NCBI GenBank assembly: GCA_001464895.1
Contig: LNEE01000012.1
Coordinates: 1 to 64,000, forward strand
From: Betaproteobacteria bacterium Ga0077532
GTDB lineage: Bacteria > Pseudomonadota > Gammaproteobacteria > Burkholderiales > Ga0077523
Length of the DNA: 64,000 nucleotides
Reading direction: 5' to 3'
The notes under the pieces were generated by a model that was not told the origin of the DNA, did not search any database, and was given only the letters and a program-made list of their open reading frames with translations. This document shows, one piece after another, positions 1 through 64,000 of the stretch (positions are counted from its first letter, which is position 1; the number at the start of each line of letters is the position of its first letter). Position numbers and translations under genes: made by a program.

Positions 1-101
1 CACCCCCTGGGAAAGCGTGCTTCGCGCGCCAGCGCGGAAGCGGTGGCGTAGAGCGAAGTCCGCGGCAGGGCGTGTCAGCGTAGGGTCATGCGCTGGGGCT
101 G

Positions 102-650
102 TAGCTCGACCCACGAACAACACTCTGCCCAGCGACGCGAACAGGCTCCGGATCCCCCGTGGGTCGGGCTGCAGCCCGACGCCTGCGTTCCTGGATGCAT
201 CGCAGTGCCCATGGCGACGCCGCGTCTAGCGTGGCTCGACCCACGCACAACTCTCGGCCCAGCGACGCGCACGGGTTCCGGATCCCCCCCGTGGGTCGGG
301 CTGCAGCCCGACGCCTGCGTTCCTGGATACATCGCAGTGCCCATGGCGACGCCGCGTCGAGCGTGGCTCGAACCACGAACAACTCTCTGCCCAGCGACGC
401 GTACGGGTTCCAGAAGCCCCCGTGGGTCGGGCTGCAGCCCGACGCCTGTGTTCCTGGACACATCGCAGTGCCCATGGCGACGCCGCGTCGAGCGTAGCTC
501 GACCCACGGACAACCCTCTGCGCAGCGACGCGTATGGGTTCCAGTTCCCCCGTGGGTCGGGCTGCAGCCCGACGCCTGCGTTCCTGGATACATCGCAGTG
601 CCCATGGCGACGCCGCGTCGAGCGTAGCTCGACCCACGAGAACCAGTTGC
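102..650. repeat. Tandem array of ~131-bp palindromic units
   Basis: Four full units and a truncated fifth begin at about 102, 232, 364, 495 and 625, giving periods of 130-132 bp. Each unit starts with AGCTCGACCCACG, which can pair with CGTGGGTCGGGCT about 45 bp later. It then carries the perfect palindrome GTCGGGCTGCAGCCCGAC. Copies differ by scattered substitutions and small indels. The ORFs crossing this block on both strands are low-complexity translations of the repeat and are not genes. The GTGGG head and GC-rich hairpin resemble REP-type extragenic palindromes. No transposase lies nearby. It ends about 80 bp before rmuC. Confidence 0.85.
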
Positions 651-720
651 TCCAGTACCGTGCCTGGAATCCAGAAGCTCACATCGAGTTGCAGTCCGGC
701 GCCCCCGCAGACCGCGCCGC

Positions 721-735
721 TATACTCGCCGCATG
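721..735 (+). promoter_or_regulatory. -10 box abutting rmuC start (possible leaderless mRNA)
   Basis: TATACT at 721-726 is followed after six bases by the ATG of rmuC at 733. A start site seven bases after the box would fall on the ATG itself, and no Shine-Dalgarno sequence can be seen. No convincing -35 hexamer lies at 16-18 bp spacing. A leaderless transcript is an inference. Confidence 0.45.
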
Positions 736-2274
736 GCCTTCTCCCCGTTCGAAATCACGTTCCTCGCCGTCGCGATCCTCCTGATCGTCGCGGTGCTCTT
801 CGTTGCTGGCCGACTCCAGAGGCAGACCCGCGAGCAGGTCGAGATGGAGCGGCGTCTCACCGAATCGCTCGATGCCCGTCACCGCGAGATGCTGCGGGAT
901 CTCGGGACGGGACTCACCGGCCTCGGTGATCGCCTCGCTGCCGGAAGCGCCGAGCGCGCCGAGCAGTTGCGGGCCACCGTGGACCAGCAACTCCATCGCC
1001 TCGACACCGGAAGCGCGGAGCGTGCGGATCAACTGCGCGCGACGGTCGACCTGCAACTCCGCCAGACGCGCGATGCGCTCGTCGCGCTCCAGATCTCCAC
1101 CAATCAGGAGCTTGCCGCCAACCGCGAGTCACTCCTCGCCAATGTGGCGGACCTCCGTCAGCAGTTGCTCGCGCAGTTCGGCGAATTGCGCGAATCCGTG
1201 CTCTCGCGCCTGGGTGAGATGCGCTCCGAGATGCTGGAGAAATCCCTCGCCGCGCTGGCGGAGCAGGGGCGGGTCCAGTCCGAGACCATGCAGGACAGCG
1301 TGCGGGCGCTTTCGCTGCAACTCGGCGCCAACATGGAAAACCTCACGCGGACCACGGACGCGCGTCTCGAGCAGATCCAGGGCCGGGTCAGCGAGCGTCT
1401 GGAGGAAGGCTTCAAGAAGACCAACGAGACGTTCACGAGCGTGATGGCGCGTCTTGCGACGATCGACGAGGCGCAGAAGAAGATCGACGGCCTCACCACC
1501 AACGTCGTGAGCCTGCAGGAGCTGCTCGGCGACAAGCGATCGCGCGGTGCCTTCGGCGAGGTGCAGTTGGAAAACCTCGTGCGCAACATCCTCCCGCCGA
1601 GCGCCTACGAGTTCCAGTACACGCTCTCCAACCGGGCGCGGGCCGACTGCGTGTTGATCCTGCCGCCCCCCACGGGCATGGTGGCGGTCGATTCGAAGTT
1701 CCCGCTCGAGAACTACCACCGGATGTTCGACGGCACGTTGGGCGACGCCGATCGCCGCGAGGCCCAGAGGACCTTCCGGGCCGACGTGAAGAAGCACGTC
1801 GACGCCATCGCCGAGAAGTACATCATCGAGGGCGAGACCTCCGACGGTGCGGTCATGTTCATCCCGGCCGAGGCCGTGTTCGCGGAGATCCACGCCTATC
1901 ACGCCGAGGTGGTCGACCACGCCATGCAGCGGCGTGTCTGGATCGTTTCGCCGACCACGATGATGGCCGTCCTGAACACGGCGCGCGCCGTGATGAAGGA
2001 TGTCGAGACGCGCCGGCAGGTGCATGTCATCAAGGACGAACTGGGCAAGCTCGGGAAGGATTTCGGGCGCTTCGAGGCGCGCATGAAGAAGCTGGCCGAT
2101 CACATCCGGCAGGCCCACGAGGATGCCCAGCAGGTGCAGATCAGCAGCGACAAGATCGTGCGCCGCTTCACGCAGATCGAGCGGGTGGAACTCGAGGCGC
2201 CGGGCGACATGGCGCGCATCGAGGAAGTGCTCGCCCAGGTGGACGAACCCGATCCGGAGTTGCCGCTTTCCTGA
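733..2274 (+). CDS. rmuC: DNA recombination protein RmuC
   Basis: 513 aa. A single N-terminal membrane segment (about residues 6-28) is followed by a long Ala/Glu/Arg/Gln-rich coiled coil (about 30-245) and then the RmuC nuclease-like domain (about 250-480), with the family stretches GAFGEVQLE, VDSKFPLENY and a late coiled coil. RmuC limits recombination at inverted repeats and is predicted to act as a nuclease; its exact reaction is unsettled. The coiled coil carries an internal near-duplication, two copies of GSAERAxQLRATVDxQL about 22 residues apart. The ATG at 733 lies directly behind a -10-like box. mtfA follows closely on the same strand. Confidence 0.93.
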   Translation: MAFSPFEITFLAVAILLIVAVLFVAGRLQRQTREQVEMERRLTESLDARHREMLRDLGTGLTGLGDRLAAGSAERAEQLRATVDQQLHRLDTGSAERADQLRATVDLQLRQTRDALVALQISTNQELAANRESLLANVADLRQQLLAQFGELRESVLSRLGEMRSEMLEKSLAALAEQGRVQSETMQDSVRALSLQLGANMENLTRTTDARLEQIQGRVSERLEEGFKKTNETFTSVMARLATIDEAQKKIDGLTTNVVSLQELLGDKRSRGAFGEVQLENLVRNILPPSAYEFQYTLSNRARADCVLILPPPTGMVAVDSKFPLENYHRMFDGTLGDADRREAQRTFRADVKKHVDAIAEKYIIEGETSDGAVMFIPAEAVFAEIHAYHAEVVDHAMQRRVWIVSPTTMMAVLNTARAVMKDVETRRQVHVIKDELGKLGKDFGRFEARMKKLADHIRQAHEDAQQVQISSDKIVRRFTQIERVELEAPGDMARIEEVLAQVDEPDPELPLS

Positions 2275-2315
2275 ACCTGCTCCAGCGCTTCCGCGAATGG
2301 CGGCGCGCCCGGCTC

Positions 2316-3065
2316 ATGGCCCGCGTCCCGCTCGACGACGCGCTGTGGCGGCGCACCGTCCGCCATTTCGCGTTCACCCGCACCCTCTGGCCCGCCGAGC
2401 GCGCGAAGCTGCGCGATCTCGTCCGGCTCTTCCTGGCGACGAAATCCATCACGGCCGCCGGCGGGCACACGCTGGACGACGCGATGCGCGTGTCGATCGC
2501 TGCGCAGGCCTGCATCCTCGTGCTCGAACTCGGCATCGACTACTACGATGGGTGGGAGGAGGTCATCGTCTATCCCGACGAGTTCTTCCCCGAGCAGACC
2601 TGGACCGACGAAGCCGGCGTAGTGCATACGGAGCGGGTGGGGCGCCTGGGTGAGGCGTGGCTGCAAGGGCCCGTCGTGCTGTCGTGGGCGGATGTTGCGA
2701 GGGCAGGTGACGAGGACGCCGCCAACGTCGTGATCCACGAGTTCGCCCACAAGCTCGACATGCTGAACGGCAGCGCGAACGGTTTCCCGCCGCTTCACCG
2801 GGGCATGGACCGCCGCGCGTGGTCCACGGCCTTCGAGGATGCGTTCCACCATCACGGCGTGCGGGTGCGCCGGCGCGAGAACACCGAGATCGATCCGTAC
2901 GCCGCGGAGTCCCCCGCCGAGTTCTTCTCGGTCGCGAGCGAGGTGTTCTTCGAGATGCCCGTTGTGCTTGCGGACGTGTATCCCGCCGTCTACGAGCAGA
3001 TGCGTCTCTTCTATCGACAGGATCCGCTGCGACGCGCCCGCGAGGTCCCGGTCACCGCCTCCTGA
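2316..3065 (+). CDS. mtfA: MtfA-family zinc-dependent peptidase
   Basis: 249 aa from the ATG at 2316. The zinc site HEFAH is at residues 141-145 inside VVIHEFAHKLDMLNG, and a downstream Glu-containing segment (DPYAAESPAEFFSVASE) fits the second-helix metal ligand of the family. In E. coli MtfA titrates the Mlc repressor and has aminopeptidase activity; the partner here is unknown. Reading continues in frame upstream of 2316 (LNLLQRFREWRRARL) back to a CTG at 2271 that overlaps the rmuC stop. That extension resembles the usual basic N-terminus, so the true start may be non-ATG and upstream. It is probably co-transcribed with rmuC. Confidence 0.88.
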   Translation: MARVPLDDALWRRTVRHFAFTRTLWPAERAKLRDLVRLFLATKSITAAGGHTLDDAMRVSIAAQACILVLELGIDYYDGWEEVIVYPDEFFPEQTWTDEAGVVHTERVGRLGEAWLQGPVVLSWADVARAGDEDAANVVIHEFAHKLDMLNGSANGFPPLHRGMDRRAWSTAFEDAFHHHGVRVRRRENTEIDPYAAESPAEFFSVASEVFFEMPVVLADVYPAVYEQMRLFYRQDPLRRAREVPVTAS

Positions 3066-3066
3066 A

Positions 3067-3948
3067 TCAGGCGGTCGCCGGTCTTCGCGATGCGAGCCAC
3101 ACGGCCTCGGCCGTGAACACCGCGAGCCCTGTCCAGATGGCGATGTAGCCGACGGCCTTGTGCGGATCGAAGGCTTCGTGGAAGACGAAGATCGCGAGCA
3201 GGAACTGCAGCGAGGGTGCGACGTACTGGATCACGCCGAGCACGGAGAGCGGGATCTTCCGCGCCGCGGCGCCGAACAGCAGGAGCGGCATGGCGGTCAC
3301 CGGACCGGCAGCGGCCACCAGCAACACCATCGTGATCGGGCCGTAGGGCGAGGCAGTGCCTGCGTTGCCGGTGAACCACACGAGATACGCGATCGCCACC
3401 GGCGCGAGCAGCGCCGTCTCGAGCATCAGCCCCTCCATCGATCCGAGCGGTGCGGTCTTCCGGATCAGGCCGTACACCGAGAACGAAACTGCGATCACGA
3501 GCCCGATCCACGGCGGCCGCCCCGCCATCCAGGTGAGCCACAGCACGCCGACCGCCGCGCATGCGATGGCGAACCACTGCACCGGCCGCATCCGCTCGCG
3601 CAGCACGACGGCGCCGAGCATCACGCTCATCAGGGGGTTGATGAAATAGCCCAGACTCGCGTCGACGATGTGCCCGGCCGACACGGCATAGATGTAGACG
3701 CCCCAGTTGAGCGACACCATGACCGCGGACAGCGTGAACGTTGCGAGCACGCGAGGGTCTGCGAACACGCGCTCGATCCATTGCCAGCGGCGCTGCGCCG
3801 CCAGCAGCACCCAGACGAAGACCGCCGACCAGAGCACGCGATGGGCGAGCATGTCCGCGGGGGGGATGCTCTGCACGGCCTTGAAGTAGAGCGGAAATGC
3901 ACCCCACAGAAGGTACGCCGTGAGGGCGAGAACGACACCACGATTCAT
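3067..3948 (-). CDS. rarD: RarD-type EamA/DMT family permease
   Basis: 293 aa, about ten hydrophobic segments arranged as two EamA repeats. The N-terminus (MNRGVVLALTAYLLWGAFPL, then the HRVLWS segment) is the RarD signature, and the length is typical. RarD proteins are inner-membrane members of the drug/metabolite transporter superfamily; the substrate is not established (the name comes from a chloramphenicol-sensitivity phenotype). It is convergent with mtfA, the two stops lying almost together, and the gene stands alone on its strand. Confidence 0.9.
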   Translation of the reverse strand: MNRGVVLALTAYLLWGAFPLYFKAVQSIPPADMLAHRVLWSAVFVWVLLAAQRRWQWIERVFADPRVLATFTLSAVMVSLNWGVYIYAVSAGHIVDASLGYFINPLMSVMLGAVVLRERMRPVQWFAIACAAVGVLWLTWMAGRPPWIGLVIAVSFSVYGLIRKTAPLGSMEGLMLETALLAPVAIAYLVWFTGNAGTASPYGPITMVLLVAAAGPVTAMPLLLFGAAARKIPLSVLGVIQYVAPSLQFLLAIFVFHEAFDPHKAVGYIAIWTGLAVFTAEAVWLASRRPATA

Positions 3949-4184
3949 CGGGAACGGTTCGCGAAGGCGGGCGGGCCAGCGCCGGGGAGGGCGGATGATG
4001 CCAGAGGACCGTGGTTGCAGCGCTGTCGCCGCGCCGTGATATCGGTGTCCGGAGTCCCCTGCGACAATTCGCGCGTCGCTCGGGCGCCGTCCCGGTGATA
4101 CGTTCGCGGCGTGGAGGTCCGCATCGGTCTGGCCGTTGGTCGCCGGCTTGCGGCGGGTTCGAGAATCACGTTTCAGGAGGCTCC

Positions 4185-4469
4185 GTGCCGAACGCCCTGA
4201 AGGCGGTCATCGCGTTCAACATCATCGCTGCCGTTCTCATCTGGCTCGTCGCCTATGGCTACGGGGGCGGCTTCGCGGGCGGCATGCTTCGCCCCGCTGC
4301 GGAGGCGCCCCCCATGCGTCTCGATGCCATCACCCGACGCGCCCCGGAGGTGCCGTCGGCGCCGGTCGGAGTCGATGCCGCGCCCCTGCCGTCGCCGGGA
4401 CCCGATACCCCGGCCCCGTGGACCGTGCTCCCGGACGGCTCCATCCGGTTCTCCGACGAAGCCCGCTGA
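4185..4469 (+). CDS. Small single-pass membrane/periplasmic protein, unknown function
   Basis: 94 aa if started at the GTG at 4185, which follows a strong AGGAGG ribosome site by four bases. The frame stays open upstream to 4011, but that part is Arg-rich and lacks a start context. One N-terminal transmembrane or signal segment (about residues 6-26, NALKAVIAFNIIAAVLIWLVAY) is followed by a Gly patch and a Pro/Ala-rich tail expected in the periplasm. I do not recognise a family. It stands before the YjdF-like gene on the same strand. Confidence 0.6.
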   Translation: MPNALKAVIAFNIIAAVLIWLVAYGYGGGFAGGMLRPAAEAPPMRLDAITRRAPEVPSAPVGVDAAPLPSPGPDTPAPWTVLPDGSIRFSDEAR

Positions 4470-4556
4470 TTCCGCAGTCCGCCCGGCTCCGCGTCCCCCG
4501 CTTCGATGGCGCTACACTCCGGGCAACCTGATGCCGCGGGCTTCCCGCCACTGCCG

Positions 4557-5189
4557 ATGCCCCGCATTCACCCCGCCCACGGGGTCTTCCTCGCCGCGTT
4601 TCTCATCGTGCTCGCCTGGTCGGGCATCGGTCCGAAGGATCGCCTCACCTGGTTCCTCGAAGTGGTGCCCGGCATGGCGGGCGCGGTCGCCCTCGTCTGG
4701 CTGTATCCGCGGCATCGTCTGACGACGCTCGTCTACGGCCTCATCAGCCTGCACGCCATCGTCCTGTGCGTGGGCGGGCACTACACCTACGCGGAGGTGC
4801 CTGCGTTCGACTGGCTGCGTGACCGCTTCGGTCTGGACCGCAACTACTACGATCGGGTGGGTCATTTCATGCAGGGATTCGTGCCGGCCATGATCGCCCG
4901 CGAGATCCTCATCCGCGCCGAGGTCGTCCGGGGCACGCGTTGGCTGTTCTTCCTCGTGACGTGCGTGTGCCTCGCCATCAGTGCGTTCTACGAGTTGATC
5001 GAATGGTGGGTCGCGGTGGCGAGCGGCACGGCCGCCGAAGCCTTCCTGGGAACTCAGGGGGATGTCTGGGACACCCAGTGGGACATGTTCATCGCATTCG
5101 TCGGCGCGATGGTCGCGCAGTGGACTCTCGCGCGATGGCATGATCGGGCGATCGACGTGCTTGGCGTCGGGCCACGGCGCGCGCCGTGA
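4557..5189 (+). CDS. YjdF-like DUF2238 inner-membrane protein
   Basis: 210 aa from the ATG at 4557; an upstream in-frame ATG at 4506 would sit before a -10-like TACACT (4513-4518), so the later start is preferred. It has about six hydrophobic segments and the family-typical region DRNYYDRVGHFMQGFVPAMIAREI followed by SAFYELIEWWVA and the GTQGDVWDTQWDM segment. These conserved His/Glu/Asp residues mark DUF2238/YjdF proteins, whose function is unknown. It lies 16 bp upstream of the soxC-like gene, so may be transcribed with it. Confidence 0.85.
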   Translation: MPRIHPAHGVFLAAFLIVLAWSGIGPKDRLTWFLEVVPGMAGAVALVWLYPRHRLTTLVYGLISLHAIVLCVGGHYTYAEVPAFDWLRDRFGLDRNYYDRVGHFMQGFVPAMIAREILIRAEVVRGTRWLFFLVTCVCLAISAFYELIEWWVAVASGTAAEAFLGTQGDVWDTQWDMFIAFVGAMVAQWTLARWHDRAIDVLGVGPRRAP

Positions 5190-5205
5190 TCCCGGAGGAG
5201 GAGGC

Positions 5206-6513
5206 ATGAGAGGTACACGATACGGACCCGGGGTTCTGACCCGGTTTGCGAACGTCAGCGATCCGATCCCCGTCGCGGGGGGCGGGCTGCTGTCCAGGCG
5301 GGCGCTGTTGAAAGGCGCGATGGTGATGGGTGCGGGTGCGGCCCTTCCAGCCACCGCCGCCAACGAGCATCTCGGCGCCGCGATGGCGTGGCAGAAAACA
5401 CCCGGCCGACCGCCCACGGGCTATGGCAATCCGTCCCGGTTCGAGAGTGCGGTCACGCGCACGACCTACAACCGCTACGGTGCCATCGCGCTCGGCAATG
5501 GCGGCTCGTTCACGCCGCTCGAGCGACTGCGCGGCACCATCACGCCGAACGGCCTGCACTTCGAGCGCCATCACCAAGGCGTACCGGACATCGACCCTGC
5601 GAAGCATCGCCTCGTCGTGCATGGCCTCGTCCGGCGTCCGCTCCGGTTCTCGATCGATGCGCTCGGGCGCTATCCGATGACGAGCACCACGGCCTTCATC
5701 GAATGCGCGGGCAACAGTTTCCCGAACACGAACGACAAGCCACCCCAGGTGACCTGCGGCGAGATCCACGGACTCGTGTCGTGCAGCGAATGGACCGGGG
5801 TCCCGCTGGCGATGCTGCTGGAAGAGGCCGGGGTCCGGACCGACGCGAAGTGGATCGTGGCCGAGGGTGCGGATGCGGTGTCGATGCATCGGTCCATCCC
5901 GATCGAGAAGGCCCGCGACGATGCCCTCGTGGCGCTGTACCAGAACGGTGAGCGGCTTCGGCCGGAGCAGGGCTATCCCGTGCGCCTGCTGCTCCCGGGC
6001 TGGGAAGGCAACATGTCCGTGAAGTGGCTGCATCGCCTCGAACTCGTGACGGCCCCGGTCCAGGCCCGCGACGAGACCTCCCACTACACCGATGCGCTGC
6101 CCGATGGCCGTGCGCTCCAGTTCACCTTCGAGATGGGTGTGAAGTCCGTCATCACGCAGCCCTCGCCCGGTTGGATGCTGCAGGGGCCCGGCTATTACGA
6201 CATCTCGGGTCTCGCGTGGAGCGGGGCGGGGCATGTCGCGAGGGTGGATGTCTCGGCCGATGGTGGCCGTACGTGGGCGCAGGCAGAGCTTCTCGAGACC
6301 GCCCAGCCCTTCGCGTTCACGCGCTTCCGATTGCCTTGGCGATGGGACGGCGGGCCGGTCCGCCTGATGAGCCGCGCCATGGACGAGCGCGAGCAGATCC
6401 AGCCGACGCGCGCGGAGTGGCTGCAACGCTACGGCGCAAAGCAGCGCTACCACTATCACGCCATCCAGACCTGGCAGGTGGACGACATGGGCGAGGTGTC
6501 GAATGCCTACTGA
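5206..6513 (+). CDS. soxC: SoxC-like molybdenum sulfite/sulfane dehydrogenase subunit
   Basis: 435 aa, started at the ATG at 5206 behind a GGAGGAGGAGG ribosome site. A twin-arginine signal (SRRALLKGA, Arg31-Arg32) sends the folded molybdoprotein to the periplasm. The sulfite-oxidase fold follows, with the molybdenum-ligand cysteine in FIECAGNS (about Cys167) and the C-terminal Mo-cofactor dimerisation domain (from about 325). The family oxidises sulfite or the sulfane sulfur of the SoxYZ carrier, passing electrons to a cytochrome c. Its partner cytochrome overlaps by 11 bp. No soxXYZAB genes are in this window, so free sulfite or another sulfur substrate is possible. Confidence 0.85.
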   Translation: MRGTRYGPGVLTRFANVSDPIPVAGGGLLSRRALLKGAMVMGAGAALPATAANEHLGAAMAWQKTPGRPPTGYGNPSRFESAVTRTTYNRYGAIALGNGGSFTPLERLRGTITPNGLHFERHHQGVPDIDPAKHRLVVHGLVRRPLRFSIDALGRYPMTSTTAFIECAGNSFPNTNDKPPQVTCGEIHGLVSCSEWTGVPLAMLLEEAGVRTDAKWIVAEGADAVSMHRSIPIEKARDDALVALYQNGERLRPEQGYPVRLLLPGWEGNMSVKWLHRLELVTAPVQARDETSHYTDALPDGRALQFTFEMGVKSVITQPSPGWMLQGPGYYDISGLAWSGAGHVARVDVSADGGRTWAQAELLETAQPFAFTRFRLPWRWDGGPVRLMSRAMDEREQIQPTRAEWLQRYGAKQRYHYHAIQTWQVDDMGEVSNAY

Positions 6514-7045
6514 GCGTTCACGCATCGCGACGCTGGCGGCTGCCGTCGCGATCGCGCTCTGTGTCGCCAACGTGTCCGCTGCGCCGGATCTCGGCGAGCC
6601 CGTGTCAGCGGCCGATCTCGTGGGTCTGTCGATCACGATCGGGCCCGACGGCAACGGGCTGCCGCCCGGCCGCGGGACGGCCATCGACGGCGTCGACCTT
6701 TACGTCGACCGATGCGCCTCCTGCCACGGTGTGCGCGGGCAGGGGCGGACGGGTCCGGCGCTCGCGGGCGGCGCGGGCACCCTGGCTGGCAAGGCACCGG
6801 TCCGCACCGTCGGAAGCTACTGGCCCCACGCCACCACGCTCTTCGATTACATCCGGCGCGCGATGCCTTACGACAACCCGATGTCCCTCACCAACGAGCA
6901 GGTGTACCAGCTCACGGCGTACGTGCTCTGGCTGAACGGCATCGTGGGGCGCGACGAGTCGATCGATGCACGTACGCTGCCCGGGGTGAAGATGCCGAAC
7001 CGCGCCGGTTTCGTGAATGCGTGGGATGCGCGCGATCGCGACTAG
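6503..7045 (+). CDS. soxD: SoxD-like monohaem cytochrome c
   Basis: 180 aa with a Sec signal peptide (about 1-26) and one haem-binding motif CASCH (Cys71-Cys74-His75). A distal Met is available in the MPYDNPMSLTNEQVYQLTAYVLWLNG segment, which is highly typical of SoxD and related cytochromes. It is expected to accept electrons from the upstream molybdenum subunit in the periplasm and hand them to a respiratory cytochrome. Only one haem domain is present, as in the shorter members. It overlaps soxC by 11 bp and the downstream ankyrin gene by 29 bp, pointing to one mRNA. Confidence 0.85.
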   Translation: MPTERSRIATLAAAVAIALCVANVSAAPDLGEPVSAADLVGLSITIGPDGNGLPPGRGTAIDGVDLYVDRCASCHGVRGQGRTGPALAGGAGTLAGKAPVRTVGSYWPHATTLFDYIRRAMPYDNPMSLTNEQVYQLTAYVLWLNGIVGRDESIDARTLPGVKMPNRAGFVNAWDARDRD

Positions 7046-8249
7046 GCGGGTTCTTCTCGGAGCGCTGATGGCCGTGCTGGTGGCGACGGCCCGCACCGGT
7101 GCGGCCGAGCAGCCATTGGTCGAGATCATGCAGGCCGGGCAGATCGTCCCGGTCGTCGACGGCGTCCATGTCCTGCAGCGAGGGCCGTTCGTCGTGAAGG
7201 TGGCGGGTGGTGTCGGCGCCATGTCGGTCTTCACCAGCGCTGCTTCGGGCGCCGCGATCGTCTCGGGTGACCTGCGTGGTCGGCACGTCCTCGCGCCGAT
7301 CGGCACCGGCATGGCCGTGCTGCCTCTGTCCCTGCATGTGCACGACAAGCCGATCGAGCGGTACGACGGACTCAGTGTGCCGATGCTCGAACGGTGGGGG
7401 GCGGTGCTGGGCCCCGATCTCGTGGGTGCCTATGGCGCTGAGCGTGGGCGTCTGGACGGCGAGCCTGCGGTGGTCCTGAGCGGGCGGCAGTACAGCACCG
7501 TGATCCGCCGTGCAGACGACGCGCAGCTCATGCCGGTGTTCTCGCTCGGCGAGACCCCTGTCGGCCGCGCCGAGTTCGGCATGCTCTCGCTCGCGATCTT
7601 CTTCGATCCTGTGCCTTCGCCGGGCCGTCTGCCCTGGACGCGGCTCAGCGGGCCGGAGGTTGTCGTCGCGCGATTCTCCGGGCCGCTATCGACCCGCCGA
7701 CCGCCTGCCGTCGATGGCAGGCCGCTCGACTGCGGCACGAGCGGTGTCGTACGCGCCTTGCAGGATCCCCACTGGCAGCGGCTCGAGCGCCTGCTTCGCG
7801 ACGGTCTCGACCCGAATCTCAAGTCCGCCAAGGGTGGTTCGACGCTTCTGATGTGCGCAGTGGGTGGCGTGACCGTTCAGCCGGGGGTGGTTGGTGCACT
7901 GCTGGACGCCGGCGCAGCCATCGACGCCCGGGCGGCGGCAGGCGAGACGGCACTCCACTGGGCCGTCCGCGGTGCCGGACAGCGCGACATGGCGCGGCTC
8001 ATCGCCATCGATCTGCTGCTGCGGCGCGGGGCCGGGCCAAACATCCGGGACGCTGTGGGCGACGCGCCGTTGTTCGTGGCCATCGAGGCGGACTATCCGG
8101 AGGCGGTCGCATTGCTGCTCGCGCACGGTGCGGATCCGAAGCAGACCGACGGCGCGGGTGGGACACCGCAGGAGCGAGCACTCCGGCTTGCACGATCGAG
8201 CATCGCCTGGCTGCTCGACATCGTTGCGGGGGCGACGCCGCCCCCTTGA
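7017..8249 (+). CDS. Exported ankyrin-repeat protein linked to soxCD
   Basis: 410 aa; ATGs at 7017 and 7026 are both possible. An N-terminal signal sequence (about residues 4-28, ending TARTGAAE) is followed by a 210-residue beta-rich domain I do not recognise. That domain contains a quinoprotein-dehydrogenase-associated SoxYZ-like stretch (GGVGAMSVFTSAASG, LSLHVHDKPIERYDG). Four ankyrin repeats follow (about 240-400), with the canonical GxTxLHWAV, VxxLLxxGA and DAVGDAPLFVAI elements. It overlaps soxD by 29 bp, so it probably works with the molybdenum/haem pair as a periplasmic adaptor. That role is inference. Confidence 0.78.
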   Translation: MRGMRAIATRRVLLGALMAVLVATARTGAAEQPLVEIMQAGQIVPVVDGVHVLQRGPFVVKVAGGVGAMSVFTSAASGAAIVSGDLRGRHVLAPIGTGMAVLPLSLHVHDKPIERYDGLSVPMLERWGAVLGPDLVGAYGAERGRLDGEPAVVLSGRQYSTVIRRADDAQLMPVFSLGETPVGRAEFGMLSLAIFFDPVPSPGRLPWTRLSGPEVVVARFSGPLSTRRPPAVDGRPLDCGTSGVVRALQDPHWQRLERLLRDGLDPNLKSAKGGSTLLMCAVGGVTVQPGVVGALLDAGAAIDARAAAGETALHWAVRGAGQRDMARLIAIDLLLRRGAGPNIRDAVGDAPLFVAIEADYPEAVALLLAHGADPKQTDGAGGTPQERALRLARSSIAWLLDIVAGATPPP

Positions 8250-8267
8250 GAGAGAAAGTCGCGAGCC

Positions 8268-9515
8268 TCAGCCGAAACCGTGCAGCAACTGGACCTGCAC
8301 GCTGGCGCCCGGTTCGACGTTGCCCTGGGCCTCGGGCAGCACGATGAAGCAGTCGGCGAGACTCATCGACGACAGGATCGACGAACTCTGGTTGCCGGTG
8401 GGCTTCACGGTCCATTCGCCGGCGTCGTCGCGAGAGAGGATCCCGCGCTGGAACTCCGTCCGGCCCGGGGCTTTTTTCACCGGCGCAGTGAGCCGCGCGG
8501 CGAACGTCGGGACCGGCTTCGCACCCGACTGACCCATGAGATAGAGCAGGGCGTCCCGTACGAACTGCTGGAACGTGACCATCACCGCCACCGGATTGCC
8601 GGGCAGCCCGAAGAAGTGCGTCGCGCCGATCTTGCCGAAGGCGAGCGGCCGACCGGGCTTCATCGCCAGCTTCCAGAAGTGCACCTTGCCCAGGCGATCG
8701 AGGATCTGCTTCACGTAGTCGGCGTCGCCCACCGAGACGCCGCCGCTCGTGATGACGACGTCGGCGATCTTCGCGGCCTCGACGAAGGCGGCTTCGACAT
8801 CTGCGGGATCGTCGCGGATCACGCCCATGTCGAGCACCTCGCAGTGCATCCGCGACAGCAGGGCGTGGATCGTGTAGCGGTTGGAGTCGTAGATCTGGCC
8901 CGGACCGAGCTTGCCGCCCAGGGAGACCAGTTCATCGCCCGTCGAGAAGAACGCGACGCGCAGGCGCCGGAACACGCCCACTTCGATGATCCCCAGTGAT
9001 GCGAGCATGCCCATCTCGGCGGCGCCGAGGGCCTGCCCCCGGGCGAACACGACCTGACCCTCCTTGAGATCCTCCCCGCGATGGCGCCGGTTCTGCCCGG
9101 CCTTCGCACCCGCTCCGAGCGTGACGCGGTCGCCCTCGGCTTTCGCGCGCTCCTGCATGATCACCGTGTCGGTGCCGTCGGGCATCACGCCGCCGGTGAA
9201 GATCCGTGCGGCTTCCCCGGCGCCCACCGTGCCACCGAACGGGCGGCCGGCGAACGCGGTGCCGACGACCTTCAGCGTGACGTCGGCGTCTTCACGGAGA
9301 TAGGCGTGGCGCACCGCGTAGCCGTCCATCGCGGAGTTGTCGTGGCCGGGGACGTCGATCGGCGAGATGACGTCCTCGGCGAGCGTGCGGTCGAGCGCTG
9401 CCCGGATGTGCACGCGCTCGATGGTGGTGACCGGGGTGAGGAACTCCCGGATGCGGGTGCGCGCCGCGTCGACGGGCATCGAGTTGGGGTCGTAGTCGTG
9501 CTGGGGGGCGGTCAT
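8268..9515 (-). CDS. moeA: Molybdopterin molybdenumtransferase MoeA
   Basis: 415 aa from the ATG at 9515; in-frame sequence upstream lacks family character. MoeA inserts molybdenum into adenylated molybdopterin in the cytoplasm. The signature HDNSAMDGYAV and the MPTGAD-type stretch (GGVMPDGTDTVIMQE) are clear, as are the central SxGDEL motif and the TSGGVSVGDADYVK loop of the MoaB/MogA-like domain, and the C-terminal barrel. It is encoded opposite to the Sox genes, convergent with the ankyrin gene, and about 125 bp downstream of moaA on the same strand. Confidence 0.95.
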   Translation of the reverse strand: MTAPQHDYDPNSMPVDAARTRIREFLTPVTTIERVHIRAALDRTLAEDVISPIDVPGHDNSAMDGYAVRHAYLREDADVTLKVVGTAFAGRPFGGTVGAGEAARIFTGGVMPDGTDTVIMQERAKAEGDRVTLGAGAKAGQNRRHRGEDLKEGQVVFARGQALGAAEMGMLASLGIIEVGVFRRLRVAFFSTGDELVSLGGKLGPGQIYDSNRYTIHALLSRMHCEVLDMGVIRDDPADVEAAFVEAAKIADVVITSGGVSVGDADYVKQILDRLGKVHFWKLAMKPGRPLAFGKIGATHFFGLPGNPVAVMVTFQQFVRDALLYLMGQSGAKPVPTFAARLTAPVKKAPGRTEFQRGILSRDDAGEWTVKPTGNQSSSILSSMSLADCFIVLPEAQGNVEPGASVQVQLLHGFG

Positions 9516-9639
9516 GGGTGCGGATGGGAGGCTGGGAATATCAGGGGCAAGGGGCCCGGGCTGGACGCAGGGTCGGAAGATGCAGAGGGCGCCTGGGAGA
9601 CGAGGCATCGCGCGACCGGCGCCATGCCCCAAGCGCTCA

Positions 9640-10701
<1,062 letters not shown>

Positions 10702-10760
10702 CGTGTGGTCCTCTGGGGCTTGGTCCGTCGGGCGCTGTAGCCGGGCGGGTAGAACGTTGT

Positions 10761-10832
10761 CGCCGGATTATAGGCGTGTGCCGCGCCCGGGTCTCGTCGG
10801 AAATGGCGCTGACTGGCACCTATAATCCGGCG
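10761..10832. promoter_or_regulatory. Mirror-image divergent -10 boxes for moaA and mobB
   Basis: A perfect 14-bp inverted repeat, CGCCGGATTATAGG at 10761-10774 and CCTATAATCCGGCG at 10819-10832, lies in the moaA-mobB gap. Each arm contains a consensus TATAAT pointing outwards: 10821-10826 for mobB on plus and 10772-10767 for moaA on minus. Neither has a good -35 at 16-18 bp, so the GC-rich extension or a bound activator may compensate. Confidence 0.6.
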
Positions 10833-10854
10833 CTTTCTGGAGGGCTTCGCCGCG

Positions 10855-11391
10855 ATGAAGGTGTTCGGCATCGCCGGTTACTCGGGCAGTGGGAAGACCA
10901 CATTGGTCGAGCGGCTCATCCCCGCGTTGCGATCGCGCGGACTGCGCGTGTCGGTGGTGAAGCACGCGCACCACGATTTCGAGATCGATCACGTGGGCAA
11001 GGATTCCTGGCGGCATCGCCAGGCCGGTGCGTCGGAGGTGCTGGTCGCGTCGTCCCGGCGTTGGGCGCTCGTCCACGAGCTGCGCGATGACGCAGAGCCC
11101 ACCTTGCAGGAACATCTTGCGCGCCTCGGCCCCTGCGACCTCGTGCTGGTGGAGGGGTTCAAGCGCGAGCCGATTCCCAAACTCGAGGTGCACCGCGTCG
11201 CGGCTGGCAAGCCGTCGCTGTGGCCGACCGATGGTGATATCGTCGGCCTCGCCACCGACGCATCCATCGTGTCGGGTCTGCCCCAGTTTCCGCTCGATGC
11301 CATCGACGCCATCGCCGATTTCGTGGTGGCCCATCTGGGGCTGCAGGCAGGCCAATCATCACGGACCGACGACCCCGAACACCCATGCTGA
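10855..11391 (+). CDS. mobB: Molybdopterin-guanine dinucleotide adapter MobB
   Basis: 178 aa. The Walker A P-loop GYSGSGKTT spans residues 8-16. The family motif VVKHAHHDFEIDHVGKDSWRHRQAGA follows, with the later LVLVEGFKREPIPKLEVHR element. MobB binds GTP and assists MobA in forming the guanine dinucleotide form of the cofactor. The start at 10855 is well spaced from the TATAAT at 10821. It overlaps moaD by 7 bp and heads a moaD-moaE-regulator run. Confidence 0.94.
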   Translation: MKVFGIAGYSGSGKTTLVERLIPALRSRGLRVSVVKHAHHDFEIDHVGKDSWRHRQAGASEVLVASSRRWALVHELRDDAEPTLQEHLARLGPCDLVLVEGFKREPIPKLEVHRVAAGKPSLWPTDGDIVGLATDASIVSGLPQFPLDAIDAIADFVVAHLGLQAGQSSRTDDPEHPC

Positions 11392-11639
11392 ACATTCTCT
11401 ACTTTGCCCGCCTCAAGGAAACCCTGGGGCAGGGCGCCGAACGGATCGACCTGCCGGCCGGCGTGACCGACGTGGCCGGCCTGACGGCCTGGTTGCGCGC
11501 GCGCGGCGGCGCCTGGGAGCAGGAACTCGCCTCCACGCGGCCGGTCCGTGTGGCGGTGAACCAGGACATGGCCCGCGGCGACACGCGGGTGAACGATGGC
11601 GACGAAGTGGCGTTCTTCCCGCCGGTGACCGGAGGCTGA
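11385..11639 (+). CDS. moaD: Molybdopterin synthase small subunit MoaD
   Basis: 84 aa, ubiquitin-like beta-grasp fold, ending in the obligatory Gly-Gly (FFPPVTGG) that becomes the thiocarboxylate sulfur donor. N-terminal LNILYFARLKETLG is typical. It partners with MoaE, whose gene starts 2 bp after this stop; the ATG overlaps the end of mobB. It supplies sulfur for converting cyclic pyranopterin monophosphate into molybdopterin. Confidence 0.95.
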   Translation: MLNILYFARLKETLGQGAERIDLPAGVTDVAGLTAWLRARGGAWEQELASTRPVRVAVNQDMARGDTRVNDGDEVAFFPPVTGG

Positions 11640-11641
11640 CC

Positions 11642-12133
11642 ATGAACGAACCCGTCCATCCGGCCGTGCTGTCGGCCGGGCGCACCGAGATCCGCGTCCA
11701 CGAGGCCGATTTCGACGTGGGCCGCGAGATCGCCGCGCTGCGCGCCGGCAACGCCGGGATAGGGGCGGTGGCGAGCTTCATCGGCGTCTGCCGTGATCTC
11801 AACGACGGCGACCAGGTCGCGGAACTGGTCCTCGAACACTATCCGGGCATGACCGAGAAGGCCCTGGCGAAGATCGCCGACGAGGCCCGGGCGCGGTGGG
11901 ACCTCATCGACATCCTCATCGTCCATCGCGTGGGGCGCATGCTGCCCACCGACCAGATCGTCCTGGTGGTGGTCACCAGCGCACACCGTGGCGAATCGTT
12001 CGCGGCGTGCGAGTTCCTGATGGACTACCTCAAGACCCAGGCACCGTTCTGGAAGAAGGAGCAGACGCCGGAGGGGAGTCGCTGGGTCGATGCCCGCGCG
12101 ACGGACGACGCCGCCGCGCAGCGCTGGAACTGA
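11642..12133 (+). CDS. moaE: Molybdopterin synthase catalytic subunit MoaE
   Basis: 163 aa from the ATG at 11642. Conserved blocks include GAVASFIGVCRD, LVLEHYPGM, the catalytic region VHRVGRMLP and SAHRGESFAACEFLMDYLKTQAPFWKKE, whose lysines are active-site residues in the family. With MoaD it forms the heterotetrameric synthase that adds the dithiolene sulfurs. The following regulator gene begins one base after the stop, so mobB-moaD-moaE-modE-like form a tight operon. Confidence 0.95.
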   Translation: MNEPVHPAVLSAGRTEIRVHEADFDVGREIAALRAGNAGIGAVASFIGVCRDLNDGDQVAELVLEHYPGMTEKALAKIADEARARWDLIDILIVHRVGRMLPTDQIVLVVVTSAHRGESFAACEFLMDYLKTQAPFWKKEQTPEGSRWVDARATDDAAAQRWN

Positions 12134-12134
12134 C

Positions 12135-12521
12135 ATGGCGAAGGCGCGCGAACCCGGTGCGTCAGGGCGGACACCCAAGCCGCAGATCCGCATCCTCTTC
12201 CGGAAGGCCATCGCCATGGGGCCGGGCAAGGCGGAACTCCTGCAGGCCATCGAGCGCACCGGTTCCATTTCGGCCGCCGCACGCGAGATGGACATGTCGT
12301 ACCGCCGGGCGTGGCTGCTCGTCGACACCATGAACCAGAGCTTCAAGCAGATCCTGGTTTCCACCGAGACCGGTGGCCAGCGCGGCGGCGGGGCGCGCGT
12401 GACCGAGTTCGGCCACGAAGTGCTGCAGCGGTATCTCGCCATGGAGGCGAAGGCCGCGAATTCGGTGTCCGGAGAGATGGCGGAATTCGTGAAGCTGATG
12501 GCCAAGCTGCCGGTGATCTAG
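12135..12521 (+). CDS. ModE N-terminal-domain winged-helix regulator
   Basis: 128 aa from the ATG at 12135. It is a single LysR-type winged helix-turn-helix as in ModE (GPGKAELLQAIERTGSISAAAREMDMSYRRAWLLVDTMN, then a GGQRGGGARVTEFG wing). It lacks the C-terminal MOP domains that bind molybdate, so it is a short ModE-like protein. Its place at the end of the cofactor operon suggests control of molybdenum genes, possibly this one; how it senses molybdate without MOP domains is unclear. Confidence 0.88.
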   Translation: MAKAREPGASGRTPKPQIRILFRKAIAMGPGKAELLQAIERTGSISAAAREMDMSYRRAWLLVDTMNQSFKQILVSTETGGQRGGGARVTEFGHEVLQRYLAMEAKAANSVSGEMAEFVKLMAKLPVI

Positions 12522-12548
12522 CACAACGGATCTCGCCGGTCCCGCTGC

Positions 12549-12554
12549 TATGAT
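12549..12554 (+). promoter_or_regulatory. -10 box upstream of crcB
   Basis: TATGAT sits 28 bp before the crcB ATG at 12582. No clear -35. The 60-bp gap is too short and lacks the conserved GGxGATGG and pseudoknot elements of a fluoride riboswitch. Confidence 0.4.
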
Positions 12555-12581
12555 CCGCCGCATTTCCGAAGGGGTTGCGCG

Positions 12582-12965
12582 ATGACGGGGAGCGGTTTCG
12601 TGGCGGTCGGCATCGGTGCCGCGTTCGGTGCATGGCTGCGGTGGATCCTCGGGCTCTGGCTCAATCCTCTGTTCTCTTTTCTCCCGCTCGGAACGCTTGC
12701 CGCCAACCTGGGAGGCGGCTTCCTCATCGGGGTCGCGATCGAGTGGTTGGGGCTGCGATCGGATCTCCCTCCCGAAGTCCGCTTGCTTCTCGTCACGGGG
12801 TTCCTCGGTGGCCTCACGACGTTTTCGACCTTCTCGGCGGAGGCGGTCGGCCTGATGGCCAAAGGGCACGGCGGCTGGGCTTTCGCGCACATCGGCGCCC
12901 ATCTCGCCGGATCCCTCATCTGCACCTGGCTCGGCATCCACGCAGTCCGCGCGTTGATGGCATGA
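12582..12965 (+). CDS. crcB: Fluoride exporter CrcB/Fluc
   Basis: 127 aa with four transmembrane segments. Family signatures GAAFGAWLRW near the N-terminus, GTLAANLGGGFLIG, and the pore motif GFLGGLTTFSTFSAE are all present. Fluc proteins are dual-topology homodimeric fluoride channels that keep cytoplasmic fluoride low. The length is typical for a single-gene homodimer. It lies 19 bp upstream of the thiamine diphosphate enzyme. Confidence 0.94.
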   Translation: MTGSGFVAVGIGAAFGAWLRWILGLWLNPLFSFLPLGTLAANLGGGFLIGVAIEWLGLRSDLPPEVRLLLVTGFLGGLTTFSTFSAEAVGLMAKGHGGWAFAHIGAHLAGSLICTWLGIHAVRALMA

Positions 12966-12984
12966 GCTTTTCGAGGACAACGCC

Positions 12985-14670
12985 ATGAACGATCCCACCG
13001 GCGGGCGCACTGCCATCACGGGCCGCACCGCTTTCGTCGAACTGCTTGCCTCCGAGGGCATCGACGTGCTGTTCGGCAACCCCGGCACGACGGAACTCGC
13101 GATCATGGAGGCCATCGGCGAACAGTCCAGCATCCGCTACGTGCTCGGGCTGCAGGAGTCCATCGTGACGGCGATGGCCGATGGCTACGCGCGCGCCTCC
13201 GGGCGGATCGCAGCGGTGAACGTGCACGTGGCGCCCGGACTGGGCAATGCGCTCGGTGCCATCTACAACGCGAAGTTCTACGGATCGCCACTGCTGGTCA
13301 CGGCCGGTCAGCAGGAACAGGGGCACGGCCTGATGGAGCCGCTGCTGTACGAGCCCCTGCTGCCGATGGTCGCGCCGCTCGTGAAGTGGGCCGTGGAGTG
13401 CACGCGCGTGGAGGATCTCCCGCGCATCCTGAGACGCGCCGTGAAGGTCGCACTGACGCCGCCCACCGGGCCTGTGTTTCTCAGCCTGCCGGGCGACGTG
13501 CTGGATGCCTCGGCCGTGCTCGACATGGGGAAACCGACGCGCGTCGATACGGCCGTGCGTCCCAGCGACGCGACGCTGGCGCGACTCGCGGAGCGGCTGC
13601 TCGCGGCGCGCAATCCGGTGCTGCTCGCCGGCCACGAACTCGCGACGCGCAACGCGCTCGACGAGGCGGAGCGCCTGGCCGAGATCATGGGCGCGCCGGT
13701 GCTTCAGCAGACGATCCCCTGCGCCGCGCACTTCCGCACGGATCATCCGGCCTTCCTCGGCGCGCTCACACGGAGCCAGCAGCAGGTGCGCGACGCACTG
13801 GCGCCCTACGATCTCATCGTCGGGCTGGGCGCCGATTTCCTGCGGATGTCGGTCTACAGCCCGGTGGAGGCGCTGCCGCCCGGCCTCGCCATCGTGCAGA
13901 TCGGAGAGCGCGACTGGGAGATGGGCAAGAACTGGCCGGCCGACATCGCCGTACGTGCAGACATCAAGGAGACGCTTGCGGCGCTCGTCCCGGTGATCGC
14001 CGCGAAGATGGACCCCGCGCAGCGCGCCGCCGCGGCGGAGAGGCTCGCGGGATTCACCGCCGTCAACTGGACGGCGCGACGCGCCCAGGCGTCGGCGGCC
14101 GCGCTCAAGTTGGCGGACCGGGCGCCGTTGGAACCCGCGTATCTGATGAAGGTGCTCGCGGACGTCGTGCCTTCCGATGCGGTGGTGGTCGAGGAAGGGC
14201 TCACCTCGACGGCACCGCTGCCCGGACTGCTCCACCTGCGGGACGCACAGGCCCTGTACGGTCTGGCCTCCGGCGGCATCGGCTTCGCGGTGAGTGGCGC
14301 CATCGGCATCAGCCTCGCGTTGCCCGGGCGGCCCGTGGTTGCGGTGATCGGGGATGGTTCCGCGATGTACGGGATCCAGGCGCTCTGGACGGCGGCGAAT
14401 CTCGGGCTTCCGATCACCTACGTGATCGCGAACAACCGGAGCTACCGCATCCTGAAGGAGCGGATGGGCAGCATGCGTGGGACGTCGAGCTTCATCGGGA
14501 TGGATCTTCGGGCGCCGTCGATCGATTTCGTGGCGATGGCGCAGTCGATGGGGGTGCCGGCGACACGCGTCGCGCATCCGTCGGAATTGGAAGGGGCACT
14601 GCGGGCGGCCATCGCGACGGGGCGGCCTGCGCTGCTCGATGTCGCGGTCGCCGACGGCTTCGGCGACTGA
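12985..14670 (+). CDS. Benzoylformate decarboxylase-like thiamine diphosphate enzyme
   Basis: 561 aa with the three-domain layout of the family. The Glu that activates the cofactor is Glu58 (GLQES). His81 in NVHVAPGLGNALG aligns with the catalytic His70 region of benzoylformate decarboxylase. The diphosphate/Mg motif begins GDGSAMYGIQ at about 451 and ends in IANN about 28 residues later. This fits a 2-oxoacid decarboxylase (MdlC-like), but acetolactate-synthase-like or oxalyl-type activities cannot be excluded from sequence alone. No mandelate-pathway gene adjoins it; crcB precedes it and an HDOD gene follows. Confidence 0.82.
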   Translation: MNDPTGGRTAITGRTAFVELLASEGIDVLFGNPGTTELAIMEAIGEQSSIRYVLGLQESIVTAMADGYARASGRIAAVNVHVAPGLGNALGAIYNAKFYGSPLLVTAGQQEQGHGLMEPLLYEPLLPMVAPLVKWAVECTRVEDLPRILRRAVKVALTPPTGPVFLSLPGDVLDASAVLDMGKPTRVDTAVRPSDATLARLAERLLAARNPVLLAGHELATRNALDEAERLAEIMGAPVLQQTIPCAAHFRTDHPAFLGALTRSQQQVRDALAPYDLIVGLGADFLRMSVYSPVEALPPGLAIVQIGERDWEMGKNWPADIAVRADIKETLAALVPVIAAKMDPAQRAAAAERLAGFTAVNWTARRAQASAAALKLADRAPLEPAYLMKVLADVVPSDAVVVEEGLTSTAPLPGLLHLRDAQALYGLASGGIGFAVSGAIGISLALPGRPVVAVIGDGSAMYGIQALWTAANLGLPITYVIANNRSYRILKERMGSMRGTSSFIGMDLRAPSIDFVAMAQSMGVPATRVAHPSELEGALRAAIATGRPALLDVAVADGFGD

Positions 14671-14719
14671 GGTCACTCACAGTCAGCGCGGCGGCAGCCG
14701 TCGGGAACGAGGTATCGGG

Positions 14720-15697
14720 ATGAGAACGGAAGAGACGATGGCGGGTGCGAACTCCGAGCGGCCTGCCCCCGAGGCACTGATTCCCGAGGACGTCGGCACG
14801 CTGGAGAAGCTCTTCTCCGACTGGCGGTGGATCGCCGAATCCGAGAAGGCGATGCCGCCCGTGTCGCCGCTCGTGTTCCGGCTCCTGTCGATGGACCGCG
14901 ATGCGCCGCTCGCCGTGCCGGAGATGACCGAGATCATCGAAAGCGATCCGGTCGTCACCGCCAGGCTTCTGGGCCTGGCCAACTCCTCCGCATTCCTCAG
15001 GGCCGGAAAGCCCATCCGCGACGTGCGAGGCGCGATTCTGCGTCTCGGCGTCCACAGTACCTTCGAGACGACGTTCACCGAGATCTTCGGCATGTGGGTG
15101 CGCCATTCGGCGCGCGCAGCATTGCCGGACGACGAACTCCTCGAAGCGCTCTGGCTCGAGTACCTGCTCACGGGTTTCTGCACCCGGGAACTGGCCAGCA
15201 CCCTGCGCGATTCCGCCATCGATCCGTCGGCCGCCTACACGGCCGGCTTGCTCCACGACGTGGGGACGCTCGCGCTCTGCTGGGCGCAGCCGGTCGTGAT
15301 GGGGCGTTTCGTGCGTGCCGGTTGCGCGATCGGAACCCCGCTCCACCAGCAGTTCGTCGAGGCGCACACGGGTCTCGGTGCCGCGCTCCTCGGCGCCTGG
15401 AACGCCCCGCGTGAACTCGCGCAGGTGGCCGCCCATCACCATGACCGCATGCGTTCCCAGGAGATGGCGATCACGACGCTCGTGTACATCGCCGATCATC
15501 TGCACGACGCCGTGATGCAGCACGAGTCCAACCATTTCAGCGCCGGGCTCGGCATCGTCTCGGGCTGCTTCGGCGGTGCGACCGAGGAAGTCTCCGCAGC
15601 GCTCGCTGCGCTGGGCCTCACCGACAAGCTCGACGGGATCATCGAGCGCGTGGCGCTGCAGGGCGAACGCATCGAGGCGCTGGCCGCGCTGACGTGA
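14720..15697 (+). CDS. HDOD-domain signalling protein
   Basis: 325 aa from the ATG at 14720. An N-terminal helical tail (1-40) leads to the HDOD domain (about 45-245) with MPPVSPLVFRLLSM, IIESDPVVTARLLGLANSSAF and the degenerate metal site AGLLHDVGTLAL, plus AAHHHDRM further on. HDOD proteins are non-enzymatic or weakly enzymatic relatives of HD phosphohydrolases, used in signalling, chemotaxis and type III/IV control. There is no linked kinase or GGDEF gene here, so the pathway is unknown. Confidence 0.85.
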   Translation: MRTEETMAGANSERPAPEALIPEDVGTLEKLFSDWRWIAESEKAMPPVSPLVFRLLSMDRDAPLAVPEMTEIIESDPVVTARLLGLANSSAFLRAGKPIRDVRGAILRLGVHSTFETTFTEIFGMWVRHSARAALPDDELLEALWLEYLLTGFCTRELASTLRDSAIDPSAAYTAGLLHDVGTLALCWAQPVVMGRFVRAGCAIGTPLHQQFVEAHTGLGAALLGAWNAPRELAQVAAHHHDRMRSQEMAITTLVYIADHLHDAVMQHESNHFSAGLGIVSGCFGGATEEVSAALAALGLTDKLDGIIERVALQGERIEALAALT

Positions 15698-15814
15698 CGC
15701 CCGCGGGCTTGCCCGCGGCGATGGGCGTGCAGGTGCGTGCTATCTTGCGGGCCCCGATCCGAGACGGCGTGGCGCGACGCACCGAGCGTTCGATCCGCCC
15801 CCGCAGCCCGCACG

Positions 15815-16690
15815 ATGAACGCATTCCCACCGCCAGACTCCGCACAGGGCACGCTCGCGCAGGTCGTCGAGTACTACGACACCCACCCGATCAACGAGGA
15901 CCAGATCCGCGCGGCCATCGTGGCGGGCGGGATCCCGTGGGAGAACCTCACCGCGGAGATCCTGCAGCGCCATGACCAGGATCACTTCGGCGGTCTCGAA
16001 GCCAACGACCTGTTGATCGCCGGTGCCGGTATCCGGTCCACCGACCATGTGCTCGACGTCTGCAGCGGTCTCGGTGGCCCCGCGCGCTATGTGGCGCGCC
16101 GCGTGGGTTGCCGCGTCACCGGGCTCGACCTCACCGCCAGCCGGCACGAATCCGCGCAACGCCTGACGGCAGCCGTGGGCCTCGACGATCGCGTGGGCTT
16201 CCACCTCGGCAGTGCACTGGAGATGCCCTTCGCCGATGCGACCTTCGATGTCGTTATGGGGCAGGAGGCCTGGTGCCACGTGCCGGACAAGCCCAGGCTG
16301 ATCGCCGAGTGTGCGCGCGTCGTGAAGCCCGGTGGCCTGATCGCGTTCACCGACATCCTCCGCCGCGAGGCGTTGTCCGAGGCCGATCAGGCCCGCCTCG
16401 CGATCGAGATGACGTTCCCGACGCTCGAGTCGCTCGATGGCTATCGCGATCTTCTGGAAGCGAACGACTGCGTGGTCGAACAGCGGGACGACCTCTCGGT
16501 GCTCTGGACGCGCATCCTCGTGGATCGGCTCGCCATGTATCGCAGCCTGGGCGATCACACCGAACGGAAGTTCGGGACGGGGCGCAAGGCCGGCTGGGAC
16601 CAGGCATACAGCTTCTTCGTGGGGCTCTATCAGGCGGGTCGCCTCGGGGGCGGACGTTTCGTCGCCCGACGTCGCGCTCCGCAAGCCTGA
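15815..16690 (+). CDS. Class I SAM methyltransferase, UbiE/sarcosine-methyltransferase-like
   Basis: 291 aa from the ATG at 15815, 69 bp after a TATCTT -10-like box (15741-15746). SAM-binding motif I is VLDVCSGLGGPARY, followed by GLDLTASRHESA, the acidic PFADATFDVVMGQEAWCHVPDK segment and the post-motif RVVKPGGLIAFTDIL. The layout resembles small-molecule N-methyltransferases of the sarcosine/dimethylglycine and UbiE/COQ5 group. The substrate is not determined. The downstream flavoprotein starts 2 bp after the stop, suggesting a shared transcript. Confidence 0.83.
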   Translation: MNAFPPPDSAQGTLAQVVEYYDTHPINEDQIRAAIVAGGIPWENLTAEILQRHDQDHFGGLEANDLLIAGAGIRSTDHVLDVCSGLGGPARYVARRVGCRVTGLDLTASRHESAQRLTAAVGLDDRVGFHLGSALEMPFADATFDVVMGQEAWCHVPDKPRLIAECARVVKPGGLIAFTDILRREALSEADQARLAIEMTFPTLESLDGYRDLLEANDCVVEQRDDLSVLWTRILVDRLAMYRSLGDHTERKFGTGRKAGWDQAYSFFVGLYQAGRLGGGRFVARRRAPQA

Positions 16691-16692
16691 CC

Positions 16693-17928
16693 ATGGCGGA
16701 CACGGATGCCGCCGTCGCCGTCATCGGCGGCGGACCGGCCGGACTCATGGCGGCGGAGGTCATCGCCGCCGCTGGTCATCGCGTCGATGTCTACGACGCC
16801 ATGCCGTCGGTGGGGCGCAAGTTCCTTCTGGCCGGCAAGGGCGGGCTGAATCTCACGCACGCCGAGCCCTTCGACCGGTTTCTCACGCGCTACGGGCAGG
16901 CCAGCGACCCGCTGCGCGATTGCCTTTCCGCTTTCGATGCCGATGCGCTAAGGGGCTGGGCGAGGGATCTCGGAGTCGAGACGTTCGTGGGCTCGTCCTT
17001 GCGCGTCTTTCCGTCCGACATGAAGGCGGCGCCGCTTCTGCGCCACTGGCTGCATCGTCTGCGCCACGCGGGGGTGCGGTTCCATGCGCGGCATCGCTGG
17101 CAGGGATGGAACGATTCCGGTGCGCTCGTCTTCCGATCCGACGACGGCGAGCATGGGGTGGACGCTGCGGCCACCGTGCTCGCCCTGGGCGGCGCGAGCT
17201 GGCCGCGGCTTGGATCCGACGGGACCTGGGTTCCGTTGCTGGAGGCGCGGGGCGTCGGGATCGCGCCGTTGCGCTCGGCGAACTGCGGTTTCGACGGTGC
17301 GGGCTGGAGCGATCACCTGCGCACCCGCTTCGCCGGCAGCCCGGTAAAGGCCGTCACGATCCGGTTCGAGGATGCCGACGGTGTGTCGGTCGAGCGCACC
17401 GGCGAATTCGTCGTGACGGCCACGGGGGTCGAGGGGAGCCTGATCTACGCGTTGTCCGCCCCGCTGAGGGATGTCATCGAGCGTTCGGGATCGGTGGTCA
17501 TTCATGTCGATCTCGTGCCACAGCGCAGCCTCGATTGGCTAACGAAGACGCTCGCGCAGTCGCGCGGTGCCCGTTCCCTGGGGCAACATCTGAAGCGCTT
17601 GATCGGGATCGACGGTGTGCGGGCAGCCTTGCTGTACGAGTCCGTCGCGCCCGCGGTGCTGGCGGATCCGGTGGCGCTGGCGGCAGCGATCAAGGCCGTC
17701 CCGGTGACGCTCGTACGCCCCCGTCCGGTGGACGAGGCCATCAGCACCGCCGGTGGCGTGCGCTTCGCGGCGCTCGACGAGCGCTGGATGCTCCGATCGT
17801 TTCCCGGTGTCTTCTGCGCCGGTGAGATGGTCGACTGGGAAGCGCCCACCGGCGGCTATCTGCTCACTGCCTGTTTCGCATCGGGACGTAAGGCGGGTCT
17901 GGGCGTCGTGGACTGGCTGCAACGCTGA
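16693..17928 (+). CDS. HI0933-like FAD-dependent oxidoreductase
   Basis: 411 aa. The N-terminal dinucleotide-binding motif is AVIGGGPAGLMAAE, followed by the family block SVGRKFLLAGKGGLNLTHAEPF, the internal VLALGGASWPRLGSDG and the C-terminal FAD motif VFCAGEMVDWEAPTGGYLL. This is the TIGR03862 subgroup of HI0933/BaiN-type flavoproteins, which carry FAD; the physiological substrate is unknown (some relatives reduce bile-acid intermediates). It is translationally close to the upstream methyltransferase and convergent with the following SDR-like gene. Confidence 0.87.
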   Translation: MADTDAAVAVIGGGPAGLMAAEVIAAAGHRVDVYDAMPSVGRKFLLAGKGGLNLTHAEPFDRFLTRYGQASDPLRDCLSAFDADALRGWARDLGVETFVGSSLRVFPSDMKAAPLLRHWLHRLRHAGVRFHARHRWQGWNDSGALVFRSDDGEHGVDAAATVLALGGASWPRLGSDGTWVPLLEARGVGIAPLRSANCGFDGAGWSDHLRTRFAGSPVKAVTIRFEDADGVSVERTGEFVVTATGVEGSLIYALSAPLRDVIERSGSVVIHVDLVPQRSLDWLTKTLAQSRGARSLGQHLKRLIGIDGVRAALLYESVAPAVLADPVALAAAIKAVPVTLVRPRPVDEAISTAGGVRFAALDERWMLRSFPGVFCAGEMVDWEAPTGGYLLTACFASGRKAGLGVVDWLQR

Positions 17929-17950
17929 TCGCCCACCGTCCGCGCGCAGC

Positions 17951-18583
17951 TCAATCCAAACCGGGTTCGACGATGTGTTCGCCCGGGAGCCCGGTGAGCG
18001 CGGCCGACAGCAGCATCGCTGCGACCGCCTCGGTCCGCACCGGGCGATAGCGGCGCGGGATCAGCGGGCGGAACCAACGCGACAGCGTGAGCGCGGCGGA
18101 TTCCGCCGGTCGACGGTCAGGGCGCGGGCCGCCGTCGAGGAGGGATGGGCGGACACAGGTGAGGGAGGTGAACCCGAGCCCCGCGAGATCGCGCTCGGTT
18201 TCCCCCTTGACGCGCAGGTAGAACGAGCCGGCATCGACGCCTGCACCCAACGAGGAATTCAGTACGAACACCGGTGTGCCTGCTTCCTTCGCAAGGCTGG
18301 CCGCCATCAACACGTAGTCGTGGTCGACCCGACGGAACGCCGCCTGCGAACCCGCCAGGCGCATCGTCGTGCCGAGCGTGCAGATCACGGCGTCGGCCCG
18401 CCACCACCTCGCGTCGGACGGAAGCGCTTCGAAATCCACCTTCGGAAAGGCGACCCTCGGGAGCAGCGGCACATCGGTACGGACTGGTGCGACGACCTGT
18501 ACGACCTCCGGATGCGCGAGTGCGAGGCGCAGCGCCTGCTTGCCGACAAGGCCGGTGGACCCTAGGAGGAGGAGCGTCTTCAT
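17951..18583 (-). CDS. Short NAD(P)-binding atypical SDR / epimerase-like protein
   Basis: 210 aa from the ATG at 18583 (another at 18589). The N-terminal Rossmann motif is LLLGSTGLVGKQALRLAL. DAVICTLGTTMRLAGS and NSSLGAGVDAGSFYLRVKGETER match the short atypical SDRs related to HTATIP2/YwnB-like NAD(P)H-binding proteins; the YxxxK active site is represented by Y-x-R-x-K. It is probably a cytosolic oxidoreductase or cofactor-sensing protein. It stands alone on the minus strand. Confidence 0.75.
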   Translation of the reverse strand: MKTLLLLGSTGLVGKQALRLALAHPEVVQVVAPVRTDVPLLPRVAFPKVDFEALPSDARWWRADAVICTLGTTMRLAGSQAAFRRVDHDYVLMAASLAKEAGTPVFVLNSSLGAGVDAGSFYLRVKGETERDLAGLGFTSLTCVRPSLLDGGPRPDRRPAESAALTLSRWFRPLIPRRYRPVRTEAVAAMLLSAALTGLPGEHIVEPGLD

Positions 18584-18741
18584 CCACACGACTGTAGCTT
18601 GGCGGATGTCCGCCGGACACCTGCTTCTGTTTCAGGTACGCAGAGCCCGTAGCCGGCCGTCGGCACCAAGAGCCCGTCGGGTGCCGAACCGGCGGTATGG
18701 CAGGACGGGGCGCACAGAAGCAGTGTTGGTCGCCCACCTGG

Positions 18742-18774
18742 AAAAAAAAGCCCGGACCACTGATGGGTCCGGGC
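18742..18774 (-). terminator. Intrinsic terminator of the sRNA
   Basis: Nine-bp GC-rich stem with a seven-base loop followed on minus by eight consecutive T (A at 18742-18749 on plus). Confidence 0.85.
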
Positions 18775-18904
18775 GGGTGAACGGGAACCCCGGAGGAGAG
18801 AGCAAACGGTGGGGTTCCGGGCCGGGCGACCTGCGACTCCGTACGGTGTCACGAGCACCGCGCATCGGAAGCTTCCCGATGCCATGGAGTTGCATGAACA
18901 CGAC
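18742..18904 (-). ncRNA. Candidate structured small RNA with anti-Shine-Dalgarno loop
   Basis: About 163 nt on the minus strand. Reading 5' to 3': ACTCC/GGAGT (18890-18886 with 18840-18836) closes a three-way junction holding GCATCGG/CCGATGC and CGGTG/CACCG hairpins. A stem GGAACCCC/GGGGTTCC follows (18818-18811 with 18791-18784), whose 19-nt loop contains CTCTCTCCTCC, complementary to GGAGG ribosome sites. A terminator stem of nine pairs, GCCCGGACC/GGTCCGGGC (18774-18766 with 18758-18750), is followed by eight T. The U tract is only on this strand. I do not recognise an Rfam family. A short ORF reading (89 aa from 18901) runs past the terminator and is not convincing. Confidence 0.75.
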
Positions 18905-18910
18905 AACCCG

Positions 18911-18969
18911 ATTAAATCACGACCGCGCCCGCCAAGCAACCTTGTTGCATTAAGGTGGCCTGATGCAAC
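18911..18969 (-). promoter_or_regulatory. sRNA promoter with upstream GTTGCAT dyad
   Basis: On minus, -35 TTGCTT (18939-18934), a 17-bp spacer and -10 TTTAAT (18916-18911) predict a start near 18904. Just upstream is the perfect dyad GTTGCAT (18944-18950) - 12 bp - ATGCAAC (18963-18969). A third GTTGCAT at 18889-18895 lies just inside the transcript. This spacing suggests a regulator binding above the -35. Confidence 0.6.
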
Positions 18970-19005
18970 TCGGACCCGACCGGGCAGCGTCAGAAAGTCA
19001 TCGAT

Positions 19006-20292
19006 TCAGGCGGCTTCCCGGCACACGGGCACCACATAGGGGCCCTCCGGGATCACCGCGACGTGATCGTCTCCCGAGGCCTTCATGCTGGCTGCCACGG
19101 CTGCCTCGACCGAGTCGACCATGTCGACACCGGTGAGCGGGCGGTCCGCAGCGGGCAGTTGCCCCGCGAACAACTGCACGCGGGCGACCTTCATGGGCTT
19201 CACCTGCATCTGGGTCTGCCACTCGTCGACGTCGGCGAAGCGCTTGGCGCTGATCTCCCGCAGGAAGCCGTCCGCGCCCAGGCCGATCAGGCGCTTCTGT
19301 GCTTCCACGTACTCATGCGATCCCATGCCCTCCGAGCACTCCGAGGCGATGATGAGCGTTCCACCGGGCGCGAGAATGTCCATCGGCGCGACCATGCCCT
19401 TCACCGTCTGGTAGTAGGTCTTGTCGAGCGGATAGCCAGCCGCGCTGGTGACCACCGTGCTGTAGCGGCGCGGAACCGCCACCTGTGCGTAGCCGCGGAT
19501 GAACTCCACGGCCTCGAGGTGGCTCTCGACGACTTCGCCGAAGTTCACGAACGACATGTTCCGGTGCTCGTCGATCACGGTGTTGACCGCGAAGACGGGT
19601 TTCAGCTTCTCGACGATCGCGAGCTGCTCGCGATGCAGCGGATTGCCGTCGAGGATGCAGTTCTCGGCCATGGGGTCGGCCATGAAGCGGTGGCTGTGGA
19701 ACGTGGTGATGGTGTCGCGATGCGCGACACCTGGGGCGATCACCTTGCGTCCGCCCGAAAAGCCGGCCATGAAGTGCGGTTCCACCAGTCCGGTGACGAT
19801 ACGAAGCTCGGCATCCACGAAGCGCCGGTCGATCTTCACCGGGGTGCCATGGGGCGTGGGGCCGAGGTCGACGTGGTCCTCGTCGTTGCGGGCGTAGTGG
19901 TTCTCGACGCGCACCGTGTCGAGCACCCAGCGGTCTCCCACGAGCTCTTCCAGCTCCGCGCCGAGGTTGGGCCGGTGCAGGCCCGTGGCGACGAGGACCA
20001 CGATGTTCTCGCGCGGAACGCCCGCGGCGAGCAGGGTGCGAATGAGCGGCGGAAGGATCAGTCCGTTGGGAACTGGGCGCGTGATGTCGCAGATGAGGAT
20101 GCAGGCGGAGCGCTTGCCGCGGGCCAGTTCCGCCAGCGGCGCCGACCCGACCGGCGCGGCGAGCGACGCCTCGACGGCCTGCATCGGCTGCGTGAGGATG
20201 GGCATGGGGGGCTTGCGGATGATCGTTGGGCGGCAGGCGTCCGGGAGGCGGACCGACAGTGTGCCGCGGCCGTAGCTGAGTTCGACGTCCAT
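19006..20292 (-). CDS. LarA-family nickel-pincer racemase
   Basis: 428 aa. LarA uses a nickel-pincer nucleotide cofactor to racemise or epimerise 2-hydroxyacids by hydride transfer. The diagnostic residues are in place: DITRPVPN (about 69-76), His106 (ATGLHRP), His173 and Lys183 (EPHFMAGFSGGRK, cofactor lysine) and His199 (TTFHSH). This is near Lactobacillus numbering. Substrate specificity within LarA homologues varies widely, so lactate is only one option. The cofactor-making genes larB, larC and larE are not in this window. A -10-like TATAGT lies just upstream at 20327-20332 (minus). Confidence 0.85.
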   Translation of the reverse strand: MDVELSYGRGTLSVRLPDACRPTIIRKPPMPILTQPMQAVEASLAAPVGSAPLAELARGKRSACILICDITRPVPNGLILPPLIRTLLAAGVPRENIVVLVATGLHRPNLGAELEELVGDRWVLDTVRVENHYARNDEDHVDLGPTPHGTPVKIDRRFVDAELRIVTGLVEPHFMAGFSGGRKVIAPGVAHRDTITTFHSHRFMADPMAENCILDGNPLHREQLAIVEKLKPVFAVNTVIDEHRNMSFVNFGEVVESHLEAVEFIRGYAQVAVPRRYSTVVTSAAGYPLDKTYYQTVKGMVAPMDILAPGGTLIIASECSEGMGSHEYVEAQKRLIGLGADGFLREISAKRFADVDEWQTQMQVKPMKVARVQLFAGQLPAADRPLTGVDMVDSVEAAVAASMKASGDDHVAVIPEGPYVVPVCREAA

Positions 20293-20366
20293 GGTGGTGA
20301 AGGGCGTGCAGGGGAGGGCTGGCGACTATAGCACCGGGGTTTCCCGCGCAAGTCAGGGGCGCGGGC

Positions 20367-21767
20367 TCAGAACCGGTATGCCCACCAGGTGGTGAAGTAG
20401 CTCGTGCTGCGGCCCGGCGGCGTTTCGCGCAGGAAGGGACCAGCCTCGAACCACGCGAGCACCGTGAGGATGGTGACGTGGCGGGTCGGCGTCCAGACGT
20501 GCAGGAGGGTGGACTGGGTCCCGACGTGCCGCGCGTCGCTCGACCCTGGCAGGCGCTGCACCTCCGAGAAGATGTTGTAGCTGCCGTCCTGCGTGCTCTG
20601 ACGCCAGAATCCCACGACGCCGAGCGTGAGGCTGTGGTCCTCATGGGGGCGCAGGGTCGCCGACGGTGCAAGGGCCACGCTGTTCGAGGGGCCCACGAGT
20701 CCGGCCAGCCCGGAGTAGGCCGTGGAGGCGAACAGGGGCGAGAACGTGTTGAGTACGCCGTCGTTGGGCGACCGGTCCCCGCTGCCGATGTTGAACCGCA
20801 GCCCCGCACGCGGCTGCCAGGGGGCGCCGGCGAAGGTGAGTCCGTTGTCCGCGCTGACGTACCACGCGTCGATCGTGCCGCCGCCGATACTGCCCGTCTG
20901 CCGGCCTGCCTCGAAGTTGTAGTCCCAGTGGCCATCGTTGCCCCACCAGCGCGTGCCGAACGTGACGCGTTCCTCGCTCTGGTTGAGCGACGCGTACTGC
21001 GTGTTCGGTCGGCGGCGATGGTTCACGTACACGACGGCATTCCCGTCGGGCAGCAGCGTGTGTGCGCGCGCGATGAAGATGCCGGACAGCGTGTCGCTCG
21101 GGTTCGAGCCGTCGTCGAACGCGCCCCGCCGCGTGGGGATCACCCGGGTGTGCATGCCGTGGAGTCGCCAGCCCGAGATCTCGCCGATCACGCGGACGCC
21201 ATCGAACGACAGTCGGTCGTTCAATCCATCGCGCGCCGAGGTGAACTGCGCCGAGCCCAGTTCCACCTCCTGACGACCGGCGCGGACCGCGATGCGATCG
21301 GCACCGTGCTCGTGGAGCGTCCACTGGACGAACAGCTGGTTGAGGTCGATCGGATCGCGGTCGTTCACGCGGGGGCCTGCACCCCGGCCGTTGACGTCGG
21401 AACTCTCGAGCTGCGCGAACGCCTCGACGCGCGGATTCCAGCGCAGATGGCCATGCAGCAGCCCGCGGTTGAGGAAGTAGCCGTTGCGGTCCACCGGGTC
21501 ACGGCCGAAGCCAGGATCGGAGAAGCGCTCGTAGCGCAGCCGGAGATCGCCGCCGAACGAGAGGGAGCGGCCGTGTCCGAGATCGATGTACTTCGCGCCA
21601 TCCCACGGGTCCGTGCGGCAGCTGGGGTCCGTCAGGAAGCGCCAGTCTTCCTCGTAGCGCATGTTGGGGTACACCGGACGCTCGACGCACGTGCCGCTCT
21701 GGGCCAGGGCTGGCAAAGACGCCAGTGTCAACGCAACGCAGAGCGCGCGGGCGATCGGGACGGGCAT
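20367..21767 (-). CDS. Alginate-export-family outer-membrane porin
   Basis: 466 aa from the ATG at 21767, which gives a clean signal peptide ([23 protein letters not shown]). The body has alternating beta-strand residues ([48 protein letters not shown]) typical of the AlgE/alginate_exp barrel, and it ends in Phe (WWAYRF) as outer-membrane barrels do. Many such proteins are general or organic-acid channels rather than alginate exporters. It is divergent from the biuret operon and shares its regulatory gap. Confidence 0.83.
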
Positions 21768-21863
21768 GGAGGGTTCGAGGGCGGGTGAAGAAGGTCGCGC
21801 ATGCTCCAGCAGGGGGCGGCGACGTGTGATCGACCAGCGCATCGGTCGACGTTCGCGTGGATC

Positions 21864-21878
21864 GCACCGGGTTGGTGC
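21864..21878 (+). promoter_or_regulatory. NtrC-type dyad upstream of biuH
   Basis: GCACCGGGTTGGTGC fits the NtrC consensus GCAC-N7-GTGC, including the preferred C and G flanking the centre. Its centre (21871) is about 127 bp upstream of the predicted sigma-54 start at 21998, a normal enhancer distance. A weaker half site follows at 21894. Confidence 0.65.
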
Positions 21879-21971
21879 CCACGCGTGGCGATTGCACCAC
21901 AAGCGTCATGGGGATGCCAACCCAAGGAGGTGGCTCCCGGGGCACGGGGGGCCGGACAACTGCCGTTGCGA

Positions 21972-21987
21972 TGGCATGTGCATTGCG
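21972..21987 (+). promoter_or_regulatory. Sigma-54 (-24/-12) promoter for biuH operon
   Basis: TGGCATGTGCATTGCG matches the consensus TGGCAYRNNNNTTGCW at every fixed position except the final W, with the correct 10 bp between GG and GC. The predicted start is near 21998, leaving a leader of about 80 nt to the biuH ATG. Confidence 0.72.
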
Positions 21988-22080
21988 AAGCGCCGTGCTT
22001 GTCGCGCACCACGGAAGCTCACATGCATCGCCACAATGCAGCACAGGGAAGCAGGTGCCCCAGGCTTGGAGCGGGATCCC

Positions 22081-22770
22081 ATGGCTGACACCCGTCGGTT
22101 CGTTGCCGCCGACCCGTATCCGTGGCCATTCGATGGCGGACTGCGTGCCGACAACACCGCGCTCGTCGTCATCGACATGCAGACGGACTTCTGCGGCATC
22201 GGTGGTTACGTCGACACGATGGGCTACGACCTCTCGCTCACGCGCGCGCCGATCGAACCGATCCGGGCACTGCTGACAGCGATGCGTGCCGGGGGATACA
22301 CGATCATCCACACCCGCGAAGGCCATCGACCGGACCTCTCGGATCTCCCCGCGAACAAGCGCTGGCGGTCGCAGCGGATCGGCGCCGGCATCGGCGATCC
22401 GGGGCCGTGCGGACGCATTCTCGTCCGCGGCGAACCCGGGTGGGAGATCATCCCGGAACTCGCGCCCCTGCCCGGCGAGGTCGTGATCGACAAGCCGGGC
22501 AAGGGCTCCTTCTGTGCGACCGACCTCGAACTGGTCCTGCGCACGCGCGGCATCACGAATCTCATCCTGACCGGCATCACCACCGACGTCTGCGTGCACA
22601 CGACCATGCGCGAAGCGAACGACCGGGGCTTCGAGTGCCTGATCCTCGCCGACTGCACTGGCGCCACCGATCATGGCAACCATCTCGCCGCGTTGAAGAT
22701 GGTCACGATGCAGGGTGGGGTCTTCGGTGCCGTTTCGACTTCCGCAGCAGTGATCGAGGCGATCGGTTGA
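22081..22770 (+). CDS. biuH: Biuret amidohydrolase BiuH (isochorismatase-like)
   Basis: 229 aa. Cysteine hydrolase fold with the triad Asp36 (IDMQTDF), Lys in IDKPGKGSF (138 or 141) and Cys171 ([17 protein letters not shown]). The whole chain, including the N-terminal [10 protein letters not shown], the [23 protein letters not shown]-like stretch and GVFGAVS, follows the Rhizobium biuret hydrolase pattern as I remember it rather than other isochorismatases. It splits biuret to allophanate/carboxy-urea products and ammonia. The downstream atzG-atzE-atzH genes strongly support the assignment. Confidence 0.88.
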
Positions 22771-22846
22771 TGTGCGACGTGCTTGTCCTCGGTACGATCC
22801 TTCCTGCGTCCTTCATGAACCGTTCCGCGACAGGACTTCCCTCCCG

Positions 22847-23032
22847 ATGATCTCCGACACTTCGCTGGACGAGTACGTCGCCGCAGCCGCCGGTCTGCAA
22901 GGCTTCGCGCTCGACGCTGACCAGCTGGCCCGCGTGCAGGCCGTGTTCCGCCGGAACGCCGCCATCGCGGAACTCGTGATGGGCTTCGATCCCGGCGAGT
23001 CGGCCGAGCCTGCACCGCAGTTCCGCCCATGA
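22847..23032 (+). CDS. atzG: AtzG, small partner subunit of AtzE (DUF4089)
   Basis: 61 aa from the ATG at 22847. A short helical protein of the DUF4089 type (LDEYVAAAAGLQGFALDADQLARVQAVFRRNAAIAELVMGF). Related AtzG is a GatC-like helical partner needed for folding and assembly of the amidase AtzE. The stop overlaps the atzE ATG by 4 bp, so translation is probably coupled, as expected for a stoichiometric complex. Confidence 0.87.
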   Translation: MISDTSLDEYVAAAAGLQGFALDADQLARVQAVFRRNAAIAELVMGFDPGESAEPAPQFRP

Positions 23033-24423
23033 GCGCCACGTCCCCACGTTCCGCGCTCGCCATTGCGGCGGCCGTCGCACGCGGTGAGACCACGGCGATG
23101 GCCGAGGTCGAGGCCGCACTCGCACGGATCGCCGCCGGCGATGGCGTCATCAACGCCTTCACCGCGGTCACCGCAGATCGCGCCCGCCACGAGGCGACGC
23201 TCGTCGATCAGCGGCGCGCGCGCGGCGAGAAGCTGCCGCCGCTCGCGGGGGTCCCGTTCGCCGTGAAGAACCTCTTCGACGTGGCCGGCTTGCCGACGCT
23301 CGCGGGCTCGCGTTTGCACGAACGGCGACCCGTCGCCGATTGCGATGCGGTGCTGGTTGCACGCATGCAGGCGGCCGGCGCCGTGCTGGTCGGAGCCCTC
23401 AACATGGACGCGTACGCGTACGGGTTCACGACCGAGAACACCGGTTACGGGCCCGCGCGCAATCCGCACGACACGTCGCGGACCGCCGGTGGTTCGTCGG
23501 GCGGATCGGCCGCAGCCGTCGCGGCGGGCATGGTCCCCATCACGCTCGGCTCCGACACCAACGGATCGATCCGCGTGCCGTCATCGCTGTGCGGCGTGTT
23601 CGGGTTGAAGCCGACGTACGGCCGGTTGTCGCGCACGGGCAGCTATCCGTTCGTCGCCAGTCTCGATCATCTCGGCCCCTTCGCCACCGACGTCGCGGAT
23701 CTCGCCGCCAGCTACGACGCCATGCAGGGGCCGGATGCCGCGGATCCGGCGTGTGGGCAAAGATCCGCCGAACTTGTCTCGCCAGGGCTCGGCCGCGATG
23801 CCGATGTGCCTTTGCGCGTGGCACGGCTGTGCGGCTACTTCGACAGGTGGGCTTCCGCCGCGGCGAGGGCGGCATCGATGCGGGCGGCCGAGGCGCTCGG
23901 GGCGCATCGCACGATCGAACTCCCCGAAGTCGAGCGCGCCCGCGCAGCCGCGTTCGTGATCTCGGCAGCCGAAGGCGGCGCGCTGCATCGCGCAACGCTG
24001 CAGCGCGACTACGACCGGTTCGAGCCGCACAACCGGGACCGCTTCCTGGCCGGGGCGTTGACGCCGGCCAGTTGGTACGTGCAGGCGCAGAAGACCCGGG
24101 CGTGGTTCGCCGAACAGGTCCGCGCGATCTTCGCAGACGTTGATGTCCTCGTCGCGCCTGCCACCCCGGTGGCGGCCACGCTGCTCGGGGAGGAATGGGT
24201 GGAGTTGGGCGGCGAGCGACTGCCGCTGCGGCCGAGCCTGGGTCTCTTCACACAGCCGATCTCGTGCATCGGCCTCCCGGTGGCGGCGGTACCGATCGTC
24301 GGTGCGGGCCTGCCCCTCGGGGTGCAACTGATCGCGGCGCCGTGGCGGGAGGATCTCTGCCTCAGGGCTGCGCTGCAACTCGAACGCGCGGGCATCGCCC
24401 GCTGTGACATCGCCGGAGGATGA
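23029..24423 (+). CDS. atzE: AtzE 1-carboxybiuret hydrolase (amidase signature)
   Basis: 464 aa. The Ser-cisSer-Lys triad of the amidase signature family is visible: Lys80 ([10 protein letters not shown]), Ser156 in [12 protein letters not shown] and nucleophile Ser180 (SDTNGS). The context (biuH before, atzG overlapping, atzH after) identifies it as AtzE, which deaminates 1-carboxybiuret to 1,3-dicarboxyurea in the cyanuric acid/biuret route, rather than GatA. The N-terminus has the typical [21 protein letters not shown] helix. Confidence 0.9.
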
Positions 24424-24427
24424 GCGC

Positions 24428-24814
24428 TTGGAACTGAACCTGCCCCACGTCGTCGCGGAAATGACCGAGGCCTTCGCACGCTACGAGGCGGCGCTGACCA
24501 GCAACGACGTTGCCGTTCTCGACGAACTGTTCTGGAACAGCCCGCTGACGCTGCGCTACGGGATCACCGAGAACCTCTACGGCTACGAGGCGATCGCCGC
24601 GTTCCGTTCCGGGCGATCGTCCCTTGGTCTCGCTCGCACCATCCGCAATACGGTGATCACCACCTACGGCGAGGACTTCGCGACGGCCAACACGGAGTTC
24701 CTCCGACCACCCGGCCCGCGCATCGGACGCCAGAGCCAGACCTGGGTGCGGATGCCCGAGGGCTGGCGGGTGGTGTCGGCGCACGTGAGCTACATGGACA
24801 TGCCGGTGGCCTGA
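24428..24814 (+). CDS. atzH: AtzH/HpxZ-like DUF3225 protein (1,3-dicarboxyurea decarboxylase-type)
   Basis: 128 aa from a TTG at 24428 preceded by GGAGG with a 7-base spacer; a GTG at 24404 is in frame but lacks that spacing and would overlap atzE. The sequence [35 protein letters not shown], then [18 protein letters not shown], is the NTF2-like AtzH/HpxZ pattern. AtzH decarboxylates 1,3-dicarboxyurea to allophanate. The allophanate hydrolase AtzF is not in this window. Confidence 0.86.
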
Positions 24815-24876
24815 TCGATGGGGGTGCCGCACCGGTCGAGGGTAGACTGACGACACACCGTCCAGAGGAGTTGTGC

Positions 24877-25515
24877 ATGTCTCAGTCCGCAGTGCCCGAA
24901 CCGGGTTCCGACGCCGTCCTCAACCCTGTCCGCATGCCCGTCCGGGTGCTCGTGTTCGCCGGCAGTCTGCGGACGGCATCCTTGAACAAGAAGCTCGCGC
25001 GCCTCGCTGCCGAAGTGGTGCGCGAGTCCGGCGCCGACGCCACGTTCATCGATCTGAAGGACTACCCGCTGCCGGTGTACGACGGCGATCTCGAGTCGGC
25101 GTCTGGACTGCCCCCTAACGCGCGGAAGCTGAAGGATCTCTTCATCGCCCACGACGCCTTCGTCATCGCCTGCCCGGAGTACAACGCGGGGATCACCGGG
25201 GCGCTCAAGAATGCGATCGACTGGGTCTCCCGACAGGATGGTGACGAGGCCGGCACGGTGCCCTACGACGGCAAGGTCGTGGGGTTGTGTTCGGCAGCCG
25301 GTGGCGTGATGTTCGGCATCCGTGCGATGGAGATGTTGAGAGGCATCCTGATGAATCTCGGCTGCCTCGTGGTGCCGAAGCGGCTGGGAGTGCCGCGCGC
25401 GAGTCAGGCCTTCGACGCGGCCGACCGGCTCACGGATCCCGGGCAGATCGCGACGCTCGTGGCCACCGTGCAGCAGGTGGTCCGGGTGGCCGCCGCACTG
25501 CGTACGGGCACCTGA
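24877..25515 (+). CDS. NADPH-dependent FMN reductase family protein
   Basis: 212 aa from the ATG at 24877 behind AGAGGAG; a TAGACT -10-like box is at 24843-24848. Flavodoxin-like fold with the FMN phosphate loop GSLRTASLNKKLA and the family motif PEYNAGITGALKNAIDW. Members include azoreductases, chromate reductases and quinone reductases (YieF/ChrR-like); the native substrate cannot be read off. It follows atzH by 62 bp but probably has its own promoter. Confidence 0.88.
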   Translation: MSQSAVPEPGSDAVLNPVRMPVRVLVFAGSLRTASLNKKLARLAAEVVRESGADATFIDLKDYPLPVYDGDLESASGLPPNARKLKDLFIAHDAFVIACPEYNAGITGALKNAIDWVSRQDGDEAGTVPYDGKVVGLCSAAGGVMFGIRAMEMLRGILMNLGCLVVPKRLGVPRASQAFDAADRLTDPGQIATLVATVQQVVRVAAALRTGT

Positions 25516-25564
25516 GGGTCGGGGCGTGCCGTCAGCCCCATAGTTGTGCGGGTGGCGTGTCTGG

Positions 25565-25579
25565 GCACGCAGGTGGTGC
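25565..25579 (+). promoter_or_regulatory. NtrC-type dyad upstream of Anbu operon
   Basis: GCACGCAGGTGGTGC keeps the GCAC-N7-GTGC frame of NtrC enhancers. Its centre (25572) is about 113 bp upstream of the predicted sigma-54 start (about 25685). The inner flanks are less ideal than at biuH. Confidence 0.5.
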
Positions 25580-25591
25580 TCCGCAACATGA

Positions 25592-25651
25592 AATGTAAAA
25601 CATTAACAATCTCTTGCAGGATTCTGATAATGAAAAATAAAACAAGAGATT
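25592..25651 (+). promoter_or_regulatory. AT-rich dyads and possible sigma-70 promoter before Anbu operon
   Basis: An AT-rich island stands out in the GC-rich sequence. It holds the perfect dyad AATGT-AAA-ACATT (25592-25604) and an inverted repeat AATCTCTTG (25608-25616) / CAAGAGATT (25643-25651). A TTAACA (25603-25608) and GATAAT (25626-25631) are 17 bp apart, which would make a sigma-70 promoter. The island could equally be a DNA-bending region between enhancer and sigma-54 promoter. Confidence 0.5.
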
Positions 25652-25658
25652 CCATGGG

Positions 25659-25674
25659 TGGCACATGGGTTGCA
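25659..25674 (+). promoter_or_regulatory. Perfect sigma-54 promoter for Anbu operon
   Basis: TGGCACATGGGTTGCA matches TGGCAYRNNNNTTGCW at every fixed position with correct GG-to-GC spacing. The predicted start is near 25685, followed by an AGGGAG ribosome site (about 25691) and the GTG at 25703. Confidence 0.75.
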
Positions 25675-25702
25675 CCACAGATGTGCAGACAGGGAGATCC
25701 GT

Positions 25703-27133
25703 GTGCCTAACGCCATGACGTACGCCGCCAATTTCAACGAGATGTACACCTCCGACGGCACCGTCCGAAAGCACTACACCGGTGTCGCCGAATGGATCGC
25801 TGCCACGTCCCCGGACCGCATCCGGCAGATGCGCGAAGCCGCCAACATGCTGTTTCACCGCGTCGGGATCACCTTCGCGGTGTACGGCGAAGAGGCTGGC
25901 GCCGAGCGCCTCATCCCGTTCGACATGCTTCCGCACATCATCCCCGGCGAGGAATGGCGGAAGCTCGAGCGGGGGCTGCGCCAACGGGTGCAGGCGCTCA
26001 ACGCGTTCCTGAAGGACGTCTACCACGGCCAGGAGATCCTTCGGTCCGGCCGCATTCCGGCCGATCGCGTCCTGCAGAACAAGCTGTATCGCCCCGAGAT
26101 GGTGGACGTCGAGGTGCCGGGAGGCGTGTATGCGCACATTGCCGGCATCGACCTGGTCCGGGCCGGGGCGGGCGAGTACTACGTCCTCGAGGACAATCTC
26201 CGCACACCGTCGGGCGTCTCGTACATGCTCGAGAACCGCAAGATGATGATGCGGCTCGTGCCCGAACTCTTCTCGCAGCAGTCGGTCGCGCCGGTCGAGC
26301 ACTATCCCGACCTTCTGCTCGACACGCTGCGGTCCGTCGCGCAACCGCAGGTCGAGAACCCGACGGTCGTGCTGCTCACGCCAGGGCAGTTCAACAGTGC
26401 GTACTTCGAGCACGCGTTCCTCGCCCAGCAGATGGGCATCGAACTCGTCGAGGGGGCCGATCTGTTCGTCGACGACGACGACACGGTCTACATGCGGACG
26501 ACGCACGGTCCCCAGCGGGTGGACGTCGTCTATCGTCGCATCGACGACGATTTCCTGGATCCCGAGGTGTTCCGATCGGACTCCGTGCTGGGCGTGAAGG
26601 GCCTCGTGCGGGCGTTCCGCGCCGGCCGCGTCACGCTCTGCAATGCCGTGGGCACCGGGATCGCGGACGACAAATCGATCTATCCGTTCGTCCCCGAGAT
26701 GATCCGCTTCTATCTCGGCGAGGAGCCGCTGCTGAACAACGTGCCGACGTATCAGCTGCGGAATCGCGAGGATCTCGAATACACCCTTGCCCACCTGCCG
26801 GAGCTGGTGGTGAAGGAGGTCCACGGGTCGGGTGGCTACGGGATGTTGATCGGGCCCACCAGCACAGAGCGGGAGCGGGACGCCTATCGTCTGCGAATTC
26901 TCGATTCGCCCGAGAACTTCATCGCGCAGCCCACGCTTTCCCTTTCCACCTGCCCGATCTTCGTGGAGCAGGGCGTCGCACCGCGGCACATCGATCTCCG
27001 CCCGTTCGTGCTCTCGGGTAAGGAGATCGTGATGTGCCCGGGCGGCCTCACACGCGTGGCTCTCCGCGAGGGGTCGCTGGTCGTCAACTCGTCCCAGGGT
27101 GGCGGCACGAAAGACACATGGGTGCTCGAATGA
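25703..27133 (+). CDS. Circularly permuted ATP-grasp protein (DUF404/DUF407)
   Basis: 476 aa from the GTG at 25703, six bases after the AGGGAG site; the ATG at 25715 would be too far from it. Family blocks include PFDMLPHIIPGEEWRKLERGLRQR, LVRAGAGEYYVLEDNLRTPSGVSYMLENR, DVVYRRIDDDFLDP, VKEVHGSGGYGM and FVEQGVAPRHIDLRPFVL. These are the circularly permuted ATP-grasp ligases (COG2308) predicted to form amide or peptide bonds. It is the first gene of an Anbu-type operon and is expected to modify a peptide or small amine together with the next gene. Confidence 0.9.
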   Translation: MPNAMTYAANFNEMYTSDGTVRKHYTGVAEWIAATSPDRIRQMREAANMLFHRVGITFAVYGEEAGAERLIPFDMLPHIIPGEEWRKLERGLRQRVQALNAFLKDVYHGQEILRSGRIPADRVLQNKLYRPEMVDVEVPGGVYAHIAGIDLVRAGAGEYYVLEDNLRTPSGVSYMLENRKMMMRLVPELFSQQSVAPVEHYPDLLLDTLRSVAQPQVENPTVVLLTPGQFNSAYFEHAFLAQQMGIELVEGADLFVDDDDTVYMRTTHGPQRVDVVYRRIDDDFLDPEVFRSDSVLGVKGLVRAFRAGRVTLCNAVGTGIADDKSIYPFVPEMIRFYLGEEPLLNNVPTYQLRNREDLEYTLAHLPELVVKEVHGSGGYGMLIGPTSTERERDAYRLRILDSPENFIAQPTLSLSTCPIFVEQGVAPRHIDLRPFVLSGKEIVMCPGGLTRVALREGSLVVNSSQGGGTKDTWVLE

Positions 27134-27227
27134 TGCGTGCGCCAGATGCGGCCGAAGCGGTGCCTGTCTCAGGCCCGCTGACCGCCGCCCAACCCCACTC
27201 CTGTCGAACGTCCGAAAGCCGAATCCG

Positions 27228-28187
27228 ATGCTGAGCAGAACCGCAAGCAACCTCTACTGGATGGCCCGCTACGTCGAGCGCGCGGAGAACACCGCGCGGA
27301 TGCTCGACGTCACCTATCGCATGTCGCTCGTGCCGAAGGATCCGCGCCTCGCGGATCAGGAGTGGTTCGCGCCGCTCAACATCACCGGCACGCTGTACCC
27401 GTTCGGCGGCCGATACAGTCAGGTGAACGCCACCGGCGTCATGCGCTACATGGTGCTCGACCCCGATAATCCCTCGAGCATCTACTCGTGCGCCCGTGCG
27501 GCACGCGAGAATGCACGGGCTGTGCGAGGGAGCATCACCTCCGAGATGTGGGAGGTCATCAACGGCACCTGGCTGGAGGTGCAGCGCTTGTCGGAGGAGC
27601 GCATGGCCTCCGATCGCGTGGTCGATTTCTTCGAGTGGGTGAAGGAACGGTCGCACCTGTTCCGCGGCGTGACGGTGGGGACGATGCTGCGCGACGAGGC
27701 GTTCCACTTCAACCGCCTCGGTACCTTCATGGAGCGCTCCGACAACACGGCGCGCATCCTCGACGTGAAGTACCACGTGTTGCTTCCGTCGGTGGACGAC
27801 GTCGGTGGTGCCGTCGACTATTACCAGTGGGCCGCCGTCCTGCGTTCGGTGTCGTCGTTCGAGTCGTACCGGAAGGTGTACCGGGACGTCATCGCGCCGC
27901 TCAAGGTGGCGGAGCTCCTGATCCTCCGCGCCGACATGCCGCGCAGCCTCCATGCGTGCATGAACGAGGTGTACGACATCCTGCAGCACATCTGCGGGCC
28001 CGGCGAACAGGAGGCCCTCCGGATCGCGGGCGAGATGCACGCAGCCCTCCACTACGGGCGGATGGACATCCTCTTCGCCTACGGTCTGCATGAGTACCTC
28101 ACCGAGTTCCTGCAGCGGGTGCACGAACTGGGCGGCGAGATCAACCGCGCGTTCTTCGCCGTGGACACGCGCCGGTTGGCCGCGTGA
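27228..28187 (+). CDS. Alpha-E domain protein (COG2307)
   Basis: 319 aa, all-helical, beginning MLSRTASNLYWMARYVERAENTAR, the classic alpha-E start. A second similar arginine/glutamate motif RLGTFMERSDNTARILD lies in the middle, followed by AELLILRADMPRSLHACMNEV. Alpha-E proteins accompany circularly permuted ATP-grasp enzymes in nearly all such clusters and probably form part of the same ligase complex; no activity is established. It lies 94 bp after the ATP-grasp gene. Confidence 0.9.
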   Translation: MLSRTASNLYWMARYVERAENTARMLDVTYRMSLVPKDPRLADQEWFAPLNITGTLYPFGGRYSQVNATGVMRYMVLDPDNPSSIYSCARAARENARAVRGSITSEMWEVINGTWLEVQRLSEERMASDRVVDFFEWVKERSHLFRGVTVGTMLRDEAFHFNRLGTFMERSDNTARILDVKYHVLLPSVDDVGGAVDYYQWAAVLRSVSSFESYRKVYRDVIAPLKVAELLILRADMPRSLHACMNEVYDILQHICGPGEQEALRIAGEMHAALHYGRMDILFAYGLHEYLTEFLQRVHELGGEINRAFFAVDTRRLAA

Positions 28188-28250
28188 CGGCGACCGCCGA
28201 ACTGGCTACAGTCGTGGCCTTCACACAAGACCAACAGTCAGGGACGGATC

Positions 28251-28985
28251 GTGACGTACTGCGTAGCCTTGCTGCTCGACTCGGGCATGCTCTTCGCCTC
28301 CGACTCGCGGACCAACGCGGGCGTGGACCACATCGCCACGTTCTGCAAGATGAAGGTCTACGAGAAGAAGGACGACCGCGTGATGGTGCTGCTGTCGTCC
28401 GGCAACCTTGCGATGACGCAGGGCGTGACCAACATCCTCGACCGGCACGCGAAGGCGGAACCGGGTCGAGAGACCATCTGGACCGCGACCAGCATGTACG
28501 ACGTCGCGAACATCGTGGGGGATGCGTTGCGCGAGATGCAGCGGCGCGATGGTCCGTACCTGATGCAGAGCAATGTCGACTACAGCGCGACACTGGTGCT
28601 CGGCGGGCAGATCAAGGGCGAGGAACCTCGGCTCTTCAACATCTACTCGCAGGGCAACTTCATCGAAGCGACACCCGAGAACCTCTACTTCCAGGTGGGC
28701 GAGAGCAAGTACGGCAAGCCCGTGATCGATCGCGTGGTCACCAGCGCCACGCCGATGGCGGAAGCGGCGAAATGCGTGCTGATCTCCTTCGATTCGACGA
28801 TCCGCTCGAACATCTCCGTCGGTCTGCCGATCGATGTGCTGTGGTACCCGCGGGACTCCCTGCGTGTGGGCATCCATCGTCGCATCGGCGAGGGCGATCC
28901 GTACTTCACGATGTTGCGCCAGGGTTGGGGCGGCGGTCTGCGCCGCGTGTTCGGCGAGCTGCCCAATCCCGACTGGGTGTCCTGA
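28251..28985 (+). CDS. Anbu / bacterial proteasome homologue peptidase
   Basis: 244 aa from a GTG at 28251. After Met removal the chain starts TYCVALLLDSGMLFASDSRTN: Thr1 is the expected N-terminal nucleophile, Asp17 is in place and Lys32 is close to the usual Lys33 position. This is Anbu (ancestral beta subunit), a proteasome/HslV relative that forms open helical or ring assemblies. Substrates are unknown. Its position between the ligase genes and a transglutaminase is the standard cluster arrangement. Confidence 0.9.
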   Translation: MTYCVALLLDSGMLFASDSRTNAGVDHIATFCKMKVYEKKDDRVMVLLSSGNLAMTQGVTNILDRHAKAEPGRETIWTATSMYDVANIVGDALREMQRRDGPYLMQSNVDYSATLVLGGQIKGEEPRLFNIYSQGNFIEATPENLYFQVGESKYGKPVIDRVVTSATPMAEAAKCVLISFDSTIRSNISVGLPIDVLWYPRDSLRVGIHRRIGEGDPYFTMLRQGWGGGLRRVFGELPNPDWVS

Positions 28986-29112
28986 GTCGGACCGTTTTCC
29001 AGGCCTCGGCATCCCGCGATGCATCGTTCGTCGAACATGCCTGTCCGAAGCCGTTCGGTCGCCTGACCTTCATCACGCGGCCGGGTGCGGGCTTCGGGTG
29101 CCCGCTGCGCTG

Positions 29113-29130
29113 CTGTGCGGTTGCGCACAG
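29113..29130. other. Intergenic hairpin between Anbu and transglutaminase genes
   Basis: CTGTGCG-GTTG-CGCACAG, a perfect 7-bp stem, lies in the 234-bp gap before the transglutaminase gene. No U tract follows, so it is not a simple terminator; it may tune read-through or mRNA processing. The rest of this gap shows nothing else I can name. Confidence 0.45.
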
Positions 29131-29219
29131 ACCCCCCGTGTCCACGGCAGTCATCCTCTTCGTTCCCGACGCCTAGCGCCGAACGCCCCACGTCGAACGT
29201 CCAGACTCAGAAGTCCACC

Positions 29220-32200
29220 ATGACCATCCGCGTCGCCCTCTATCACGAGACCCACTACCGGTTCGATCGGCCCGTGAACCTCACGCCGCACGAGGTGCGA
29301 CTGCGGCCCGCGGCCCACTGCCGGACGCCCATCGAGAGCTACTCGCTGCGGGTCAGCCCGGCGAAGCATTTCTTGAACTGGCAGCAGGATCCCTACGGCA
29401 ACTTCGTGGCGCGACTCGTCTTTCCCGAGAAGACCCGCGAATTGAAGATCGTCGTGGATCTCGTCGCCGACATGACGGTCATCAACCCGTTCGACTTCTT
29501 CCTCGAGAAGAGCGCGGAGCACGTGCCCTTCGAGTACACCGATGTCACACGGCGCGAGTTGGCGCCCTTCCTCGAGACGGACCCGCTGACGCCGCAGCTC
29601 GCTGCGTGGGTCGAGAAGTACAGGCGCGAGCGGCTGTCGTCGCCGGTCGCCACCGTCGACATGCTCGTCGATCTGAACCAGCGCGTGCAGCAGGCGGTGA
29701 GCTACATCGTCCGCCTCGAGCCGGGTGTGCAGACGCCGGAGGAGACCCTCTCCAAGGGCAGCGGCTCGTGCCGCGATTCCGGTTGGTTGCTCGTTCAGAT
29801 CCTGCGGCACCTTGGACTTGCGGCCCGTTTCGTCTCCGGCTATCTCGTGCAGCTCACTGCCGACATCAAGGCGATCGACGGTCCTGCAGGCCCCGCGGCC
29901 GACTTCACGGATCTTCACGCCTGGGCCGAAGTGTTCCTGCCCGGCGCCGGTTGGGTCGGGCTCGATGCGACGTCGGGTCTCATGGCGGGCGAGGGGCACA
30001 TCCCGCTCGCGGCCACCGCGCAGCCATCGAGCGCCGCCCCGGTCACGGGGTTCACCGATGTCTGCGAAGTGACCTTCGGTTTCCGCATGGAAGTCACGCG
30101 GGTCCACGAGGATCCGCGCGTGACCCGGCCGTACACCGAGGCGCAGTGGGAACGCATCGACGCCCTGGGGGAGTCCGTCGAGACGCAACTGGCTGCCCAC
30201 GATGTCCGTCTCACGATGGGTGGCGAGCCGACGTTCGTCTCGGCCGACGACATGGACGGCGTCGAGTGGAACTTCACCGCGCTCGGCGACCGCAAGCGCG
30301 AACTGGCGGGGGACCTCTTGCTGCGCCTGCGCGATCGCTTCTCGACCGGCGCGATGCTCTATCACGGTCAGGGCAAGTGGTACCCGGGCGAGCCGCTGCC
30401 GCGCTGGGCGCTCGGCGTGCTGTGGCGGGCAGACGGCGTCCCGCTCTGGAACGATCCGTCACTGCTCGCCGGCGATCGCAAGGGTGCTGCCAGCGCAACG
30501 GACGCCGAGCGGTTCAGCCAGACCCTGTGCGGGCTGCTCGGGCTCCCGACCCGGCGGCTGGTGCCGGCCTATGAAGACATCTGGGCGGCCGTGACCGACG
30601 AGGCCCGCCTGCCGGCGAACGTCGATCCGCTGGAGCGCGATCTCGCCACGGCGGCGGGTCGTTCCAGTCTCGCGAAACTCCTCGACAACGCGCTCGGCCA
30701 GGTGAAGGGCTGGGTGCTGCCGCTGGCGCCGGCGGCGACGGCGCCGGGATGGCAGAGTTCCGCGTGGCCCCTGCGCCGCGAGCATCTCTATCTCGTCGGC
30801 GGCGATTCGCCCATCGGCTATCGGCTGCCGCTCGGCTCGCTGCCCTGGCAGGCGCCGGAGGACGAGGAGGTCATCGTCCACCCCGACCCGTTCGACGAAC
30901 GCAAGCCGCTGCCGACGAGCCTCCTGCATCCCGTGGAAGTTCAGGAGAGCGAATCGGCCTCGCCCGTCGTGCGCCCCGTGATCAAGACGGCGCTCTGCGT
31001 GGAGGTCCGCGATGGCGTCGTCAACGTGTTCCTGCCGCCGCTCTCGACGCTCGAGCAGTACGTGACCCTCGTGGCCCGCATCGAGGAAGCTGCCGCGCGC
31101 ACCCGACTGCCGGTCCGGATCGAAGGCTATCTACCCCCGGCCGATCCGCGGCTGACAAGACTCTTCGTCACGCCGGACCCGGGCGTGATCGAGGTCAACG
31201 TGCATCCCGCGCCGAACTGGCGTCAGCTCGTCGACAACACCCGGACCCTCTACGAGGAGGCACGCCTCACGCGCCTCTCGACCGAGAAGTTCATGCTCGA
31301 TGGCAAGCACACGGGCACCGGGGGCGGCAATCACGTGACGATAGGCGGTGCCACCCCCGTCGACAGTCCGCTGCTGCGGCGTCCGGATCTCCTGCGCAGC
31401 CTCATCGCCTACTGGCAGAACCACCCCGCGCTCTCGTACCTGTTCTCGGGCATGTTCATCGGTCCGACGAGCCAGGCACCGCGTGTCGACGAGGCGCGGG
31501 ACGACAGCCTTTACGAGCTATCGATCGCCTTCGACGAGATGGCCCGCCAGACCAAGGCCGGTGAGGAGACCGTCGCGCCGTGGCTGGTCGATCGCCTGTT
31601 GCGCAACCTGCTGGTGGACGTCACCGGGAACACGCACCGCGCCGAGTTCTCCATCGACAAGCTCTATTCGCCCGACGGCGCCACCGGGCGTCTCGGCCTG
31701 CTGGAGTTCCGCGCGTTCGAGATGCCGCCGCACTGGCAGATGAGCGCCGTGCAACTGCTGCTCCTGCGCACGCTCGTCGCGCGCTTCTGGCGCACGCCGT
31801 ACGAGGGCGATCTCGTCGATTGGGGCACCAGCCTCCACGACCGTTTCATGCTGCCGCATTTCGTCGCGCAGGACATGGAGGACGTCGTGGCGGACCTCAA
31901 CGCTGCCGGCTATGCGTTCGAGGTGGAGTGGTTCGCGCCATTCTTCGAGTTCCGGTTCCCGCGGTTCGGGACCGTGGTCTACCAGGGCATCGAGCTGGAG
32001 GTGAGGCAGGCGCTGGAACCGTGGCACGTCATGGGTGAGGAGACACAGGCGGGCGCCACGACGCGCTACGTCGACTCCTCGGTCGAGCGCGTGCAGGTCA
32101 AGGTGCGCCACATGCACGGGCACCGTTTCGCGCTCCTGTGCAACGGCCGGCCGGTGCCGCTGGCACCGACCGGCACGCGCGGCGAGTACGTTGGGGGAGT

Positions 32201-32558
32201 GCGCTACAAGGCATGGTCTCCGCCCGCTGCACTGCACCCGACCATCGGCGTCCACACGCCGCTGGTCTTCGACCTCTACGACACGTTCGCCGGCCGGGCC
32301 GTGGGCGGTTGCAGTTATCACGTGATGCACCCCGGTGGTCGCAACTATCAGCGATTCCCCGTGAACGCCAACGAGGCCGAGGCCCGGCGGGTCGCCCGCT
32401 TCCAGGCGATGGGCCACACGCCTGGTCCCATGCCGTACCGGCCCGAGCAGTCCAGTCCGCAGTTCCCTCTCACGCTGGATCTACGCAGACGCCCCGACTA
32501 CGGCGTCGGCATTCCCGTGACGGCGACGCAGGCGATCCAGTCGCAGCAACAGCAGTAG
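29220..32558 (+). CDS. Transglutaminase-DUF2126 fusion protein
   Basis: 1112 aa from the ATG at 29220. N-terminal bacterial transglutaminase-like domain (about 1-320) begins RVALYHETHYRFDRPVNLTPHEVRLRP and has the Cys-His-Asp triad: about Cys184 in GSCRDSGW, His233 in LHAWAEV and Asp249 in GLDATSG. The remainder is DUF2126 (about 330-1100), with TMGGEPTFVS, GKHTGTGGGNHVTIGG and HPAPNWRQL, features reminiscent of a glutamine-synthetase/ATP-dependent ligase-like fold. The fusion is the usual last member of Anbu clusters and may cleave or transfer the amide bonds made by the ATP-grasp enzyme. Confidence 0.88.
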   Translation: MTIRVALYHETHYRFDRPVNLTPHEVRLRPAAHCRTPIESYSLRVSPAKHFLNWQQDPYGNFVARLVFPEKTRELKIVVDLVADMTVINPFDFFLEKSAEHVPFEYTDVTRRELAPFLETDPLTPQLAAWVEKYRRERLSSPVATVDMLVDLNQRVQQAVSYIVRLEPGVQTPEETLSKGSGSCRDSGWLLVQILRHLGLAARFVSGYLVQLTADIKAIDGPAGPAADFTDLHAWAEVFLPGAGWVGLDATSGLMAGEGHIPLAATAQPSSAAPVTGFTDVCEVTFGFRMEVTRVHEDPRVTRPYTEAQWERIDALGESVETQLAAHDVRLTMGGEPTFVSADDMDGVEWNFTALGDRKRELAGDLLLRLRDRFSTGAMLYHGQGKWYPGEPLPRWALGVLWRADGVPLWNDPSLLAGDRKGAASATDAERFSQTLCGLLGLPTRRLVPAYEDIWAAVTDEARLPANVDPLERDLATAAGRSSLAKLLDNALGQVKGWVLPLAPAATAPGWQSSAWPLRREHLYLVGGDSPIGYRLPLGSLPWQAPEDEEVIVHPDPFDERKPLPTSLLHPVEVQESESASPVVRPVIKTALCVEVRDGVVNVFLPPLSTLEQYVTLVARIEEAAARTRLPVRIEGYLPPADPRLTRLFVTPDPGVIEVNVHPAPNWRQLVDNTRTLYEEARLTRLSTEKFMLDGKHTGTGGGNHVTIGGATPVDSPLLRRPDLLRSLIAYWQNHPALSYLFSGMFIGPTSQAPRVDEARDDSLYELSIAFDEMARQTKAGEETVAPWLVDRLLRNLLVDVTGNTHRAEFSIDKLYSPDGATGRLGLLEFRAFEMPPHWQMSAVQLLLLRTLVARFWRTPYEGDLVDWGTSLHDRFMLPHFVAQDMEDVVADLNAAGYAFEVEWFAPFFEFRFPRFGTVVYQGIELEVRQALEPWHVMGEETQAGATTRYVDSSVERVQVKVRHMHGHRFALLCNGRPVPLAPTGTRGEYVGGVRYKAWSPPAALHPTIGVHTPLVFDLYDTFAGRAVGGCSYHVMHPGGRNYQRFPVNANEAEARRVARFQAMGHTPGPMPYRPEQSSPQFPLTLDLRRRPDYGVGIPVTATQAIQSQQQQ

Positions 32559-32741
32559 GCGCGCCGCCGATACTTCGTTGCCCTGCACGGTCGCCCTCCA
32601 TTCCGGGTGACGTCTGCCGTAAATGCTTCGGTCATGCGCAGCCACGCCCGTTCCTGGGGCCGCTGCGCCTCGAAGAGTGGCGGGTCTCAGCGTGAAGCCC
32701 GCCGGCAGGCTCCGCCTCTGCGGAGCACGGGAGATCGAAAC

Positions 32742-34376
32742 ATGGGGCGTCGAATGGGTATCCGCTCGCTGTTGCTCAGGATGGCACTACTGCCGGTGAT
32801 CGGCAGCCTCGCGATGGGCGGCGCGGGTCTGGTCGGATTGGCAACGATAGAGCGATCGGCAGCTGGTGTCGGACTCGGCAAGGACGTCGTGGCCGACATC
32901 CTGCCGCCACCGCTGTATGTGATCGAGGCGCGGCTTCAGGTGTCGCTTGCGGTGGAGGCCAGGTCTGCCGCCGATCGTGACGCGGCGATCGGCACACTCG
33001 AGCGGCTCGAATCCGAGTTCGCTGCCCGGCGCAGCTATTGGGAAGGCGTTGCGTTCGAGCCGGCACTGAAAGCCTCACTCCTCGGTGCCCAGACTGTCGA
33101 GGCGGCCCGGTTCTTCGAACTGCTCCACGAGGCGTTTCTCCCCGCAGCGAAGCGTGGGGATGCCGCCGCCATGGAGGCGGCTCGCGAACAGCTTCATGGC
33201 CTGTACCTCGCGCATCGTCAGGGTGTCGACCAGACCGTCGTTCTCGGCAACCGCTTTGCGGCGGCCAACGAAGCGGCCCTCTCTGGCGCTGCGTCCGGGG
33301 TCCGATGGACCTTTCTCGTCTTTCTGGTGCTGGGCGTCGCAACGGCAGTGGCCGTCGGTCTCCATGGCACCCGGGTCATCCTTCGCCGACTCGGTGCGGA
33401 ACCGGCGGTCGTGGTTGCAGCTGCGGAGCGCTTGGCGCAGGGCGACTTCACCCGTCCGGTCGGGGAAGCGCCCGCAGGCAGCCTGACCGAGGCATTCGGT
33501 CGGATGCACGTCCGGCTCGCGGCACTCCTCCACTCCGTCGTCGAGTCCATCGATCCGTTGTCGTCCGCCACCCGCGTGCTCTCACGGCACGCTGCGGAAG
33601 CACGGGAGCGTCATCGGACGCTGGCCGACCAGGCTGCCGAGACCACCGGACTCCTGAGCGCTATGGGGCGCTCGGCCATGGCCATCGGGGAGTCCGCGAG
33701 CGAGGCAGGTACCGTGGCCCGGGATGCTGCGGGGCTCGCGACCGAGGCCGATCTCGCCCTGGGCCGCCTCGAGTCATCGCTGCAGGCTTCCGTCCAGGCG
33801 TCGGACGCCGTGGTGAACGACATGGAGGTGCTGCACCGGGAGATCGGGCGTGCCGAGGCGCTTGCGTCGGATGTACGCAAGGTGGCGGAGCAGACCAATC
33901 TTCTCGCGCTGAATGCCGCCATCGAGGCGGCGCGGGCCGGGGAGAGCGGTCGTGGTTTTGCGATCGTCGCGGACGAGGTGCGCAAGCTTGCGCTCCGTGC
34001 TTCCAAGGCGAGCGAGGGCATCAGTGGGACCCTGGCTGACTTGAACCAACGCGCGGATGGCGTGCGTTCGACGGTGGGGAGTGCTGCCCAACGGGTCACC
34101 GATGCGCGGGAGGAGACCGATCGGACCGCCGCCCTGGTCGCCCGCGTGGCGGAAGGCGCGAACCGGTCCCAGGGTCTGGCGCACGCCATCGAGGTCACGC
34201 TGGCGGAGCACGCCAGCGCCGTCGAACTGGCCCAGCGGCACGCGGAGGCGTCGGCCGAAGTGGCGGCTGCCGGCGTCGAGATGGCCGACAGCGTCGATGC
34301 GGAAGTGAGCCGGATCGAAGGGCAGGCGCGGGAACTGGCGGAGGTCGGCGCCAGGTTCAGACTCGCCGCGGCGTGA
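32742..34376 (+). CDS. Methyl-accepting chemotaxis protein
   Basis: 544 aa from the ATG at 32742. Two transmembrane helices (about 10-32 and 185-207) bracket a helical periplasmic sensor domain of about 150 residues. A HAMP-like linker and a coiled-coil signalling domain follow. The invariant hairpin tip is present ([21 protein letters not shown], about 380-400, then [15 protein letters not shown]). It relays ligand state to CheA/CheW; the ligand is unknown. No che genes are nearby, and it sits beside the hpa cluster, so an aromatic attractant is conceivable but unsupported. Confidence 0.9.
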
Positions 34377-34389
34377 GGTTTTCGATGGC

Positions 34390-34432
34390 TTGACGTCTCC
34401 CGGACTGGGTGAAACTATTTGCGATGTTAAAC
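34390..34432 (+). promoter_or_regulatory. hpaE promoter region with GATGTTAA motif
   Basis: TTGACG at 34390-34395 is followed at 17-18 bp by a weak AACTAT/ACTATT box. Then comes GCGATGTTAAACAG (34421-34434 region), whose GATGTTAA core is identical to that in the operator at 39345-39358 on the other arm of the cluster. Confidence 0.45.
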
Positions 34433-34507
34433 AGTCCGGGGTTGAGTCTCCCGACTGCTCCACCCGTGCCTCCGGGGGCGGGTTCACCACCCACGCCGGA
34501 GCGCCAG

Positions 34508-36043
34508 ATGACCGACCAACCCGCGAGCCCCGGGCTGACCACGAATCTCGAGCAGGCTTCCCGCCATCTCGAGCGCTTTCGAAGCGCGTGCGTTCCCCAC
34601 TTCATCGCCGGCCGCGCCGTGGCCCCTGGAGAGGGCCGTCGATTTGTGAACGAAACGCCCGTCGACAACTCGGTGTTGTGCGAGGTCGCGCGCGGAACAG
34701 CCTCCGACATCGATACCGCCGTCGCGGCCGCGAAGGGGGCATTCCCGGCCTGGCGCGACCTGCCCGGCGAATCGCGCAAGCGGATCCTCCACCGGGTCGC
34801 GGACCTGATCGAAGCTCGCGGCGACGAGATCGCACTCGTCGAGAGCATGGATACCGGACAGCCGATCCGCTACATGGCGAAGGCTGCCGTGCGTGGGGCG
34901 GAGAACTTCCGCTTCTTTGCAGATCGCGCGCCGGACGCCTGTGACGGCCAGGCGCTGCCCACTTCCGAGCACCTCAACTACACGCTCAGGCAACCCATCG
35001 GTCCGGTGGGAGTGATCACGCCGTGGAACACGCCGTTCATGCTCTCCACGTGGAAGATCGCGCCGGCGCTGGCGGCCGGCTGCACGGTGGTGCACAAACC
35101 GGCCGAGTGGAGTCCGCTGTCGGCCCTGCTGCTCGCCGAGATCCTGTTCGAGGCTGGCGTCCCCGCAGGCGTCACGAATCTCGTCCACGGCTTCGGGGAG
35201 GAGGCCGGCAAGGCCCTCACCGAGCATCCCGACGTGAAGGCGATCTCGTTCGTCGGGGAATCGAAGACCGGCTCGGCGATCATGGCGCAGGGCGCCCCGA
35301 CGCTGAAGCGCGTGCACTTCGAGCTGGGGGGCAAGAACCCCGTGATCGTCTTCGCAGACGCCGATCTCGACCGGGCCGTCGATGCGGTGCTCTTCATGAT
35401 CTACAGCCTGAACGGCGAACGGTGCACGTCGTCTTCACGCCTGCTGGTGCAGAGTTCCATCCACGACGCGTTCGTCGAGAAGCTCGCCGCGCGCATCGCC
35501 CGGATCCGCGTGGGACACCCGCTCGACCCCGCGACCGAACTGGGGCCGCTCATCCATCCGCGTCACTTCGAGAAGGTCACGGAGTACTTCCGCATCGCGC
35601 GGGCGGAGGGCGCCACCGTGCGGGCCGGTGGAGACGTCCCCGCAGCGCTGGCCGCGGGCAACTACGTGAACGCAACGCTGTTCACGCACGCGAACCCGCG
35701 CATGCGCATCGCGCGGGAGGAGATCTTCGGCCCGGTGCTCACCGTCCTGCCCTTCGACGACGAAGCAGACGCGGTGGCGATCGCGAACGATGTCCAGTAC
35801 GGACTGACCGGATACGTGTGGACCAGCGACGTCGGCCGGGCGATGCGGATGGCGCGAACGCTCGAGGCCGGGATGCTGTGGATCAACTCCGAGAACGTGC
35901 GCCATCTGCCCGCGCCCTTCGGCGGCATGAAGGCGAGCGGTATCGGGCGCGACGGCGGCGACTGGAGTTTCGACTTCTACATGGAGACGAAGAACGTGTG
36001 CATGGCGCTGGGGACGCACCGGATTCCGCGGATCGGGGCATAG
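34508..36043 (+). CDS. hpaE: 5-carboxymethyl-2-hydroxymuconate semialdehyde dehydrogenase
   Basis: 511 aa from the ATG at 34508; the frame is open to 34409 but that segment is Pro-rich and unlike the family. Aldehyde dehydrogenase superfamily with Glu272 (FELGGKNP) and catalytic Cys306 (GERCTSSSRL), plus NAD-binding GPVGVITPWNTPF and the SFVGES turn. The match to HpaE rather than other aldehyde dehydrogenases rests on context: hpaF, hpaD and hpaG lie on the opposite arm. It oxidises the ring-cleavage product of homoprotocatechuate to the dicarboxylic muconate. Confidence 0.9.
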   Translation: MTDQPASPGLTTNLEQASRHLERFRSACVPHFIAGRAVAPGEGRRFVNETPVDNSVLCEVARGTASDIDTAVAAAKGAFPAWRDLPGESRKRILHRVADLIEARGDEIALVESMDTGQPIRYMAKAAVRGAENFRFFADRAPDACDGQALPTSEHLNYTLRQPIGPVGVITPWNTPFMLSTWKIAPALAAGCTVVHKPAEWSPLSALLLAEILFEAGVPAGVTNLVHGFGEEAGKALTEHPDVKAISFVGESKTGSAIMAQGAPTLKRVHFELGGKNPVIVFADADLDRAVDAVLFMIYSLNGERCTSSSRLLVQSSIHDAFVEKLAARIARIRVGHPLDPATELGPLIHPRHFEKVTEYFRIARAEGATVRAGGDVPAALAAGNYVNATLFTHANPRMRIAREEIFGPVLTVLPFDDEADAVAIANDVQYGLTGYVWTSDVGRAMRMARTLEAGMLWINSENVRHLPAPFGGMKASGIGRDGGDWSFDFYMETKNVCMALGTHRIPRIGA

Positions 36044-36067
36044 GCGTTCTGCTGCTGGAATGAGCCA

Positions 36068-36590
36068 CGCTTTTGTAGGAGCGGGCCACGCCCGCGAAAG
36101 CGATGGTTCCGGTTGAAGCGCTTTCTTGCATCGACTGCTATCGCGGCCATGGGCCGCTCCTACAGGGGGCGGCGGATGCGCCACCCGTTGCCGAGAAAAG
36201 CCGCGCTTTTGTAGGAGCGGGCCATGCCCGCGAAAGGGATCGTTCCGGTTGGAGCGTTTCCTTGGTGCATCGACCGCTTTCGCGGCCATGGGCCGCTCCT
36301 ACAGGGGCGTGACTATCTCCCCGGCCGGTGGCGCATCGACGGGGGGATATACAAGGGGTCCTCCCCTTGTTGGTACGTCCTGCGGCCAAGCCGCCGCGGG
36401 CCGTCAGGCCCGAGAGGCGGCCATGGGCCGCTCCTACAGGGGGCGGTGGATGCGCCACCCGCTGCCGAGAAAAGCCACGCTTTTGTAGGAGCGGGCCATG
36501 CCCGCGAAAGCGATCGTTCCGGTTGAAGCGCTTCCTTGGTGCATTGACCGCTCTCGCGGCCATGGGCCACTCCTACAGGGGCGGTGGATG
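36068..36590. repeat. Cluster of GTAG-headed REP palindromes between hpaE and hpaF
   Basis: Three direct copies headed GTAGGAGCGGGCCA start at about 36075, 36211 and 36485. Four inverted copies, each ending in the reverse-oriented GCTCCTAC or CTCCTAC, lie at about 36143-36163, 36281-36303, 36416-36438 and 36556-36578. Each has a small GC hairpin (GCGGGC/GCCCGC or GCGGCC/GGCCGC). Pairs face each other about 60 bp apart, as in BIME/REPIN doublets. A unique insert at about 36304-36415 carries the hairpin ACAAGGGG-TCCT-CCCCTTGT. The GTAG head is the mark of REPs moved by RAYT transposases; none is encoded here. The array fills the convergent gap. Confidence 0.85.
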
Positions 36591-36612
36591 CGCCACCAGG
36601 CCTGATGCGGGG

Positions 36613-37002
36613 TCAGGACTTGCGGAACTTCGCGTGGAGGTTGTTGTGCTTGTATGTGCCGCCCTCGGAGAACTCCACGAGTTCCATCGAGAGCGCCAGA
36701 TAGCGCCGGTCGTAGAGATCGGCAAAGTGTGTCTTGATCGTCGCGAAGAGCGCATCGGTGGCACGGCGCTTCACGGCATCCTCGCGGCCCGCACCGATCT
36801 TCAGCGTGACGTGCACGAACGCGTAGTCGTCCTCGCCGTCCGCGATGCACCAGTCGGTGATCTCGATCGCCCGCGAGCGTATTCCGCCGATGGGGAAGAC
36901 GCTGCCCTGGTCGATCAGCACGCGATTCGCCTTCTTCAGCAGCGCAGGGATCTCGGCCTCGTCCTTCAGGTTGGCGGTGTACTCGATGGTGAGATGGGGC
37001 AT
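36613..37002 (-). CDS. hpaF: 5-carboxymethyl-2-hydroxymuconate delta-isomerase
   Basis: 129 aa from the ATG at 37002. Begins MPHLTIEYTANL, so Pro2 is the expected N-terminal catalytic base of this tautomerase-superfamily isomerase. The segment RVLIDQGSVFPIGGIRSRAIEITDWCIADG is characteristic of CHMI. It isomerises the dicarboxylate made by HpaE. It lies 13 bp downstream of hpaD and is the last gene of the minus-strand arm, ending beside the REP cluster. Confidence 0.93.
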   Translation of the reverse strand: MPHLTIEYTANLKDEAEIPALLKKANRVLIDQGSVFPIGGIRSRAIEITDWCIADGEDDYAFVHVTLKIGAGREDAVKRRATDALFATIKTHFADLYDRRYLALSMELVEFSEGGTYKHNNLHAKFRKS

Positions 37003-37015
37003 GGCGCTCTCCTGC

Positions 37016-37864
37016 TCAGGCCAGCGGGAACACGGCGTTGATCTGGCCCGTGCCCGAGCTGGCGAAATAGTCGGTGACGATCTCAACCGGGCGGTCGTAG
37101 GTGTCCCATCCGAGAAGACCCAGCAGCATCGCCGTGTCGTGCATGCCGCCTTCGCCGTCGCAGAGTTTCGCGTACTCCGGCAGCATCGCACAGAAGGTGC
37201 GGAAGTCGCCGGCACGCCACAGGTCGATCACGCGGAGATCCACCTGCCGGTGGAACTCGCGGCTGATCTCGTGGATCGATTCCTCCGGACTCCCATTGTC
37301 GTTGAAGCGATGCGAGAGGGAGCCGCTCGCGAGCACGGCCACGGTGCTGTCGCTCTTGTCGATGGCCTCCAGCACGGCCGCGCCCAGGCGCCGGCTGTCC
37401 TGCAGGTCGTGCCACGCGCACCACGCCGCCACGGACACCACGCGGAAGCGTCCGTCCTCGTTCATGTAGCGCATCGGGACGAGCGTGCCGTACTCGAGTT
37501 CGAGCGTGGTCTCATCGTGGGCCCGGGTGGGTACGCCGTGCGCCGTGGCGGTTTCCGCGATCAGGTGCCCGAGCTTCTGATTGCCCGCGTACTCGTAGGG
37601 CATGTTCCGGATGAAGTGGGGCAGTTCGTTGCTCGTGTAGACGCCCTTGAACGACGGCGCGCAGTTCACGTGGTAGCCGGCGTTGACGAGCCAGTGCACG
37701 TCGAACACGACGATGGTGTCCACGTCCAGCGCCCGGCAGCGGGCGCCGATCTCGCGATGGCCGCGGATCGCGCCTTCGCGACATCCGTGGTGCTTGCCGG
37801 GGAGTTCGGACAGGTACATCGAAGGCACGTGCGTGATCTTTGCGGCGAGTGCGAGTCGACCCAT
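37016..37864 (-). CDS. hpaD: 3,4-dihydroxyphenylacetate 2,3-dioxygenase
   Basis: 282 aa, class III (LigB-type) extradiol ring-cleavage dioxygenase. It begins with KITHVPSMYLSE, where His is an expected iron ligand, and has the VFDVHWLVNAGYHVN segment (second His), then ASGSLSHRFNDNGSPEE. It opens homoprotocatechuate next to its hydroxyls to give 5-carboxymethyl-2-hydroxymuconate semialdehyde, the substrate of HpaE. It lies 13 bp from hpaG2 upstream and hpaF downstream in a compact operon. Confidence 0.93.
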   Translation of the reverse strand: MGRLALAAKITHVPSMYLSELPGKHHGCREGAIRGHREIGARCRALDVDTIVVFDVHWLVNAGYHVNCAPSFKGVYTSNELPHFIRNMPYEYAGNQKLGHLIAETATAHGVPTRAHDETTLELEYGTLVPMRYMNEDGRFRVVSVAAWCAWHDLQDSRRLGAAVLEAIDKSDSTVAVLASGSLSHRFNDNGSPEESIHEISREFHRQVDLRVIDLWRAGDFRTFCAMLPEYAKLCDGEGGMHDTAMLLGLLGWDTYDRPVEIVTDYFASSGTGQINAVFPLA

Positions 37865-37877
37865 GGCGGCGTGCTCC

Positions 37878-38621
37878 CTACGACTCGGCGACGATCGTGT
37901 TGACGAGCCGACCGACCCCCGCGATCTCGCAGACCACCTCGTCGCCGGGCCGGACGTCGACCGAGCCCTCGGGCGTGCCGGTGAGGATCACGTCGCCCGC
38001 CGACAGCGTCATGAAGCTGCTGAGATAGGCGATGAGGGCCGGGATGTCGAACACCATGTCCCGCGTGTTGCCCCGCTGCACCGTCGTGCCGTTGACCGTG
38101 GTGGAAAGCTCGAGCGCCATGGGGTCTGGGACGTCAGCGGCGTCCACGAGCCACGGGCCGAGCGGCGTGCACCGGTCGCGGCTCTTCACGCGCAGGTTCG
38201 GGCGGTAGTAGTTCTCGAGGTAGTCGCGCACCGCATAGTCGTTCGCGACCATGTAGCCCGCGACGTGCTCGTAGGCGGTCTCCCGCCCGACGTTGCGTGC
38301 CGTCGCGCCGATGACCACGGCCAGCTCGCACTCGTAGTGCATGAACGTGGCCTCCGCGGGTCTCGGCGTGGTGGCCCGGTGTCCGACGAAGGTGTTGCGG
38401 CCTTTCAGGAAGACGAGCGGTGTCGTCGGTGGCGCGAAGGCCAATTCCTTGGCGTGGTCGGCGTAGTTGAGCCCGAGAGCGAGCACGGTGCGCGGGACGA
38501 TCGGCGGCAGCCATACGACCTCGTGTGCACCGACCCGCCGGCCGTCGTCGAGCAGAAGGTCGTCGTGATCATCCACCGCGTCGTGGATCGCACCATCGAA
38601 GGCGACGCGCGCGTGCCTCAT
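37878..38621 (-). CDS. hpaG2: HpaG C-terminal-type subunit (FAH superfamily decarboxylase/isomerase)
   Basis: 247 aa from the ATG at 38621. Fumarylacetoacetate-hydrolase fold with VLALGLNYADHAKEL, FLKGRNTFVGH, HYECELAVVIG (metal-binding Glu residues), YMVANDYAVRDYLENYYRPNLRVKSRD and TLSAGDVILTGTPEG. It corresponds to the C-terminal half of E. coli bifunctional HpaG/HpcE, here a free protein. It overlaps the preceding hpaG1 gene by 4 bp, so the halves are coupled. Together they decarboxylate and isomerise 5-oxopent-3-ene-1,2,5-tricarboxylate. Confidence 0.92.
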   Translation of the reverse strand: MRHARVAFDGAIHDAVDDHDDLLLDDGRRVGAHEVVWLPPIVPRTVLALGLNYADHAKELAFAPPTTPLVFLKGRNTFVGHRATTPRPAEATFMHYECELAVVIGATARNVGRETAYEHVAGYMVANDYAVRDYLENYYRPNLRVKSRDRCTPLGPWLVDAADVPDPMALELSTTVNGTTVQRGNTRDMVFDIPALIAYLSSFMTLSAGDVILTGTPEGSVDVRPGDEVVCEIAGVGRLVNTIVAES

Positions 38622-39304
38622 CGAGCACCTCCATCCGCGAGCAGAACCTCGAGTGTGCCGAGACCGTCGGCGCTCGCGGCGATCCGCTGTCCCGCGCGGG
38701 CCTCGGGGAGCGTGAGCGGCAGTCCTGCGAGGAGGACGTCGCCCGGATGCAGGGTCATGAAGGCCGTGATGTCCGCGAGGAGTTGCGGTATCGACCTGAC
38801 CAGCGCATCGAATCGCGTCTCCGCGGTGGCCACGCCGTCGATGCTCGTGCGGACGACCGCGCTCGCGAGATCGCCAAGCATCGCCACCGGTGCGAGCCAC
38901 GGGCCGATCGGGCAGGCGCCGTCGAAGCACTTCTCCACGATCGGCGGTCGATACACGCTGGCATGCGGGAGCGAGAGATCGAGGACGAGGGTCACGCCGG
39001 CCAGCACCTCGAGGGCGTTCGCCGGCGAGCGACGACAGGCTGTGCGCCCGACCACGAGGCCGAGCGTGGCACCGACGGTGACGGACGATGCGCCTGCCGG
39101 GAGCGTCACGATGGCGCCGTGCGCCGCGTGCGTGTTGGCCGGCTTGACGTAGAGGATGGGGGCACGGGGCGGTGCCTTGTAGGGCGGTGCGCTGAGTTGC
39201 TGGCCCATCCGGGCGATGTCCGCCTGGACGTTCAGCAGGACACCGTAGACGAGGGCGTCCGCGGGCATGGTGAGCGCGGTTGCACCGCGTGGGGACAGCG
39301 TCAC
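38618..39304 (-). CDS. hpaG1: HpaG N-terminal-type subunit (FAH superfamily)
   Basis: 228 aa from the GTG at 39304, placed 9 bases after GGAGG; an ATG at 39268 is also possible and would start closer to the E. coli N-terminus. Family blocks: SAPPYKAPPRAPILYVKPANT, VGATLGLVVGRTA, DLSLPHASVYRPPIVEKCFDGACPIGPW and LHPGDVLLAGLP. It aligns with the N-terminal half of fused HpaG. First gene of the minus-strand hpa arm, directly behind a good promoter and operator. Confidence 0.9.
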   Translation of the reverse strand: MTLSPRGATALTMPADALVYGVLLNVQADIARMGQQLSAPPYKAPPRAPILYVKPANTHAAHGAIVTLPAGASSVTVGATLGLVVGRTACRRSPANALEVLAGVTLVLDLSLPHASVYRPPIVEKCFDGACPIGPWLAPVAMLGDLASAVVRTSIDGVATAETRFDALVRSIPQLLADITAFMTLHPGDVLLAGLPLTLPEARAGQRIAASADGLGTLEVLLADGGAR

Positions 39305-39344
39305 GCCTGCCTACCTCCCCGTGAACCGCAGCAACTGCGGCGTC

Positions 39345-39391
39345 GTTAAGATGTTAACGGCGACGGTAGGGGGCCGTGGGTGGGAAGTCAA
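39345..39391 (-). promoter_or_regulatory. hpaG1 promoter with overlapping palindromic operator
   Basis: On minus, -35 TTGACT (39391-39386), 17-bp spacer and -10 TACCGT (39368-39363) place the start near 39356. That start lies inside the dyad GTTAA-GATG-TTAAC (39345-39358). A repressor bound there would block initiation, as expected for a MarR-type HpaR; no such regulator gene lies in this window. Confidence 0.65.
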
Positions 39392-39446
39392 GGCGTCGAG
39401 GTCGGGATCCGCGACTGGCGCACGGCCCCACTGGACGGCACCGTCG

Positions 39447-39974
39447 TCAGTGACCTTCGAAGGACACGAGGGCGTGCACGTCGATCCCGGCGTCAGTCAG
39501 GACAGCACGCCCGCCGAGGTCGGGCAGTTCGATCACGAACGCACACGCCACGACCGTGGCACCCGCCATGCGCACGAGACGCACCGCGGCGGCGGCCGTG
39601 CCTCCGGTCGCGAGGAGGTCGTCAACGATCAGCACGCGGTCTCCAGGGCGCAGGGCGTCCTGGTGGATCTCGAGGCGGTCGGTGCCGTACTCGAGCGTGT
39701 AGTCGGTGCCGAGCGTGTCGGCCGGGAGGCGGCCCGCCTTGCGCAGGGGCACGAAGCCGGCATCAAGCGCGACGGCCACCGGCGCGCCGAGAATGAAGCC
39801 GCGGGACTCGACGCCCGCGACCTGGACGATTCTCTGCTGCGAGAACGGGGCGGCGAGCCGCGTCACGGCCTCGCGAAGCCCGGCGGCGTCGGCGAGCAGT
39901 GTCGTGATGTCGCGAAAGAGGATGCCTGGTTTCGGATGATCGGGGATGGTGCGGACGAGATGGCGGAGGTCCAT
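39447..39974 (-). CDS. apt: Adenine phosphoribosyltransferase
   Basis: 175 aa from the ATG at 39974. Typical N-terminus (LRHLVRTIPDHPKPGILFRDITTLL), the VESRGFILGAPVA loop, PLRKAGRLP and the PRPP-binding motif VLIVDDLLATGGTA. It salvages adenine to AMP using PRPP in the cytoplasm. Its start lies 9 bp downstream of the M48 protease gene stop, and the AIM24-like gene precedes that, so three minus-strand genes probably share a transcript. The 3' end approaches the hpa promoter. Confidence 0.95.
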   Translation of the reverse strand: MDLRHLVRTIPDHPKPGILFRDITTLLADAAGLREAVTRLAAPFSQQRIVQVAGVESRGFILGAPVAVALDAGFVPLRKAGRLPADTLGTDYTLEYGTDRLEIHQDALRPGDRVLIVDDLLATGGTAAAAVRLVRMAGATVVACAFVIELPDLGGRAVLTDAGIDVHALVSFEGH

Positions 39975-39982
39975 GGTGCCCG

Positions 39983-41065
39983 TCACTTTGCCGCGCCGCG
40001 GAGGCGCTGATAGTCGTAGGGGAGCGGTGGGTACGCCCGATCCTTCGGCAGGGCAGCCCGCACCGCAGTCATCCGCTCCGTGCTCGCCGGATGCGAGGAC
40101 AGTAGCGCAGGCAGGTGGCTCGGATCCTTCGCGAGCCGCGAGAAGAACGCGACCATGCCCTGCGGATCGATGTCCGCGCGGACCAGCGCCTTGACGCCCT
40201 CCAGATCGGCGTCGGTCTCCTGGCTTCTGGAAAAGCGGAGGTCGCCCAGGTTCTCCACCCACGATCCGGCGATGGACCCACCGGTGTTGCCGAGGACGAG
40301 CGACAGCACGGCACGCCACCCCGCGGCATGCACCAATCCGCGGAGCCCGTGGCGTCGTTCCACGTGCTGCACCTCGTGTGCGACGACGGCCGCCAGCTCC
40401 TCGGCAGTGTCCGCGCTTGCGAGGAGACCGGTGTGCACGACGACGAAGCCGCCGGGCATGGCGAACGCGTTGATCGCTTCGTCGCGGGCGATGTGGAACT
40501 CGTACGGATAGGGGGATCCCTGGGTCAGTCGCGCGCCGATCTGCCGCAGCATGGGCAGCCCGGGGTGATCCTCCAGGATCGCGAGGCCCTGGCGCTGCTG
40601 GGCGAACGCTTCCCGGCCGAGGCGGATCTCCGTCTCGACGGGGATGTTCGAGACGGCCCAGTCGATGAGGCGATCGGCCTGCCACAGGAGCAGGCCGATG
40701 ACGACGATCGGGAGGAGCACGAGCACGACGATCACCGTACTGCTCACGGCGCGGGTCGTTTGCGATGGCCGCGTCGTGATGCTCGGGGCACTGGGTAAGT
40801 GCGCGAGCAGTGCACCTTGCGAGGCGACATCCCCCACCGAGAGAGAAAACTCCCCGGCGGGGGTGGTCCACTCGACCAGCAGCTGCGTATCGTTGAAGCC
40901 ACCCCTGCGCCATCGCACCGCGGACCAGGCCGGCACGTGGAGGGCGGCGTGCAGCCCCTGGAACTGGATGCCGAGCGCGCTCACCGAAAAGCGGGCTGCA
41001 TTCTCTGCGGGGTCGACGCCCGGTCCGAAGAGCAGGCCTGTCCCCGATGAGGCCACGTTCTTCAA
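39983..41065 (-). CDS. Membrane-anchored M48-family metalloprotease
   Basis: 360 aa. A soluble N-terminal portion of about 100 residues is followed by one transmembrane segment (about 108-128). The M48 peptidase domain comes next, with HEVQH at 230-234 and the third-ligand helix [16 protein letters not shown]. The layout resembles YcaL/LoiP-like or HtpX-related envelope proteases, but there is no lipobox. The active site is probably periplasmic given the membrane anchor, though topology is inferred. It overlaps the upstream AIM24-like gene by 4 bp. Confidence 0.87.
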
Positions 41066-41868
41066 TCGTCGCCGCCGAGCAACCCACCGAGCGCGGCACC
41101 GCCCAGCACGCCACCGAGGATCGACCCCTGCTCCCGATTGCCGCCGCCGGTCTGCGGGGCCGCCGCGAAGATGCGGCTCGCCATGCGCGACAGGGGAAGG
41201 GACTGCAGATAGATCGCGCCGGGCCCCTGCAGCGTCGCGAAGAAGAGCCCCTCGCCGCCGAACAGCGCAGTCTTGATCTTGCCGACGTATTCGATGTCGT
41301 AGTTCACGCTGGGCTGCATGCCCACCAGACAGCCGGTGTCCACGCGGAGCCGCTCGCCGGGGGCGAGATCGCGCTTCATCAGGGTCCCGCCGGCATGGAT
41401 GAACGCGAGGCCGTCACCTTCCAGTTTCTGCATGATGAAACCCTCGCCCCCGAAGAAGCCGGCGCCAAGCTTGCGCTGGAATGCGATGCCCACCGACACG
41501 CCGCGCGCGGCGCAGAGGAAGGCGTCCTTCTGGCAGATGAACGTCCCGCCGATCTTCGAGAGGTCGATGGGGACGATCTTGCCGGGGTATGGGGCGGCAA
41601 AGGCCACGCGGCGCTTGGCGGTGCCCTGGTTCGAGTAGATCGTCATGAAGAGCGACTCGCCCGTCAGCAGCCGTTTGCCCGCACCGAGCAGCTTGCCGAA
41701 GATGCCGCCCTGCTGGGTGCCGTCGCCGAAGATCGTCTCGAGGCTGATGCCGTCCTGCATGTACATCATGCTGCCGGCTTCGCCGATGGCGGCCTCGCCC
41801 GGGTCGAGTTCCACCTCCACGTACTGCATCTCGGTGCCGAAGATCTCGTAGTCGATGACGTCTGCCAT
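41062..41868 (-). CDS. AIM24 / TIGR00266 family protein
   Basis: 268 aa from the ATG at 41868. Beta-rich TIGR00266 (AIM24) protein: [60 protein letters not shown] and [12 protein letters not shown]. It ends in a Gly-rich tail ([17 protein letters not shown]). Yeast AIM24 supports inner-membrane organisation; the bacterial role is unknown. Coupling by a 4-bp overlap to a membrane protease suggests a shared envelope function, which is an inference. Confidence 0.87.
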
Positions 41869-41958
41869 GTGTGCGGTTCCAGTGAAGCTCGGAAGATCCC
41901 GAAGCGTCGCGATTATCGCAAAGCCGGGTCGTCTGAACGGGCCGGAGGTGCTTCGCCC

Positions 41959-41964
41959 TACACT
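41959..41964 (+). promoter_or_regulatory. -10 box for the carboxymuconolactone-decarboxylase-family gene
   Basis: TACACT is followed by GGAGGGG and the ATG at 41995. No strong -35 is evident. Confidence 0.35.
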
Positions 41965-41994
41965 TCGCCGTCCATTCACGGAGGGGCATCATCC

Positions 41995-42516
41995 ATGGCT
42001 CGTCTTCCCCTGCTCGACGACAGCGATCATCCGGATCTCGTCCCGCTCGCCGCGCGCATCCGCGAGGCGCGCGGTGGTCGACTGCTCAATCTCTACCGTG
42101 TGCTGATGCACAGCCCGACCGTCGCCGAGGCCTGGCTGGATTTCTTCACGGCGATCCGGCAGAAGTGCGACCTCTCGGCGCGGGCGCGGGAACTGGCGAT
42201 CCTGCAGGTGGCGCTGCTGAACGGCGCGCAGTACGAGTTCGATCAGCATGTGCCGTTCGCGCGGACGGCGGGTGTGACCGACGCGCAGCTACAGGCGCTG
42301 GAGAACTGGGAGGCCTCGACTCTGTTTGCACCGGAGGATCGTGCGGTCCTGGCTTACACGACGGCTATGACGCGGACCATCCGCGTGCCGGATGAGGTGT
42401 TCGCCGCGGTCCGGGCGCACTTTCCGCCTGCGCAGGTCGTGGAGCTGACCGCCACGATCGGTGGCTACAACCTCGTTTCGAGGTTTCTGGAAGCGCTCCG
42501 GGTGGATCACGAGTAG
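41995..42516 (+). CDS. Carboxymuconolactone decarboxylase/AhpD-family protein without CxxC
   Basis: 173 aa from the ATG at 41995 behind GGAGG. Helical CMD fold: LLNLYRVLMHSPTVAEAWLDFF, LSARARELAILQVALLNGAQYEFDQHVPFARTAGV and ELTATIGGYNLVSRFLEAL. The peroxidatic CxxC-His of AhpD is absent (the place reads NGAQYEFDQH), so it is unlikely to be a peroxidase. It is closer to gamma-carboxymuconolactone decarboxylase relatives. The reaction is not known. Monocistronic by appearance. Confidence 0.82.
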   Translation: MARLPLLDDSDHPDLVPLAARIREARGGRLLNLYRVLMHSPTVAEAWLDFFTAIRQKCDLSARARELAILQVALLNGAQYEFDQHVPFARTAGVTDAQLQALENWEASTLFAPEDRAVLAYTTAMTRTIRVPDEVFAAVRAHFPPAQVVELTATIGGYNLVSRFLEALRVDHE

Positions 42517-42610
42517 GGGGCCGGATCAGCGTACCGGAGGTCGTCGGGAATCTTGACGGATGTGAGATTCGTCCGTGACAACTCCTCGTGATTTCAGCGG
42601 GTTGGTGATC

Positions 42611-42626
42611 TGGATCGCCAATTGCT
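42611..42626 (+). promoter_or_regulatory. Sigma-54-like promoter for the PEP-CTERM gene
   Basis: TGGATCGCCAATTGCT keeps TGG, the Y-R pair and TTGCW of the sigma-54 consensus with correct spacing, differing only at positions 4-5 (AT for CA). Predicted start about 42637, 66 nt before the TTG at 42703. Confidence 0.6.
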
Positions 42627-42702
42627 CAACGGCGTGGAGAAGCCAGTTCAAGGTGCCCGGACACGTTCAGCCCCGGGCCTCGTAACCGCCAGGAGTCATG
42701 AC

Positions 42703-43305
42703 TTGAAGCTCATCACCAACGCAATTGCCGCGGCCGCCCTCATCGCAGCCACCGGGACCGCCTCCGCCATCTCCATCGTCCCCGTCGTTAGTTCGTCCGG
42801 CACGGGCACCTTCACGGGCGCCACCGGCATCATCCACGATGGAGTCATCCCCGCGGAGAGCTCGGTCTACAACGGCGCGAACACGGTGAGCTGGTTCGGT
42901 ACCTCCGTCATCCTGACGGTCGATTTCGGCCAGCTCTACACCCTCTCCGATGTCACGCTCAGCGTGGACAACAACGACTTCTACCGCGTGCAGATTTCCG
43001 AGGACGGCACGAACTGGAACACGTTGTTCACCGTCCTCTCGTTCGATGGCGAAATCGGCTCCGGCATGGACACGATGAGCAGCGTCCTCGGCGATCCCGA
43101 GTACATCGAGAGCATCGACTTCCCGACCGTGTCCGCACGTTACGCGCGCATCTACGCCATTGCCGGCGACAGTGCCTACAGCGTGGGTGAGATGCAATTC
43201 AACGGGATCCCCGCCGTGCCGGAACCGAGCGAGTACGCCCTGATGGGTCTTGGCCTGCTCGGACTGGGGCTGCATCTTCGAAAGGCCGGCAAGCGGAGCA
43301 AGTAA
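42703..43305 (+). CDS. PEP-CTERM sorting-domain exported protein
   Basis: 200 aa from a TTG at 42703, 8 bases after AGGAG; this start gives a clean signal peptide (MKLITNAIAAAALIAATGTASA). The middle (about 30-165) looks like an F5/8-type-C/discoidin-like beta domain (VDFGQLYTLSDVTLSVDNNDFYRVQISEDGTNWNTL, SARYARIYA). The C-terminus is a textbook PEP-CTERM tag, VPEPSEYALMGLGLLGLGLHLRKAGKRSK in pattern: Pro-Glu-Pro, hydrophobic helix, basic tail. Exosortase should cleave it and place the protein in the extracellular matrix or cell surface; the exosortase genes are elsewhere. Confidence 0.87.
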   Translation: MKLITNAIAAAALIAATGTASAISIVPVVSSSGTGTFTGATGIIHDGVIPAESSVYNGANTVSWFGTSVILTVDFGQLYTLSDVTLSVDNNDFYRVQISEDGTNWNTLFTVLSFDGEIGSGMDTMSSVLGDPEYIESIDFPTVSARYARIYAIAGDSAYSVGEMQFNGIPAVPEPSEYALMGLGLLGLGLHLRKAGKRSK

Positions 43306-43403
43306 GCAGGCGGGTCGAACACGAATCTGCGAGGGCGGCACTCAGATCTGCCCCGTCAGGAGACCGTAGAGGGCGGCCACCAGGACCGCTCCGGCAGGAG
43401 ACC

Positions 43404-43440
43404 ACAGGGGCCGCTCGTTCGAGCGGCCCCTGTTGCATTT
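43404..43440 (+). terminator. Terminator after the PEP-CTERM gene
   Basis: Perfect 13-bp stem ACAGGGGCCGCTC / GAGCGGCCCCTGT with a GTTC loop, followed by TGCATTT. The U tract is short and interrupted, so efficiency is uncertain; it lies between convergent genes and could serve either side. Confidence 0.6.
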
Positions 43441-43478
43441 CCGGGCTCGTGCTCGCGATGTGCGTCGAGTGCCGTGCT

Positions 43479-44342
43479 TCAGCGCAGAAGAAGCGTCGGA
43501 ATCGTGGCCGACCGCAGGAGGTCCGAGGTCTTGCTTCCGAACAGCAGGCTGCGCAAAGGCGAGTGCGCGTAGGCCCCCATGATCAGGATGTCGATGTCGA
43601 GCCGCTGGATGTTCTCGGCGATCACGGTCTCGGCATCGCCGGGAACGAGCAGCGTCGGTGCTTCGAAGCCGGCGGCCTCAAGCGTCTTCCGGGCCCATTC
43701 CATCTGTTTCGGTGCGTCGGCGGTCTCGCGTCCGGACATCAACAAGTGGATCGGCAAGCCGCGGAACAAGGGGCTGCCGGCCACGAGTTCCACACCTCGC
43801 CGGGTCACCGTGCCGCCATCGAAGGCGATCATCACGCGACGCGGTTCCCGGAAGCCCTGGGTGACTGCGAGCACCGGTTTGTGCAGGGCGCGAACGACGC
43901 GCTCGACGTTGCGCCCGAGATCCCGCTGGGTGGATCCCGCGGATTCACCGCGGCGTCCGAGAACGAACAGCCGTACGCCGGGCTCCTGTTCGACAAGAGT
44001 GGTCTCGAGTTCCCCATGGCGCTGGCGCACGTCGGCAGAGGGGGCGCCCGACGACAGGGCGCGTTCCCTCAAGCCGTTGAGGAAGAGCCGTCCCTTCTCC
44101 CGAGCGGCGCGAGTGCGTTGCTCGTCCTGCGCCGACAGCCGGGTCAGCAGATTCTCTTGGGCATCCACACCGATCGCTCCGCTGTGGTCCGCGCTGCTGG
44201 CGATTTCGGGATGTCGATCGAGGATGTGCAGGAACTCGAGCGGCGCCTGGAGGCGGATGGCCGCCCATGCTGCGTAGTCGGCAACGAAATCCGCGAAGCG
44301 GGACTGATCGACGCAGGCCAGCACCTTGTTCTCGTGATTCAT
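43479..44342 (-). CDS. Tandem universal stress protein
   Basis: 287 aa with two Usp domains (about 1-145 and 150-287). The second carries the nucleotide-binding-like ending [31 protein letters not shown], close to the G-x2-G-x9-G-S/T pattern; the first is degenerate ([12 protein letters not shown]). Universal stress proteins of this tandem form are cytosolic and linked to starvation or energy stress. It is encoded 12 bp downstream of a SulP transporter, a common pairing that suggests coupled regulation of anion uptake. Confidence 0.87.
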
Positions 44343-44354
44343 CGGGGGCTCCGC

Positions 44355-45830
44355 TCAGTGGCCCATCAGTTGTTCGACGGCATCGGGCTTGTCGTGCACG
44401 CCGAACCGATCCACCAGCGTCGCACTGGCCTCGTTCAGTCCGATGACCTCGACCTCGGTGCCCTCGCGGCGGAACTTCACGACCACGGTGTCGAGCGCGC
44501 TCACCGCCGTGATGTCCCAGAAGTGCGCACGGCTCACGTCGATGCGGACCTTCTCGATGACCTCCTTGAAGTCGAAGTAGCCGACGAAGCGTTCGGCCGA
44601 CGCGAAGAACACCTGGCCGACCACGCGGTAGGACCGCACCCGCCCCTCGTCCTCCGACTTCGAGCCCACAAAGAGGACGAGGCCCACTTTGTGTGCGAAG
44701 AAGAATCCGGACAGGAGCACACCCACCAGCACGCCGCGCGCGAGATCGTGGGTCGCCACCACGACGACCACGGTGGCGATCATCACGGCACTCGAACTGC
44801 GGGGATACGTGCGAAGGTTGCGGATCGATGCCCAGTTGAACGTGCCGATGGACACCATGATCATCACGGCGACGAGCGCGGCCATGGGAATCCGCGCGAC
44901 CCATTCGCCGACGAGCACGAGCAACAGCAGCAGGAACACACCCGCCGAGAGGGTGGACAGTCGGCCGCGACCGCCAGATTTCACGTTGATCACCGACTGG
45001 CCGATCATCGCGCACCCCGCCATTCCTCCGAGGAATCCCGATGCGATGTTCGCGATGCCCTGACCGACGCACTCCCGGCTCTTGCGGCTAGGCGTGTCGG
45101 TCAGGTCATCCACGATGGCCGCGGTCATCATCGACTCCAACAGTCCGACGACCGCCAGTGTGGCCGATACCGGCAGGATGATGCGGAGCGTCTCGAAGTT
45201 CAGGGGGACGTCCGGCAGCAGGAAGATCGGCAGGCTGTCCGGCAGTTGTCCGAGGTCACCGACCGTGCGGATGTCCAGTCCGAGTCCGATGGCAACACCC
45301 GTCAGGACGACGATGGCCACCAGGGGCGAGGGCACGGCCTTCGTGACGTAGGGGAACAGGTAGATGATGCCGAGGCCCGCCGCCACCATCGCGTAGACCT
45401 CCCAGCCGACATTCGTCAGTTCGGGCAGTTGCGCCATGAAGATCAGGATCGCGAGCGCGTTCACGAATCCTGTGATCACCGAGCGCGACACGAAACGCAT
45501 GAGCGTCGCCAGGCGGAACCAGCCCGCGAGGATCTGCAGCACGCCGGTCAGCACGGTCGCGGCTAGGAGGTACTGCAGGCCGTGATCCTTCACCAGCGTG
45601 ACCATGACGAGCGCCATCGCCCCCGTTGCTGCCGAGATCATCCCCGGCCGCCCTCCCGCAAACGCGATCACCGTGGCGATGCAAAAGGAGGCGTAGAGTC
45701 CGACGCGGGGATCGACGCCGGCGATGATCGAGAAGGCGATCGCCTCCGGAATCAGTGCCAGTGCGACCACGAGGCCCGCCAGCAGATCATTGCGGACGTT
45801 GGAGAGCCATGCGAGCCGGAAGGCGTTCAT
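44355..45830 (-). CDS. SulP-family anion transporter with STAS domain
   Basis: 491 aa. Multipass membrane domain (about 15-385) with the SulP signature region [23 protein letters not shown], then [19 protein letters not shown], followed by a cytoplasmic STAS domain (about 395-485) with [19 protein letters not shown]. SulP proteins carry sulfate, bicarbonate or other anions, often with sodium or protons; the substrate cannot be assigned. It starts near a 317-bp gap (45831-46147) that holds no gene I can support, and the usp gene follows it. Confidence 0.9.
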
Positions 45831-46147
45831 ATCGGTTTTCCGTGAATGCGATCGTGCCGCCCGAGCGGATCGTGGCGGAACGCGGGTGCGGCAGGGGTAC
45901 TCTGGGGGGAGAGGCGACCAGCTCCAGGCGGCAAGTCACGCCAGAGGAGCGGGAGCGACGGACGACCGCATGCGGGGCGTGACGTCGACACCAGTGCGAG
46001 ATTCAGGAGCTACAAGGGAAGGGGCCGAAGCCAGTACCTAAAGGCCACAAAGTCTAATGGCGTGGCTGCTGCGTCGCAACAAGGAACGCGCCCTGGTCGC
46101 GCGGCCCGCGCATTCCCGACGCGGTGCTGCCGAAGGCGTCCAGCAGC
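45831..46147. other. Intergenic region, no gene seen
   Basis: The 317 bp between the SulP start and the NicO stop contain no ORF with family character, no clear promoter hexamer pair and no repeat. It must hold the SulP promoter on minus. Confidence 0.5.
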
Positions 46148-46993
46148 TCAATGGAACAGGCTGGCGAGGCTCACGAATCCCGCCTCCGACGCGATCCCGT
46201 ACACGAGCGCCAATCCGAACACCAGGCTGAGCAGCCCGGACGCGAGCTGCAGGCCAGCGTTGACGCGCGGCAGTCGGCCCGACGACCAGGCGAACGGCGC
46301 GGCGATCAGCATGGTGATCAGGACCATCCCTGCCATCGTCCCTAGACCGAACACGACGAGGTAGGCCATCCCCCACCAGGGATCCCGGATGGCTCCAAGT
46401 GCGAGCAAGGCGACCGCAGCCGAGCCTGCGAGACCGTGCACGACACCGATCAACACCGGCCGAGCGATCTGGAACACCCCGAGCCTCCCGAAGTGTCGGT
46501 CGAGCCAGGACGCCGGTGTCGCATCCTCCGGGTGCCCGTGATCTCCAGGGCCGTGCCCATGTCGGTGGCTGTGCACGAAGTCGCCGTGACCATGGGTGTG
46601 GGCGTGGCGGGCAAGCACCAGCGAATCGCGGGGCGCGTGCGGATGGGGCGTCATGGAAGGTGCGGGTGTGACGGCCGTGTAGACGTTCCGCTCGGCGCGC
46701 AGCCACCGGACGAGGGTCGCGATGCCGAGGCCGATCAGCATGAGGCCGACACAGAACTCCAGCGCCTGCGCCAGGGCGGCAGGAATCGTCACGCCGAAGA
46801 GGATCACGACGGCACCCACGACACCGACCGTCGCGGTGTGTCCCAGACCCCACAGCGCGCCGATCATCGCTGCAGCGCCGATACGCCGCTCGCGACCGAC
46901 GATGGTGGATACCGCGATCACGTGATCGGCATCCGTGGCGTGACGCATGCCCAGGAAGAATCCGAGCAGGATGGCGGAGAGGAGGGTGGGCAC
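46148..46993 (-). CDS. NicO-type nickel/cobalt transporter-like membrane protein
   Basis: 281 aa, about six to seven membrane segments. The first carries RHATDADHV (His18, Asp21, Asp23, His24), the HxxxxDH-like signature of HoxN/NixA/NicO permeases. A long hydrophilic loop (about 105-160) is rich in His (HAHTHGHGDFVHSHRHGHGPGDHGHPED) and should bind metal. Related UreH/HupE-like proteins supply nickel to enzymes. A nickel client in this window is the LarA-type enzyme at 19 kb, but linkage is distant. Confidence 0.82.
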   Translation of the reverse strand: MPTLLSAILLGFFLGMRHATDADHVIAVSTIVGRERRIGAAAMIGALWGLGHTATVGVVGAVVILFGVTIPAALAQALEFCVGLMLIGLGIATLVRWLRAERNVYTAVTPAPSMTPHPHAPRDSLVLARHAHTHGHGDFVHSHRHGHGPGDHGHPEDATPASWLDRHFGRLGVFQIARPVLIGVVHGLAGSAAVALLALGAIRDPWWGMAYLVVFGLGTMAGMVLITMLIAAPFAWSSGRLPRVNAGLQLASGLLSLVFGLALVYGIASEAGFVSLASLFH

Positions 46994-47075
46994 TAAGACG
47001 GAGCAGCTGGGTTTATGAAGGGGCGAGGGATTCGTGTGAACTCGCGGCGGACCGTATCGGCTGCCTCGACCACCG

Positions 47076-47630
47076 TCAAGCCGCGGTGCCGGTCCCGCCC
47101 TTCAGCAACACCAGGAGTGCGCCGCCGCCGCCGTCCTCGGGCCGGGCCTGGATGTATGCGAGCACCTCGTCGCGCTGCCGCAGCCAATGGGCGACCTTGC
47201 CCTTCAGAACCGGCGTGCCGCCGACGGAGCGGTAGCCCTTGCCGTGCACGATGCGCACGCAGCGCACGCCGCGCCGGACGCTGACATGGAGGAAGTTCGC
47301 GAGGAGGGGGCGGGCGGCATCCACCGTGAGGCCGTGCAGGTCGAGGTTGTCCTGGATGACCCATTCGCCGCGACGTAACCGTTTGAGCACCATGGGTGGG
47401 ATGCCGTCGCGCCGATAGGTGAGTTCCTCGCCGATCTCGAGCAGCGTCTCGCCGTCGAGGGGATCGCTGAGGCTGTCGGCCAGTACGGCTTCCTCGTCGC
47501 GCCGGCTCATCGTCGGGATCGGGGCCGGTCGTGGCGTCTCCACCACCACCCGAGGAGGCACCTTCAGCGGCGCGACGTCGCGCAGCACTTCCCGGAAGGC
47601 GTCCAGATCATCGTCGTCCGGCTCGGCCAT
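47076..47630 (-). CDS. Smr-domain protein (SmrA/YdaL-like nuclease)
   Basis: 184 aa from the ATG at 47630. An acidic N-terminal tail (EPDDDDLDAF) leads to the C-terminal Smr domain (about 95-184). Its signature motifs are LDLHGLTVDAA and VRIVHGKGYRS, plus the GGGGALLVLLKGG ending. Single-domain Smr proteins of gamma/betaproteobacteria show DNA/RNA nicking endonuclease activity; here the cellular role is unknown. It lies 65 bp downstream of trxB on the same strand, a common betaproteobacterial pairing. Confidence 0.9.
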   Translation of the reverse strand: MAEPDDDDLDAFREVLRDVAPLKVPPRVVVETPRPAPIPTMSRRDEEAVLADSLSDPLDGETLLEIGEELTYRRDGIPPMVLKRLRRGEWVIQDNLDLHGLTVDAARPLLANFLHVSVRRGVRCVRIVHGKGYRSVGGTPVLKGKVAHWLRQRDEVLAYIQARPEDGGGGALLVLLKGGTGTAA

Positions 47631-47695
47631 GGTGTCATGCCTGTGTATCGGTGGGAGAGGGCAGCCGCGGGTTGCGCTGCCCTTCGGTGCATGGG

Positions 47696-48685
<990 letters not shown>

Positions 48686-48773
48686 CTATTGTCTCAGGGG
48701 CCGTGCAGGTGTGTCGATCCGCAGGGCCTTGCGAGGTAGAATCGGGCGATGCTTCACACACCGAATCAACGGG

Positions 48774-51068
48774 ATGCTGTTTCGCCGGCGCAACGCTGAG
48801 CGCCCCGAGCCCGAACCCCTTCCGCCACGCCTCGCGAAACTCGTCCGCGAAGCCTGGTGGTTGCTGTTCGTCGGTGTCGCTGCCTACCTCGCCCTCATCC
48901 TCTCGACCTATCACCGGGGCGATCCGGGGTGGTCGCATGCTCCCGCCGTACCGCAGATCGAGAACGCCGGCGGTGCGCTCGGGGCGTGGCTCGCCGACGT
49001 TCTCCTGTATCTCTTCGGCATGTCCGCCTGGTGGATCGTGGTGCTCCTCGCCGTCACCGTGTGGCAGTCCTACCTGCGTCTCGATGCCAGGGAGGCCGTG
49101 ACCGACCGGCGGCCGTGGTTCTATGCCCTCGCCGGGTTCGGCATCTTCCTTGTGGCGAGCTGCGGATTCGAGGCGATGCGGCTCCACACCGCTTCTGTCG
49201 TGTTGCCGTACCGACCGGGCGGCCTCCTGGGTGAAGTCGTGAGCCGCACGCTGCTGGCCAGTCTGGGATTCACCGGGGGCACGTTGTTCCTTCTCGTGGT
49301 GATGGCAGCGACCTTCTCTGTGGCGAGCGGCCTCTCCTGGGTCTGGGCGGCAGAGCGCTTCGGTCACGGGATCGAATGGCTCTGGGAGAACGCGGCCCGG
49401 CGTGCGCAGGAGAAGCGCGACCGCAAGGTCGGCGAAGTCGCCGTTGTGAAGCGCGAGGAGGTCGTGGAGGTGACCCGCGAGAAGCTCGAGGTCCGGACGC
49501 CGATCCACATCGAACCGCCGGTCACCGAGATCCCGAAGTCGAAGCGCGTCGAGAAGGAGAAGCAGAAGCCGCTCTTCGAGGACCTCCCCGACTCTCCGCT
49601 GCCCCCTGTCCAACTGCTCGACGAGGCCGGACCCGCCATCGAGGTGATGTCCGCCGAGACCCTGGAGTACACGTCCCGGCTCATCGAGAAGAAGCTCCTC
49701 GATTTCGGGATCGAGGTGAAGGTACTCGCCGCCTACCCTGGCCCGGTGATCACGCGCTACGAGATCGATCCCGCGACGGGCGTGAAGGGCAGCCAGATCG
49801 TGAACCTCGTGAAAGATCTCGCCCGCGCGCTCTCGGTGATGAGCATCCGCGTCGTCGAGACGATCCCCGGCAAGTCGTGCATGGGACTCGAGATCCCGAA
49901 CCCCAAGCGGCAGGTGGTGCGCCTCTCGGAGATCCTCGGGTCCGAGGTGTACGGCAACATGGCCTCGCCCATCACGCTCGTCCTCGGCAAGGACATCGCG
50001 GGCAAGCCGGTGGTCGCGGATCTCGCACGGATGCCGCATCTGCTCGTGGCGGGCACGACGGGCTCGGGCAAGTCGGTGGCGATCAACGCGATGATCCTGT
50101 CGCTGCTCTACAAGGCGACGCCCGCCGAGACTCGGATGATCTTCATCGATCCGAAGATGCTGGAGCTGTCGGTCTACGAGGGCATCCCGCACCTGCTGGC
50201 GCCGGTTGTCACCGACATGAAGCAGGCCGCCTACGCGCTCAACTGGTGCGTGGCCGAGATGGAGCGGCGCTACAAGCTGATGTCGAACCTTGGTGTGCGC
50301 AACCTCTCGGGCTACAACCAGAAGGTGCGCGACGCCGCGAAGGCGGGCAAGCCGATCGGCAATCCGTTCTCGCTCATGCCCGAGAGCCCGGAGCCGCTGG
50401 AGCCGATGCCGCTCGTGGTCGTGGTCATCGACGAACTGGCCGACCTCATGATGGTGGTCGGCAAGAAGGTCGAGGAACTCATCGCCCGTCTCGCCCAGAA
50501 GGCGCGCGCCGCGGGCATCCATCTCATCCTCGCGACCCAGCGACCGTCGGTGGACGTCATCACCGGCCTCATCAAGGCGAACATCCCGACGCGGATCGCC
50601 TTCCAGGTGTCGTCCAAGATCGACTCGCGGACCATTCTCGACCAGCAGGGCGCGGAGGCACTGCTCGGCCAGGGCGACATGCTGTACCTGCCGCCGGGCA
50701 CAGGGCTGCCGCAGCGCGTGCACGGCGCGTTCGTGGCGGACGAGGAGGTCCACAAGGTCGTCGAATACCTGAAGTCGCGCGGCGAGCCGCAGTACATCGA
50801 GGGCATCCTCGATTCGCCGGAGGAGGCCGACAGCACCGAGGCCGGCGAGGGCGGCGGCGAGGGCACCGAAGCGGATCCACTCTACGACGAGGCAGTCGGC
50901 GTCGTGCTGAAGACCCGCCGTGCGTCGATCTCGCTGGTGCAGCGGCATCTGCGCATCGGTTACAACCGGGCCGCGCGTCTCATCGAACAGATGGAAAAGG
51001 CCGGGCTCGTGTCGAGCATGGCCACCAATGGCAACCGGGAGATCCTGGTGCCCGCGAGGAGCGAATGA
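48774..51068 (+). CDS. ftsK: DNA translocase FtsK
   Basis: 764 aa from the ATG at 48774; the frame is open upstream but overlaps the trxB start. Four transmembrane segments in the first 190 residues, a short linker, then the motor domain with Walker A GTTGSGKS (about 427-434), [14 protein letters not shown] (Walker B) and [28 protein letters not shown] winged-helix gamma domain ends the chain (about 695-760), which reads KOPS sites. It pumps chromosome ends at the septum for dimer resolution. The short linker is typical of betaproteobacteria. The lolA ATG overlaps the stop. Confidence 0.95.
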
Positions 51069-51685
51069 GAAACGCAATGAAGGCCGTGGCCCTGATCGCG
51101 GTGTGCTGGGTCGGTCCGGCGATGGCGGGCGGCATCGAATCCCTGAAGGCGTTCGTGTCGGAGGTGCGGGGTGCCCGGACCGAATTCGTGCAGATCGTGA
51201 CCGACAACGCCGGCCGCAAGGTGCAGGAGTCCTCGGGCAGCTTCGTGTTCTCGCGTCCCGGGCGCTTCCGCTGGACGTACGTGAAGCCGTTCGACCAGGT
51301 GATCGTCGGTGATGGCGTGAAGGTGTGGGTCTACGACAAGGATCTCGAACAGGTGACGGTGAAGGCGCTCGGCGATGCGCTGGGCTCCAGCCCGGCTGCC
51401 TTGCTCGCCGGCAACAACGATGTCGAGCGCGCGTACACGTTCTCGCCGCTCCCGAAGAAGGATGGCCTCGAATGGATGGAGGCCGTGCCGAAGGACGAGG
51501 ACAGCACATTCGAGCGGATGCGCCTGGGCTTCCGGAAGAACAATCCGGAGCGAATCGAATTGGTCGACCGGCTCGGCCAGGTGACCACGATCCGGTTCAC
51601 GAAGCTCGATCGCAATCCGAAGCTCGGCGCGGACGTGTTCAAGTTCACGCCGCCCCCGGGTGCCGACGTCGTCGGCGACAAGTAG
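51065..51685 (+). CDS. lolA: Outer-membrane lipoprotein carrier LolA
   Basis: 206 aa from the ATG at 51065, overlapping the ftsK stop by 4 bp (a second ATG at 51077 is possible). Sec signal peptide (about 1-21, ending PAMAGG), then the beta-barrel carrier fold with [29 protein letters not shown] and [14 protein letters not shown]. It carries lipoproteins through the periplasm from LolCDE to LolB. The ftsK-lolA-rarA-serS order is widely conserved in proteobacteria. Confidence 0.95.
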
Positions 51686-51697
51686 GTCGCAGCCCCG

Positions 51698-54422
<2,725 letters not shown>

Positions 54423-54447
54423 GTCTGGCGGAACTCCGGAGAGATCG

Positions 54448-55305
54448 ATGACTGCAATGATCATGGACGGCGTGGCCGTCTCGAAGGAAGTGCGTGGACG
54501 TCTCGCGGCGCGCGTGTCGGCATTGGTCGCGAAGGGCGTGCGGCCGGGACTCGCCGTCATGCTCGTCGGAGACAACCCGGCCTCCCGGGTGTACGTGCGC
54601 AACAAGGTGAAGGCGTGCGCGGAGGCGGGGATCCATTCGGTGATGGACGAATACCCCGCAGACACATCGGCGGCCGATGTGCTTGCGCGCATCCGGGCGC
54701 TCAATGCCGACCCATCGATCCACGGGATCCTCGTCCAGCTGCCGCTGCCACCGCACATCGACGTCGATGACGTTCTCGCGGCCATCGCCCCGGAGAAGGA
54801 CGTCGACGGCTTCCATGTGGAGAGTCTCGGCGCGCTGATGGCGGGCAAGCCGGGTTTCGAGCCCTGCACGCCGCACGGCGTGATGGAGATTCTCGATCAC
54901 TACAAGGTGCCGCTCGCCGGGCGCAACGCGGTGGTCGTGGGGCGCAGCAACATCGTCGGCAAGCCGATGGCCCTGATGCTCCTCGGACGCGATGCCACGG
55001 TGACCATCTGCACGTCGAAGACGCAGGACCTCGCGGCCCACACCCGCGCCGCCGACATCGTCGTCGTCGCCGTGGGGCGCCCGCGACTGCTGACCGGCGA
55101 CATGGTCAAGCCCGGCGCGGTGGTCGTGGACGTCGGCATCAACCGCGACGCCGACGGCAAGCTCGTGGGCGACGTCGATTTCGAGAGCGTGAAGGAGGTT
55201 GCCGGTTTCGTGACGCCAGTCCCCGGCGGCGTCGGACCGATGACGATCACGATGCTGCTGGCCAACGCAGTGACCTCCGCGGAGCGTGTCGCCGCAGCGG
55301 GCTGA
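54448..55305 (+). CDS. folD: Bifunctional methylenetetrahydrofolate dehydrogenase/cyclohydrolase FolD
   Basis: 285 aa. The catalytic Tyr-x3-Lys ([16 protein letters not shown]), the ILVQLPLP loop, TPHGVMEIL, and the NADP-binding [14 protein letters not shown] are all present, ending [13 protein letters not shown]. It interconverts methylene-, methenyl- and formyl-tetrahydrofolate. It starts 25 bp after serS and is followed by an intrinsic terminator, so it is the last gene of this run. Confidence 0.97.
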
Positions 55306-55329
55306 AGTCACGCGCGATGGAAGACGACG

Positions 55330-55357
55330 ACGGCCACCTAGACGGTGGCCGTTTTTC
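55330..55357 (+). terminator. Intrinsic terminator after folD
   Basis: ACGGCCACC-TAGAC-GGTGGCCGT stem-loop followed by four further T and C. A good U tract on plus marks the end of the ftsK-folD transcripts. Confidence 0.85.
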
Positions 55358-55391
55358 ATTGCCGGAAGGGTGCGTATCGCAGTGCAGGCCC

Positions 55392-56546
55392 TCAGCGGTT
55401 CAGCGTGACCGGCACGCGCCTTGGACCCCATTGCCCGGTGAAGACCTCGAAGCGTCCGGGGACAGGCGTCCGGCACGCCAGACACCTGCCGTCCCAGCCC
55501 AGGTCGTAGGCCACGATCCGATGCCAGTCGCGGACGATCACGGCGGTGCCGCAGCCGGGGCAGAGCGTGGTGCCGCCCGCGGTGTCGTGCACGTTTCCCG
55601 TGTAGACATGGTGGAGACCTTCGCTGCGAGCGATGGTGCGAGCGCGAGTGAGCGTGGCGGCAGGCGTCCGCGGGAGCGACGTCAGCTTGTGGTCAGGATG
55701 GAAGGCGGTGAAGTGGAGCGGCACGTCGGGACCGAGGGCCTCGACGATCCAGCCGCACAGGCGCTTCAACTCGTCGTCGGAATCGTTCATGGTCGGAATC
55801 AGCAGCGTCGTGATCTCGACCCAGACGTCGGTCTCGTGGACCAGGTACTTCAGGGTGTCGAGGACCGGTGCGAGGCGTGAGCCGGTGAGCCGCACGTAGA
55901 AGTCATCGGTGAATGCCTTCAGGTCCACGTTCGCGGCGTCCATCTTTGCGAAGAAGGCGCGGCGCGGTGCATCGTGGATGTAGCCCGCGGTCACTGCCAC
56001 CGTCTTCAGGCCGCGGCTGCGGCAGGCGTCTGCGGTGTCCATCGCATACTCGGCGAAGATCACCGGGTCGTTGTAGGTGAATGCCACGCTGCGGCATCCC
56101 GACTGCCACGCGGCGTACGCAATGCGCTCGGGGGAGGCCTCGTCCTGCAGGCGGTCCATGTCCCGCGACTTCGAGATGTCCCAGTTCTGGCAGAACTTGC
56201 AGGCGAGATTGCAGCCGGCGGTCCCGAACGAGAACACCGCCGAACCTGGAAGAAAGTGGTTCAGCGGCTTCTTCTCGATGGGATCGATGCAGAACCCGGA
56301 CGAGCGGCCATAGGTGGTGAGCACCATCCGGTCACCGTCGCGCATCCGGACGAAGCACGCGCCTCGCTGCCCTGCGTGCAGGCGGCAATCCCGCGGGCAG
56401 AGGTCGCACTGGATGCGCCCGTCGTCCAGCGCATGCCACCACTGCGCCGGCCAGGCGTCCGCCGCCGGCGGAGCCTCAGCATCGTCAGCGCGGGATTTCA
56501 CCGTCCTCTTTCCAGTGGTCGACCGTGTAGCGCGCAACGCGGGCAT
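55392..56546 (-). CDS. AmmeMemoRadiSam-system radical SAM enzyme
   Basis: 384 aa from the ATG at 56546 (a GTG at 56501 is a shorter alternative). The SAM cluster is Cys112-x3-Cys116-x2-Cys119 (GCNLACKFCQNWDIS). Extra cysteines precede it (CDLCPRDC, Cys47/50/54, and Cys64) and follow it (LCPGCGT, RCLACRTP), suggesting auxiliary metal sites. This is the activating-enzyme-like radical SAM protein that co-occurs with Memo and AMMECR1 domains in bacteria and archaea. Its reaction is unknown. The start overlaps the end of the Memo-AMMECR1 gene by 62 bp, giving a tight two-gene operon. Confidence 0.88.
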   Translation of the reverse strand: MPALRATRSTTGKRTVKSRADDAEAPPAADAWPAQWWHALDDGRIQCDLCPRDCRLHAGQRGACFVRMRDGDRMVLTTYGRSSGFCIDPIEKKPLNHFLPGSAVFSFGTAGCNLACKFCQNWDISKSRDMDRLQDEASPERIAYAAWQSGCRSVAFTYNDPVIFAEYAMDTADACRSRGLKTVAVTAGYIHDAPRRAFFAKMDAANVDLKAFTDDFYVRLTGSRLAPVLDTLKYLVHETDVWVEITTLLIPTMNDSDDELKRLCGWIVEALGPDVPLHFTAFHPDHKLTSLPRTPAATLTRARTIARSEGLHHVYTGNVHDTAGGTTLCPGCGTAVIVRDWHRIVAYDLGWDGRCLACRTPVPGRFEVFTGQWGPRRVPVTLNR

Positions 56547-57864
56547 GGGTGAGGGGATGGTCCGGCGCGAGCCCGGCCTTGCGCTTCAACTGCGCAAGAA
56601 AGTCGGCGGGTGCTGGCAGGCTTTCCCACACCTGGGGAAGGAACGTCCCGCGGTGCCCATCGACCGCCAGCACCAGGCCGTCGATGCCCGGATTCAGCTG
56701 TGACAGGAGGTCGGCTTCGTCGCGGAAAACCAACGGGGACTGTGGGCTCAGTTCCGACACTTCGACCGTCACCCGTTCGAACTCGCGCAGCGACAAGGGC
56801 GCGAAGCGCGAGTCGAGGAATGCGGCCGAGCGGGCGTTCTTGCGGACGTCGTCGAGCAGGCTGCGATGCGGTTCGAGGCTGCCGATGCACCCCCGGAGTT
56901 TCCCGTCCAGGTGGAGGGTGACGAACGTCGCGCCAGGTGCGGTCAGGAAATCGGCGTCCTCGCGAGCGGTGAGTGCGAGCCCGAGCTGGCGGCCGATGGT
57001 TGCGCGAGCGATCGCCACCAACGTGCGCCCCCGCGACGACCGCGGGTCTGGTGGCGTGGTGGCGGGGCCTTCGCGGAATGCGAACGAGGCGTAGCCCACG
57101 ACGCGGGACTTGTCCCCTGCGGTGTCTCCGGAGTTGCGAAGGTCCAGCAGTTCGGCCCGGAGCCCGTGGGTCCGCGCGGCCGCAAGTAGACCGTTGACCG
57201 GTGTCGCGCCGCAAGCGTGGGCGTGATCGATGACGGGGTCGAGCGCGAGGATGTCGTCGGCTGTGGCGCGGTCCTCCCTGACGGCGACGGGATACGGGAG
57301 GTAGTGGGAAAGATCGGAGCTGACCACGATGAGCGTCTCCGGGCCGCCCCAGAGGTGGTCGAGGACTTCGGCCACCTCGGCGACGCTCGCGTCTCCGACC
57401 GCCAGAGGGACGATCCGGAAGCCGTCGGCAAGGGTCTCCTGGAGAAACGGCAGATGCACTTCCAGCGAGTGCTCCTGGGCGTGGGCCGCAGGGCTCGTCA
57501 CCACCTGGGGGAGATCCGCGAGCGTCTCGATGGCCTCACGGTCCAGCGGTATCGTCCCCAACGGGGTCGCCATGGCATCGACACCCGGCAGCGCAAGCCC
57601 GCGCACGGCGACCCGATGGACCGGCCCCAGGAGCACGACCCGGCGGACATGGTCGCGTACCCGTGAAAGGCGCGCATAGGCTGTCCCGGCCACGGCACCC
57701 GAGTAGCGGTACCCGGCGTGGGGCACGATGAGCGCCTTCAGGGCAGACGACCCCTCCGGGTCGGCCGGCGCAATCCCGCACAAACCCACGATCGTGGTCT
57801 GGAGTTCCGGGGGGTGCGCAGGGTAGAAGGTGCCTGCGACGGCGGGTGGGCGGACGGACGTCAC
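56485..57864 (-). CDS. Fused Memo-AMMECR1 protein
   Basis: 459 aa from a GTG at 57864, which follows GGAG by 7 bases and gives the family start TSVRPPAVAGTFYP; an ATG at 57915 has no such site. The N-terminal Memo domain (about 1-255) has His49 in VPHAGYRYSG, His83 in LLGPVHR and a Cys in HACGATPVNGLL, matching the metal-site residues of human MEMO1 by pattern. The C-terminal AMMECR1 domain (about 280-455) has the signature LRGCIGSLEPHRSL and FVTLHLDGK. Both are often separate proteins; fusion with the adjacent radical SAM gene makes one system. Function remains undetermined. Confidence 0.88.
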   Translation of the reverse strand: MTSVRPPAVAGTFYPAHPPELQTTIVGLCGIAPADPEGSSALKALIVPHAGYRYSGAVAGTAYARLSRVRDHVRRVVLLGPVHRVAVRGLALPGVDAMATPLGTIPLDREAIETLADLPQVVTSPAAHAQEHSLEVHLPFLQETLADGFRIVPLAVGDASVAEVAEVLDHLWGGPETLIVVSSDLSHYLPYPVAVREDRATADDILALDPVIDHAHACGATPVNGLLAAARTHGLRAELLDLRNSGDTAGDKSRVVGYASFAFREGPATTPPDPRSSRGRTLVAIARATIGRQLGLALTAREDADFLTAPGATFVTLHLDGKLRGCIGSLEPHRSLLDDVRKNARSAAFLDSRFAPLSLREFERVTVEVSELSPQSPLVFRDEADLLSQLNPGIDGLVLAVDGHRGTFLPQVWESLPAPADFLAQLKRKAGLAPDHPLTHARVARYTVDHWKEDGEIPR

Positions 57865-58101
57865 GGCGTCACTCCGATGGGCGGTCCGGGAACCATAGGG
57901 GCGCGGCGTCGGCATGACAAGGCAGCACCGGGGAAAGATGCGAAGGGCGCAAGGTGGGCCACGTCGGCTCGTTCCGGAAGGTTGCGCCTCGCGCGACCGA
58001 GGAGCATCAGGCGACATCGTCATCCGACCCGACTGCATGGTGTTCCGGGTCGCAGGCGCACTGCGGTCGGACTGCCTGCGCGCGGCGTCGGAATTCGCAG
58101 G
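57865..58101. other. Divergent gap before tetR, upstream part
   Basis: No gene is supported here. It must contain the promoter of the Memo-AMMECR1/radical SAM operon on minus, but no clear hexamer pair stands out. Confidence 0.4.
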
Positions 58102-58153
58102 TTGACGGGCGACGGGGGGATGGATAAATTCCTGACTCATAAGTCATTAATTT
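58102..58153 (+). promoter_or_regulatory. tetR promoter with overlapping TetR-type operator
   Basis: TTGACG (58102-58107), 17-bp spacer, TAAATT (58125-58130) make a strong promoter with a start near 58137. It overlaps a 28-bp palindrome (58126-58153): core TGACTCATAAGTCA (58133-58146) with outer arms AAATT and AATTT. A dimeric TetR protein bound here would repress its own gene. Confidence 0.72.
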
Positions 58154-58168
58154 TCCGCTCCCGTCTTC

Positions 58169-58837
58169 ATGACCACGCCACAACCCCGCCAGGAAGGCCG
58201 CTGGACCCGCCGCAAGAACGCGCGTCCGGCCGAGTTGCTCGCGGCCGCGCTGGACCTCTTCGTCGATCGGGGGTTCGCGGCCACGAGACTCGATGACGTC
58301 GCGCGCCGCGCCGGCGTGAGCAAGGGTACCTTGTACCTCTACTTCGAGAGCAAGGAAGAGCTGTTCAAGGCGGTGATCCGCGGTGGCCTCGTGCCGGCGA
58401 TCGAGCGCGGGGAGCGCATGGTGGAGGGCCACACGGGCTCGCTCGCGGAGCTGCTGGAGAAGATCATCCTCGGGTGGTGGCAGGAGGTGGGCAACTCGCA
58501 GCTCGGCGGCATCCCGAAGCTGATGTTCGCCGAGGCGAAGAATTTCCCCGAACTGGCCCGCTTCTACTACCAGGAAGTCATCAGCCGGGGCTATCGCCTG
58601 CTCGGTCGGGTCCTGGACGAAGGGCAGCGCCGCGGCGAGTTCGCTCTGGTCGAGACCGACCACGCGACCCGGATCGTTCTGGCACCCCTGGTTTTTCTCC
58701 TGCTCTGGCGCCATTCGTTCGACGTTTGCGACAGTCGGCGCATCGATCCGGAAACCTATCTTCGGTTGCACATGAGCCTCATCCTCGACGGCTTGCGTGT
58801 GCGCACTATGGTTCCTGCCGCTGCGCACGTCGGATGA
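58169..58837 (+). CDS. TetR/AcrR-family regulator of RND efflux
   Basis: 222 aa. N-terminal TetR helix-turn-helix (about 18-65: RPAELLAAALDLFVDRGFAATRLDDVARRAGVSKGTLYLYFESKEELF), then a helical ligand/dimer domain. It probably represses itself through the palindrome just upstream and perhaps the efflux pair downstream. Inducers of such regulators are usually substrates of the pump. About 290 bp separate it from the adaptor gene. Confidence 0.92.
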   Translation: MTTPQPRQEGRWTRRKNARPAELLAAALDLFVDRGFAATRLDDVARRAGVSKGTLYLYFESKEELFKAVIRGGLVPAIERGERMVEGHTGSLAELLEKIILGWWQEVGNSQLGGIPKLMFAEAKNFPELARFYYQEVISRGYRLLGRVLDEGQRRGEFALVETDHATRIVLAPLVFLLLWRHSFDVCDSRRIDPETYLRLHMSLILDGLRVRTMVPAAAHVG

Positions 58838-59126
58838 GGCGCCCGTACGCGTCGGTCGACCCGGTCCGCACTGGTTGCGTCCGCACCAATCGCAGACCGC
58901 ACCGATTCGGCGCAAGGGCTCCTTCTGCACTGCACTTCTTGGGTATCCTTGCACGCCATCCAGGAGATCGTCGGCAGTCGGCCGGCGAGATGGAGCGCGA
59001 CATGTGTTGCGCATGCGATAGCCGCACGTCGGGTCTGCGGGTCGTTCGTGTCGATCCTCCACTTGGCACTCCGGATGGCAGCCACGCATCGGAAATCCGG
59101 ACACGGGTTTTCCAACATAGGTTTTC
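58838..59126. other. Gap between tetR and efflux adaptor
   Basis: No gene supported. I do not see a second copy of the TGACT-N4-AGTCA operator here, so control of the pump by the regulator may work through read-through or a more divergent site. Confidence 0.4.
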
Positions 59127-60245
59127 ATGGAGTTGCAAATGCCCGTTTCGACCTTCGTCGGCGCGACAGCGGTCCGCGCCATCGGCGCGCTCGTGCTCGT
59201 TTCCCTCGTCGCCGGCTGCAAGCCGGAGCCGGTGCCGGAAAAGCTCCCGCGTGCGGTGAATGTGGTTCGTGTCGGGGCCCCGGATACCGTTTTCGGAAAC
59301 AGCTACTCGGGCGATGTGCGGGCCCGCTACGAAGCGGCGCTTGGTTTCAGGTTGGGTGGCAAGGTCACGGAACGGTTGGTGGAGGTCGGCGACGCCGTCA
59401 AGAAGGGACAGGTGCTGATGCGCCTCGACCCTGCCGACCAGCGGCTCGGGGCTGACGCAGCCACCGATCAGCTGGCCGCCGCGCGCGCCAACTACGAGCA
59501 GACCCGTGCAGACCTCGCCCGCTTCCGCGAACTGGCGCGACAGGGCTTCATCAGTGCAGCCGAACTCGATCGTCGCAAGGCTGCCTTCGATGTGGCCGAC
59601 GCGCAGTTCGCCCAGGCCCGCGCGCAGCTTTCCATCCAGCGCAATCAGTCCGACTACACGACGCTGCGCGCCGACCACGATGGCATCGTGACCGCGCTGC
59701 ATGCCGAGGTCGGGCAGGTGGTGGACAAAGGCAACATCGTCGTCCGGCTCGTGCGTCCCGGCGAGAAGGAAGTGGCGATCAGCATCCCCGAGAACCGCCT
59801 GAAGGAGGTGACGCGCGGACGCGAGGCAACCGTCGCGCTCTGGACCGATCCTTCCCGGGTGTACAAGGGGCGCGTACGCGAGGTCGCGCCCGGAGCGGAT
59901 CCGATCACGCGCACGTACACGGCCAAGGTGACGATCGTGGACGCCGACGACGGTGTTCAGTGGGGCATGACCGCCAACGTCGCCATCGCCGGGGATGCCG
60001 ATGCCGCCCGAGCCGTTCGTCTGCCGTCGTCGGCCATCCACCAGAAGGGGGATCAGGCGGCAGTGTGGATCGTCAATCCCTCGACGGGCGACGTGAAGCT
60101 CCACCCCGTACGGGTAGGCCGTTTCGCGGATGAGTACGTGGCCGTGCTGGACGGCGTGAAGCCCGGCGATGCCGTCGTTCGTGCCGGGGTGCACCGACTG
60201 TTCGAAGGCGAGAAGGTTCGGGTGCTCGCCGAGGCCGCTCGATGA
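59127..60245 (+). CDS. RND efflux periplasmic adaptor lipoprotein
   Basis: 372 aa (ATGs at 59127 and 59139). A lipobox VAGC near residue 30 marks a lipid-anchored periplasmic adaptor. The lipoyl domain halves (GFRLGGKVTERLVEVGDAVKKGQVLMRLD and ADHDGIVTALHAEVGQVVDKG) flank an alpha-helical hairpin (about 105-165), followed by beta-barrel and membrane-proximal domains. It links the inner-membrane pump to an outer-membrane channel, whose gene is not seen in this window. Stop and next start overlap by 4 bp. Confidence 0.93.
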   Translation: MELQMPVSTFVGATAVRAIGALVLVSLVAGCKPEPVPEKLPRAVNVVRVGAPDTVFGNSYSGDVRARYEAALGFRLGGKVTERLVEVGDAVKKGQVLMRLDPADQRLGADAATDQLAAARANYEQTRADLARFRELARQGFISAAELDRRKAAFDVADAQFAQARAQLSIQRNQSDYTTLRADHDGIVTALHAEVGQVVDKGNIVVRLVRPGEKEVAISIPENRLKEVTRGREATVALWTDPSRVYKGRVREVAPGADPITRTYTAKVTIVDADDGVQWGMTANVAIAGDADAARAVRLPSSAIHQKGDQAAVWIVNPSTGDVKLHPVRVGRFADEYVAVLDGVKPGDAVVRAGVHRLFEGEKVRVLAEAAR

Positions 60246-63200
60246 TCTCGACGCGTCTCAACATCTCCGAGTGGGCCCTCAAGCATCAGGCCCTCGTTCT
60301 GTATTTCATGCTGGCCCTCAGCGTGGCGGGGGTCTACGCGTACCTCCGGCTGGGTCAGAACGAGGACCCCGAGTTCACCTTCAAGGTGATGGTGGTGCGC
60401 ACGTTGTGGCCGGGCGCCACCGCCCGGGAGGTGGAACTCGAGGTGACCGAGCGGCTGGAGAAGAAGCTCCAGGAGACGCCCTGGCTCGATTTCACCCGCA
60501 GCTACTCGAAGCCCGGCGAGTCGATGATCTTCATCACTCTGAAGGACTACACGCCACCCAAGGACGTCCCGAACTCGTGGTACCAGGTGCGGAAGAAGGT
60601 GCAGGACATCCTGTACACGCTACCGAGCGGCGTACAGGGGCCGTTCTTCAACGACGAGTTCGGCGACACGTTCGGCAACATCTACGCCTTCACGACCGAC
60701 GGCTATTCGTTCGCCGAGCTGCGTGACCACGTGGAGACCTTCCGGCGCGAACTGGTGCGCGTGCCGGACGTGGGCAAGGTGGCGGTGCTGGGCGAGCAGT
60801 CCGAGAAGGTCTGGATCGAGATGTCGCATCGCAAGCTCGCCACCCTCGGCGTGGATCCTCTCGCCATCTTCGAGGTGCTTCGCCAGCAGAACGTGATGGC
60901 CCCGGCCGGGACGTTCGAAACCCGGGACGACCAGGTGCAGGTCCGGGTGTCCGGCGACTTCAAGTCGGTGGAGAGCATCCGCGAGATCGGCATCCTGGCG
61001 AACGGCCGCCTCTTCCGGCTGGGCGACATCGCGAAGGTGTATCGCGGATACGCGGATCCTCCGTCCCTGCTCATGCGATTCAACGGGCAGCCGGCGATGG
61101 GGCTCGCGGTGTCGATGCGAAAGGGCGGGGACATCATCTCCCTCGGTCGGGATCTCGAGAGCACCATGGCGCGCCTCGGGCAGGATCTCCCGGTGGGCAT
61201 CGACGTGCACAACGTCGCGGATCAGCCCACGGTCGTGGGACGTTCGGTGAACGAGTTCATGATGACGCTCGCCGAGGCGGTCGTGATCGTGCTCGCCGTC
61301 AGCTTCCTGTCGCTCGGAATGCGCACCGGCATCGTGGTTGCCCTTTCGATTCCGCTGGTGCTCGCGGTCACGTTCCTGTTGATGTACCTCTTCAAGATCG
61401 ACCTCCAGCGGATCTCTTTGGGCGCCCTCATCATCGCCCTGGGTCTGCTCGTCGACGACGCCATCATCGCGGTCGAGATGATGGCCATCAAGATGGAGCA
61501 GGGCTGGGATCGATTCCGTGCAGGTGTGTTCGCCTATACGTCCACCGCGCCGTCGATGCTCACGGGGACCCTGGTGACGGCTGCGGGCTTCCTGCCGGTC
61601 GGACTCGCCAAGTCGGCGGCCGGGGAGTACACGTTCTCGATCTTTGCGGTGGTGTTCATCTCGCTCATCGTGTCGTGGGTCGTCGCGGTGCTGTTCATCC
61701 CCTACATGGGCTATCACCTCCTGCCCGACTACGCGAAACTCGGCCACGGACCCGGTCTGCTCTCGCGCATCGCAGGGCGCTTGTTCCCGCGCCTTGCCGC
61801 TGCCCCGCACGGTGGAGCGCATGCGCCCGAGGACGTCTACGCCCGGCCCTTCTACCGCTGGTTCCGATCCGTCGTGACGTGGTGCGTGACGTTCCGGAAA
61901 ACCGTGATCGTCGGGACCGTCGGGCTGTTCGTGCTCTCGATCGTCGGATTCGGCTTCGTACAGCAGCAGTTCTTCCCCTCCGCGGACCGGCCCGAACTCG
62001 TGGTCGACCTCTGGCTGCAGAGCGGTTCGGCCATGGGCGCCACCGACCTCGAGGCCAGGCGCCTCGAGGCCATACTCGCCAAGGACGACGACGTCGAGAA
62101 GTTCGTTGCGTATGTCGGCGGCGGCAGCCCGCGTTTCTATCTGCCGCTGGACCAGCAGCTCAACAACTCGAATCTCGTGGAATTCGTGGTGACCGCGAAA
62201 TCGGTCGAGGCGCGCAACCGGCTGCAGACCCGCCTGGAGGCGCTTCTCGAGACGCAGTTCTCGCGAGTGCGTGCGCGGGTGCAGCCCCTGCAGAACGGTC
62301 CACCCGTCCCGTACCCGGTGGCGTTCCGGGTGAGCGGCGACAACTTCGATGAACTGCGTCGGATCGGAAACGAGATGGCGGCCGTGATGCGCGAGCATCC
62401 GAACATGCGGCTCGTGCATCTCGACTGGAACGAGAAGAGCAAGGTGGTGAAGCTCGAGATCGATCAGAACAAGGCCCGCATGGTCGGCGTGACATCCGCG
62501 GGTCTTTCGAATCTGCTGAGTTCCGTCCTGACCGGTTTCCGGATCACCGACTTCCGCGAGCGCGACAAGCTGATCGAGGTCATGGCGCGCGCCGAGGGCG
62601 GGGAGCGTCGCAGCCTCGCCGAGATCGGTGACATCAACGTGCCCACCCAGAGCGGCCGCTGGGTGCCGCTGTCCCACGTGGCCAAGATCACGTACGCGTT
62701 CGAGGACGGGCTCATCTGGCGTCGTGCCCGCGTGCCCACGATCACGGTCCAGGGTGATGTCATCGGTTCCGTGCAGCCGCCCGATGTCTCGACGAAGCTG
62801 CAGCCTGCGATGCTGGCGATCGCGGCGAAGCTGCCACCGGGGTACAAGATCTCGATGGGCGGCGCCATCGAGGAGAGCGCTCGGGGCCAGGGGTCGGTCA
62901 ACGCGGTCCTGCCGCTCATGCTGATCACGGTCGTCACCCTGCTGATGGTGCACCTGCAGAACATCCGCAAGACCCTGCTCGTGCTCGTGACCGCGCCGCT
63001 CGGCATCATCGGTGTGTGCCTCTTCCTGCTCGTCGGGCGCGTGCCGTTCGGGTTCGTGGCGATGCTGGGTTTCATCGCGCTCTCGGGAATGATCATGCGC
63101 AACTCGATCATCCTCGTGGACCAGATCGACCAGGACATCACCGAGGGGCACGAGCCCTGGCATGCGGTGATCGAGGCGACCGTGCGACGTTTCCGCCCGA

Positions 63201-63379
63201 TCATCCTCACGGCGGCGGCAGCAATCCTGGCGATGATTCCCTTGTCGCGGTCCAACTTCTGGGGCCCGATGGCGGTGGCGATCATGGGCGGTCTGCTGGT
63301 GGCGACGATCCTGACGCTGCTCTTCCTCCCGGCTCTTTACGCGGCGGTCTTCCGCGTGCGTCGCCCGGTGGCGGCATGA
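60242..63379 (+). CDS. RND multidrug-type efflux permease
   Basis: 1045 aa, the usual length. Twelve transmembrane segments in two repeats with two large periplasmic loops. The proton-relay Asp pair is present in TM4 (LGLLVDDAIIAVEMMAIKMEQG). Motifs GxxDxxxxxE-like regions and the second-half ALSGMIMRNSIILVDQID fit the HAE-1 branch, somewhat closer to the AcrB-related VexF/MexK-like permeases than to metal (CusA) pumps. Substrates are not predictable. Translationally coupled to the adaptor and to the following peptidase gene. Confidence 0.93.
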   Translation: MISTRLNISEWALKHQALVLYFMLALSVAGVYAYLRLGQNEDPEFTFKVMVVRTLWPGATAREVELEVTERLEKKLQETPWLDFTRSYSKPGESMIFITLKDYTPPKDVPNSWYQVRKKVQDILYTLPSGVQGPFFNDEFGDTFGNIYAFTTDGYSFAELRDHVETFRRELVRVPDVGKVAVLGEQSEKVWIEMSHRKLATLGVDPLAIFEVLRQQNVMAPAGTFETRDDQVQVRVSGDFKSVESIREIGILANGRLFRLGDIAKVYRGYADPPSLLMRFNGQPAMGLAVSMRKGGDIISLGRDLESTMARLGQDLPVGIDVHNVADQPTVVGRSVNEFMMTLAEAVVIVLAVSFLSLGMRTGIVVALSIPLVLAVTFLLMYLFKIDLQRISLGALIIALGLLVDDAIIAVEMMAIKMEQGWDRFRAGVFAYTSTAPSMLTGTLVTAAGFLPVGLAKSAAGEYTFSIFAVVFISLIVSWVVAVLFIPYMGYHLLPDYAKLGHGPGLLSRIAGRLFPRLAAAPHGGAHAPEDVYARPFYRWFRSVVTWCVTFRKTVIVGTVGLFVLSIVGFGFVQQQFFPSADRPELVVDLWLQSGSAMGATDLEARRLEAILAKDDDVEKFVAYVGGGSPRFYLPLDQQLNNSNLVEFVVTAKSVEARNRLQTRLEALLETQFSRVRARVQPLQNGPPVPYPVAFRVSGDNFDELRRIGNEMAAVMREHPNMRLVHLDWNEKSKVVKLEIDQNKARMVGVTSAGLSNLLSSVLTGFRITDFRERDKLIEVMARAEGGERRSLAEIGDINVPTQSGRWVPLSHVAKITYAFEDGLIWRRARVPTITVQGDVIGSVQPPDVSTKLQPAMLAIAAKLPPGYKISMGGAIEESARGQGSVNAVLPLMLITVVTLLMVHLQNIRKTLLVLVTAPLGIIGVCLFLLVGRVPFGFVAMLGFIALSGMIMRNSIILVDQIDQDITEGHEPWHAVIEATVRRFRPIILTAAAAILAMIPLSRSNFWGPMAVAIMGGLLVATILTLLFLPALYAAVFRVRRPVAA

Positions 63380-64000
63380 GCTGGCCCGCTGTGATGCTCC
63401 GCTGGCGTGGATCCACGGCGATGGTTTGCCGGCGGAGTGCCGGCCTCGCGCTCCTGGTGCTGGGGTTCTCCTTCGCCGGCCCCGGGGCAGAGGCCGGTCA
63501 GCGCCATGCGGTCGCGTCCGCGCATCCGCTCGCAACGCGTGCCGGTGAAGAGGTTCTCGCCGCGGGCGGGAATGCTTTCGATGCTGCGGTGGCCGTCGCT
63601 TCCACGCTTGCGGTGGTCGAGCCGTTCGCCTCGGGGTTCGGTGGTGGCGGGTTCTTCCTGCTGCATCGCGCGTCGGACGGCCGGGACATCGTCGTCGACG
63701 CCCGGGAGAAGGCGCCCCTGGCCGCGACCCGGGACATGTATCTCGATGCCCAGGGGAAGGTGGATACCCGCGCATCGCTCGATGGCGCCCGCGCCGCGGC
63801 GATCCCCGGCCTCGCCGCCGGTCTGGTCCATCTCCAGAGCCGCTATGGATCCCGACCTCTCCCGGATCTCCTGGCGTCCGCACAGCGGCATGCGGAGGAG
63901 GGCTACGCCGCCGACGCCCGCTTCGTGGCGGCCGCCGGCTGGCGCGAGTCCGCGCTCGAGGCAGACGCCCTGGCAGGGGGAGCCTTCCTCGATGGCGGGA
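63376..64000 (+). CDS. ggt: Gamma-glutamyltransferase, N-terminal part (cut by window end)
   Basis: The ATG at 63376 overlaps the permease stop by 4 bp and the frame stays open to the window end (208 codons). A hydrophobic signal-like segment (about 22-41) precedes HAVASAHPLATRAGEEVLAAGGNAFDAAVAVASTLAVVEP and SGFGGGGFFLLHRA, the characteristic N-terminal region of the Ntn-hydrolase gamma-glutamyltransferases; the substrate-binding Arg lies in DAREKAP. The catalytic Thr is beyond this window. It would be periplasmic, cleaving glutathione or other gamma-glutamyl compounds. Confidence 0.88.
   Translation, partial: MSWPAVMLRWRGSTAMVCRRSAGLALLVLGFSFAGPGAEAGQRHAVASAHPLATRAGEEVLAAGGNAFDAAVAVASTLAVVEPFASGFGGGGFFLLHRASDGRDIVVDAREKAPLAATRDMYLDAQGKVDTRASLDGARAAAIPGLAAGLVHLQSRYGSRPLPDLLASAQRHAEEGYAADARFVAAAGWRESALEADALAGGAFLDGG

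Follow-up and report, generated by a model that had tools for sequence, protein, structure and literature searches.

Which signal switches on the operon that encodes the proteasome-like hydrolase Anbu and its partner enzymes, and what might it be for? To our knowledge, structures exist for these proteins, yet no substrate or product is known. We analysed the operon in a 64,000-nucleotide stretch of Betaproteobacteria bacterium Ga0077532 (contig LNEE01000012.1, positions 1 to 64,000; the window), and comparison of its upstream DNA with that of relatives makes it very probable that the four genes belong to the NtrC/sigma-54 nitrogen-starvation regulon.

Family and solved-structure matches (Table 1) bore out the gene content given in the first-pass annotation of this DNA, with adjacent genes for a circularly permuted ATP-grasp (cpATP-grasp) and an alpha-E protein, followed by Anbu and a transglutaminase-DUF2126 protein. 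Anbu also matched the solved Anbu-like structures 5nyw, 5nyj, 5nyf and 5lox and keeps an N-terminal Thr with Asp17 and Lys32 (numbered after Met removal; Lys32/33 being the residue sought), while its match to PF00227 (0.003) fell under the family cut-off. The open frame at 28184-29176 was rejected as a gene because it has no Pfam family, whereas solved Anbu is matched by 28251-28985, which lies in a different frame. A chemoreceptor gene at 32607-34376 was likewise not taken as an operon member, having no counterpart among the matches listed in other loci (loci of at least 5 kb, matches covering >30% of the query); a search for a terminator between it and the transglutaminase-DUF2126 gene found none.

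Table 1. Features of the operon, its upstream region and the neighbouring cluster, in window coordinates.
Feature	Position	Strand	Basis
Neighbouring composite	21864..21986	+	dyad 21864-21878; sigma-54-like ATGGCATGTGCATTGC 21971-21986
Biuret amidohydrolase (BiuH) behind neighbouring composite	22081..22770	+	NF050097 2e-129; ATG start
AtzE-family amidohydrolase	23029..24423	+	NF006631 2e-205
AtzH-like / HpxZ protein	24404..24814	+	PF11533 9e-59; NF033625 1.7e-60
NADPH-dependent FMN reductase-like gene, between both operons	24871..25515	+	PF03358 4e-42
Weak second NtrC-type dyad GCCCCATAGTTGTGC	25535..25549	+	8/10 of GCACC-N5-GGTGC; 30 bp from main dyad
Main NtrC-type dyad GCACGCAGGTGGTGC	25565..25579	+	exact GCAC-N7-GTGC; conserved 5′ of orthologues
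Sigma-54 -24/-12 promoter TGGCACATGGGTTGCA	25659..25674	+	inferred start ~25685
Dyad GCACCACAGATGTGC overlapping -12 element and inferred start	25672..25686	+	motif search
Circularly permuted ATP-grasp, GTG start	25703..27133	+	PF14403 4e-164; solved relative 3n6x, 2e-210
Alpha-E protein, ATG 27228, start by homology	27228..28187	+	PF04168 3.5e-104
Anbu, proteasome-like Ntn hydrolase, GTG start	28251..28985	+	solved Anbu 5loy 3e-93
Transglutaminase-DUF2126 protein, start by homology	29220..32558	+	PF09899, PF08379, PF01841; Cys/His/Asp motifs

Sigma-54 promoters follow the consensus TGGCACG-N4-TTGCW. The conserved element directly 5′ of the ATP-grasp gene matches it at 11/12 positions, and was thus rightly called perfect against TGGCAC-N5-TTGCW but not against the full consensus. 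Its GG (25660-25661) and GC (25672-25673), 10 bp apart, would set the transcription start near 25685, in agreement with the first-pass coordinates for element and start, as does AGGGAG at 25691-25696 with the good ribosome site proposed for the GTG at 25703. The main dyad has its centre at 25572, 113 bp 5′ of the inferred start, again where it had been placed, and pairs with the weaker conserved dyad farther upstream. The latter and the dyad overlapping the -12 element were absent from the earlier list; of the 14 near loci, 5 share GTGC of the overlapping dyad at an unchanged offset. Neither motif alone is above chance: exact TGGCACN5TTGCW occurs three times in the 4.93 Mb genome versus twice for a reversed-pattern control, and the window holds five copies of GCAC-N7-GTGC where 3.07 would be expected, so that conservation 5′ of orthologues is what decides.

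We therefore compared 105 deduplicated orthologue upstreams, the closest matches drawn from a 30-locus list and the best 80 of at least 589, a sample that is not random and whose loci are interdependent (several are from Pandoraea, for example). A sigma-54 element scoring at least 10/12 lies just 5′ of the start in 59 of these 105, compared to 1/105 on the reverse strand, 0/102 in a distal stretch and 0.70 (maximum 3) in shuffles that preserve dinucleotides but not kinship; because the window protein served as the homology reference for placing orthologue starts, offsets are approximate. All 14 deduplicated loci with protein identity >79% have an element scoring at least 9/12, while 33 of the 105 closest matches, Caballeronia, Massilia and Herbaspirillum loci included, lack any within 100 bp even when the threshold is lowered to 9. 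When palindromes 5′ of the element were searched unguided, GCAC-N7-GTGC ranked first (29/64; shuffles 0.6, maximum 3), and dyads matching at least 9/10 occurred in 46 of 72 loci (shuffles 1.6, maximum 5). Both motifs, for which a scan of related clusters had been suggested, thus recur in many of them. Dyad pairs up to 70 bp apart were spaced 20-22 or 30-33 bp in 24 of 43 cases and 23-29 bp in none, spacing classes that were defined after the spacings had been seen; the other 19 include 41 bp (3), 35 bp (2) and 46 bp (2). Presence was also coherent on a FastTree tree (23 changes, compared to a shuffled mean of 50.9 and minimum of 41). Beyond Pseudomonadota, four copies carried on plasmids (in Deinococcus, Tsukamurella, Hymenobacter and Granulicella) had no sigma-54 site scoring at least 9 within 400 bp.

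The genome encodes both RpoN (PF04552, 6e-64) and NtrC (714 bits, cut-off 558.6), and the composite of dyad and sigma-54 element occurs nine times in it, against once in the control. Five of the other eight composites precede glnA, which adjoins ntrC, a porin-glnK-amtB locus (porin, P-II and ammonium transporter), two glutamine-synthetase-domain loci and BiuH; the remainder are C51 and C61, without an assigned nitrogen gene, and C29, a PP2C locus. The composite at BiuH lies 3.7 kb 5′ of the operon and is present too in a sister genome (G006). Together, the conserved elements, the two regulators and the placing of the composite at nitrogen genes support NtrC/sigma-54 control well.

Such control is not new in kind, since the nitrogen response of homologous operons is already published, and the first-pass view of an unclear physiological trigger has been overtaken by the literature (PMC7801951, PMC8050072, PMC3325844, PMC5491218). 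Pseudomonas putida PP_2685-PP_2688 (Anbu, transglutaminase, an unnamed protein and cpATP-grasp) is an operon of the same type, albeit with a separate transglutaminase, and is raised by nitrogen limitation or nitrate (PMC7801951, PMC8050072, PMC3325844), with NtrB/NtrC named as its regulator in PMC7801951, which cites Hervas and colleagues. In Burkholderia cenocepacia H111, I35_5080-83 (DUF404/407, DUF403 and two transglutaminase-like genes), likely homologous to the window operon, fell 6.0- to 9.4-fold in an ntrC mutant and is listed among sigma-54 targets in PMC5491218, which prints the consensus as GGcacg-N4-ttGC. A B. cenocepacia locus in our set (L208), from another strain and inferred from its gene order to be the same locus as I35_5080-83, has a sigma-54 element of 11/12, a dyad of 10/10 and an ATP-grasp 58% identical to that in the window but, unlike the window operon, no Anbu match. 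Operons of this type in Pseudomonas aeruginosa and Yersinia bercovieri have yielded Anbu structures and an ATP-grasp that releases phosphate from ATP (PMC5666114, PMC6376114); PMC6376114 reports no Anbu peptidase activity on the substrates assayed. Counter to a starvation switch, PMC5666114, in the portion summarising other conditions, describes constitutive moderate expression. Strict sigma-54 dependence is also at odds with Table 2 of PMC7801951, in which PP_2686-2688 are still up 14- to 20-fold in a P. putida rpoN mutant under nitrogen limitation, as urtA-D likewise are still induced. In its regulatory half (sigma-54 promoter, NtrC enhancer and nitrogen limitation), the first-pass proposal is strongly supported by the comparative evidence and the published data on homologous operons, with the P. 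putida rpoN mutant as contrary evidence on strict sigma-54 dependence.

That mutant would fit a sigma-70 promoter, TTAACA-17-GATAAT at 25603-25631 in an A+T-rich stretch, as the driver of the operon, with the inverted repeat at 25608-25651 perhaps its operator and sigma-54 minor. The site matches at 10/12 (1 per 1 kb, versus 0.2 in shuffles), and the repeat, present as a single copy in the genome, is also retained by the sister species. In that species, whose protein is 98% identical, the -10-like hexamer nevertheless reads GAAATT with the sigma-54 element identical, for which reason we rank the sigma-70-like match low; moreover, of 208 loci none but the window's copies and that of the sister carries the repeat, in contrast to the widespread sigma-54 element, and we consider this explanation improbable. 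An enhancer-binding protein other than NtrC could instead act at the sigma-54 promoter: the NtrC model has 64 matches in the genome, below or above cut-off, and five besides NtrC itself, which score 329-434 bits and span most of its length, indicate that other sigma-54 activators exist, and 26 of the 72 loci with the promoter have a dyad below 9/10. Against this, the top unguided dyad is of NtrC type, the composite stands at glnA beside ntrC and at porin-glnK-amtB, and PMC5491218 reports NtrC dependence for the B. cenocepacia cluster, which together render another activator very unlikely.

Under NtrC/sigma-54 control, phosphorylated NtrC would, upon nitrogen limitation, bind the two upstream dyads ~30 bp apart and loop to RNA polymerase-sigma-54 at the promoter, and transcription of all four genes would begin near 25685; for Ga0077532, the binding of NtrC, the start and the response to nitrogen are predicted from sequence. 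The enzymes may then form and break amide bonds, mobilising or recycling nitrogen like the adjoining ureide hydrolases rather than storing it, which we put forward tentatively as somewhat short of an even chance. The first-pass annotation had also raised a nitrogen-storage peptide, an idea to which the predicted amide-forming families (cpATP-grasp and the DUF2126 'putative amidoligase') lend some weight. Starvation would nonetheless be the wrong time for building a nitrogen store and would better suit mobilisation or recycling; the genes sharing the composite serve uptake, assimilation and hydrolysis, and no product is known, so that storage seems improbable.

We found no published account of the breadth of promoter conservation or of the promoter not tracking Anbu. 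There is about an even chance that NtrC/sigma-54 control is an old, broad trait of the cpATP-grasp/alpha-E core in Pseudomonadota and not of Anbu, with the core a standing member of the nitrogen-starvation regulon and Anbu optional, and that the module is a starvation-time amide-bond cycle freeing or re-routing nitrogen, set in the window next to a biuret/ureide cluster under NtrC control. A conserved switch of this kind directs experiments to nitrogen limitation and shows which lineages have or miss it, and it suggests that regulation acts on the ligase core more than on Anbu. Comparative metabolomics or peptidomics in a harmless, cultivable relative thereby becomes a practical way to look for the product.

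The sigma-54 element and GCAC-N7-GTGC dyad that the first-pass annotation reported upstream of the cpATP-grasp gene lie in the sequence at the coordinates claimed. The motifs alone are little proof, since their counts are near those of controls: the exact sigma-54 pattern occurs three times in the genome (62 contigs, 4.93 Mb, estimated completeness 89.8%) compared to two for the reversed control, and the dyad five times in the window compared to 3.07 expected. We examined conservation in the upstream DNA of 105 deduplicated ATP-grasp orthologues, window included, taken from the closest matches (30 loci and the best 80 of at least 589) with starts set by homology; five rows for contigs found twice were left out by hand, as were L002 and L005, which are the window itself. 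The named matches nearest to the window, among those listed, are assemblies from metagenomes under the labels Pseudomonadota, Betaproteobacteria or Burkholderiales. An element with a score of 10/12 or more stands at -85 to +4 of the start in 59/105 upstreams, as against 1/105 on the reverse strand, 0/102 in a distal stretch and 0.70 (maximum 3) in 60 shuffles; at score 9 within 100 bp the count is 72/105, and all 14 loci with protein identity >79% score at least 9. We built a FastTree tree of 173 ATP-grasp proteins drawn from every set, 111 of them with the promoter. Promoter presence or absence changes 23 times on this tree, compared to a mean of 50.9 and never fewer than 41 when the labels were shuffled 500 times. 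Every member of the 23-member clade containing the window has the element. In the window, two near-identical tandem 11-mers, CATGGGTGGCA and CATGGGTTGCA, build the element, and an inverted repeat, AATCTCTTG/CAAGAGATT (26 nt spacer), lies between enhancer and promoter; it is the sole such pair in the genome and is retained in the sister species.

Features of the Anbu operon and its surroundings in the window
Feature	Coordinates	Strand	Basis or position
Second composite	21864-21986		3.7 kb upstream of the Anbu operon's; precedes biuret amidohydrolase cluster
Biuret amidohydrolase / AtzE-family / AtzH-like / FMN-reductase cluster	21864-25515		directly upstream of Anbu operon
Inverted repeat	25608-25651		
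Tandem 11-mers	25653-25674		
Third NtrC-type dyad	25672-25686		overlaps -12 element and inferred start
cpATP-grasp	25703-27133	+	profile and solved-structure matches
alpha-E	27228-28187	+	Pfam profile match
Anbu	28251-28985	+	solved Anbu chains
Transglutaminase-DUF2126	29220-32558	+	Pfam profile matches
Chemoreceptor gene	32607-34376	+	downstream of operon, same direction

When gapped palindromes were sought without a preset motif in the DNA preceding the element at 64 loci, GCAC-N7-GTGC ranked first (29/64 loci compared to 0.6, maximum 3, in 100 shuffles) and CACC-N5-GGTG, a portion of the same motif, second. Dyads of the form GCACC-N5-GGTGC occur at 46/72 loci with at least 9/10 matches (shuffles 1.6, maximum 5) and at 63/72 with at least 8/10 (shuffles 16.5, maximum 26). 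In a cooperating NtrC enhancer pair the two dyads would stand roughly two or three turns of the DNA helix apart. Among 43 dyad pairs at most 70 bp apart, 9 are spaced by 20-22 bp, 15 by 30-33 bp and none by 23-29 bp (shuffles 0.09, 0.17 and 0.19 respectively), in classes defined post hoc, once the spacings were known, with 19 pairs outside the first two; the window pair is spaced by 30 bp. The third window dyad, whose right half recurs at an unchanged offset in 5 of the 14 near loci, is perhaps a site limiting transcription.

The promoter does not follow Anbu: among the 74 loci for which 3.5 kb or more of downstream DNA was available, 35 have both, 19 have the promoter but no Anbu within 3.5 kb, 14 have Anbu but no promoter and 6 have neither, so that the promoter is present at 35/49 loci with Anbu and 19/25 without. 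One B. cenocepacia copy that lacks an Anbu match carries a sigma-54 element and a perfect dyad; in L197, another ATP-grasp copy in that record and closer to the window's, no site was found. A further phylum-wide sample of 56 loci, two from the window's order, has a site scoring at least 10 within 130 bp at 25, where the reverse strand gives 0 and the distal stretch 1. In the set L170-L184, 14 of 15 loci lack a site scoring at least 9 within 130 bp, and no site was found for the copies from Sinorhizobium meliloti (L198) and Azospirillum (L204).

The genome encodes RpoN and one protein above the curated cut-off for NtrC. Searched for a dyad, a 65-95 bp gap and a sigma-54-like element, it yields nine composites compared to one for the control. 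Five of the eight non-Anbu composites stand upstream of nitrogen genes: glnA, near ntrC; a porin gene, then P-II and an ammonium transporter; a glutamine-synthetase-domain gene; an NMT1-type binding protein gene, then another glutamine-synthetase-domain gene; and BiuH, inside the window. The other three comprise one before a PP2C-type phosphatase gene (L162 4507-5337, minus strand) and two with no nitrogen gene assigned. In 60 genomes (this one and 59 relatives) composites total 179 versus 22 for the control, many single matches possibly being chance.

Behind the second window composite lie a biuret amidohydrolase (NF050097, 2e-129), an AtzE-family amidohydrolase and an AtzH-like protein; a short frame at ~22847-23032 may encode an AtzG-like protein. 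With a composite before each, the window therefore appears to hold two adjacent operons of one regulon, and sister genome G006 has both composites near each other. A B. cenocepacia ntrC mutant is reported to grow better on biuret (PMC5491218), which does not fit an NtrC reading of this cluster straightforwardly.

For the Anbu operon, NtrC would bind the dyads and, with sigma-54, drive transcription from near 25685 under nitrogen limitation. This reading is well supported by the broad conservation and by published homologues. I35_5080-83 of B. cenocepacia are reported as a shared NtrC and sigma-54 target, 6.0- to 9.4-fold down in an ntrC mutant (PMC5491218), and genes of P. putida PP_2685-2688 as up under nitrogen limitation or nitrate (PMC7801951, PMC8050072, PMC3325844), an induction quoted in connection with Anbu in PMC5666114 and PMC6376114; in marine metagenomes the module's domains are linked with urea metabolism domains (PMC3597751). 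Against it count the P. putida rpoN mutant, where PP_2686-2688 are still 14- to 20-fold up (PMC7801951 Table 2), and the constitutive moderate expression described in PMC5666114; PP_2685 (Anbu) is barely raised in the wild type (1.12; PMC7801951 Table 2). The trigger, which the annotation called unclear, was thus already in print for two species, and what the analysis adds is broad comparative support for the switch; we found no comparative study of this promoter in the literature, of which our coverage was partial, so one may exist. In our view, predicted amide-bond turnover during starvation is more likely than storage, because the genes sharing the switch take up, assimilate or release nitrogen.

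A terminator looked for between the operon and the chemoreceptor gene was not found. Profile and structure matches confirm the operon as cpATP-grasp, alpha-E, Anbu and transglutaminase-DUF2126. Five different chains of solved structure, each bearing the name Anbu or peptidase, match the window Anbu, which has a weak Pfam match only and by motif reading keeps Thr1, Asp17 and Lys32; the transglutaminase likewise has Cys, His and Asp motifs, which we take to be the catalytic residues.
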